The notes beneath the pieces are model-generated. The model saw only the letters and a list, made by a program, of their open reading frames with translations, did no database searches and was not told the origin of the DNA. Below are positions 1 through 40,289 of a stretch of 40,289 nucleotides of DNA, piece after piece (position 1 is the stretch's first letter; the number at the start of each line of letters is the position of its first letter). The stretch is taken from positions 1 to 40,289 of the forward strand of contig JAAYDU010000046.1 of assembly GCA_012729095.1 (NCBI GenBank), given 5' to 3'. Made by a program: the position numbers and the translations under genes. The DNA is from Methanobacteriota archaeon. Lineage in GTDB: Archaea > Thermoplasmatota > Thermoplasmata > Methanomassiliicoccales > UBA472.

Positions 1-175
1 CGCTCATTTTTGTGTCTCCAAACAAAAGAATGAACGCATCCACCCTTACAGATTTCTGAGACTTTTCAAGACCTCTTTCCCAAGCTTATCTGGACGAGCT
101 TCGGAAAGATGTCTTCGAACAGCTCATGTTCGTATTGAATTTCAGTGAACGGAAATGATATGCACGCATGAAAAT

Positions 176-3100
176 CTACAGTCCCACCAACCTACTGGAC
201 TCTGTAAGGAAAATGAATTCTGCCACATCATCGCCGACCATTCTTCTTGTTGCGTCCTTATAGATCATCATTTGTTCTTTGAAGGAGCTTACCACCTCGC
301 GATCGTCCGCCCCATGGCTCACCGTCTTGTAATCTATCAGCGCCCAGCTCCCGTCCTTCATCTGCACCAGCCGGTCGATCACGCCCATGTACAGCGTGTC
401 CCCGTCACGAAGTTCGAACGGCAGCTCCTGGAGGTCCATCCCGCCTTCCATTCTGTTCCTCATGATATCGGTCGACAGGAACCGCTCCCTTATCCCCTCC
501 AGACCGTCGATCGCTTCGGAAAGCTCAACCGACGAGAGTTCCAGACCCTGCATCGATAAAAGCATCCTTACGGACTTTCCCCTAAGCACCTCGTGCACCA
601 ACGTTCCGTACGAAGCGGCGTCCATGCCCTTGGACATCAGCAACGCCTTCACAGGGGACCACATGGCCCCTTTGAAGCTCTCCTCGACCTCGGAATCCAG
701 TGCGGACGGCAGCACCACCTTGACCTGCCCGGATATCGCTCCGTCTCGGCCTGGAGCCCATCCGTTCACAATGGACGGTACCGAGCAGGGTTCCGGGACC
801 AGGGATCCAGAGCTAGTGTCTGAATCCTCGAACGTCTCCATCCTCAGGACCATGGTCCGTTCCCCGTCGAACTCCATCACGCCGTCATCGACCGACGACA
901 GTTCCAGGGCGTTCATGGTCAGGGAGAACCAGTTCCTTTCGTCTTCCCCCAGCTCCTGCCATTCCCCTTCCTTTCTTTTTCGGGTCCCAAGCATCACCAG
1001 GTGGTCCTTGGCCCGGGTGGCCGCCACGTAGAACAAACGAAGGTTCTGCGCTTCCGACTTGGCCTGCATTCTCTCCCCCGCCCTGCGCATCGGCGCCGGG
1101 GCGTAGGTGATCATCGGATCGGGCGACGGTACCTCGGCGAACAGCCCCGCGTCCGTAAGAGCGACATCGTCCGAATCGTTCCTCGGCGCCACGTCCGTCT
1201 CCGGCAATATGACGATGGGGAACTCCAGCCCCTTGGAGGCGTGCACTGTCATTATGCGCACGGCGTCCCCGGATGCCTCCAATTGCGCCTGCCCCTCCTT
1301 ATCTGAATCGTCAACGCTCAACGCTAGCCAGTCCTTCAGGTCGAACAGGGTGAAGAAGCCCTCCTGCTCCCTCGTCCTCACCATCTCCAGCATCCGCTCG
1401 ATGTTGGCGATGGCCTGCCTGCCGCCTGCCATCCCGGCGTAAATTCCCAGCACCCCGGTCTCTTGCAGCGCGTCGTTCAGAACCTCGCTCACCGGCACCG
1501 AACCGCTTCTCTGCAACAGGCCTCCAAGCACCGCCGATGCCTTGCGCGCCCTTACCTCCTCGGGATTCTCTTTCGAGAACCTTTTCAGCTTGGAGAAAAG
1601 CGAACCGTATGTCGATGAACGCGCCATTCGGAACAGAACCGCGTCAGAAAGTCCGAAGTAGGGAGAGCGCAGAATTCCGTACAGAGAGATGTCGTCCATC
1701 TGGTTCCCCAGGAAGTTAACCAGGTTCCCGATGTCCATTATCTCCTGCCTCTGGAAGAAGCCCACGCCCTTCTCCACCGAGTAAGGTATTCCGTTTTCCG
1801 CTAGCACGCTCTCGTAGTAGCGCAGGTTCGTTCTTGCCCTCAGCAAGATCGTGATGTCCCCGTACTCCGGCTTCCTCGGCCCGTCCAGATGATGAACCCC
1901 GTCCCAATGAACCATACGGCCGTCGCCCTTGACCATTCTCCTGATCTGATCGGCCACCGCCCTGGCCATCTCCAGCTTGTCGTTCATGCCCACCGCCGGA
2001 ACCTGAACGATGGTGACCGAACCCTCGTCGTTGATGCGGACCGGCTCCACCTTCAGATACCTGAACTCCCAGTCATTGTCCTCCGCGATCATTATCCTGG
2101 AGAAAAGAGCGTTCACGAAGGAGACCAGCTCCACCGTCGAACGGTAGTTGTTCCCCAGCTCCTCCTTCCTACCGGAAAGCTCCGTTTCAACGAAGCGCAG
2201 CATTCCTTTGAAGATGCAGACGTCCGCTCCCCGGAACAGGTATATCGATTGCTTGCCGTCGCCGACCACGAAAAGCTTGCGTTCATCATCCCCGAGCAAA
2301 GCACGGACGATCCTGTCCTGCGGCACGTCCGTGTCCTGATACTCGTCCACCAGTACCTGCTTGTAGCGCTTCCGCAGAAGCTCCAGCACCGCGTTCGGGC
2401 CGTTCGGTTCCAGAAGCTGCTGCGCCTTTATCAGCAGGTCGTTGAAGTCCAGGGCGCGTCTCTCCGCTTTGCGGGCGTCCACGATGGATGCGAACCTCAG
2501 GAATATCCTCCGCAGGTCGAGAAGGTGCTCGACCGCCACGTCCAGGCAGCGGGGGTCGAGATCGAACTGCAGGGCGTTCAGGTCGAACTCCATGTCCTCG
2601 ATGCGGCCTTTTAGAACGGAATAGGACTGGACCAGCAGCTCCTTGTCCCCACTGAGCTTCTTGACGCTCCCCATGCTCCGGCTACCCTTCACCTGTCCGA
2701 GGGAAAGGAAGGCCAGCAGCCTCTCGTTCCTCTCGCCTTCCTTTATCCTTTTAAATATAGGCCGGGAGTCGAACAGATAGCTGGCCGCCTGGTCGCCGCC
2801 CTCCTCAGCGTACATATCCGCCAAACGCAGCAGCTCGTCTATGGCCTTCAGCGCATCATCATCACGGAGATAGGCATCCAGATCGTCCAGGTGCTCCTCG
2901 ATGGTCTCCTGGAACCTCCTGCGGAACGCGTTCTCGTCGTCCATGGCCTGCAGCGCTTCCATGGCACGCGCCCGGCGTTCGTAAAGGAAAAGCATCATTC
3001 CCTGGAGACGCCAGTGGGAAATGGGGGAGCACACCTTGACGAAGGTCCTTCTGAACTCCCCATCATCAAGGGATACCAGTTCTTCCCAGGACTCCTGCAG

Positions 3101-3436
3101 GATGACGCGCATGTCCATGTCCTCTATGACCGTGAAGTCGGACGGAACGCCGGCCTGCAGGTGGAACTCCCGCAGCACCTGGCTGCAGAAGGAATGGAAG
3201 GTCTGCACCTGCGCCCAGTTCAGCTGATCGAAGAGCTTCTCGTCGTTTAGCTTCAGCGTCCTCTCCCTGATCTTCTCCCGCATGCTGGCTGCCGCCTCGT
3301 CGTTGAAGGTCAAGGCCAAAATCGATTGTGTCCCGACCCCCTCCTCCACGTGCTCGAAGTATTCCCCGACCAGGCGGGTCGTCTTCCCGGAACCGGCGGA
3401 TGCTCCCACGCACACCGATCTGCGTTCCTCGGCCAT
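176..3436 (-). CDS. AddA/RecB-like UvrD-family helicase-nuclease
   Basis: Superfamily 1A DNA helicase with a C-terminal RecB-family nuclease, expected to unwind and resect double-strand DNA ends together with the protein encoded just upstream. With the start chosen here it has 1086 residues. Visible motifs are Walker A GASAGSGKTT (11-20), motif II VDEYQDTD (about 361), motif III GDGKQSIYLFRG, motif IV NYRST (about 429), motif V TVHASKGLEFP (about 729) and motif VI ATRAKDHL (about 805). The nuclease motif IDYKT lies near 1033, with an upstream GVIDR aspartate. The frame stays open to 3523, but ATG 3436 is preferred because it shares one base with the stop of the upstream gene (TGATG coupling) and places Walker A near the N-terminus as is usual. 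AddA proteins are normally about 1200 residues, so this is slightly compact. The helicase-nuclease call is secure; assignment to AddA rather than another RecB-like group is inference. Confidence 0.9.
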   Translation of the reverse strand: MAEERRSVCVGASAGSGKTTRLVGEYFEHVEEGVGTQSILALTFNDEAAASMREKIRERTLKLNDEKLFDQLNWAQVQTFHSFCSQVLREFHLQAGVPSDFTVIEDMDMRVILQESWEELVSLDDGEFRRTFVKVCSPISHWRLQGMMLFLYERRARAMEALQAMDDENAFRRRFQETIEEHLDDLDAYLRDDDALKAIDELLRLADMYAEEGGDQAASYLFDSRPIFKRIKEGERNERLLAFLSLGQVKGSRSMGSVKKLSGDKELLVQSYSVLKGRIEDMEFDLNALQFDLDPRCLDVAVEHLLDLRRIFLRFASIVDARKAERRALDFNDLLIKAQQLLEPNGPNAVLELLRKRYKQVLVDEYQDTDVPQDRIVRALLGDDERKLFVVGDGKQSIYLFRGADVCIFKGMLRFVETELSGRKEELGNNYRSTVELVSFVNALFSRIMIAEDNDWEFRYLKVEPVRINDEGSVTIVQVPAVGMNDKLEMARAVADQIRRMVKGDGRMVHWDGVHHLDGPRKPEYGDITILLRARTNLRYYESVLAENGIPYSVEKGVGFFQRQEIMDIGNLVNFLGNQMDDISLYGILRSPYFGLSDAVLFRMARSSTYGSLFSKLKRFSKENPEEVRARKASAVLGGLLQRSGSVPVSEVLNDALQETGVLGIYAGMAGGRQAIANIERMLEMVRTREQEGFFTLFDLKDWLALSVDDSDKEGQAQLEASGDAVRIMTVHASKGLEFPIVILPETDVAPRNDSDDVALTDAGLFAEVPSPDPMITYAPAPMRRAGERMQAKSEAQNLRLFYVAATRAKDHLVMLGTRKRKEGEWQELGEDERNWFSLTMNALELSSVDDGVMEFDGERTMVLRMETFEDSDTSSGSLVPEPCSVPSIVNGWAPGRDGAISGQVKVVLPSALDSEVEESFKGAMWSPVKALLMSKGMDAASYGTLVHEVLRGKSVRMLLSMQGLELSSVELSEAIDGLEGIRERFLSTDIMRNRMEGGMDLQELPFELRDGDTLYMGVIDRLVQMKDGSWALIDYKTVSHGADDREVVSSFKEQMMIYKDATRRMVGDDVAEFIFLTESSRLVGL

Positions 3437-6400
3437 CAGGGCGCCTCCCTTGCCAGAGACATCTGCAGCACCCGCATGGCGTCCTTCCTGCATATCCTTG
3501 AATAGAGGCAGTAGGAGGAGCACCTCTCGCTTTCAGTGGAGTCGACCGGGTGGAACTTCCCCTGGGAGATCCCTTCAATGATCTCCTTCACGTTCCTCTT
3601 GCATATCTCCATGTCATCCCTGAGACCTGGCCTGTAGGCTCTGTTCGATCCGCCCAGTTCCTGCTTGAAGTCCAAGGAGGCGGTGCGCAGGTGCATCCCG
3701 AACCTGTTGTCGTTCTTCAATTGATAATAAGCGCCTCCCGCCGCCCTCAGGTGCAGCAACCTTTCGCAGGCCATCAGGTACAGCGGCAGCTGCATGTAAT
3801 ACCCCCTGACCATTTGGGAGTGGCTCGGAACGGAACCGGTCTTGTAATCGATTATGACGAACGTTCCGTCGTTGGCATCGATACGGTCGACCTTGCCCCT
3901 CAGCTTTATGATGTCCCCCGGGTCATTGGACAGCTGTATCTCCGCCGGTTCCTCCGTCGATCCTGCATCGTTCCTTTCCTTTGAGAACTTGTGACCGAAG
4001 CTGAACTCCAGATGCGCCGGCGTCCACCTTGGCAGGTCGACGCTCGCCTGCATGTCCACGAACTTTCCCAGCGCCCCGTTCATCTCGTCGTCGCCGATGA
4101 GCGCCCTGAAGCTTGCCTGGCTCACCGCCCCGTCGGCCATGATCTCCTGGCGGACCTCGTCGCCTATACGCCTGACGCTCTCCTTGGCCGTCTCGACCTC
4201 CGATGGAGAGGGCATTCCCAGCCCCTTCTCGATGCGCTCCCGGTAGAAACGGAACAGGATGCGGTGCGCGGCGTTGCCTACACGCAACGCCTCCGAATCC
4301 TCATCCCCTTCCAACGGCGAGAGGTAGAGCACGTATCTCAAGAAGTAGCTCATGGGGCACCTGCGGTACGTCTCCAACATGGTGGCCGAGAACACCTTGT
4401 CCTTCATCTTGGCATTGAGGTTCCCTAGCATCTCATCATCAGAAATGACCCCGTCATGCTCCGAGCGGTACGGTCCCTGGCGTTCCGAGCGCTCCACGTT
4501 AAGACGCTCGCACAGCTCCGCGGGAGATATCGTCGAGCGGGGCAGCCACTCCTCCACCCCGCAGGGAACGTCTCCGGAGATGGCCTTGCCCAGGGAAACA
4601 TGGGCGCAGCGCATTGAGCGGGTGATGGCGACATGCTCCATATCGCCGAGCAGGCAGTTCTTCTGCAGGTCTTGCAGGAACGGCGAGGCAAGGACCCTCT
4701 TCCCCGCCTGGTAGGCGGGATAGGATATGTCGACGTGAGCTCCGCCCAGTATCGCGCTGATGAAGTAGAACCGCTCCTGACGAAGTATGTCCTCCTCGTC
4801 CAGAAGCCCGACCTGCTTGGCCTGGGAGGCGGTTATGAATGGATGCTTTACGCCGAGCCGGGGCATGTCGCCCTCCATGGTGAAAAGCAGGAAGGAACGC
4901 TCGAAGTTCCTTCCCGCTAGCGAGCGATACCCGGCCACGCTGATGCCACGGTCGAACCTCCCGCCGGGATAGTACTGCTTCTCGCCGATCTCCCTCCTCA
5001 GCTCGGAGATGAAATCGCCGAGCGTTATTTCCTCCTCATCGAGGGAGCTGTCCCTCTCCAGGGACGAGAGCAGCCCTTGGAGTTTGGAGTACGCTTTGCC
5101 CTCCGCTCCATCCGGGTTCTTCCACTGGGAGCGCTTCAGCTGCTTGGACAAGCCCAAAACGTCCAGGGCCTGGCGGAACGCTCGCAGGTGCTCGGAGAAC
5201 GGCTTGGCGTCTTCCAGAACCTCCAGTTCCTTCAGCAGTGCTTCCAGGGACCTTTTGACCTGCAGCACGCGCTGCGCGTCCCTTTCCAGGTGCTTTTTCC
5301 GGATCTCGGGGACCTCGGGATCGTTGACCTGTTCCATCATCTCATCCGCAAGGAACTGCAGGCCTTTGGACCACGCCCCCTTCCCGCGAACGATCCCGGC
5401 CATTCTCGCGTAACGGTCGATGTCGACATGCCACAGCCCTTCGTTCTCGAAATTCCACTGAACGTAGGGGCTGGACAGCAGCCTGATCAACGCTGAAGCG
5501 TCGTAGCCCTGGGCCACCGCATCAAGTACGCTCATGGCCGCGTGGACCGCGGGCGAGGTGGAAAGCGGCATGCCGAGATCGGTCTTGAACGGGATGTTGA
5601 AGTCGGTGAGCACTTCCCTGACCAGCGGAAGCGCCTCCCGGCGGTCGGGAAGGAATATGGCTATGGATCCGGGATCGGTCCCGTTCTCAAGCAACTTGGA
5701 GATTCCCTGGGCGACCTGGCGCGCTTCCTCCAGAGGATCGAGGAATCGTCCCAAACGAACCGCGTGCGATAGGTCGGCCGGAACGCCATCGCCCCAGGCA
5801 TCGGCCATGGCCAAGCGTTCCTGCTCCTCTTCTCCGATATCCAGATCGACGATGTCCAGCTCGCGCCCGAGGTTTAATGTCGCCTCCTTGAACACTCTTT
5901 CCTTGCCGGGAACGTAAGGGTGGTGATAGATGACCTCGTCGCTACCGTCGATCAACGCCCTGATGACCGAAAGCTGGGACGGCGTGGGTTCGAACCCTCC
6001 GATGATGATCAGCTTGCGGAAGAAGGGACGTTCCGCTGTCCATTCTCCCGCTTTGTTGACCAGAACCTCCCTCGTTCCGATGGGATCCACCAGCCCCTTC
6101 CCCGTCAGCTTCCGTTCGTACAGCGAGAGGAAGAGCGGTACGTTCACCCCGATGACCTCGTCCTCCCGAAACGCTGAAAGGTCGGCCTGGAAGTCCCTAA
6201 GCGTTCTGGCCAGGGTCTGCAGGTCGTTCAGGATGCCGTCGGCGATCGAACCGTCTCTGACGAGGGCGGGAAAATCACTGGCGTTCTCGAGAAGAATGGA
6301 ACGGATGATGTTGCGGAGCGCGTGGCCGCCCACCGGCCGCAGCTCCTTCTCGTTCTGGTCGAAAAGGTATGCCACCAGGTCATCCAGGTCGGTGACGCAG

Positions 6401-6576
6401 AAGGTGGGGACGGTGATCCCCTTCAGAAGCTCGGAGCGGACATGCATGGCAAGCCCAGAACGGAGTACCAGCAGACCGGTCTCCAGTGGCCACGCCTTGA
6501 AATCGTTCAGGAAATATGAGATGGCTGAACGGTAAAGAGCGCGGGGCGTTCCGCGAACGAACTTTATCTTTCCCAC
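3436..6576 (-). CDS. AddB-like PD-(D/E)XK nuclease subunit
   Basis: 1046-residue partner of the AddA-like helicase, in the same operon and joined to it by a TGATG stop/start overlap. The C-terminus carries a RecB-type nuclease: GKVDRID followed by VIIDYKTG (near 908). Flanking cysteines resemble the iron-sulfur staple of AddB, with one in RRCPMSYF (about 740) and three in CSSYCLYSRIC (about 1016-1026). The spacing of the last three is C-x3-C-x5-C, whereas AddB and Cas4 normally show C-x2-C-x5-C. The N-terminal helicase-like domain begins FVRGTPRALYRS, where a Walker A loop would be expected in bacillar AddB, but no GKT is present, so ATP binding by this subunit is unlikely. An AT-rich element at 6601-6610 lies about 27 bases upstream of ATG and may be the operon TATA box. 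Confidence 0.8.
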   Translation of the reverse strand: MGKIKFVRGTPRALYRSAISYFLNDFKAWPLETGLLVLRSGLAMHVRSELLKGITVPTFCVTDLDDLVAYLFDQNEKELRPVGGHALRNIIRSILLENASDFPALVRDGSIADGILNDLQTLARTLRDFQADLSAFREDEVIGVNVPLFLSLYERKLTGKGLVDPIGTREVLVNKAGEWTAERPFFRKLIIIGGFEPTPSQLSVIRALIDGSDEVIYHHPYVPGKERVFKEATLNLGRELDIVDLDIGEEEQERLAMADAWGDGVPADLSHAVRLGRFLDPLEEARQVAQGISKLLENGTDPGSIAIFLPDRREALPLVREVLTDFNIPFKTDLGMPLSTSPAVHAAMSVLDAVAQGYDASALIRLLSSPYVQWNFENEGLWHVDIDRYARMAGIVRGKGAWSKGLQFLADEMMEQVNDPEVPEIRKKHLERDAQRVLQVKRSLEALLKELEVLEDAKPFSEHLRAFRQALDVLGLSKQLKRSQWKNPDGAEGKAYSKLQGLLSSLERDSSLDEEEITLGDFISELRREIGEKQYYPGGRFDRGISVAGYRSLAGRNFERSFLLFTMEGDMPRLGVKHPFITASQAKQVGLLDEEDILRQERFYFISAILGGAHVDISYPAYQAGKRVLASPFLQDLQKNCLLGDMEHVAITRSMRCAHVSLGKAISGDVPCGVEEWLPRSTISPAELCERLNVERSERQGPYRSEHDGVISDDEMLGNLNAKMKDKVFSATMLETYRRCPMSYFLRYVLYLSPLEGDEDSEALRVGNAAHRILFRFYRERIEKGLGMPSPSEVETAKESVRRIGDEVRQEIMADGAVSQASFRALIGDDEMNGALGKFVDMQASVDLPRWTPAHLEFSFGHKFSKERNDAGSTEEPAEIQLSNDPGDIIKLRGKVDRIDANDGTFVIIDYKTGSVPSHSQMVRGYYMQLPLYLMACERLLHLRAAGGAYYQLKNDNRFGMHLRTASLDFKQELGGSNRAYRPGLRDDMEICKRNVKEIIEGISQGKFHPVDSTESERCSSYCLYSRICRKDAMRVLQMSLAREAP

Positions 6577-6600
6577 GGACCGGACCTATCCTGTCGATTC

Positions 6601-6610
6601 AAATAGATTT
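6601..6610 (-). promoter_or_regulatory. Putative TATA box of the helicase-nuclease operon
   Basis: AAATCTATTT on the minus strand lies about 27 bases before ATG 6576, the normal distance for a leaderless archaeal transcript. The rest of the gap to the divergent nitroreductase (6577-6775) is AT-rich. It includes two AATATT hexamers (6677-6682 and 6688-6693) and a GATAA-TC-TTATC dyad at 6696-6707, possible operators for either gene. Confidence 0.4.
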
Positions 6611-6775
6611 GCGTTCCGTTGCTGATCTTCATATCAAAAAAGGATGTCCAGAGATATTCAACATCGAGATATTGGTAATATTCAAACAATATTATGATAA
6701 TCTTATCAACCGACGATTCGTAGGCCCTTACCAAATCCTTTTTATTGCGCCCGCTCCCCTGCTTCGTATGACACC

Positions 6776-7321
6776 ATGCAGACCCTTGAAGCCATCAACT
6801 CCCGCAAGAGCATACGCCGTTATTTGGACACTCCCGTGGAGAAGGAGAAGATACAGGAGCTGCTCGAGGCCGCCATCAGAGCGCCCTCGGCCATGAACAA
6901 GCAGTGCTGGAGATTCGTCGCCATAACCGACAAGGAGACCATTGCCAACCTTGCCAAGTGCCAGGTGGTCATCAACGGCTGGATCAAGGACGTTCCGGCC
7001 GTCATCGTGGTATGCGCCGATCCCAAGGACAGCTCGGACCATAACGGCCTGCCGTACTACATGTGGGATGCCGCGCTCGCCATGCACAACCTGGTGCTGG
7101 CTGCAACGGATATGGGATTGGGTACCTGTTACCTCGCCGCGTACAAGGAGGACAAGGTCAAGGAGCTTCTGGGCATCCCTGACAACATCAGGGTGGTGTG
7201 CATGACCCCTCTGGGATACCCGACCGAGAAGAGGTCGGTCGGTGAGAAGCTCATGAAGGCCGTCGCAGGCAGTTCCAAGAGGAAGCCGTTGGAAGAGGTT
7301 GCCCACTGGGAGAGATGGTGA
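6776..7321 (+). CDS. Nitroreductase family FMN protein
   Basis: A 181-residue NAD(P)H:FMN-dependent nitroreductase-fold protein. Family features are the N-terminal RKSIRRY (10-16) that contacts FMN phosphate, APSAMNKQCWRF (about 39-50) replacing the usual APSa-NxQPW, and a GLGTCYLA segment (about 121-128) on the re-face of FMN. The length is typical of the short single-domain group. It has no ferredoxin domain, so the electron donor is probably NAD(P)H or F420; the substrate cannot be told from sequence. A TATA-like CTTTTTATT lies at 6738-6746. The gene is followed closely by a START-domain gene with its own promoter-like element. Confidence 0.9.
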   Translation: MQTLEAINSRKSIRRYLDTPVEKEKIQELLEAAIRAPSAMNKQCWRFVAITDKETIANLAKCQVVINGWIKDVPAVIVVCADPKDSSDHNGLPYYMWDAALAMHNLVLAATDMGLGTCYLAAYKEDKVKELLGIPDNIRVVCMTPLGYPTEKRSVGEKLMKAVAGSSKRKPLEEVAHWERW

Positions 7322-7350
7322 TCGCTTCCGATTTTTTAAAGGGACCACGA

Positions 7351-7360
7351 TAATTAAATC
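7351..7360 (+). promoter_or_regulatory. Putative TATA box for the SRPBCC gene
   Basis: TAATTAAATC lies about 30 bases upstream of ATG 7385. No Shine-Dalgarno is seen, consistent with a leaderless message. Confidence 0.4.
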
Positions 7361-7384
7361 CCTTCGGAACACTTACCTTTGTCC

Positions 7385-7807
7385 ATGAAGGAGATCAAGG
7401 GCTCGGTCATGATCAACGTGCCGGCGGAGAAGGTCTGGTCAACTCTTGTCGATTTCCCGGCGTACAAGGACTGGAACCCGTTCATCACCCAGATGAGCGG
7501 CGAGCTGAAGGAGGACGGCATCTTTGACGTTACCATATCCCTTCCGGACCGCGAGGATTCCAAGTTCCAGTCCACGCTCGTCAAGATGGAAACGAACAAG
7601 GAACTGTTGCTCAAGGGCAAGATCGGATTCCTGATGTCCGAGGAGCGCTCCATGCTCATAGAGGCCATCGAGGAGAGCAAGTGCGTTTTCTCGCAGCACA
7701 TCGCTTACAAGGGATTGATGAGCATGTTCGCCGGGAAGACCGTGAAGGCCTCACAGACCGCGTTGAACAGGATGAACGAGGAGCTCAAGAAGCGCTGCGA
7801 GAAGTAG
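7385..7807 (+). CDS. SRPBCC (START/Bet v1-like) domain protein
   Basis: A 140-residue protein with the SRPBCC signature at its start: GSVMINVPAEKVWSTLVDF, then YKDWNPF, the pattern of small polyketide-cyclase or START-like hydrophobic ligand-binding proteins. One domain fills the whole length. The ligand is unknown. ATG 7385 is chosen over TTG 7379 because ATG is the commoner start and matches the TATA distance. The family includes chaperone-like and lipid-binding proteins, so no enzymatic function is assigned. Confidence 0.75.
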   Translation: MKEIKGSVMINVPAEKVWSTLVDFPAYKDWNPFITQMSGELKEDGIFDVTISLPDREDSKFQSTLVKMETNKELLLKGKIGFLMSEERSMLIEAIEESKCVFSQHIAYKGLMSMFAGKTVKASQTALNRMNEELKKRCEK

Positions 7808-7818
7808 TGAAGATAAAA

Positions 7819-7906
7819 TGGAGCTGGGACCGAGATTTGAACTCGGGTGTGCGGATTACCGCCTTGTGGACTGCAGTCCGCCACATGGCCGCTCTGTCAT
7901 CCCAGC
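7819..7906 (-). tRNA. tRNA-Cys (GCA) with 14-nt intron
   Basis: The 5' acceptor strand GCTGGGA (7906-7900) pairs perfectly with TCCCAGC (7829-7823), followed by discriminator U (7822), the hallmark of tRNA-Cys, and an encoded CCA (7821-7819). The T arm contains GTTCAAAT. The anticodon stem is GCGGA/TCCGC enclosing a 21-base loop. Removing 14 bases gives the normal seven-base loop CTGCAGA with anticodon GCA. The mature tRNA would be 74 nt including CCA. Confidence 0.93.
7857..7870 (-). other. Canonical tRNA intron (position 37/38)
   Basis: In the precursor, CUGC pairs with GCGG to form a four-base-pair central helix. It is flanked by three-base bulges AGU (5' site) and UAA (3' site), the archaeal 3-4-3 bulge-helix-bulge cut by EndA. 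Cutting after the second base of each bulge removes 14 nt and leaves the loop CUGCAGA. The inner helix is reduced to a single C-G pair closing five bases, making this a near-minimal intron. Confidence 0.85.
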
Positions 7907-8035
7907 CTTGAAGGTTGATTCTGTAACCCGTATAATTAGATTTTCCTTTTTATCTGGACAGCCCGAACCCGCCTGGACCAGGACTGGACCGTATTGGATA
8001 TTGATGGAACGCGCCAGATCCGCAGCATACCGTTC

Positions 8036-8338
8036 CTACATGAAATCGAGCAAGCTCGTTTGATCGCTCGTTTCGGGGAGTTCGATGAACCTCTCCAGGA
8101 CCTTGACCGGGACGTCCATGCTCCGGGAAAGCATCCGTTCTGCCAATGATCAAGCCATCTTCCCCGGACGCCGCCTGTTGCCCGGTATCAAGGCCCTGTG
8201 CAATGCTCCCAGCCCCTGCCCGTGAAGGGAAGCTTGGGAAATTCTCCTTCATCAGCGTGAAGTTCAAAACCTCCCTGCCTACCCGACCATCGCCGTCCAG
8301 GAAAATATGGGTGACCATGAACGATGGCTCATTATTTT
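8036..8338 (-). pseudogene. Remnant of a Fic-domain protein gene
   Basis: The minus strand encodes HIFLDGDGRVGREVLNF, a clear match to the Fic core HPFxDGNGRxGR followed by the usual hydrophobic helix. The upstream Fic helices are missing. After the core the similarity moves to another frame: RAL-x3-GN-RRRPGKMA, an in-frame TGA, then SLAERMLSRSMDVP resembling the C-terminal Fic helices, ending at a stop at 8036-8038. So the gene is 5'-truncated, frameshifted and interrupted by a stop. Fic proteins transfer AMP or other phosphate groups to target proteins and are often toxins. It lies next to a tRNA gene, a common entry point for mobile DNA. The Fic core is convincing; the C-terminal match is weaker. 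Confidence 0.6.
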
Positions 8339-8478
8339 TATTGTGGTCGCCTACAATATAATTATTGGAAAGATGGAACCCACCCGCGACCTCCATCGAA
8401 GGTCACGCCACCAGTGGGTGTATGCGAAGGCACCTGACCATCGATATTTCGATTCTATTAAATCTTAGAGGGGCCTAA

Positions 8479-9333
8479 ATGGCGGACGTGTCCAATCTAC
8501 CCGATCACTGCAAGGACGTTTCGATGCGGCGCGTGGACTTCAAGCTCACCCGCGAGAACATACTCAACAACTTCCAGGACAAGATAGCCTACACCCGCAC
8601 CGACTTCATGGTGCTCAGGAACGGTGAGGACACGGCGACCATCAGGGTCACCAAGGAAAGGGGAAAGGACCTCTTTCGTCCAGTGACCCAAGTGGAGGTG
8701 ATCTCCCTCCCCGAGGACACTGTATACATCCACGACGAGGAGGTGGACGTCCTCAACGTCTCGCAGCTGGCCCGGTTGGTCCGCGCTAACGGTGGGAAGA
8801 CCGTGGTGGTCTGGGGCATGTTCTCCCACGTTTCTTTCCTTAAGGCAGACACGCTGCTGGACCTCCGCGTCCTTGATGTCGTACCGCCGTCACCGTCCAA
8901 GCTGGCCGTGCTGGTGGAGCGGGCGTTGTCCTCCGGGCTCATAGAGAAGCCCATAATCCCGCATTACGTGGACATAGACATCATGGAGCAGGAAAAGCTG
9001 GTGAAGACACCGGGGGTCATATTCCCCTGCCGCGCCTCCGGCCTTGCCTCCGAGAAAAGGATATATTACCTGGACGAGACGCCGGAGATCGATGTCGAGT
9101 CTACGCTCATCGGCTGCGACCTATCCCGGCGCATCTTCCAGCATATTTACCGCCGTCCCGTGGAATCCCTGGACATATGCCCGCAGAACCTGGCGCCCCA
9201 GGACGACGTTCCGACCATAGTCAAGTGCTGCAAGGTCAAGGAGGGCTGCACCGTCAAGGACAACGTAGCCTCCGTGCCCTGGGGGGCGACCATGATGGAT
9301 GTCGTGAAAGCCCTGCAGGCGCTGTTCCCCTGA
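8479..9333 (+). CDS. Cysteine-containing conserved-type protein of unknown function
   Basis: A 284-residue soluble protein that I do not recognise as a named family. Codon use and composition match neighbouring real genes. It is acidic, has no membrane segment or signal peptide, and no nucleotide-binding loop. Cysteines are concentrated in the C-terminal half (FPCRAS, IGCDLS, DICPQN, then VKCCKVKEGC), which could bind a metal or iron-sulfur cluster. The central segment SKLAVLVERALSSGLIEKP resembles an alpha/beta fold edge. TATA-like CTATTAAATC sits about 20 bases before ATG, and GAGGGG is placed as a Shine-Dalgarno, so either start mode is possible. It is convergent with the TPR gene, one base apart. 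Confidence 0.8.
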   Translation: MADVSNLPDHCKDVSMRRVDFKLTRENILNNFQDKIAYTRTDFMVLRNGEDTATIRVTKERGKDLFRPVTQVEVISLPEDTVYIHDEEVDVLNVSQLARLVRANGGKTVVVWGMFSHVSFLKADTLLDLRVLDVVPPSPSKLAVLVERALSSGLIEKPIIPHYVDIDIMEQEKLVKTPGVIFPCRASGLASEKRIYYLDETPEIDVESTLIGCDLSRRIFQHIYRRPVESLDICPQNLAPQDDVPTIVKCCKVKEGCTVKDNVASVPWGATMMDVVKALQALFP

Positions 9334-9334
9334 T

Positions 9335-9769
9335 CTACTTCTTCTTGACCAGGCTTCGCGCTTTTGTCAGCGCGACAAAGCCCTCCTCGGTCTCGCCGAG
9401 CTTGCAAAGCGATTCTCCGAGCACGTACCAGGCATCCGCATCGTCCGGCATCTCCTCAATGTGCCGCTCGGCCATGCGCTTCGCCCTCTGGTAGTTGCCG
9501 AAGTGCAACGCGTGCCTCGCTTTTTCCATGTAACCCAGATGAGACTGTATGCGGTCGTACATGGCCTGCTCCGCCTCCTCGATGAAGACCTTGAGGGCGT
9601 TCGCTGTCAGCCATGGATAGCGGGAGGCCAGCATCCTCTTCAGCTTCTCCGCCTCCTCCGGCCTGATATGATACGTGGTGCCCTCGAACGCGGAGAGGGG
9701 AACGTTCACCCGGAGATGCCCGTGGCTGACCTCTATGAAGTTAGGGTTCCTCCCCTCCTCGGCCGCCAT
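9335..9769 (-). CDS. Small TPR-repeat protein
   Basis: A 144-residue protein whose C-terminal part (about residues 75-140) forms at least two tetratricopeptide-like helical hairpins: ARHALHFGNYQRAKRMAERHI, then ADAWYVLGESLCKLGETEEGF with the TPR consensus W-LG-Y-A-F-like pattern. The N-terminal half has EEAEKLKRMLASRYPWLT helices and no known domain. TPR proteins are protein-protein scaffolds; the partner is unknown. The frame is open well upstream, but ATG 9769 is preferred because a TATA box (minus-strand CTTTTTTAAG, 9791-9800) lies about 25 bases upstream, giving a leaderless start. Confidence 0.75.
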   Translation of the reverse strand: MAAEEGRNPNFIEVSHGHLRVNVPLSAFEGTTYHIRPEEAEKLKRMLASRYPWLTANALKVFIEEAEQAMYDRIQSHLGYMEKARHALHFGNYQRAKRMAERHIEEMPDDADAWYVLGESLCKLGETEEGFVALTKARSLVKKK

Positions 9770-9790
9770 GCCGCTGGCAAATACCATCCC

Positions 9791-9800
9791 CTTAAAAAAG
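9791..9800 (-). promoter_or_regulatory. TATA box for the TPR gene
   Basis: CTTTTTTAAG on the minus strand is centred 26 bases from ATG 9769. It decides the start among three in-frame ATGs (9820, 9787, 9769), because the first two would lie upstream of or inside the promoter. Confidence 0.5.
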
Positions 9801-9877
9801 GTGACGATTGATGATATCATGGCGTTCGCATCGAGAGAATAGAAAGCATTTTTTACCCCAGACCAAATGCAACAGAC

Positions 9878-11050
9878 ATGGACGAGTTGGCACTGAGCCC
9901 CTACAACCCGAAGCTGGAGATAGGGGACGTCATCGTTTACGATTCCACCCTGCGGGACGGGGAGCAGACCCCAGGGGTCACATTCAGCCTGGACCAGAAG
10001 GTGGCCATAGCCCGCAAGCTCGACGAGATGCGAGTGCCCCAGATAGAGGCCGGTTTCCCGGCCGTCTCGGAAAGGGAGAAAGCGTCCGTCAAGGCCATTT
10101 GCGACGAGAATCTGGACGCGGACATTTTGGTCCTTTCCAGGATCACCAAGGAGGACATCGACGCCTCGGTGGATGCCGGGGTTGACATGGTGCTCCTTTT
10201 TATCGGAACGTCCGACCTGCACATCAAGCACAAGTTCCGCAAGGACCGCAAGTTCGTCCTGGACAAGGTCATCAACGGTATAGAGTACGCCAAGTCCCGG
10301 GGCGTTCAGGTCAGCATGAGCGCCGAGGACACTACGAGGACCGATTTGGAATTCCTGATGAGCGTGTACATGGTGGCCGAGGCGGCCGGGGCGGACCGCA
10401 TAGGCGTTACCGATACGTTGGGCTGCGCCTCCCCCGAGGCCATATCGTTCCTGGTGGCGCGGGCCAAGGAAGCGGTGCGCGTTCCAGTTTCGTTGCACCT
10501 GCACAACGATTACGGGCTCGCCCTCGCCAACGCCATCGAGGGCGTGAAGGCCGGGGCGGACGCTGTCACGACTACCGTCAACGGCCTGGGGGAGCGCTGC
10601 GGGAACGTTCCTCTGGAACAGTTCGTGGCTGTCATGAAGTTCATGTACGGCAAGGACCTGGGCATAGACACCACCAAGCTCAAGGAGATCTCGGACATGG
10701 TGGAATCGTTCTCCGGGGTCTCCAGGTCTCTGATACATCCCCTGGTCGGGAGGAACGCCTTCTCCCATGAGTCGGGGATCCATGTGGCCGCCGTGCTGGC
10801 CTGCCCGCTGACGTACGAGAGCATGGACCCCCGCCTGGTCGGCAACGAGAGGCACATACTGATGGGGAAGCACAGCGGGCTGAACTACATACGGAAAAGA
10901 GTGGACGACACGGGGCTGATAGCCACGGACGAGCAATTGTCCGAAATACTGGACATGGTCAAGGTCTTGGGAGAGAAGAAGGGACGGGTGAACGACCTCG
11001 AGTTCCGGGAGATCGTCGCCTCCGTCATAAGACCGGTGCTCACAACCTGA
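9878..11050 (+). CDS. aksA: Homocitrate synthase family protein (AksA-like)
   Basis: A 390-residue member of the isopropylmalate/homocitrate/citramalate synthase family: a TIM barrel condensing acetyl-CoA with a 2-oxo acid. The active-site start DSTLRDGEQTPGV (22-34) is intact, as are the metal-binding HLHNDYG (about 206) and NGLGERCGN (about 234) and HESGIHV (about 297). At 390 residues it ends soon after the subdomains and lacks the C-terminal leucine-feedback domain of LeuA and CimA, as in AksA and NifV. In methanogens AksA makes homocitrate and longer homologues for coenzyme B. Homocitrate for lysine, or citramalate, is the alternative, so the symbol is tentative. The T-rich GCATTTTTTACC about 20-28 bases upstream may be a TATA element. 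The 3' end overlaps convergent pyrK by 11 bases. Confidence 0.82.
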   Translation: MDELALSPYNPKLEIGDVIVYDSTLRDGEQTPGVTFSLDQKVAIARKLDEMRVPQIEAGFPAVSEREKASVKAICDENLDADILVLSRITKEDIDASVDAGVDMVLLFIGTSDLHIKHKFRKDRKFVLDKVINGIEYAKSRGVQVSMSAEDTTRTDLEFLMSVYMVAEAAGADRIGVTDTLGCASPEAISFLVARAKEAVRVPVSLHLHNDYGLALANAIEGVKAGADAVTTTVNGLGERCGNVPLEQFVAVMKFMYGKDLGIDTTKLKEISDMVESFSGVSRSLIHPLVGRNAFSHESGIHVAAVLACPLTYESMDPRLVGNERHILMGKHSGLNYIRKRVDDTGLIATDEQLSEILDMVKVLGEKKGRVNDLEFREIVASVIRPVLTT

Positions 11051-11828
11051 GGCGCCCGCCGCACTCGTCCCGTCGCTGCTTCCCGAACTCCTTCATATCC
11101 TTCAGCTCGTCCCCGGTGAACACCGGGCCCTCGCGGCAAACGCGCTTGCCGTCGATGGCGCAGGAACCGCAGAGTCCCGCGCCGCACTTCATGTAACGTT
11201 CAAGGGACATCTGGCATGGGACGCCCTTTTCCGCGCACAGCTTGTGCAGGAAGTACAGCATCTTCTCCGGGCCGCAGCCCAGCACCATGTCGTACTTCGT
11301 GGAGGACATCATCTCCCTGGCCAACTGTACCGCGTTGCCGTGGAACCCCTTGCTGCCATCGTCCGTTGATACGCGGACGTTCGATGATGTCCTTTTAGCG
11401 CGTTCTTCGAACAGCAGCTCCCTCTCGCCCCTGGCGCCGATGGCCGTGTGCACGTCCGCCGTGGGCACGCGCTCCAGCGCCGGAAGCAACGAGGCCATGC
11501 CGGTACCGCCGCCGACCGCCAGGACCTTGCCCTTGGGAACGTGGTACCCTCGCCCGTAGGGACCGCGGACGATCATCTGGTCGCCTGCCTGCAGGGACGT
11601 CAGCGCCTTCGTGGCCTCGCCGATGTTCTTCACGGTGATGCCCTTGCGGTCGCCCAGATACGAAAGCGACATGGGGACCTCGTCCACGCCAGGTATCCAT
11701 ACCATTATGAACTGGCCGGGGGAGGCGGGCGCGTCCCAGTCGAAGCGCAGCGTGACCACGTCCTCGGCCTCTTCGGCCCTGGAGGCGATGTTGACCGCGG
11801 TCTGCGTGACCATGAACCTCTCAGTCAT
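11040..11828 (-). CDS. pyrK: Dihydroorotate dehydrogenase electron transfer subunit
   Basis: A 262-residue ferredoxin-reductase-fold flavoprotein. It has an FAD-binding barrel with VPMSLSYLGD in place of the usual RPxS, an NAD-binding GGGTGMASLLPAL region, and a C-terminal [2Fe-2S] motif CGAGLCGSC followed by VCREGPVF (about 213-237), diagnostic of PyrK. It passes electrons from the FMN of PyrD to NAD. It is encoded downstream of pyrD with an eight-base overlap, so the two are translationally linked. ATG 11828 is the first start in the frame. Confidence 0.92.
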   Translation of the reverse strand: MTERFMVTQTAVNIASRAEEAEDVVTLRFDWDAPASPGQFIMVWIPGVDEVPMSLSYLGDRKGITVKNIGEATKALTSLQAGDQMIVRGPYGRGYHVPKGKVLAVGGGTGMASLLPALERVPTADVHTAIGARGERELLFEERAKRTSSNVRVSTDDGSKGFHGNAVQLAREMMSSTKYDMVLGCGPEKMLYFLHKLCAEKGVPCQMSLERYMKCGAGLCGSCAIDGKRVCREGPVFTGDELKDMKEFGKQRRDECGGRLRL

Positions 11829-12729
11829 GGGCCACCCCCACCAGCTGGGAGATGTTCCGCAGCCTGTTCACCTCCATGTATGAAGATATGCCGGAGCATA
11901 TATCGCCGAACACGCGCGGACCGACGCGGCCCACGCCGCTCCCTATCTGAACGGCCGCGGCGCCGGCCATGATGTACTCCAATGCCGAGCGCCAATCCTC
12001 TATGCCGCCGACGCCGATCACCGGTATGTTCAGCGCCTCGTACAGCTCGTAGACGCAGCGCACGCCCACGCCCCTTACCGCGGGACCGGACAGCCCCCCG
12101 TAACGATTGGACAGCACCGGGCGCATGGCGTCCACGTCAATCTTCATGGCCTTCAGGGTGTTTATCGCCACTATAGCGTCCACGCCAGCCTTCTCGGCCG
12201 CCAGTGCCACGTCTATCAGCCGATGCGTGTTCGGGGTAAGCTTGGCGAACACCGGGACGGCCACGGCCGCCTTGACCTCGCTTATTATGCTGGCCACGAC
12301 ATCCGGATCGACGCCCATCTCCATGCCGTACCCCTTGGCGTGAGGGCAGCTCAGGTTGAGCTCTATGGCCTCCGCGCCGAATTCCTGCATTCTCTTTGAA
12401 AGGGAGGCGAACTCCTCCGCCGAAGCTCCGAAGACGCTTCCCACTATCGGTATTCCGGCCTTTCCGGCCTCGTACATCTCCTCCCCGAAAGCGTCTATGC
12501 CCGGGTTGGGCAGGCCCATGGCGTTCATGTAGCCGAACTCCAGCTCCACCAGCGTGGGGTTCTTGTGCCCTTCCCGCGGGGCGCTCCCTATGGACTTGGT
12601 GACCAGGGCGCCGGCGCCTCCCTTGGCCATGGCAAGCAGCGAACCCCCGGTCTCGCCCATGATCCCGGAGGCCAGCATGGTGGGGTTCTCCATCTCCACC
12701 CCGGCCAGGACCACCTTAAGAGATGTCAT
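11821..12729 (-). CDS. pyrD: Dihydroorotate dehydrogenase, class 1B catalytic subunit
   Basis: A 302-residue FMN TIM-barrel enzyme oxidising dihydroorotate to orotate in pyrimidine synthesis. The catalytic base is Cys128 in NLSCPH, typical of class 1; SGIMGETGG near the N-terminus and GVGGIEDWRSALEYIMAGA near the C-terminus contact FMN. The presence of pyrK immediately downstream makes it class 1B (NAD-linked). An AT-rich TATA-like element lies 23-33 bases upstream of ATG. Confidence 0.95.
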   Translation of the reverse strand: MTSLKVVLAGVEMENPTMLASGIMGETGGSLLAMAKGGAGALVTKSIGSAPREGHKNPTLVELEFGYMNAMGLPNPGIDAFGEEMYEAGKAGIPIVGSVFGASAEEFASLSKRMQEFGAEAIELNLSCPHAKGYGMEMGVDPDVVASIISEVKAAVAVPVFAKLTPNTHRLIDVALAAEKAGVDAIVAINTLKAMKIDVDAMRPVLSNRYGGLSGPAVRGVGVRCVYELYEALNIPVIGVGGIEDWRSALEYIMAGAAAVQIGSGVGRVGPRVFGDICSGISSYMEVNRLRNISQLVGVAHD

Positions 12730-12751
12730 CGCTCAGCGCATGCCCTACGGG

Positions 12752-12762
12752 AATATTAATTT
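12752..12762 (-). promoter_or_regulatory. TATA box of the pyrD-pyrK operon
   Basis: The minus-strand element AAATTAATATT is centred about 28 bases before pyrD ATG 12729. It overlaps the stop codon of the upstream methyltransferase gene (12756-12758), so the two genes are separately transcribed even though they are on the same strand. Confidence 0.5.
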
Positions 12763-13382
12763 CCCCCTGTACCGGCCACCGTGACGAACCATCCCTGTTC
12801 CTCCTCCGTTACCGTGGAAACGTCGGCGAAGCCGGCCTCTCCAAGCAGGGACCCGTACTCTTCCAGGCTGCAGAACCTCATCTTGAAGCCCTTCTGCCAG
12901 GATTCGTTGCGCTCCCTCCACTTAGGGGAGTCCCAGGCCTCCTGGACCAGTATCATGCGCCCTCCGTCCGCCAGCACCCGGCGGCACTCCCTGAGGTTCT
13001 CCCGCAGATCAGGCCAGAAGTATGTGGTCTCGCAGGCGAACACGGTATCGAAGGAACCGTCGCGGAAGGGGAGAGAGGAGACGGAGCCGCGCACCCTGTC
13101 CAGCATTCCCTTCTTCAAGACCGATGCGTTCACCTTGCCGGTCATGCGCAGCATGTCCCCGGAAAGGTCCAGGCCGGTGAATCGCGCGTGCGAGGCCTTC
13201 CGGGACAGCTGGGACATAGGCCCCCCGCCCCCGCAGCCCACGTCCAGCACGTTGCTTATGGACGAGACGTCCAAATGTTCCAAGGCCCATTCCATCATCC
13301 CCCGGTGATTGGCGTTCATTCGCCTGGCCATCATTATTCCCTGCACCCCTGCCGGTCTGCGCACCTGTGAATGGAAGTTCAT
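12756..13382 (-). CDS. Class I SAM-dependent methyltransferase
   Basis: A 208-residue Rossmann methyltransferase. Motif I LDVGCGGGGP (about residues 44-53), the acidic ribose-binding residue in FTGLDLSGDML, motif DRVRGSVSSLPFRDGSFDTVFA and post-motif ECRRVLADGGRMILVQE are all intact, the layout of the Methyltransf_11/UbiE-like group. The substrate cannot be deduced. ATG 13382 is preferred over ATG 13421 because a TATA-like TACTTATAGC lies 24-33 bases upstream, between the two ATGs. Confidence 0.88.
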   Translation of the reverse strand: MNFHSQVRRPAGVQGIMMARRMNANHRGMMEWALEHLDVSSISNVLDVGCGGGGPMSQLSRKASHARFTGLDLSGDMLRMTGKVNASVLKKGMLDRVRGSVSSLPFRDGSFDTVFACETTYFWPDLRENLRECRRVLADGGRMILVQEAWDSPKWRERNESWQKGFKMRFCSLEEYGSLLGEAGFADVSTVTEEEQGWFVTVAGTGGN

Positions 13383-13468
13383 ATCCCTGACCTGGACCCT
13401 CTCTGCTATAAGTACTGACAAAACTTAATAGGTGCCGTGACAATAGTAACCAATCGGGGGTTCGGAAC

Positions 13469-13669
13469 TTGTTGACCGAGGACGGAAAGGCCATGCTAGC
13501 GAGGTCTGTCCGGGAATACCTTAAGAGGTATCCTGGAAAGAAGGCGGAGGCCAAGAAGAAGGCCCTGCGCCACTTCCTGGATTACAGGGAGGCCTTCGGC
13601 GGCGGAAAGGCGTCAGATGCCCTTGTCAAAGAGGTGGAGAGGTACATAGACCGCGTGATGTCGGCCTGA
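13469..13669 (+). CDS. Small basic helical protein, unknown
   Basis: A 66-residue protein starting at TTG, or 58 residues if ATG 13493 is used. It is rich in lysine and arginine and predicted to be mostly helical (SVREYLKRYP, KKAEAKKKALRHFLDY, VKEVERYIDRVM). No family is recognised. It is divergent from the methyltransferase and followed by a seven-base T-run, so it is probably a monocistronic gene. Reality is supported by codon pattern and its fit between promoter and terminator, not by homology. Confidence 0.55.
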   Translation: MLTEDGKAMLARSVREYLKRYPGKKAEAKKKALRHFLDYREAFGGGKASDALVKEVERYIDRVMSA

Positions 13670-13682
13670 CCTCTCCCCGAAC

Positions 13683-13689
13683 TTTTTTT
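13683..13689 (+). terminator. T-run terminator of the 66-residue gene
   Basis: Seven consecutive T residues start 14 bases after the stop codon. Archaeal RNA polymerase terminates at such T-tracts without a required hairpin. The run reaches the convergent gene's stop codon. Confidence 0.45.
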
Positions 13690-13910
13690 CACGCGTTCTG
13701 AACGGTGACCCGGCCGACCCTGTGGCCGAGATGCTCCCCGACCTTGGCGATCACCGATCGCGTCTCCACCTTCAACTGGTTTTCTATCATGAAATTGAAC
13801 GTCGATCCGCTGACCTTGCCTGGTACCTCGCGAGACCTGGCTCCGTGCCGGTCATTCAGGACCCTGCCCAGAACGACAGCCGTATCCGGTGCATGATCGA
13901 CCACGTTCAC
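13689..13910 (-). CDS. Small protein of unknown function
   Basis: A 73-residue protein with no recognised family. It is beta-rich in appearance (TAVVLGRVLNDRHGA, VSGSTFNFMIENQLKVETR, HRVGRVTVQN) with alternating hydrophobic residues, perhaps a small barrel. It starts with ATG overlapping the stop of the upstream gene by four bases (ATGA), showing translational coupling, so the pair probably works together. Codon use is less GC-biased than neighbouring housekeeping genes. Confidence 0.5.
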   Translation of the reverse strand: MNVVDHAPDTAVVLGRVLNDRHGARSREVPGKVSGSTFNFMIENQLKVETRSVIAKVGEHLGHRVGRVTVQNA

Positions 13911-14221
13911 CCCTCGATGAGCACTTCGTCGGGAAGGTCGATAGAGGGGAAATTATATTGGATGGCGGATCGGGCGATCATCGATGAAAGCGTGTCCCTC
14001 AGACCCTCTAGGTCGAGCTTTTCCCTAATGTCTCCGACCTTTTTTGAGATCTCTTTCATTCTTTCCACGGTGATCCGGGTGGAGAAAAGATCGGTGATCC
14101 CATCCAGAGAACGTTCCATTTCCTCCCTGTTGATGTCAGACATCTGTTTTAGATGTGTTCTGACCAGCCCCCTCGCTTTGATCCGATGATCGGGAATGAC
14201 CGTTAGAGGAGCCTTGAGCAT
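13907..14221 (-). CDS. Small helical protein of unknown function, possibly 5'-disrupted
   Basis: A 104-residue charged, largely helical protein (INREEMERSLDGITDLF, VERMKEISKKVGDIREKLDLEGLRDTL), possibly a short coiled coil. No family is recognised. The reading frame stays open upstream of ATG 14221 for about 40 more codons (including DPIDVAVGPIAAFDNISDTF) without another standard start. A TATA box at 14334-14342 points instead to ATG 14319, which is in a different frame and stops after 15 codons. The native start may therefore lie at 14319 with a one-base shift. Downstream it is coupled to the 73-residue gene. Confidence 0.5.
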   Translation of the reverse strand: MLKAPLTVIPDHRIKARGLVRTHLKQMSDINREEMERSLDGITDLFSTRITVERMKEISKKVGDIREKLDLEGLRDTLSSMIARSAIQYNFPSIDLPDEVLIEG

Positions 14222-14333
14222 GGCGATGGTGCTGAAGGTGTCAGAGATATTGTCGAAGGCTGCAATAGGACCTACAGCAACATCGATCGGATCGACGCTC
14301 GTTTGAGACCTTTCATCATCGGGATTTTGTGAT

Positions 14334-14380
14334 GATTTATACTCAATTTGATGTCTGTCACTGCGATCAATGATTTATAG
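14334..14380 (-). promoter_or_regulatory. Twin TATA boxes upstream of the small gene pair
   Basis: Two near-identical minus-strand elements, CTATAAATCA (14371-14380) and GTATAAATCATC (about 14331-14342), lie 37 bases apart. The nearer one is about 20 bases from ATG codons at 14319 and 14316. The region between 14222 and 14500 otherwise holds only the divergent promoter of the cysteine desulfurase. Confidence 0.45.
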
Positions 14381-14463
14381 ATTGATCCCATAATATTTTT
14401 ACTGATCCCGGATCCGCCTGTTTGTTGTTCGCTGGTATTGAATGCGTCCAACAACTGCGACAC

Positions 14464-14472
14464 CTTAAATAA
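14464..14472 (+). promoter_or_regulatory. TATA box of the cysteine desulfurase gene
   Basis: CTTAAATAA lies 29-37 bases before ATG 14501. This makes 14501 the likely start and places the upstream ATG 14438 outside the transcript. Confidence 0.5.
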
Positions 14473-14500
14473 CGCCGAAACCGTTCCCAGCCTGACTGGA

Positions 14501-15709
14501 ATGGACATTGAACGCATTCGTAAGGACTTCCCTCTTTTTCAGCAGGAGAAGCCCCCCATATACCTGGACAGCGCCTGCCAGAGCCTGAGACCCCGACAGG
14601 TCGTCGAGGCCATGGACGAGTACTATTACGATTTCCCGGCCTGCGGCGGACGCAGCGTGCATCGCCTGGCCACCGAGGTCTCCATTAGGTTGGACAAGGC
14701 GAGGGAGGACGTGGCCTCCTTCGTGGGCGTGAAGGACGCCGAATGCATCATATTCACCAAGAGCGCCACCGAGTCCCTGAACACCGTGGCCAAGGGATTG
14801 CATCTGAAGAAGGGGGACCGGGTGGTCACCACCGATATGGAGCATAACAGCAACCATGTTCCATGGGTGCTGCTTTCCAATGAGCGGGGGATACGGCGCG
14901 GCATCCTTTCATTCCAGGAACTGGAACAGGGCAACCTGGAGCCCCTGAAGGAGGAGCTGGAGAAGGGAATGGAACTGCTGAGCGTGGTGCACACCAACAA
15001 CGTGGACGGCAGCACCATACCCCTGAGGGAGATCGTGGAGCTGGCCCACGACCATGGCACGATGGTCATGGCCGACGGGTGCCAGTACGCCCCGCACAAC
15101 CCCCTGGACCTGACGGACATGGACGTGGACCTTTACGCGTGGTCAGTGCACAAGATGCTCGGCCCCTCCGGCACCGGCATACTGTACGGTAAGAGGGATA
15201 TCCTGGACAAGGTCGAGCCGCTGGTCACCGGGGGCGGTGGCGTGGCCATCACCACCTACGAGACGGCGGACATCCTTCCCATACCGGAGAGGTTCGAGGC
15301 GGGACTGCAGAACTACGCCGGGATAATAGGCAGCGGGGCGGCGGTGCGTTACCTTCAGAAGGTGGGAATGGAGGAGATAACGGAGCACGAGCATCACCTG
15401 AACACCGTCATTACCGAGGGGCTCAGGGACGTGAGGAACCTCTCCATGCTAGGTCCGGACGACCCGCGCCGGAAGGGAGGGATATTCTCCTTCAACCTGA
15501 AGGGCATGCTGCCGCATGACGTGGCGATGATCCTTGACGAGATCGCCGCGGTCCTCATCCGTTCGGGGATGCATTGCGTGCACCCCTATTTCACATCGCA
15601 CGGGCTGGAAGGCTGCGCCAGGGCGTCCTTCTACTTGTACAACACGGACGAAGAGGTGCGCAAGTTCATCGAGGCCGTAAAGTACGTCTCCGACAAGTTC
15701 ACGGATTGA
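14501..15709 (+). CDS. SufS-like cysteine desulfurase
   Basis: A 402-residue class V aminotransferase-fold PLP enzyme that would release sulfur from cysteine for iron-sulfur clusters and thio-cofactors. The Schiff-base lysine is in AWSVHKMLGPSG (about 217), the PLP ring contacts are TKSATESLN and MADGCQYAPH, and the active-site cysteine is in RSGMHCVHP (about 358), the SufS/CsdA position. Length is typical. No scaffold or suf transport genes are adjacent. The many iron-sulfur proteins in this window would be clients, but that is inference. The 3' end overlaps the convergent pilin-like operon by 11 bases. Confidence 0.9.
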   Translation: MDIERIRKDFPLFQQEKPPIYLDSACQSLRPRQVVEAMDEYYYDFPACGGRSVHRLATEVSIRLDKAREDVASFVGVKDAECIIFTKSATESLNTVAKGLHLKKGDRVVTTDMEHNSNHVPWVLLSNERGIRRGILSFQELEQGNLEPLKEELEKGMELLSVVHTNNVDGSTIPLREIVELAHDHGTMVMADGCQYAPHNPLDLTDMDVDLYAWSVHKMLGPSGTGILYGKRDILDKVEPLVTGGGGVAITTYETADILPIPERFEAGLQNYAGIIGSGAAVRYLQKVGMEEITEHEHHLNTVITEGLRDVRNLSMLGPDDPRRKGGIFSFNLKGMLPHDVAMILDEIAAVLIRSGMHCVHPYFTSHGLEGCARASFYLYNTDEEVRKFIEAVKYVSDKFTD

Positions 15710-16109
15710 GCGCCACCAGGGCGTTCCCGCCCGGACCGCCGAGCATCAGCAGCGAATCGTTCGGACCCAGGACCAAACGGTCGACCTCTTGGGGCGATCC
15801 TTCCATCATCATTTTGAACATGGGAATTAAGAACCGGGCCTCCATTCCGTCATGCTCGAGCATGGCGTGCCCCTGGAACAGGGTCAGCAAGGTCGACGCC
15901 GGTAACACCGAACCGAGATGGAGCGTCCTCTCGAAGCCCTCGCCAGCTGAGGCGATCTCGTGAAAAAGCCTTTCCAGGTCCTCGGCAAGGTCATCAAGGG
16001 CTTGAGCCCTGTCCGACCGGGCGTCCATTTGCACGCCCTGGACCAGCACGGCCACCAAGGCGAGCGAGACCAGGAACGCCCAGAACTTGGAAAGGAACAG
16101 CTCCATCAT
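15699..16109 (-). CDS. Single-pass membrane protein in pilin-like operon
   Basis: A 136-residue protein with one N-terminal membrane segment (FLSKFWAFLVSLALVAVLVQ) followed by a charged helix and a small soluble domain outside the membrane. No family is recognised. It is the last of three genes encoding N-terminally anchored proteins; its ATG 16109 overlaps the upstream stop by four bases. It lacks the GIEGLPL processing sequence of the other two, so it is probably an uncleaved accessory or minor subunit. Confidence 0.65.
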   Translation of the reverse strand: MMELFLSKFWAFLVSLALVAVLVQGVQMDARSDRAQALDDLAEDLERLFHEIASAGEGFERTLHLGSVLPASTLLTLFQGHAMLEHDGMEARFLIPMFKMMMEGSPQEVDRLVLGPNDSLLMLGGPGGNALVALNP

Positions 16110-16549
16110 GCCCGGGTCACCTTCACAGTCCCCCATGCTCCCGGGGGGCACTCCAGTCGTATGGAGTCGCCGGCCGACAGGGAAAGCGGGATCCCGTCAT
16201 CGGTGAGAATGGCGACCCCGCGCAGGTACCTTGCCCCCCGAGATGCGCCGGAGTACCAGGTTACCCTGGTGGAGTTCACGTCTCCCTCCTCGCCCCCCAG
16301 CCTCAGCACTACAGTGCCGGGGAGGTCGTTCGGAACGCTCACCGTGCGCACGTTCCCCGGGCCTGCCGAGCCCATGTTCTCCGCCGCTATCGAGATGTCC
16401 TCGGCGATGCTTGCCGCCCTTTCCCCGGCCATCTGCGACGAGGCGCCGTGCATGAAGGAGAGCATTGTGGGAAGGGTGAGGGAGATCAGCAACGCCACCA
16501 GCATGAGGCGCAGCGGCAGCCCCTCTATACCCCTTCGGTCGTGTCTCAA
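16106..16549 (-). CDS. Type IV pilin-like secreted protein
   Basis: A 147-residue protein with an archaeal class III signal sequence: a short basic leader MRHDRRG, then GIEGLPLRLM leading into a hydrophobic helix (LVALLISLTLPTML). Prepilin peptidase would cut near the glycine. The exported part is beta-rich (TVSVPNDLPGTVVLRLGG, WYSGASRGARYLRGVAIL), like pilin head domains. It shares the GIEGLPL-x-LM box with the gene upstream, four bases away. A surface or pilus role is inferred from the signal and operon. Confidence 0.7.
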   Translation of the reverse strand: MRHDRRGIEGLPLRLMLVALLISLTLPTMLSFMHGASSQMAGERAASIAEDISIAAENMGSAGPGNVRTVSVPNDLPGTVVLRLGGEEGDVNSTRVTWYSGASRGARYLRGVAILTDDGIPLSLSAGDSIRLECPPGAWGTVKVTRA

Positions 16550-16553
16550 GGCC

Positions 16554-17033
16554 TCACCTGCATATTACCGGCACCTGCAGCGAGGAATCGGTTCCCATGC
16601 CTCCCTTGGAGACGGTGACCGTTATGAAACCTATGCCGTTACCGTAGCGGAAGACGCTCAGTCCGCTGAAGGTGACCTTGCCGTCGGCGCCTGTTGTCCC
16701 GTACACGAGGGACCCGTCCGAATTGCTGACCTCGCACCCGTCCAGCACCACCGAGGCGCCGTTCACAGCATCCCCGTTCTGGTCGCGGACGATTATGGTC
16801 AGCGAGACGTCGCGGTTCTCGAAGGTCCCATCGCCGTCCCCGTCCGTCAGCAGTATCTCGGTGGGGTTTCCGTTCACGGAGGCGATGGCCTCCGGCGCGG
16901 AAAGGCCGCCCATCCATCCCACCAGGATGGCCGTTCCGAGCCCGGCCACGATCACCATTATCATCAGCTGCAGAGGCAGTCCCTCGATGCCGCCGTCCCT
17001 GTCCCCGTTCATTCGTTTCTTTGAGAACCTCAT
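16554..17033 (-). CDS. Type IV pilin-like protein with Ig-like domain
   Basis: A 159-residue protein, first gene of the three-gene operon. After a basic leader (MRFSKKRMNGDRDG) comes GIEGLPLQLM and a membrane helix (IMVIVAGLGTAILVGW). The exterior part has a calcium-like DGDGDGTFENRD loop and an Ig-like repeat resembling Big_1/carboxypeptidase-regulatory domains (VRDQNGDAVNGASVVL, GTTGADGKVTFSGL). This suits an adhesin-type pilin. ATG 17012 is an alternative start that would keep the whole signal. Confidence 0.72.
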   Translation of the reverse strand: MRFSKKRMNGDRDGGIEGLPLQLMIMVIVAGLGTAILVGWMGGLSAPEAIASVNGNPTEILLTDGDGDGTFENRDVSLTIIVRDQNGDAVNGASVVLDGCEVSNSDGSLVYGTTGADGKVTFSGLSVFRYGNGIGFITVTVSKGGMGTDSSLQVPVICR

Positions 17034-17283
17034 TCTATCTCCGGAACAAGGAAAGCCGGGGGGTGTCTAGGTCATCACGCTTACAGTGATGCTAACTCAC
17101 GGACAGCATTCGTCAAATGAAAAACGATTTTAACCAATAATTCACCTGATTCTTATCAGAAAACGAATATTCCATCCGAAATCAAAAGGAATTCCATGTG
17201 GTATGAGGCGAAATTATTATAAAAACGTGCAACATTCCCTGCCACGCAGTCACATGCGGAGCCAATGTGTCTGAGGTTTCAAG
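17034..17283. other. AT-rich intergenic region with inverted repeat
   Basis: A 250-base divergent promoter region. It holds an inverted repeat CATCAC-(7)-GTGATG (17073-17091), a GGAATTCC palindrome (17188-17195) and the pycA promoter. No gene or known RNA is seen. Confidence 0.4.
17217..17277 (+). promoter_or_regulatory. TATA box and Shine-Dalgarno of the biotin carboxylase gene
   Basis: TTATAAAAA at 17217-17225 is a strong TATA box, and GAGGT at 17273-17277 lies six bases before ATG 17284. This gene therefore has a short 5' leader of roughly 35 bases and uses Shine-Dalgarno initiation. Confidence 0.55.
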
Positions 17284-18675
17284 ATGTTCAAAAAGGTGCT
17301 GATAGCTAACAGAGGGGAGATCGCCATTCGGGTGATCAACACCTGCAAGAGGATGGGAGTGCCCACCATAGGCATATACACCCCCTCGGACAAGCATTGC
17401 AAGCACGTATCACTGGCGGACAAGAGCGTCGAGCTGCACACTGACGGTAACGCCATTGGCTATCTTGACATTGACGCCATAATCGATGTGGCCAACCGCA
17501 TGAGGGTGGACGCCATACACCCCGGCTACGGCTTCCTTTCCGAGAAGCCGGAGTTCTCCGAGCGTTGCGAGGAGGAGGGCATAGCGTACCTGGGCCCCTC
17601 GCCAAGGGCCATGAGGCTGCTTGGTTCCAAGCTCTCCGCCCGCGAGTTCATGTCCAAGGTCGGGGTGCCCATCATGCCCGGCACGCTGGACCCGTTGAAC
17701 ACCCCGGAGGATGCCATAAAGGCGGCGAACAAGATCGGTTATCCGATATTGCTCAAGGCATCGGGCGGAGGCGGAGGGCGCGGCATGCGCCTGGTCAATA
17801 CCGACGAGGAGATGGAGAACGCCCTGACGTCCGCCAAGAACGAGGCGGACAAGGCCTTCAAGAACCCCACGATATACCTGGAAAGGGCCTTGCTTAAGGC
17901 GAGGCACATCGAGTTCCAGGTGGTTGGAGATTCGCGAGGCAACGCCTATTGCCTCGGCGAGAGGGAATGCTCGGTGCAGCGCCGCCATCAGAAGATAATC
18001 GAGGAGACGCCGTCCTGCGCCGTGAGCCAGGAGCTTCGCGACAAGATGTCCGAGCTGTGCGTGGCCGCCGTGAAGCGCGCCGGGTACACCTCCCTGGGCA
18101 CCTTCGAGTTCCTCATGTCCGCCGAGGGAGACCTGTTCTTCCTGGAGGCCAACACCAGGATACAGGTGGAGCATCCGATCACCGAGCTGGTCACCGGCCT
18201 TGACCTTGTGGAGATGCAGCTGAAGATCGGCTCGGACATCCCGGTGGAGGACGTGCTTTCCGGCGTCAGGCCAAAGGGGCACGCCATGGAGTTCAGGATA
18301 AACGCCGAGAACCCGTTCAACAACTTCTTCCCTGCGCCGGGACGAATAGAGAAGTACACCGAGCCGGCCGGCGACCATGTCCGGGTGGACTCGCACGCTT
18401 ACGAAGGTTACGTGGTTCCGACGGAGTTCGACAACCTGCTGGCGAAGCTGATAGTCTCCGGCAGGACCAGGAACGAGGTGCTCAACCGGTCGCAGGAGGC
18501 CTTGGACCGCTACACGGTCACCGGCATAAAGACCACGATCCCGTACCATCGCCTGGTGGTCCGGAACCCGGACTTCAGGGAAGGCAACTACAGCATCGAT
18601 TACGTGAAGGACCACCTGCCGCAGGACCTGTTGAAGACCACGGAGTTCTCTTTGTTCGAGGGGATCGGCCGTTAA
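17284..18675 (+). CDS. pycA: Biotin carboxylase, pyruvate carboxylase subunit A type
   Basis: A 463-residue biotin carboxylase that carboxylates biotin with bicarbonate and ATP. It shows the N-terminal KKVLIANRGEIAIRV, HPGYGFLSE, the glycine-rich ATP-grasp loop KASGGGGGRGM (about 157-168), and the catalytic EANTRIQVEHPITE (about 288-301). No biotin carrier domain is attached, so it works with a separate biotin-carrying subunit: PycB in methanogens, or an acyl-CoA carboxyltransferase. No partner gene lies in the window, so PycA versus AccC cannot be settled; PycA is chosen because euryarchaeal homologues of this length usually make oxaloacetate. The stop overlaps the convergent gene by four bases. 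Confidence 0.88.
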   Translation: MFKKVLIANRGEIAIRVINTCKRMGVPTIGIYTPSDKHCKHVSLADKSVELHTDGNAIGYLDIDAIIDVANRMRVDAIHPGYGFLSEKPEFSERCEEEGIAYLGPSPRAMRLLGSKLSAREFMSKVGVPIMPGTLDPLNTPEDAIKAANKIGYPILLKASGGGGGRGMRLVNTDEEMENALTSAKNEADKAFKNPTIYLERALLKARHIEFQVVGDSRGNAYCLGERECSVQRRHQKIIEETPSCAVSQELRDKMSELCVAAVKRAGYTSLGTFEFLMSAEGDLFFLEANTRIQVEHPITELVTGLDLVEMQLKIGSDIPVEDVLSGVRPKGHAMEFRINAENPFNNFFPAPGRIEKYTEPAGDHVRVDSHAYEGYVVPTEFDNLLAKLIVSGRTRNEVLNRSQEALDRYTVTGIKTTIPYHRLVVRNPDFREGNYSIDYVKDHLPQDLLKTTEFSLFEGIGR

Positions 18676-19220
18676 AGACGCGCTTCGGCCATGTCGGTGT
18701 ACAGGGGACCGTCGGGCGTCAGCACGCTCTTCTTCAATTTGATCGAACCCACGGTGAAGGACCCGAACTGTTTGCCCTTCCCTTTGCTCAGGACATCGGA
18801 AAGGTCCACCCCGAACCCCTCCCTGACCCTGGCCAGGGTGAGATGGGGAGAGAACTCGTGCCGGTCCCGTCCGAAGCTCAGCAGGTCGCACCCGTCCTCC
18901 AGCCTGTTGGCGATGGCCTTGAGCGGGTCGGCGCCCTCCATCCCCACCCACAGCACCCTTGCGTTGCGCAACTGGGGAAACACGCCGGTGCCGACCAGCC
19001 TGACCTCGAATGGCGGCACGTCCTTGACCGCGTCCTTCATGACGTTCAACAGCTCCGGCACGCATCTTTCGTCGGTATCCCCCAGGAACTTGAGGGTGAC
19101 GTGCATGTTGTCCGGGGAGACCGGTTTCAGGGCTCGCCCGAATTGCCGCAGACCGTCGATGGTGGCCCGCAGCGCATCGCCGCATTCCACATCGACGGCG
19201 ATGAAACCCCTGAACATCAT
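18672..19220 (-). CDS. thpR: RNA 2',3'-cyclic phosphodiesterase (2'-5' RNA ligase family)
   Basis: A 182-residue two-histidine phosphoesterase. The two catalytic motifs are HVT (40-42, in MHVTLKFLG) and HLT (126-128, in SPHLTLARV), at the usual spacing for the ThpR/LigT family. It hydrolyses 2',3'-cyclic phosphate ends to 2'-phosphate and can seal tRNA halves in vitro. The ATG at 19220 overlaps the stop of the upstream flavoprotein by four bases, so they are cotranscribed. Confidence 0.92.
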   Translation of the reverse strand: MMFRGFIAVDVECGDALRATIDGLRQFGRALKPVSPDNMHVTLKFLGDTDERCVPELLNVMKDAVKDVPPFEVRLVGTGVFPQLRNARVLWVGMEGADPLKAIANRLEDGCDLLSFGRDRHEFSPHLTLARVREGFGVDLSDVLSKGKGKQFGSFTVGSIKLKKSVLTPDGPLYTDMAEARL

Positions 19221-19786
19221 GGCCGGTCCAGCAATCCCTTGCATTCCTGTATCATGCTCTGGGCGTCGACAAGTTCCAGCACGTTCCCTTGAGACGTAGC
19301 GTTATCTATCACGAACGTTCGGGCATCCTTGAACCCCAGGCTGGCCCACATGGCAAGCTGGCGGTCCTTGATGTTGGCGTAGACCTCCTTGCCCTTGGCG
19401 TTCCCGCAGCTGACGAACGATATGGCCAACTTGTCCCCCTTGATCTTGGGCACGTACTTGCCGGGACCGTCCCCGAAGGAAAGCAGCGCGTACAATCGAT
19501 CTATGAAGGCCCTGGTAATGGCGGTCTCCACCCCGAAGTACACGGGAGAGCCAAGCACCAGGGCGTCGGCCTCCCTGATCTTCCTGTACAAAGGCTGCAT
19601 GTCGTCCTTGATGGCGCATGTTTGGTTTTTCTTGCAGAAGTAGCAGGCCTGGCAGTCCTTGATCCTGAGATCGTTCAGGTCGAAGTGGTCCAGGTCCACG
19701 CCGGCATGGTCCTTGGTGATCTCCCTGAGCAGCTTGGCGGTGTTGCCCACCTTATTGGGGCTCCCGTTGATGGATAGAATCCTCAT
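19217..19786 (-). CDS. Iron-sulfur flavoprotein (NADPH-dependent FMN reductase fold)
   Basis: A 189-residue flavodoxin-like protein. The FMN phosphate loop is SINGSPNKVGNTAKL (5-19). A compact cysteine motif C45-x2-C48-x2-C51-x5-C57 marks it as a member of the archaeal iron-sulfur flavoprotein (Isf) family, which carries one [4Fe-4S] cluster per subunit and transfers electrons from ferredoxin to an acceptor such as O2 or peroxide. A second FMN contact is LGSPVYFGVETAI. ATG 19786 is preferred over GTG 19795; a TATA-like stretch lies near 19820-19830. Confidence 0.9.
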   Translation of the reverse strand: MRILSINGSPNKVGNTAKLLREITKDHAGVDLDHFDLNDLRIKDCQACYFCKKNQTCAIKDDMQPLYRKIREADALVLGSPVYFGVETAITRAFIDRLYALLSFGDGPGKYVPKIKGDKLAISFVSCGNAKGKEVYANIKDRQLAMWASLGFKDARTFVIDNATSQGNVLELVDAQSMIQECKGLLDRP

Positions 19787-19876
19787 GGTCCTCACTTAAC
19801 GTGCGTGAGAGAGGCGGCATGGGATAAAAGGATTGACAGCCCACGCAATGCATGACGACCTGATAAGGTAAGAAAT

Positions 19877-19891
19877 GCCGGCAGGGCCGGC
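19877..19891 (-). terminator. Hairpin downstream of gdhA
   Basis: GCCGGC (19877-19882), a three-base loop, and GCCGGC (19886-19891) form a perfect six-base-pair GC stem 17 bases past the gdhA stop. It is not followed by a long T-run, so it may stabilise the message end rather than terminate. Confidence 0.35.
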
Positions 19892-19907
19892 CTTGGCGTT
19901 CAAAGGC

Positions 19908-21604
<1,697 letters not shown>

Positions 21605-22807
21605 ATGAAAGATAATTGCATCGCCGCCGTGAAGATAAACCAGGACCTGTGCAGCCGTTGCAAGGTCTGCTACTCCCTTTGTCCGTTCGAGGCAATCCGC
21701 GTTGTGCCGGAGGATGGGCGCATAGAGATCGACATTCAGAAGTGCCAGGTGTGCGGCATATGCTACAGCGCCTGCCCGGCATCGGCCATTGAGATGGCCT
21801 ACTACGATTTCGACGGGCTGCTGGGCTACGTGCGCACCACCAACCCGGACGCCAAGACCCTGGTCATGATGTGCCGCGGCAACTCGCCCAGCAACGGCGA
21901 GGTAGAGGACATACTGGCCGATCACGGGCTGAGCACCAAGGACTACATCCCGATGCGCATACCCTGCGCCGGGCGAGTTCCGACCGACTTCATATTCAGG
22001 GCCTTGTCGTCCGGGATAAGGAACATCGTCTCCATACAGTGCCAGGACGGCTTCTGCCGCATGAAGGAGGGCACCCGCATAGAGACCAGGAGGATGCTGC
22101 TCGGCCAGGCGGTGATCAGGCAGTTCGGATATCCCGAGGACGCCCTGCGCGTCGTGAAGTATTCGCGCAAGGCGGTCTGGATCAACCACGACTGCGTAGG
22201 ATGCGACAAGTGCGTGTTCGTATGCCCCTACGGAGCGATAACCGCCCAGCCGATATCCTCACCGAGGATAGACCCGGACAAGTGCGTGGGATGCGGCGCC
22301 TGCCAGATGGTGTGCCCGCACAACGCCATTCAAGTGAAAGGTTACGAGTTCTACTCGGTGCTGCGCTCCTACGAGGAGGCGGCCGAGCGCATGAGGAAGA
22401 GGGACAAGAGGCCGTCCATACTGGTGTTCAGCTGCCAGTGGTCCGAGTTCTCCGCCCTGGACGATCCGGAGAGCATGCTACGCGGCAGGAACGCCATGCT
22501 GCTGGAGGTCCCCTGCTTCAAGGGGCTGGACCCGGTGCACGTCATAAACGCCCTGCAGAAGGGTTTCGACGGGGTGATGGCCGTGGTCTGCGCCGAGGAC
22601 GATTGCAAGCTGAAGAACGGCCGGGACAACGCGGAACGCCAGCTCGATGTTCTGCTGGGGGCGCTGAAGAGGCTCGGCCTCTCCGACCGTTTCGAGATGC
22701 ACGAGATGTCCCCCCGCTGCGAGGGGGAGTTCAACGGGCTGTTCGAGGCGTTCTGCGACCGGATAGCGGCCATGCCTTCCAATGAGGCGCCAGGGAGCGT
22801 GAACTGA
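21605..22807 (+). CDS. Duplicated ferredoxin-MvhD electron-transfer protein
   Basis: A 400-residue soluble iron-sulfur protein made of two copies of one module. Module 1 has two [4Fe-4S] motifs (C16, C19, C22, C26; C47, C50, C53, C57), then an MvhD-type domain with C90, IPCAGRVPTDFI (C121) and CQDGFCRMKEG (C146, C151). Module 2 has C197, C200, C203, C207 and C227, C230, C233, C237, then a second MvhD-type domain with FSCQW (C277), VPCFKGLDP and CAEDDCKLKNG. MvhD normally passes electrons from the hydrogenase to heterodisulfide reductase. Here it stands at the head of an operon with NfnAB-like and [NiFe] subunits, so it probably bridges those two. The stop abuts the next ATG. HdrA-fused MvhD proteins are relatives, but no flavin domain is seen. 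Confidence 0.85.
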   Translation: MKDNCIAAVKINQDLCSRCKVCYSLCPFEAIRVVPEDGRIEIDIQKCQVCGICYSACPASAIEMAYYDFDGLLGYVRTTNPDAKTLVMMCRGNSPSNGEVEDILADHGLSTKDYIPMRIPCAGRVPTDFIFRALSSGIRNIVSIQCQDGFCRMKEGTRIETRRMLLGQAVIRQFGYPEDALRVVKYSRKAVWINHDCVGCDKCVFVCPYGAITAQPISSPRIDPDKCVGCGACQMVCPHNAIQVKGYEFYSVLRSYEEAAERMRKRDKRPSILVFSCQWSEFSALDDPESMLRGRNAMLLEVPCFKGLDPVHVINALQKGFDGVMAVVCAEDDCKLKNGRDNAERQLDVLLGALKRLGLSDRFEMHEMSPRCEGEFNGLFEAFCDRIAAMPSNEAPGSVN

Positions 22808-23647
22808 ATGTACAGGATCGTCTCCAAGGAAAGGTTGGCATACAAGCACACCCTGTTCACCGTGGACGCCCCCGACGTGGCGGCCAAGGCCAAGGCGGGG
22901 CAGTTCCTCATCGTGATACCGAGGGAGGGAGGTGAGAGGGTGCCCCTGAGCATATGCGATTTCGACCGCGAGAGGGGGACCGTGTCATTCGCCTTCCACG
23001 AGGTCGGCAAGACCACGAAGGAGCTGGGAACGTTCAACGAGGGAGATGAGCTGTTCAACGTCACTGGACCGCTGGGGAACCCCTCCGAGATCAAGAGGTT
23101 CGGCAAGGTGCTGTGCGTGGGAGGCAGCATAATGATCGCCCCCGCGCTGCTGCAGGCCCGGGCCTTGAAGGAGGCGGGGAACGAGGTGGTGACCGTTCTG
23201 GCCTGCCGCAGCGAGGAGTTCCTCTTCAAGAGGGAGGAGGCGGAGAAGATCAGCGATCGCGTCTACGTGGCCTCGGACGATGGAACGGTGGGCGAAACGG
23301 GCCTGGACTTTCTGAAGGACCTCCTGGAAAAGGAGAGCTTCGACCGCTGCACGGTCATCGGCCCTGTGGTCATGATGAGGACGGTGAGCGAGATGACCAG
23401 GCCGTTCAACGTTCCGACCATAGTCTCCCTCACGCCGATCATGATCGACGGCATGGGGATGTGCGGGGTGTGCCGCGTGACCGTCGGCGACCAGATGCTG
23501 TTCGGCTGCGTGGACGGGCCGGAGTTCGACGGTCACATGACCAACTTCGACGAGCTCATAAACCGCCAGCGCAGCATGCTGCCAGAAGAACGCTTGAGCT
23601 CCCTGCTATGGGAGCAGAAAAGGGGGTGCCGCTGTGGAAGGAAATGA
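22808..23647 (+). CDS. NfnA/HydG-like FAD- and NAD-binding subunit
   Basis: A 279-residue ferredoxin-NADP reductase-like protein. The FAD-binding segment is RVPLSICDF (44-52), the dinucleotide-binding loop is LCVGGSIMIAPALLQ (102-116), and the [2Fe-2S] site is D214, C219, C222 and C234 (IDGMGMCGVCRV then GCVDGPEFDGH). The Asp plus three Cys pattern is that of NfnA and of the sulfhydrogenase gamma subunit. It would bind NAD(H) at its FAD and exchange electrons with the NfnB-like protein encoded next. It starts directly after the preceding stop; its 3' end overlaps the next gene by 14 bases. The C-terminal tail KRGCRCGRK adds two cysteines of unknown use. Confidence 0.88.
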   Translation: MYRIVSKERLAYKHTLFTVDAPDVAAKAKAGQFLIVIPREGGERVPLSICDFDRERGTVSFAFHEVGKTTKELGTFNEGDELFNVTGPLGNPSEIKRFGKVLCVGGSIMIAPALLQARALKEAGNEVVTVLACRSEEFLFKREEAEKISDRVYVASDDGTVGETGLDFLKDLLEKESFDRCTVIGPVVMMRTVSEMTRPFNVPTIVSLTPIMIDGMGMCGVCRVTVGDQMLFGCVDGPEFDGHMTNFDELINRQRSMLPEERLSSLLWEQKRGCRCGRK

Positions 23648-25079
23648 GCCCCGCCGGAAGAGGAACGACAGATCGCTGGATGAGGACATTCCCATGCCCC
23701 GGCAGGAGCCGAAGGACCGCGTCAAGAACTTCGACGAGGTCGCGCTGGGCTACACCGAGGAGATGGCGGTGGCCGAGGCGGAGCGCTGCCTCAAGTGCAA
23801 GAACCCCCAGTGCGTGAAGGGCTGCCCCGTGGAGGTCCCGATACCCCAGTTCATAGAATGCATAGCGAAGGGGAGGTACGAGGAGGGGATAGCGATCATC
23901 AAGTCCAAGAACGCCCTTCCCGCCGTATGCGGCCGGGTGTGCCCGCAGGAGCAGCAGTGCCAGAAGAACTGCATACGCGGCAAGAAAGGCGACCCGGTGA
24001 ACATAGGGCGCCTGGAGAGGTTCCTGGCCGACTGGGAGAGGGAGCATGGCGTGAAGACGCCCTCCAGACCCCCGTCCACCGGAAAGAGGGTGGCCGTCAT
24101 CGGCGCCGGGCCTTCCGGGCTGACCGTGGCCTCCGACCTCGCCAAGCTCGGCCACTCTGTGACGCTGTTCGAAGCGCTGCACGTTGCCGGAGGGGTGCTG
24201 ATGTACGGCATTCCCGAGTTCCGCCTGCCCAAGAAGATCGTGCAGAAGGAGGTGGAATACGTCCAGAGCCTGGGAGTGGAGCTTCGCCTGGGGAACCTGA
24301 TAGGGCGCATACACACCATCCCCGAGCTGATGGAGCAGGGTTACGACGCCATTTACATAGGGAGCGGGGCCGGGCTTCCCCAGTGGACCGGATGCCCCGG
24401 CGAGAACCTGGGCGGGATATACTCCGCCAACGAGTTCCTGATACGGGTGAACCTGATGAAGGCCTATGATTTCCCTGCGTCGGACACGCCCATACGCATC
24501 GGCAAGCACGTCGTCGTGATCGGCGGGGGGAACGTGGCCATGGACTGCGCCCGCATATCTATGAGGCTGGGCGCAACGGTATGCCTGAACTACCGGCGTT
24601 CAAGGAACGAGCTGCCCGCCAGGCGCGAGGAGATAGAGAACGCCGAGGAGGAGGGGCTGATATGCAAGTTCCTGAACGCCCCGGTGGAGTTCTACGGCGA
24701 CGAGAAGGGCTGGGTGAAGGCCATGCGCGTGACCTGCATGGAGCTGTGCGAGCCCGATGAGAGGGGGCGCTGCCGCGTGAGGCCCGTGGAGAGCTCCGAT
24801 TTCGATATGGAGACCGACACGGTCATAGTGGCCATAGGCCAGACGCCGAATCCGATCATACAGCGCACCACCGACGGGCTCAAGACCGACCCGAGGAACG
24901 GCACCATAATAGTGGACGAGGAGGGGCGCACGAACCTGGACGGGGTGTTCGCCGGGGGTGACGTGGCCACCGGAGCGGCGACCGTCATCAGCGCCATGGG
25001 CGCCGGCAAGAGGGCGGCCAAGGCCATGCACGATTACCTCGTTAACGGAAACAGGGGGGACCGCACATCGACAAACTGA
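23634..25079 (+). CDS. NfnB / glutamate synthase small-chain-like flavoprotein
   Basis: A 481-residue FAD/NADPH oxidoreductase with an N-terminal double-cluster domain. Cysteines are C52-x2-C55-x4-C60-x3-C64 and C99-x3-C103-x5-C109-x3-C113, then FAD loop GAGPSGLTVASDLA (157-170), NADPH loop GGGNVAMD (about 297) and a final FAD contact GVFAGGDVATGAATVISAM. In NfnAB this is the subunit holding the bifurcating FAD and the ferredoxin-side clusters. The same fold serves as GltD, but no gltB is nearby, whereas the NfnA-like gene is directly upstream. The GTG start (23634) follows a G-rich Shine-Dalgarno; ATG 23694 would remove 20 residues. Confidence 0.87.
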   Translation: MEGNEPRRKRNDRSLDEDIPMPRQEPKDRVKNFDEVALGYTEEMAVAEAERCLKCKNPQCVKGCPVEVPIPQFIECIAKGRYEEGIAIIKSKNALPAVCGRVCPQEQQCQKNCIRGKKGDPVNIGRLERFLADWEREHGVKTPSRPPSTGKRVAVIGAGPSGLTVASDLAKLGHSVTLFEALHVAGGVLMYGIPEFRLPKKIVQKEVEYVQSLGVELRLGNLIGRIHTIPELMEQGYDAIYIGSGAGLPQWTGCPGENLGGIYSANEFLIRVNLMKAYDFPASDTPIRIGKHVVVIGGGNVAMDCARISMRLGATVCLNYRRSRNELPARREEIENAEEEGLICKFLNAPVEFYGDEKGWVKAMRVTCMELCEPDERGRCRVRPVESSDFDMETDTVIVAIGQTPNPIIQRTTDGLKTDPRNGTIIVDEEGRTNLDGVFAGGDVATGAATVISAMGAGKRAAKAMHDYLVNGNRGDRTSTN

Positions 25080-25081
25080 AA

Positions 25082-26044
25082 GTGGCATTCTATTGGGCGG
25101 CCAGCTGCGGCGGCTGCGAGATAGCGGTCCTGGACATCAACGAGAGGATCCTGGACCTGGCGGAGCAGGTGGACATAGTGTTCTGGCCGGTGGCCTTGGA
25201 CATCAAGTACAAGGACGTGGAGGCCTTCCCGGACGGTCACATAGACGTGACCTTCTTCAACGGTTCCGTGAGGAACTCGGAGCAGGAGCACATGGCCAAG
25301 TTATTGAGGGTTAAGAGCAAGACCCTGATCGCCTTCGGGGCCTGCGCCTGCGAGGGGTCCATACCGGGACTGGCCAACCTGCACGACGCCAAGGAGATAC
25401 TGAACCACGTGTACATGGAGCTGGGGGACGGGGCTCGGAACGGCTCGTCGATACCTCGGCCGGATTCTGAGGTGAAGGAGGGCACACTACACATACCGGT
25501 GTTCTACGACACCGTGAAAACGCTGGACCAGACCGTGGATGTGGACTACTACGTCCCGGGATGCCCGCCGCCGGTGGACCTCATAAACAACGCCCTGGAC
25601 CTGATAATAAAGGGCGACCTGCCCCCCAAGGGTTCCGTGCTGGCACCCTTGCTTGCCGTTTGCGCGGAGTGCCCGCGCAAGCGCGAGAACAAGAAGATAA
25701 CCGCCATACACCGCGTGTATGACATCGTTCCCGACCCGGAGCGCTGCCTCATGGAGCAGGGTATCATATGCATGGGCATGGCCACCAGGGGCGGATGCGG
25801 GGCGCGCTGCCTCAAGGTCGGCATGCCCTGCACCGGTTGCGGCGGGGCGCTGCCGAACCAGTCCGACATAGGAACGGGAATGATGACCGCCCTGGCCTCC
25901 ATACTGAACCTGGACAAGGACCCGGGAACGTACACGGACGAGGAGGTGGTGGACCTCATCTCCCAGATCAAGGATCCCGCGGGCATATTCTACATGTACG
26001 GGCTGCCCGCCTCGATACTCAGAAGGAAGGTGATGAAGCAATGA
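25082..26044 (+). CDS. [NiFe] hydrogenase small subunit, MvhG-like
   Basis: A 320-residue iron-sulfur subunit carrying electrons away from the NiFe centre. Proximal cluster ligands are C9 and C12 (ASCGGCE), C88 (FGACACEG) and C161 (VPGCPPP). The C-terminal domain adds C194, C197, C222, C230, C239, C243, C250 and C253 for two further [4Fe-4S] clusters, the three-cluster plan of group 3 enzymes. No twin-arginine signal is present, so it is cytoplasmic. GTG 25082 is the first conventional start but leaves a clipped first strand (family members begin with several more residues). An in-frame ATC at 25067, seven bases after a GGGGGGA tract, is a possible unusual start. Confidence 0.9.
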   Translation: MAFYWAASCGGCEIAVLDINERILDLAEQVDIVFWPVALDIKYKDVEAFPDGHIDVTFFNGSVRNSEQEHMAKLLRVKSKTLIAFGACACEGSIPGLANLHDAKEILNHVYMELGDGARNGSSIPRPDSEVKEGTLHIPVFYDTVKTLDQTVDVDYYVPGCPPPVDLINNALDLIIKGDLPPKGSVLAPLLAVCAECPRKRENKKITAIHRVYDIVPDPERCLMEQGIICMGMATRGGCGARCLKVGMPCTGCGGALPNQSDIGTGMMTALASILNLDKDPGTYTDEEVVDLISQIKDPAGIFYMYGLPASILRRKVMKQ

Positions 26045-27492
26045 AGGAGATAATCATAGATCCGATCACCAGACTGGAAGGTCACGGAAGCATATCCATA
26101 TTCCTGAACGACCAGGGAGAGGTGGAGAACGCCTATCTCAAGATACCGGAGCTCAGGGGTTTCGAGTCCTTCTGCGTCGGCCGGCCTGCGGAGCTTATGC
26201 CCCAGCTCACCACCCGCATCTGCGGGGTTTGCCCGGTGGCGCACCATCACGCCTCGGTCAAGGCTCTGGACGCTGCGTTCCACGTGGAACCCACGTCCGC
26301 CGCCAAGAAGCTGCGCGAGCTGCAGTACATGGGCTACATCGCCTACGACCACATCCTGCACTTCTATTACCTGGGAGGGCCGGACTTCATAGTCGGCCCT
26401 GACGCGCCCCCGGAGAAGAGGAACATACTCGGCGTCATAGAGAAGGCGGGCATGGACGTGGCCAAGGACGTCATAAAGCACAGGGCGTACGGGCAGAGGA
26501 TCACGGAGATCATCGGCGGGAAGGCCACGCACCCGGTCAACGGCCTGCCCGGAGGGGTGAGCAAGGCCCTGAGCGAGGAGTTCCGAAAGGAGATACTGGC
26601 GATGTCCGAGTCGATGGTGAGGTTCGCCCAGTTCTCACTGGGAGCCTTCCACGACATCGTGCTTGGCAATCCTGATTACGTCGATCTCATCAAGAGCGAC
26701 ATGTACACGCAGCGCACGTACTACATGGGAACGGTGGACCAACGGAACATGGTGAACATGTACGACGGCAAGGTGCGCGTGGTGGACCCCTCCGGCAAGG
26801 AGTACCTGAAGTTCGACGCAAAGGACTACGCCGAGCATATCGAGGAGCGCTCGGAGGAGTGGACCTACTCCAAGCTGCCGTTCCTGAGGAGCATCGGCTG
26901 GAAGGGCTTCGTCGACGGGCCGGAGAACGGCGCCTATCGCGTCGGGCCGCTGGGAAGGCTCAATGCCGCGGACGGCATGACCACTCCCCTGGCCAACAAG
27001 GAGTACCAGGAGATGTACTCCATGCTGGGCAAGCCGGCGCACGGAACCCTGGTGTTCCACTGGGCCCGGTTGATCGAGCTGCTGTACGTGGCCGAGAGGG
27101 CCGTGGAACTGGCCAACGATCCCGAGATCACCTCCACGGACATACGGAACAGGCCGGGAGAGCCGGGGAACGGCATCGGGATAGTGGAGGCGGCCCGCGG
27201 GACGCTGATACACGATTACCAGCTTGACAAGGACGCCCTGATGAAGAGCGTGAACATGATCGTGGCCACGACCAACAACTACCCGTCCATATGCATGAGC
27301 GTGCGCGATGCCGCCAAGGGGCTCATACACGACGGCAAGGTGGACGAGGCCATACTCAACAAGGTGGAGATGGCCTTCCGGGCCTACGACCCGTGCTTCG
27401 GCTGCGCCACCCACTTCGCCGTGGGGCAGATGCCCCTGGACGTGAGGGTGTACGATTGCCAACGGAAGCTGGCGCATCACCTGAGCCGATGA
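26041..27492 (+). CDS. [NiFe] hydrogenase large subunit, MvhA-like (group 3)
   Basis: A 483-residue catalytic subunit. The two NiFe-binding motifs are intact: RICGVCPVAHHH (C61, C64) and DPCFGCATH (C452, C455, H458). After H458 a 25-residue tail remains, which the maturation protease encoded next would remove once nickel is inserted. The N-terminus IIIDPITRLEGHGSI is standard. Sequence style and a partner MvhG-like subunit place it in group 3, most like 3c. ATG 26041 overlaps the small subunit stop by four bases, so the two are made in equal amounts. Confidence 0.94.
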   Translation: MKEIIIDPITRLEGHGSISIFLNDQGEVENAYLKIPELRGFESFCVGRPAELMPQLTTRICGVCPVAHHHASVKALDAAFHVEPTSAAKKLRELQYMGYIAYDHILHFYYLGGPDFIVGPDAPPEKRNILGVIEKAGMDVAKDVIKHRAYGQRITEIIGGKATHPVNGLPGGVSKALSEEFRKEILAMSESMVRFAQFSLGAFHDIVLGNPDYVDLIKSDMYTQRTYYMGTVDQRNMVNMYDGKVRVVDPSGKEYLKFDAKDYAEHIEERSEEWTYSKLPFLRSIGWKGFVDGPENGAYRVGPLGRLNAADGMTTPLANKEYQEMYSMLGKPAHGTLVFHWARLIELLYVAERAVELANDPEITSTDIRNRPGEPGNGIGIVEAARGTLIHDYQLDKDALMKSVNMIVATTNNYPSICMSVRDAAKGLIHDGKVDEAILNKVEMAFRAYDPCFGCATHFAVGQMPLDVRVYDCQRKLAHHLSR

Positions 27493-27520
27493 TGCCCTTG
27501 GAACATCGCGGGCGATCCGG

Positions 27521-28024
27521 ATGAATGGACCTAAGGAGCATGGCCTGACGCTCGACGAGGAGCTGAAGGCTTGGCTGTCCGGCGCCAGCAAGGTCGTTGT
27601 GGCGGGCATAGGCAACCCCATACGCCAGGACGACCACGTCGGGGTGAAGGTGGCGGAAGGCCTTCAGGGAAGGGTGTCCGGGAACGTGCACCTGATCGAG
27701 TGCGAGACGGTGCCGGAAAGCTTCGTGGACGAGATCGTTGAGGTTCGACCCACCCATGTGCTGCTGGTGGACGCCGCCCTGCTGGGATCGCCACCCGGTT
27801 CCGCGCATCTCTACGATGCGGAGGAGGTGGTGGGCCACACCAGCATGTCCACACACACCCTTCCGCTAAGGGTCTTCTGCGAGTACGTGTTCATGCTGAC
27901 AGGGGCGAGCATAGCCCTGCTGCTGATCGAGCCCCTGATCACCGATTTCGGGGAGGGCATGTCGCCAGTGCTTCGGTCGGCCGCGGACAGGGTCGTAGAC
28001 ACGCTGTCGGCCCGACTTCCCTGA
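27521..28024 (+). CDS. Hydrogenase maturation protease (HycI/HyaD family)
   Basis: A 167-residue endopeptidase that trims the C-terminus of the large subunit. Nickel-sensing residues are an acidic residue at 37/38 (GIGNPIRQDDHVG), D84 (LLVDAALLG) and H112 (MSTHTLPL), matching the Glu/Asp-Asp-His set of the family. It is the last gene of the operon, 28 bases past the large subunit gene. No hypABCDEF genes are present, so cofactor assembly must be encoded elsewhere. Confidence 0.92.
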   Translation: MNGPKEHGLTLDEELKAWLSGASKVVVAGIGNPIRQDDHVGVKVAEGLQGRVSGNVHLIECETVPESFVDEIVEVRPTHVLLVDAALLGSPPGSAHLYDAEEVVGHTSMSTHTLPLRVFCEYVFMLTGASIALLLIEPLITDFGEGMSPVLRSAADRVVDTLSARLP

Positions 28025-28105
28025 GCGGCGGATGCCATTGGGGAACAAAAACTTGAAAACCGGGAAGTTAAGGGGTTTGTAGGGCGATCCGTGATCACCT
28101 GCGAT

Positions 28106-28273
28106 CTACTTGGAGAGCGCGTTGTTGGGGCACTCGTCGATGCAGGTGCCGCAATCCGTGCACTTGCTGGCGTCGACGATGGCGACATCGTCGACAGTAA
28201 TGGCCCCGTTGGGGCAGGCATCCTCGCAAAGTCCGCAACCTACACACTCGTCCACGTTAACCTTTACAACCAT
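28106..28273 (-). CDS. 2[4Fe-4S] ferredoxin
   Basis: A 55-residue bacterial-type ferredoxin. The two cluster motifs are C10-x2-C13-x2-C16-x3-C20-P and C38-x2-C41-x2-C44-x3-C48-P. The N-terminus [18 protein letters not shown] is characteristic of small clostridial-type ferredoxins. It is convergent with the hydrogenase operon, so it is not cotranscribed with it, but it is the obvious candidate for the low-potential carrier of an NfnAB-linked complex. A Shine-Dalgarno AGGTG precedes ATG, and a TATA box is at 28311-28322. Confidence 0.95.
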
Positions 28274-28310
28274 GGTAAAGCACCTATGAGGGGGTGGAAG
28301 AAAAGTGAGG

Positions 28311-28322
28311 GTATTTATTATT
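28311..28322 (-). promoter_or_regulatory. TATA box of the ferredoxin gene
   Basis: AATAATAAATAC on the minus strand lies about 40 bases before ATG 28273, giving a short leader containing AGGTG. It separates ferredoxin expression from the universal stress protein gene, which ends 20 bases further upstream. Confidence 0.5.
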
Positions 28323-28342
28323 TACTTAATCTGGATAGCACA

Positions 28343-28768
28343 TCATCTAACGATGAGGACGGATGTGTTGGCCCGTTTGGAAAGGGACGATGAGACGCTC
28401 CCGATGAGAACGCCCCTGGCGGCCCCCATGCCCCTGCTGCCTGTCACGATCATGTCGGGCCTGAACGTCTCGGCGAACTCCAATATCTTGGTCACCGGCG
28501 GGCCGTGAAGCAGGTGGGCCGTGGCCTCCACCCCTTCGGACGTGAGTATCTCCAGGGATTCCTGGAGCACCTTCTTGGCCTGCACCTCCATCTCCTCTGT
28601 GTCCGCCTCGGCCATAAGGGAGGCGAACTCCCTTACCTCCACTACGCAGACCACGGCTATCTTGTAGGACGGGGAGGAAAGCGCCAGCAGGGCCGCCTTG
28701 CGCAAGGCCTTCTCCCCGTGCACCGAACCGTCCACCGCCACCAGCAACCTCAGCTGTTCCGCCTCCAT
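28343..28768 (-). CDS. Universal stress protein (UspA family)
   Basis: A 141-residue single-domain Usp with an N-terminal LLVAVDGSVHGEKAL and the ATP-binding signature G-x2-G-x9-GS in GSRGMGAARGVLIGSVS, so it probably binds ATP. The gene overlaps the 3' end of the antiporter gene by 19 bases, and GGTGG lies eight bases before ATG 28768, so translation is coupled. A regulatory role for the antiporter is an inference from this arrangement. GTG 28780 is a four-residue longer alternative start. Confidence 0.88.
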   Translation of the reverse strand: MEAEQLRLLVAVDGSVHGEKALRKAALLALSSPSYKIAVVCVVEVREFASLMAEADTEEMEVQAKKVLQESLEILTSEGVEATAHLLHGPPVTKILEFAETFRPDMIVTGSRGMGAARGVLIGSVSSSLSKRANTSVLIVR

Positions 28769-29871
28769 GGATCGAACCACCTCTGGGCCGCTAGCGTCGG
28801 CGCCAACGCCCCTATGATTATCGTTCCCACCAATATTGAGAATTGCGCCGTGTCGATCAGCCCCTGCCCGATCCCGAACTGCAGGAAGACCATTCCGAAG
28901 GTCAGCGATGTGGACATCAGCAGGGCTATGTACACGCGGTCCCCGCGCAGCGAGGCGCTGACCGCAGGCAGCACGAAGAGCATCTTCAGCAGCACGCGCC
29001 CGAGACCTAGTACGACGATCAGCCCCGCCCCGGCCAGCAGCGCCTCCATGGACACGTTCGAACCGGCGGCCAGGAAGAACAGAGATACCATGAAACCCAG
29101 GAAGACGGTGCGAACCTTGGACCAGGCCTCCTTCCTCTCGCCGAGGGAGCGGGACATGGCGAACCCCAGGAGATACGCGGGCAGCACGGCCGCCACGCCG
29201 GCCACGGAGGCCAGGCCGGCAAGCAGCAGCAGGGGGAGCAGCACGAGCTTCACCTCCGGCTCCCCGGGGCGGCCCCTGAAGCGGTCCAGTACCTTACCGG
29301 AGTAGCGATAGGCCAGGGGGACCAGCAGAAGCAGGGCCGCCAGCAGAAGCAGCACCTCCAGGCCAGGAGGGGCGAACAACACCGCCAGGGCGACGGAGGC
29401 GGCCAGATTGGTGAGGAAGCAGGCCGCGAGCACCACGGAACCCACGTCCGTCCGGGCCCGCCCGCCCTCGATCAGCACCACGTAGACTATGGCCACGGAG
29501 GTCTCCGACAGGGCCACCCCGGCCAGCAGCGACGCGTCCCATTGCCAACCGGCCAGGTGATGTAGGGAAACGGGCACCGTGAGGAATATGGACAGGAAGG
29601 ACGCCAGGGCGAGGGGGGCGCTGCTCCTCCACTGCCTTCGCACCCGCCCCACCTCCATCTCCGTTCCGGCCAGGAAGGTCAGGCCTATGCCCCCGAGAGC
29701 GGCAAGGAAGGAGAACCAGCCTATTTCCGAGGAGCGCAGGCCCAGGGCCTGACCGACCGCCAGTCCCAGAAGTATCTCGAATATCGCCGCGGACAGCCCG
29801 AATCGGGACGCTATCAGCTGGGCGCCCACTGCCAGGGACAGCAGCAATGCCAAGGTCAGGAGGTCGTTCAC
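28750..29871 (-). CDS. CPA2-type cation/proton antiporter (Kef/NapA-like)
   Basis: A 373-residue polytopic membrane protein with about 11-12 hydrophobic segments. The N-terminal region (LLSLAVGAQLIASRFGLSAAIFEILLGLAVG, shown here in pieces: FEILLGLAVGQALGL) and GGIGLTFLAGTEMEV match the conserved first helices of Kef-type exchangers, and SETSVAIVYVV is the discontinuous helix region. It lacks TrkA-N domains, so the downstream Usp protein may substitute as a regulatory partner. Start GTG 29871 is inferred because upstream codons are hydrophilic; GGAGG lies about 13 bases before it. Confidence 0.8.
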   Translation of the reverse strand: MNDLLTLALLLSLAVGAQLIASRFGLSAAIFEILLGLAVGQALGLRSSEIGWFSFLAALGGIGLTFLAGTEMEVGRVRRQWRSSAPLALASFLSIFLTVPVSLHHLAGWQWDASLLAGVALSETSVAIVYVVLIEGGRARTDVGSVVLAACFLTNLAASVALAVLFAPPGLEVLLLLAALLLLVPLAYRYSGKVLDRFRGRPGEPEVKLVLLPLLLLAGLASVAGVAAVLPAYLLGFAMSRSLGERKEAWSKVRTVFLGFMVSLFFLAAGSNVSMEALLAGAGLIVVLGLGRVLLKMLFVLPAVSASLRGDRVYIALLMSTSLTFGMVFLQFGIGQGLIDTAQFSILVGTIIIGALAPTLAAQRWFDPWRRNS

Positions 29872-29929
29872 TTCCGCACTTCCCTCCGCCGTATGTGTAA
29901 CTACAATTTGGTCTTTATCACCATGCGGT

Positions 29930-29938
29930 TGATATATC
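29930..29938 (+). promoter_or_regulatory. TATA box of the amidohydrolase gene
   Basis: TGATATATC lies about 24 bases before ATG 29959 and fixes that start. ATG 29923 would lie upstream of the TATA box. Confidence 0.5.
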
Positions 29939-29958
29939 GTCAGGATGATGATGATGGC

Positions 29959-31020
29959 ATGCGTTACCTCTCCGGCCTGGTGCTCGGCCAGAACGGTTTC
30001 TTCCCGGGTCATGTGGGCATCGAGGACGGGGTGATAGCGGAGATAGGGCGCGGCAAGAGGGGCAGCGCCCACGCCCGCGGCCTCATCGTTCCCACGTTCG
30101 TGAACGGGCACACCCACATCGCCGATTACATCGTGCCGGTCGACCCGTCCCTGAGCCTGGAGGAGCTGGTCGCCCCGCCAAGGGGGTTGAAGCACCGCGT
30201 TCTCGAGCAGGCGTCCCCGGACGACGTCATGCGCGGCATGCTGTCCATGAAGCGCTTCATGGCCCGGAGGGGCGTCTCCCACTTCCTGGATTTCCGGGAA
30301 GGTGGTTATGACGGCTCCGATTACCTGCGCCGGCTGGACGGGGAGGGCGCCGACCCGGTCATCATGGGGCGGCCGAAGATGCTGGAGTTCTGCCGGTCCG
30401 GTACCCGCAAGCTGCTGAAGGTGGCCGACGGCATAGCCGTCTCCTCCATATCCGACTGGGAGTACCCGGAGCTGCAGAAGCTGGCCAAGGAGGTGCGCGA
30501 TCAGGGGAGGCCGTTCGCCATACACGCCTCCGAACGGGTGAGGGAGGACATCGACAAGGTGCTGGACCTGAGACCGTCGTACATCGTTCACATGACGGAG
30601 GCGACCGACGACGACATGAGCAAGGTCTCCCAGGCCGGCGTTCCCGTGGTCGCCTGCCCGCGCTCCAATATGTTCTTCGGGAAAATACCGCCGCTAGCGC
30701 GTATGCTGGAGAACGGATTGACGGTCGCTCTGGGCACGGACAACGCCATGATATGCCTGCCAGACATGCTGGCTGAGATGGAGTTCGCCGCCCGCGTGCT
30801 ACGCTCACAGGGCAGGAACGGCGCGGTGGAGGCCCTGGATATGGCCATGAACGGGAGAAAATTATTAAATCGCCAGGAAGCGTTTAGTATAGAACCGGGA
30901 GCACGCTGCGAGCTGATGGTGCTCAGGCAGCGGGGCGGCGACCCTGTCACCGACCTCGTGTTGCGCAGCGCCGCTGACGCACCTGAGCTGGTATGCATAG
31001 GTAAGAATTGCTGGAGATGA
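29959..31020 (+). CDS. Amidohydrolase family metal enzyme (deaminase-like)
   Basis: A 353-residue TIM-barrel amidohydrolase. Metal ligands are H51 and H53 (NGHTHIAD), H189 (FAIHASE) and D261 (LGTDNAM); H211 (IVHMTEA) would be the catalytic base. CPRSNMFFG (233-241) echoes the CPxSN of the cytosine deaminase/S-adenosylhomocysteine deaminase (ATZ/TRZ) branch. It is about 70 residues shorter than typical MtaD/SAH deaminases, with a truncated beta-sandwich. The substrate is probably an aminopurine or related compound, but cannot be specified. It is followed four bases later by a Usp gene, probably in the same transcript. Confidence 0.82.
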   Translation: MRYLSGLVLGQNGFFPGHVGIEDGVIAEIGRGKRGSAHARGLIVPTFVNGHTHIADYIVPVDPSLSLEELVAPPRGLKHRVLEQASPDDVMRGMLSMKRFMARRGVSHFLDFREGGYDGSDYLRRLDGEGADPVIMGRPKMLEFCRSGTRKLLKVADGIAVSSISDWEYPELQKLAKEVRDQGRPFAIHASERVREDIDKVLDLRPSYIVHMTEATDDDMSKVSQAGVPVVACPRSNMFFGKIPPLARMLENGLTVALGTDNAMICLPDMLAEMEFAARVLRSQGRNGAVEALDMAMNGRKLLNRQEAFSIEPGARCELMVLRQRGGDPVTDLVLRSAADAPELVCIGKNCWR

Positions 31021-31024
31021 TCAC

Positions 31025-31468
31025 ATGGTTCTGTTCAAGAAGATACTGGTCCCGACCGACGGGAGCGAATATACCAAGGCCGCCGTGAGCATGGGATTGG
31101 AGATGGCCAAGGCGACCGGGGCTGAGGTCACCGCGCTATACGTGGTAGACCAGACCTCGTTCATCAATTTCCCCATGGACTCCACCATCGTGAGCGTTTA
31201 CACGCTTCTCGAGAAGGAGGGAGAGGAGGCCATGGAATACGTTAGGAAGGAGGCCGAGCAACTGGGCGTCAAGGTGTCCGTTCGGATCGAGGAGGGTTCC
31301 CCCTCAAGGAAGATAGTCGAGCTTTCCGCGGAGCATGACCTGGTGGTCATGGGGACCCTGGGGAGGACCGGTTTCTCGAAGCTGTTGCTGGGAAGCGTGG
31401 CCGAGAGAGTGGTGCGCTTCGCAAAATGCCCCGTGCTGGTCGTAAGGTCCCCGGGGGAGGAAAACTAG
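31025..31468 (+). CDS. Universal stress protein (UspA family)
   Basis: A 147-residue Usp: KKILVPTDGSEYTKAAV at the start and the ATP-binding signature GTLGRTGFSKLLLGSVAE near the end. The stop codon is followed immediately by the ATG of a CBS-domain gene, so these two nucleotide-sensing proteins are cotranscribed. It differs substantially in sequence from the other Usp in this window, so the two are not a recent duplication. Confidence 0.9.
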   Translation: MVLFKKILVPTDGSEYTKAAVSMGLEMAKATGAEVTALYVVDQTSFINFPMDSTIVSVYTLLEKEGEEAMEYVRKEAEQLGVKVSVRIEEGSPSRKIVELSAEHDLVVMGTLGRTGFSKLLLGSVAERVVRFAKCPVLVVRSPGEEN

Positions 31469-32317
31469 ATGGCCACGGTCGGGGACGTGATGACGTCCAA
31501 TCCGATTGTCGCCCAGGTACCGGGGTCCCGCCAGGAGGTGCTCAAGATAATGGTGCAGCACAACCTGACCGGGCTTCCCGTAGTGCGCAGGAACGATGGG
31601 GCCTTGGCGGGGATGATCACCCGCGAGGACATATTCGAGCGCCCGGATGAGGAGCAGGCCGCCATGATCATGCAGAGGGACCACCCCACCATATCCCCCA
31701 GGGATTCCGTGGAGGATGCCGCCAAGATCCTGGTGGAGGGGACCATGCGCCACCTGCCAGTGGTGGAGGGTAAGCGGCTGGTCGGCATATTGACGCCCAC
31801 GGACCTGCTGTGCATTGTCGAGAAGAGGAACATCGACGTGCCTGTGGAGGACGTGATCCGCTCGCCATGCGTTCCCATCTATCAGGAGGCGCCGCTGGCC
31901 GTGGCCAACATCACGCTCAAGGTCTCAAGGTCGTCCGCCCTGCCTGTGCTGGACGAGCAGGGACGCCTCACCGGGATTGTCACCGACCGCGACATATTCA
32001 ACAAGAGCTACGTGGAAGGCGCGGACGCCGCCACGGCCATGGGCATGTCCGAGGACGAGGAGCACCTGTCATGGGAAGGCCTGCGAAACGTCATCAAGCT
32101 GTGGTACGAGGTCTCCAAGATCGAGCTTCCGGGACTGCCTATAAAGGAGATCATGGTGCGAGACCCCATCACCGTGTTCAAGAAGACCGCCATCTCCGAG
32201 GCGGCGCGCATAATGCGCAAGAACGATTTCGGCCAGCTTCCCGTCCGAGACAACCGGGACCGGCTGCTGGCCATGATATACGACCACGACATAATCTCCG
32301 TGCTGATAAAGGAGTAA
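31469..32317 (+). CDS. Four-CBS-domain protein
   Basis: A 282-residue soluble protein of two tandem CBS pairs (about 2-55, 65-118, 124-177 and 224-278), the AMPK-gamma-like plan that binds adenine nucleotides or SAM. Typical pieces are TVGDVMTSNPIV, GLPVV, RHLPVVEGKRLVGILT and SALPVLDEQGRLTGIVTDRDIF. Between the third and fourth domains an insert of about 45 residues contains SWEGLRNVIKLWYEVSKI, a probable helix. It overlaps glyS by one base (TAATG), so it is coupled to a translation gene. Archaeal CBS proteins are known to regulate enzymes and ribosomes; the target here is unknown. Confidence 0.88.
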   Translation: MATVGDVMTSNPIVAQVPGSRQEVLKIMVQHNLTGLPVVRRNDGALAGMITREDIFERPDEEQAAMIMQRDHPTISPRDSVEDAAKILVEGTMRHLPVVEGKRLVGILTPTDLLCIVEKRNIDVPVEDVIRSPCVPIYQEAPLAVANITLKVSRSSALPVLDEQGRLTGIVTDRDIFNKSYVEGADAATAMGMSEDEEHLSWEGLRNVIKLWYEVSKIELPGLPIKEIMVRDPITVFKKTAISEAARIMRKNDFGQLPVRDNRDRLLAMIYDHDIISVLIKE

Positions 32318-34014
32318 TGAACCAGATGAAGGAGGTCAGCTCCGGGGAGATGCTCTCCCTATGCAAGAGACGTGGGTTCATCTACCCCGCTTACGAGATA
32401 TATGGTGGCATAGCCGGGCTATACGACTACGGCCCGCTGGGTACGGCGCTTAAGGGAAACATCGCCGACCTGTGGCGAAGGATATACGCCCTGCAGGAGG
32501 GCTTCGTGGAGATAGACGGGGACAGCGTGGGGCCGGAGGCGGTGTTCAAGGCCTCCGGGCACGTGGACAACTTCGCCGACCTCTCCGTGACGTGCAAGGA
32601 ATGCGGAGAGTCTTTCCGCGCGGACCACCTGGCGAAGGGGCTGCACCCCAACCCTGATTCCCTTTCCGCGGAGGACCTGCAGAGGCTTCTCCGGGACAAC
32701 GGCGTCAAGTGCCCCTGCGGGGGCGAGTTCGCCGACGTGGAAGAGTTCAACCTGATGTTCAAGACCAGGATAGGACCGGGAGGAGGCCGCACCGGTTACC
32801 TGCGCCCCGAAACGGCGCAGTCCATATTCGTCAATTACGTGAACCTTTACCGCCACTGCCGCGAGAGGCTGCCCTTCGGCTGCATACAGGTCGGCAGGGG
32901 ATACCGCAATGAGATCTCCCCCCGGCAGGGCGTCATACGCCTGAGGGAGTTCAACATGATGGAGGCCGAGCTTTTCGTCGATCCGGAGGACAAGACCTGG
33001 CCCCGCTACATGGACGTCCGGGACAGGAAGGTCAGATTGGTGCCGAACACCGATGAGAAGGAGGTGGAGATGACCTTGGGCGAGGCCGTGGACAGCGGCA
33101 TCATAGGCAACGAGACCCTGGGGTACTTCATATGGGTGACCTATGATTTCCTGACCTCCGCCGGGATAGACCCCCAGAGGCTGCGCTTCCGGCAGCATCT
33201 CAAGACCGAGATGGCGCATTACGCCGCGGACTGCTGGGACGCCGAGACCCTCATAAGCTTCGGCTGGACGGAGATAGTGGGCATAGCCGATCGCGGCTGC
33301 TGGGACCTGTCCCAGCACATTAAGCATTCCAAGGCCGACCTGACCGCGTTCAAAAGGTTCGACGAGCCCAGGGACGTGGAGAGGGACGCCGTCAAGCCGA
33401 AGTTCGGAGCCCTGGGCCCGCGCTTCAAGGGAGCGGCCGGCGACATCAAGAAGCAGCTGGAGTCCATGGACGCCTCCGCCGTGCACGATGGTCTGGTGAC
33501 CGTCACGGTGAACGGAGAACCGGTGGACCTGGACACCGCGTACTACGAGGTGGTGCGGGTGAAGGAGAAGGTGAACGGCGTGCGCGTCGTTCCCCATGTG
33601 ATAGAGCCGTCACACGGTTTGGACCGCATACTGTACAGCTGCCTGGAGCACGCGTACACCGAAAAGGAGGACGGTTACGTCACCCTGCGGTTGAAACCAG
33701 CGGTGGCCCCCATCAAGGTGGGGGTGTTCCCCCTGATGGCCAAGGACGGCATGGCGGAGGTCGCCAAGGCCTTGGACATGGCCTTGCGCGAGGAGGGCAT
33801 CGTCACCTATTACGACGATTCCGGGTCCATCGGCCGGCGCTATGCCAGGATGGACGAGGCGGGCACGCCCTGGTGCGTCACCGTGGACTATGACACGCTG
33901 GAAAAGGGCGACGTTACAGTGCGCGAGCGCGACACCGCCGAGCAGAAGCGCATATCGGCGGATGACGTCGTCACCTGGGTGAGGGACCGCCTCAGACGCA
34001 AACTATCATACTGA
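32317..34014 (+). CDS. glyS: Glycyl-tRNA synthetase, dimeric type
   Basis: A 565-residue class II synthetase of the alpha2 type found in archaea and eukaryotes. N-terminal GGIAGLYDYGPLG (about 28-40) and motif 2-region RTGYLRPETAQSIFVNY are intact; NEISPRQGVIRLREFNMMEAELF is the conserved glycine/adenylate region, followed by a C-terminal anticodon-binding domain (APIKVGVFPLMAKDGM). A CxxC pair occurs in the insertion (TCKECGESF, KCPCGGEF), probably zinc. The ATG at 32317 overlaps the preceding stop; ATG 32326 is an alternative. Confidence 0.95.
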   Translation: MNQMKEVSSGEMLSLCKRRGFIYPAYEIYGGIAGLYDYGPLGTALKGNIADLWRRIYALQEGFVEIDGDSVGPEAVFKASGHVDNFADLSVTCKECGESFRADHLAKGLHPNPDSLSAEDLQRLLRDNGVKCPCGGEFADVEEFNLMFKTRIGPGGGRTGYLRPETAQSIFVNYVNLYRHCRERLPFGCIQVGRGYRNEISPRQGVIRLREFNMMEAELFVDPEDKTWPRYMDVRDRKVRLVPNTDEKEVEMTLGEAVDSGIIGNETLGYFIWVTYDFLTSAGIDPQRLRFRQHLKTEMAHYAADCWDAETLISFGWTEIVGIADRGCWDLSQHIKHSKADLTAFKRFDEPRDVERDAVKPKFGALGPRFKGAAGDIKKQLESMDASAVHDGLVTVTVNGEPVDLDTAYYEVVRVKEKVNGVRVVPHVIEPSHGLDRILYSCLEHAYTEKEDGYVTLRLKPAVAPIKVGVFPLMAKDGMAEVAKALDMALREEGIVTYYDDSGSIGRRYARMDEAGTPWCVTVDYDTLEKGDVTVRERDTAEQKRISADDVVTWVRDRLRRKLSY

Positions 34015-34049
34015 AACAAAACCCTATGACATATGGAAGGTGAGCCAAA

Positions 34050-35252
34050 ATGGTAGGAGAAAGCATCGAGGGATTGAAAAAAAGGGAACTGCTCAGGTCC
34101 CTGATCGACGGTAACAAGGTCGATGGCCTGATGCGCAAGAAGTTCGAGACCGTAGACCCGGAGATGGGCCTCTCCGATGTTGTGGCCAAGATGAAGGCGT
34201 CCGACCTGCACGAGATACCGGTCGTGGAGGGCAAGAAGCTGCTTGGCGTCGTGAGCTATGGGACGGTGATCAGGAAGAAGAACCTGGTAGTGGGCACCAA
34301 GGCCAAGACCATGGTCGAGGTCACTCCCGAGATAACGTTGGAAACGCCGATAACGGAGATAGCGGAGCATTTCCTTTCCTCCGGATACAGGCATCTGCCG
34401 GTGACCAAGGGGAAGTCCATACAGGGCATAATAACCAGGGCCGGCGTGCTGTCCGTGCTCCCCAAGCTCAAGGACATCAAGTCCCTGAAGGTGGGGGAGA
34501 TAATGAGCGAGGGGGCCCGCTCGGTGCACGAGAAGGACCTCATCAAGAACGCCATGGCCCTGATGCGCGACCTGGAGGTTCGCACCGTGCCGGTGGTTAA
34601 CGATTACGACCATCTCGTGGGCATAATAGGCATCAAGGACATCGTGCAGTACTCCTGGAGCGGCGCGGGCACCAGGAACCAGGGGCGGGGCGACCTGTAC
34701 CCCAACAAGAGCCCGGTGGAGCTGGAGGTGCGCTCGATAATGCACGATGACCCGGTCACCATGAAGACGACGGACCCGCTGACCACTGCCATCGATACCA
34801 TGATCGAGAGGAACATATCAACCATTCCAGTGGTGACCGGGGAGCGCATGGTCGGGGTCATCACCAAGTACGACATCCTGGAGCTGGTGGCGTCCGTGCG
34901 CAACAGGGACATGGTGTACACCCAGATATCGGGACTGGAGGAGGAGGACCGGCTTTCCCTGGACATCATGGAGAGAGAGGTTCAGTCCGGCCTGGCCAAG
35001 ATAGCCAAGTTCACCCGGCCCCTGCTGTTCAACCTGCACGTGAGCAAGTACAACAACACCGGGAACAGCGCCAAGTACTCCCTGACCGGCAGGCTCAGCA
35101 CGGAGGGCTCCCATTACATGGCCAAGGCCGTGGACTGGTCCCTGGGGCAGGCGACCATCGAGCTTATGGACAACCTGGACCGCATAGTCAAGGAGAGGAA
35201 GGAGCACAACCAGGAAGTGCGGATCAAGAAGAACCGGCACGAGAGGGTCTGA
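34050..35252 (+). CDS. Four-CBS protein with C-terminal HPF/RaiA-like domain
   Basis: A 400-residue fusion. Four CBS domains (about 24-74, 83-137, 148-203, 227-281) are followed by a region of about 110 residues. That region has the order of the ribosome hibernation factor fold: a short strand QISG, a long amphipathic helix (RLSLDIMEREVQSGLAKIAKF), three strands (PLLFNLHVSKYNN, AKYSLTGRLSTEGS) and a final helix (MAKAVDWSLGQATIELMDNL). This matches HPF/RaiA in layout, including the small-residue-rich helix start, but I cannot align it formally. GGTGA precedes ATG as Shine-Dalgarno. The position between glyS and valS supports a ribosome role. A nucleotide-controlled hibernation factor is the best hypothesis. 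Confidence 0.8.
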   Translation: MVGESIEGLKKRELLRSLIDGNKVDGLMRKKFETVDPEMGLSDVVAKMKASDLHEIPVVEGKKLLGVVSYGTVIRKKNLVVGTKAKTMVEVTPEITLETPITEIAEHFLSSGYRHLPVTKGKSIQGIITRAGVLSVLPKLKDIKSLKVGEIMSEGARSVHEKDLIKNAMALMRDLEVRTVPVVNDYDHLVGIIGIKDIVQYSWSGAGTRNQGRGDLYPNKSPVELEVRSIMHDDPVTMKTTDPLTTAIDTMIERNISTIPVVTGERMVGVITKYDILELVASVRNRDMVYTQISGLEEEDRLSLDIMEREVQSGLAKIAKFTRPLLFNLHVSKYNNTGNSAKYSLTGRLSTEGSHYMAKAVDWSLGQATIELMDNLDRIVKERKEHNQEVRIKKNRHERV

Positions 35253-35265
35253 GGCGCTCAGCAAT

Positions 35266-35275
35266 CTTTTTTAAA
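35266..35275 (+). promoter_or_regulatory. TATA box of valS
   Basis: CTTTTTTAAA is centred about 30 bases before ATG 35301, pointing to a separate, leaderless valS transcript beyond the CBS gene. Confidence 0.5.
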
Positions 35276-35300
35276 CCTCTTCCCATTCCCTTTCCAGTCC

Positions 35301-37916
35301 ATGGCGCAATACGAGGCTATCCAGACCGAGAGGAAATGGCAGAAGCGGTGGAAGGACTGGGAACTGTACAAGTTCGACCGGGGTTCGGACGCTCCTGTCT
35401 ACTCTGTCGACAATCCCCCCCGCTACGCCTCCGGCTCCCTGCACCTGGGACATGCTACCGGTTACTCGCTCATAGATTTCGCCGCCCGCTATCACAGGCA
35501 GCGCGGCTACAACGTGATGTTCCCGCTGTGCTTTGACGTGAACGGAACTCCCGTCGAAGTTAGGGTGGAGAAGAAGTTCGGCATCAACAAGTACTCCGTG
35601 CCAAGGCAGGAGTACATCAAGATGTGCGAGGAGTACGCCAACTCTTTCATAGAGTCCATGAAGCAGCAGTTCGAGATACTGGGGGAGAGCATGGACCCCT
35701 CGGTGTACTACCAGACGGACGCCCCTTACTATCGCCGCATAACGCAGATCTCCTTCCTGAAGATGCTGGAGAAGGGGCTGGCGTACAAGGGAGAGTACCC
35801 GGTGAACTGGTGCCCCCGGTGCATCACGGCGCTGGCGGACGCTGAGGTGGAATACGACGAGAACGTCACCAAGCTCAACTACGTGAAGTTCTTCCTGGCC
35901 GATGGAACGGGACATATCATCATCGCCACGACCCGCCCCGAGCTCATATGCACCTGCCAGACGATAGCCGTGCACCCCAACGACGAGAGGTACAAGGACC
36001 TGGTGGGAAAGGACATCATCACCCCTGTCTTCGGAAAGAAGGTCAAGGTCATATCGGACGAGAAGGTGGACCCGGCCTTCGGTTCCGGCATCGTGATGAT
36101 ATGCACCATCGGGGACAAGACCGACCTGGAATGGGTGATGAAGTACAAGCTGCCCCTGGAGAAGGGGCTGGACGAGGAAGGGCGCATGACGGCGCTGGCC
36201 GGACCTTACGAGGGCATGCCGGTAAAGGACGCTCGCGCGAAGATAATCGAGGACCTGCTGGCCCAGGGCATCATCACCAGGCAGGAGGACCAGCAGCAGA
36301 ACCGCTCCATATGCTGGAGGTGCCACACCCCCATAGAGTTCCTGCAGGTCAAGCAGTGGTTCATCAGGACCATGGACTTCAAGAAGGAAGTGCTTGCGAA
36401 GGCGGACGAGATAGAGTGGTTCCCCGAGTTCATGAAGGTGCGGCTACAGGATTGGGTGAACTCCCTGCAGTGGGATTGGGTCGTTTCGCGTCAGCGCTAC
36501 TTCGCCACCCCGATACCGGTGTGGGAGTGCCAGGACTGCGGTTACGTGCTGCCGGCCAAGGAGAAGGACTGTTACATAGATCCCACGATAACCAAGCCGT
36601 ACGAGGACAGGTGCCCGAAGTGCGGCGGCGAGCTGAAGGGGTGCGAGGACGTGTTCGACACCTGGATGGATTCTTCGGTATCCCCGCTATACAACACCTT
36701 CTGGCAGCGGGACGAGGAGCTGTTCAAGAAGCTTTACCCGATGTCATTGAGGCCCCAGTCCCATGACATCATCCGGACCTGGGCGTTCTATACGATCCTA
36801 AGGGAACATCTGCTGACCGGAAAGCGCCCCTGGGACCACATCATGATACACGGGTTCATCATGGCCCCGGATGGCACGCCGATGCACACCTCGCTCGGGA
36901 ACGTGATAGACCCCATGCCGCTCCTGCAGACCTACGGTACGGACGCCCTGCGCTACTACGCCTGCACCTGCTCGCTGGGAGAGGACCACGCCTTCCGGGA
37001 GAGGGACGTCGTTCACGGCAAGAAGCTGTGCACGAAGATCTGGAACCTGGGCAAGCTCATCGAGATGACCGTTGCGGAGAAACCGGAGAGGGTTCGGTTG
37101 AAGCCGATCGACCGGTGGATCATGTCCCACTACACGAAGGTGCTGAAGACCGTTACGGAGCACATGGATTCGTATAACTTCGACAAAGCGATGCGCGAGG
37201 TGGAGAACTTCGCCTGGAAGGAGTTCGCCGACCATTACGTGGAGATGATAAAGCACCGCACCCGTGGCGACGACAGGTCCGTAAAGTACACGCTGTACAC
37301 GGTCTACCTTGGCATACTGAAGATGATGGCGCCCATGCTTCCTCACGTGACGGAGGACGCCTACCAGGCCTTCGCCGATATGGACGGGGCGAGGTCCATC
37401 CATGTCAGCAAGTGGCCGGAGCCGGAGCGCATCGACGAGGATGCCGAAAGGAAGGGAGACCTGGCCAAGGAGGTCATAGCGTCCGTTCGGACATGGAAGG
37501 CGGAGAAGAAGTACCCGCTGAACAAGGAGCTGGCGAGGGTGGAGATCGTGGGCAAGGACGCCTACCTGCTCAGGGGATACGAGGACGACATCGCGCAGAC
37601 CGTTAGGGCGAGCGTGCTGGAACTGCTGGAGGAAGCACACCTGGACAGCCATCCGGCGGTGATCAGGCCGGTGCACTCCAAGCTAGGTCCGCTGTTCAAG
37701 AACTACGCCAAGGAGATAGTCGGGCAGCTGGTTACCATGGACCCCGCCGAGGCGCGGACGCTTTTGGAGAAGGACGGCATAGACCTGCTGATGAACGACG
37801 GGCGGAAGGTACGCGTAACCAGCGACCTGGTGGAGGTCGTCTGCGAGCTGCAGTACCAGGGCAAGGCCGTGGACACCTTGCAGGTCGGGGACCTGCTGCT
37901 GGTAATAGAGGCTTAA
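35301..37916 (+). CDS. valS: Valyl-tRNA synthetase with altered KMSKS loop
   Basis: An 871-residue class Ia synthetase. The HIGH motif is HLGH (48-51) in SGSLHLGHATGY. The editing domain TTRPELICTCQTIAVHPNDERY (cited in part: TTRPELICTC) is of ValRS type, and zinc-like CxxC pairs occur (WCPRC, CQDCG, CPKCG). The KMSKS position reads PMHTS-LGNVIDP (527-538): the flanking GNVIDP is conserved but both lysines are missing. Archaeal ValRS normally have KMSKS there. The C-terminal anticodon-binding region is present. Isoleucyl-tRNA synthetase was considered, but the editing-domain sequence favours valine. Confidence 0.85.
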   Translation: MAQYEAIQTERKWQKRWKDWELYKFDRGSDAPVYSVDNPPRYASGSLHLGHATGYSLIDFAARYHRQRGYNVMFPLCFDVNGTPVEVRVEKKFGINKYSVPRQEYIKMCEEYANSFIESMKQQFEILGESMDPSVYYQTDAPYYRRITQISFLKMLEKGLAYKGEYPVNWCPRCITALADAEVEYDENVTKLNYVKFFLADGTGHIIIATTRPELICTCQTIAVHPNDERYKDLVGKDIITPVFGKKVKVISDEKVDPAFGSGIVMICTIGDKTDLEWVMKYKLPLEKGLDEEGRMTALAGPYEGMPVKDARAKIIEDLLAQGIITRQEDQQQNRSICWRCHTPIEFLQVKQWFIRTMDFKKEVLAKADEIEWFPEFMKVRLQDWVNSLQWDWVVSRQRYFATPIPVWECQDCGYVLPAKEKDCYIDPTITKPYEDRCPKCGGELKGCEDVFDTWMDSSVSPLYNTFWQRDEELFKKLYPMSLRPQSHDIIRTWAFYTILREHLLTGKRPWDHIMIHGFIMAPDGTPMHTSLGNVIDPMPLLQTYGTDALRYYACTCSLGEDHAFRERDVVHGKKLCTKIWNLGKLIEMTVAEKPERVRLKPIDRWIMSHYTKVLKTVTEHMDSYNFDKAMREVENFAWKEFADHYVEMIKHRTRGDDRSVKYTLYTVYLGILKMMAPMLPHVTEDAYQAFADMDGARSIHVSKWPEPERIDEDAERKGDLAKEVIASVRTWKAEKKYPLNKELARVEIVGKDAYLLRGYEDDIAQTVRASVLELLEEAHLDSHPAVIRPVHSKLGPLFKNYAKEIVGQLVTMDPAEARTLLEKDGIDLLMNDGRKVRVTSDLVEVVCELQYQGKAVDTLQVGDLLLVIEA

Positions 37917-37953
37917 GGCGATAGAAAAGAAAGGGGTTTGGGGGGCGTTCAGC

Positions 37954-39672
37954 TCAGACGTCCACCCACTGCATCTCCTCCTTCCTCTGCTGGCTGGCCT
38001 GCTGACCCGGGCTGGCTTGGCCCTTGGCGGCAAACCTCAGCATCGCGGCGACCAGTAGCAGGGCGCCTGTTCCAAGTAGCATGTATCCACCGATGCCCAG
38101 CCCCCAGCGCACGTCGGCGTCCTCTCCCATGTCGTTCAGGTACAACGTCTCTCCGCCGCTGAAAGGCGATGCTGATACCGAATCGAAGATCAGCTTGGCG
38201 TCGTCGACCCCGGCGACCTCCTCGGGGAAGTAGACGTAGATCGATGACAGGGAGGCGATGACCGCCAGTATGATGAATACCGGAAGCATCATCAGGATGC
38301 CGCGGGTGAGAAGTTTCAGTGCGATCTTCCTGTCGCTGACACCTATTGTGCCGACGACAAGGAATATGAGAGGCGTGAGCAGGATGACGCTCAGCGGTAT
38401 CGGCAACGCGGTCAACTGTACCAGGCCGGCGCCTGCGTCGAGCGTGTTGACCCGCAGCCCCTGCGCCCCGTCGATGACCAGGATGTCCTGGAACCCTTCC
38501 GTGGTCAGAGTGGTTGAGTCTATGTTGAGCGATACGACGTAGTAGGGCAGGAACACCGACACGGCGCCGATGACTATGGCCGCTATCGCCAGCACGTTCG
38601 CCGCCGCCCGCAGTTTGTTGCCCTTGAGATCGATAAGGCCGAAGAAGGGCTTGTGCACCTTGCCCTGCTTCCACCGGCGGTAGATGCGGTAGGCGAGCAA
38701 TGCGACGAGGATGGCGATGATCGCTATGTATATCCAGAGGAAGTTGGCGAACAGCCATTCCGCCGGTAGCAGGTCTGTGTTGAGCTCGGAGACGCTGTCG
38801 CTCCAGTATATCCCGTTCCACATGTCCCCGTCCTGACGGTACATGGGCCCTTGCGGCCCTGCTTGCCCTATAAGCGAATCCCCGCCCTCGTTGCTCCCCC
38901 AGCGGCCCATGAAGTTCAGCCAGGTCTCGCTCCCGGTGAGCATGATGATCGAGTAATCGTCAGAAGTGAGCTTCCTATCGTCTCCGCATTCGTCGTTGGC
39001 CAGACCAAGGGCGCCGGAGTAGGAACGGTAGTAGTTGGCGTGGCTGCCCCTCGCCACGTACACCTTGTAATGGTCGCCATCCGTTTCCACGTCGGACCAG
39101 TCGGCGTTAACGCCGCTCTCGTGCTGGCTGAAGGTGGTGCTTACCGGTTCGAGAGATGGATCAAGAACGACCTGGGTCATCTCCCAGTCCCCCTCGTGAC
39201 GGTTGAGGTTGCCGTCGTTGAAGTAATAGAAGGTCCAGTACTGCAGGATGGTGTTGGCGCCCGAATACTGAACGCGGCAGTAGACCGAATATCCAAGCGT
39301 CTCCAGGTTCTCCTTGTAGTGATCGACTATCCCATCGTCTTCGTTGGTCCCCAACCGGTTGTCTAGATAGTGCGCGGTGCTGAAGTAGGTTAGATCGGAC
39401 GAGGTGACGCTTCCGTCGACCAGAACGTGCGACGAGCCCATCGTCATGTTCAGGTCGCAAAGCGTGACATATGTCTCGATATCGACCGGGTACAGTTCCT
39501 CATCGCCATGGAAGTAGTACTGGGGAGCGAAGCGCTCGGCCACGGCCGCTTCCTCGGAGGGCGTCAAAGCACCCTGGATTCCCGCGGGGATGATCAAAGC
39601 GCTCAGGCCCAAGACCATGAAGACGAACAACGCTATCGCTTTCAGGTAGGGGGGAGCGAGTGGAAAACGCAT
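37954..39672 (-). CDS. Vps62-like domain membrane protein
   Basis: A 572-residue membrane protein. An N-terminal anchor (about 10-34) is followed by an extracytoplasmic domain (about 45-300) resembling the eukaryotic and bacterial Vps62 family: FAPQYYFHGDEELYPVDIE, RHEGDWEMTQVVLD and YVARGSHANYYR. Then come a membrane segment (about 318-338), a basic cytosolic stretch, and four more membrane helices. The C-terminus is short, hydrophilic and glutamine-rich. The function of Vps62 domains is not established; a lipid, sugar or calcium-binding surface role is possible. ATG 39672 is chosen because the longer frame start (39729) would precede the hydrophobic signal by a charged stretch. Confidence 0.75.
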   Translation of the reverse strand: MRFPLAPPYLKAIALFVFMVLGLSALIIPAGIQGALTPSEEAAVAERFAPQYYFHGDEELYPVDIETYVTLCDLNMTMGSSHVLVDGSVTSSDLTYFSTAHYLDNRLGTNEDDGIVDHYKENLETLGYSVYCRVQYSGANTILQYWTFYYFNDGNLNRHEGDWEMTQVVLDPSLEPVSTTFSQHESGVNADWSDVETDGDHYKVYVARGSHANYYRSYSGALGLANDECGDDRKLTSDDYSIIMLTGSETWLNFMGRWGSNEGGDSLIGQAGPQGPMYRQDGDMWNGIYWSDSVSELNTDLLPAEWLFANFLWIYIAIIAILVALLAYRIYRRWKQGKVHKPFFGLIDLKGNKLRAAANVLAIAAIVIGAVSVFLPYYVVSLNIDSTTLTTEGFQDILVIDGAQGLRVNTLDAGAGLVQLTALPIPLSVILLTPLIFLVVGTIGVSDRKIALKLLTRGILMMLPVFIILAVIASLSSIYVYFPEEVAGVDDAKLIFDSVSASPFSGGETLYLNDMGEDADVRWGLGIGGYMLLGTGALLLVAAMLRFAAKGQASPGQQASQQRKEEMQWVDV

Positions 39673-39790
39673 GGACAAGCATTTATCGATAGGCTTATCA
39701 ATTTTTCCGGGAAGAGCGGACCATCTCAATTGTGCGAGCGGGAACGGCGGCCAATGGACCGTGAAAGGAACATATGGCCATGTAGGTAAC

Positions 39791-39800
39791 CTTTAAATCC
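39791..39800 (+). promoter_or_regulatory. TATA box of tRNA-Gly
   Basis: CTTTAAATCC lies 26-35 bases before the first base of the tRNA, the standard archaeal promoter position. Confidence 0.55.
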
Positions 39801-39825
39801 AATTACTCAATATCGAGAAAAGCAC

Positions 39826-39898
39826 GCGGGCGTAGTGTAGCTGGTTATCACTTGAGCTTGCCAAGCTCATAACTCGGGTTCAAATCCCGGCGCCCGCA
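39826..39898 (+). tRNA. tRNA-Gly (GCC)
   Basis: Acceptor GCGGGCG pairs with CGCCCGC, the anticodon stem TGAGC/GCTCA encloses TTGCCAA with anticodon GCC, the T arm has GTTCAAAT, and the discriminator is A. No intron and, unlike tRNA-Cys here, no encoded CCA. Confidence 0.96.
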
Positions 39899-40289
39899 CT
39901 TTTCTCATTTTTACGGAAACGAAAAAATTTCTTGTTGTTCCTGAATGAATATTTATTGTAAACAACATCGTGTTGTAACAACTTATCAAATTTACTTTTG
40001 TGAATCTTATCGAATATAAAAAGCGCGATAGATCTATAGATCTCGACATCAAATACAGTTTAATGTTTCAATTACAGGATGTTCCATTAATCCTGACCTT
40101 GACACGTAGCCTGGTCGGTTCTTGGTCGAAATATTGATGGTTTCAATGCTGGACATAGAAATGTCCAGCGAATTAGGTAGAAATTAAAAGAGTCCTCAAC
40201 CTTTCATGAAAGTTTGTGCAAATCCAGTCAAAGCTGAGGACGACTCAGCTTACGCCGAATGACAATAAATCGTTTTCTGTCGGCACCGC
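39899..40289. other. AT-rich terminal region with inverted repeats
   Basis: About 390 bases with no recognised gene and much higher AT content than the rest. It contains a palindrome cluster of the form ATAGATCTATAGATCT (about 40027-40042), a perfect nine-base-pair hairpin GCTGGACAT-AGAA-ATGTCCAGC (40148-40169), a palindrome CTTTCATGAAAG (40201-40212), and a longer inverted pair GTCCTCA (about 40192-40198) / TGAGGAC. A short frame beginning GTG 40216 runs open to the window end, preceded by AAATTAAAAG (40182-40191) as a possible TATA box; it may be the 5' end of a gene continuing beyond the window. Confidence 0.45.
40148..40169. repeat. Perfect hairpin, 9 bp stem, 4-base loop
   Basis: GCTGGACAT and its exact reverse complement ATGTCCAGC flank the loop AGAA. 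It is not followed by a T-run, so a terminator is unlikely; a regulator binding site or transposon-end structure fits better. Confidence 0.55.

Follow-up and report, generated by a model that had tools for sequence, protein, structure and literature searches.

The 400-amino-acid (400-aa) protein analysed here, encoded in a 40,289-nucleotide stretch of DNA (the window), is very probably an ortholog, in the Methanomassiliicoccales, of the archaeal ribosome hibernation factor HibA, whose family was described by Madru et al. in April 2026 (PMC13324472). The protein joins four CBS domains to an HPF/RaiA domain at its C terminus, as an earlier sequence-only reading had proposed, the former recognized by Pfam and the latter by fold search, and we place the protein in the HibA family with high confidence. 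The CBS-HPF fusion is already known from that published family; the protein represents no novel type. The remaining interest lies in a conserved gene block around hibA and in tandem hibA copies.

The gene itself is an ordinary one and was correctly spotted at the outset, with an ATG start and a TGA stop exactly at the limits given in Table 1. Its open frame and C-terminal domain persist in other families of the order even where identity has fallen to 33-36%. Of 250 Thermoplasmata genomes, 225 have a match to the C-terminal profile, which nearly always lies within a frame of about 390-400 aa. Because of this conservation, we do not regard the frame as a chance one. Close relatives of the product occur in Methanomassiliicoccales metagenome assemblies, and, within the 250-genome sample, HibA is nearly universal in the class Thermoplasmata.

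Table 1. Features of the hibA locus. Positions refer to the window, except in the last row, where they refer to each locus.
Feature	Position	Strand	Basis
UspA-like universal stress protein (uspA)	31025..31468	+	Name from sequence character
Stand-alone four-CBS protein, CM-3/HhpR-like	31469..32317	+	Pfam 5.8e-49, HhpR model, PH1780 match
glyS, glycyl-tRNA synthetase	32317..34014	+	ORF; order-wide hibA neighbour
Shine-Dalgarno-like ggaaggtgag, 5' of hibA ATG	34034..34049	+	Sequence reading
hibA, putative CBS-HPF/RaiA ribosome hibernation factor, 400 aa	34050..35252	+	ORF; full-length match to 9sr9_H
CBS module, four CBS domains, residues about 22-283	34113..34898	+	Pfam PF00571, structure matches
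Loop between CBS3 and CBS4, residues about 203-222	34656..34716	+	Alignment with 9sr9_H residues 190-207 region
CBS4 GxxT/SxxD nucleotide motif, G269-D275 (T272, D275)	34854..34874	+	Conservation in 29 sequences
C-terminal HPF/RaiA domain, residues 284-400	34899..35249	+	AlphaFold2, Foldseek, profile match
valS, valyl-tRNA synthetase	35301..37916	+	ORF; order-wide neighbour
Tandem hibA paralogs, family f6	L091 4678-7243; L092 4872-7437; L093 4777-7502; L094 4549-7128	L093 minus

Correspondence with HibA on the ribosome

The protein matches PDB chain 9sr9_H collinearly over residues 21-396 (phmmer, 1.3e-16), and the family profile does so over positions 22-390 (2.2e-45). The chain, of 392 aa, was deposited as "Dehydrogenase"; we infer that it is the Pyrococcus abyssi HibA of Madru et al. 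(Q9UYR4, PDB 9sr9), because its 392-aa length, architecture and 2026 deposition agree with their paper. There, HibA consists of four CBS domains (residues 1-269) and an HPF/RaiA domain (residues 270-392) and is found in 47% of archaeal genomes (PMC13324472). The window protein has the same domains, collinear over the full length; identity is 23.6% for the CBS module and 18.3% for the HPF domain. Among the residues that the order conserves and P. abyssi HibA shares are Y290, Q292, G295, D300, Y343, R348 and W363. The HPF-domain loop lengths of the window protein appear to match those of the archaeal insertions; by the 9sr9_H alignment alone, the segments for both insertions (between strand 1 and helix 1 and between strands 2 and 3) are present. 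In contrast to P. abyssi HibA, it carries a 20-residue N-terminal helix extension before CBS1.

Pfam finds PF00571 in four stretches of the protein (6.8e-42), and the structure matches of the CBS module are to archaeal CBS-module proteins and AMPK gamma. The long loop between CBS3 and CBS4, common to both proteins, is by alignment the equivalent of the HibA "PTC loop," for which a function has been described (PMC13324472). It is two residues longer than in P. abyssi, and only its length, its place and two glycine/proline positions are common to the two; one loop residue, G214, occurs in P. abyssi as well as in 25 of the 29 order sequences. In the full-length model, pLDDT is low at residues 206-220.

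What HibA does is known from the Thermococcales. P. abyssi HibA is abundant on native 70S ribosomes, where it occupies the mRNA channel and the tRNA sites, and it inhibits translation; deletion of hibA in T. barophilus delays recovery and lowers 70S pools (PMC13324472). By analogy with these two orthologs, the window protein would likewise bind and inhibit the ribosome, and its contacts may differ in detail, since identity to P. abyssi HibA is so low in both parts. In this model, the HPF/RaiA domain would anchor in the 30S mRNA channel and decoding center and there obstruct both mRNA and A/P-site tRNA. On the 50S side, vacant tRNA sites would receive the tethered four-CBS module, which would keep the 70S ribosome from being split or degraded before growth restarts. 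The hibernation role suggested by the sequence-only reading gains support from the sequence, from the fold and from an ortholog whose structure on the ribosome is solved. Its analogy to CBS-containing ribosome dimerization factors is a loose one, given that HibA is described as a 70S-stabilizing plug and not as a dimerizer.

Several other archaeal proteins resemble the window protein in part. Haloferax volcanii HVO_2384, likened to it by description, has the same architecture and has been suggested to have a link to energy status; it is known because it co-purifies with a Pat2 variant, and not from studies of ribosomes (PMC12607858). Dri of Pyrobaculum (PDB 9e6q) and SriA-D of Methanosarcina (PDB 9znf/9zng/9zni) are CBS-module proteins seen on archaeal ribosomes, and the fold of their CBS modules is similar. 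However, the Sri chains have only 270-339 aa, and their match is confined to the CBS part, while Dri is described, as far as the account in PMC13324472 goes, as two CBS modules without an HPF domain. The HPF domain of the window protein rules out its assignment to this class of Dri and stand-alone CBS-module hibernation proteins.

Nucleotide gating and roles off the ribosome

Could the engagement of HibA with the ribosome be switched directly by AMP or ATP at the CBS module? Nucleotide gating of this kind, which the sequence-only reading had put forward, is a hypothesis in which our confidence is low, and we consider it unlikely. In its favor, P. abyssi HibA-CM binds nucleotide at the CBS3/4 interface and prefers AMP (Kd, 12 uM) over ADP (65) and ATP (113) (PMC13324472). 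The CBS4 motif is also kept, in the window protein and across the order: in the window protein plus 28 others of the order (n = 29), G269 and D275 are invariant and T272 is present in 27, with Ser in the other two, and all three residues align with identical ones in P. abyssi HibA. The CBS3 motif points the other way. Its Ser/Thr position, in a difference from P. abyssi HibA, is Gly194 in 29 of 29 Methanomassiliicoccales sequences, and 10 of them have Glu or Gln in place of D197. Moreover, AMP or ATP had no clear effect on ribosome binding in P. abyssi, where the bound states stayed essentially the same in kind and in proportion, and no nucleotide was seen in native P. abyssi complexes (PMC13324472). 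Judging by these motifs, one nucleotide site in the window protein is plausible, and this site is likely changed relative to that of P. abyssi HibA. Adenylate sensing at CBS3/4 is possible.

A more radical departure is that the protein acts mainly outside the ribosome, as a regulator or scaffold, for example for DNA-repair or replication partners or for an acetyltransferase, with the HPF-like domain kept and the CBS module sensing adenylates. Pull-downs of Thermococcales HibA with recombination and replication factors, as cited in PMC13324472, would fit such a role, as would the co-purification of HVO_2384 with an inactive Pat2 variant (PMC12607858). Against it stand the abundance of the P. 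abyssi ortholog on native 70S ribosomes and its inhibition of translation (PMC13324472), and the neighbors of hibA are translation and stress genes. We regard an off-ribosome main role as very improbable.

Fold of the C-terminal domain

The claim of an HPF domain needed a test because it had been based solely on the predicted order of secondary structure. That order, strand-helix-strand-strand-strand-helix, holds: in the 117-residue fragment (residues 284-400), strands are predicted at fragment positions 7-11, 41-52, 58-68 and 72-79 and helices at 19-35 and 82-115. The single C-terminal sequence (about 116 residues) had no family match in Pfam or NCBIfam, and against the PDB it returned only a chance match to an antibody. 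Because single-sequence searches gave nothing, profiles and structure were needed, and close relatives from other genomes were gathered into a six-sequence alignment of the domain. In the full-length model, confidence is low, at about 55, over the C-terminal part, and the domain was therefore folded alone, the only form in which its prediction is confident (AlphaFold2; pLDDT, 85.5).

Foldseek gave 21 matches in the PDB at E<=0.001, all of them HPF, pY, RaiA or long-HPF proteins of bacteria and chloroplasts, with TM-scores of about 0.5-0.7 for the HPF-type matches. The best PDB match of the 29-sequence C-terminal profile is P. urativorans RaiA (8rd8_D; E, 0.0039). PF02482 is detected in 8 of the 29 members of the alignment (best, 5e-4), while the similarity of the window protein's own sequence is too low for Pfam. 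A chance resemblance of the C-terminal profile to the protein's own CBS module was ruled out (probability, 0.3%); the profile has no match to the CBS part. The bacterial and chloroplast proteins of PF02482 share the fold of the C-terminal domain and, unlike the window protein, have no CBS module. That the region is instead an unrelated CBS-associated domain, such as an ACT-like or dsRBD-like fold, has next to no probability; as far as a predicted model allows, the fold search has refuted it, since the missing Pfam match of the single sequence and the dsRBDs among the weaker Foldseek matches (none before E about 0.035, and their TM-scores are lower) stand against 34 leading Foldseek matches and best profile matches that are all of the HPF/pY/RaiA type.

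Gene neighborhood and tandem copies

The HibA gene of Methanomassiliicoccales differs from that of P. abyssi in its linkage to uspA, a CM-3-like gene, glyS and valS. In the window, uspA, the four-CBS gene, glyS, hibA and valS follow in succession on one strand (31025-37916), and the place of hibA between glyS and valS is as first read. The uspA stop directly precedes the four-CBS gene, so that the two touch; the glyS start overlaps the stop of the latter by 1 nt (an alternative start three codons downstream is possible); and 35 nt separate the glyS stop from the hibA ATG. The mechanically called glyS frame (31810-34014) begins 507 bases too early, inside the four-CBS gene, the real start being at about 32317. 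We take hibA to be a putative operon member. The valS gene is probably on its own transcript, because a TATA-like TTTTTTAAA, which we take as a candidate promoter, lies about 30 nt before its ATG. Directly 3' of hibA (35249-35301) is a terminator-like inverted repeat with a T-run, which overlaps this TATA-like element.

The stand-alone four-CBS protein matches the HhpR model NF053603 at 1.1e-45, which is below the model's cut-off, and PH1780 (2yzq) over its full length at 4.7e-38. It resembles the CM-3 type, whose members are regarded as transcriptional regulators (PMC13324472). A second UspA-like frame (28343-28780, minus strand) lies beside a putative sodium/proton antiporter-like membrane protein (28750-30591, minus strand).

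Across the order, the sequence uspA-CBS-glyS-hibA is kept in all 22 loci examined (20 plus L002 and L003), and valS comes next in 21; in the sole exception, the contig ends shortly after hibA. This linkage with two synthetase genes fits a role in translation. Outside the order, glyS adjoins hibA in only 2 of 20 loci of the class, both in family f13, and a class-wide glyS-hibA linkage was rejected. Three same-genus genomes (G001, G007 and G008) seem to lack hibA; because they are also without full-length orthologs of glyS and valS (G008 has a glyS fragment), we attribute this to an unassembled region and reject gene loss.

In family f6, four genomes from two genera carry two tandem hibA copies that are 47-51% identical to each other. 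The HPF domain is kept in both, and the second copies form one clade (support, 98/98). Neither the order-wide gene block nor these tandem copies were found in the main text of PMC13324472. The uspA-CBS-glyS-hibA-valS linkage may be unreported, because the words "synthetase" and "operon" are absent from that main text.

We speculate, tentatively and against the odds, that HibA of Methanomassiliicoccales is one output of a stress-translation operon comprising UspA, the CM-3/HhpR-like CBS protein, GlyRS and HibA, with ValRS adjoining. Two CBS modules on one transcript would then adjust tRNA charging and the silencing of ribosomes jointly to the adenylate state, and the diverged tandem HibA of one family would be a specialized partner. 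In total, a methanogen gene otherwise recognizable only as encoding a CBS-domain protein is now placed in a newly described hibernation family. How stress or translation capacity controls HibA expression was left open in PMC13324472; with hibA consistently linked to uspA, a CBS-regulator gene, glyS and valS, these neighbors offer a lead on what may tie HibA expression to both.
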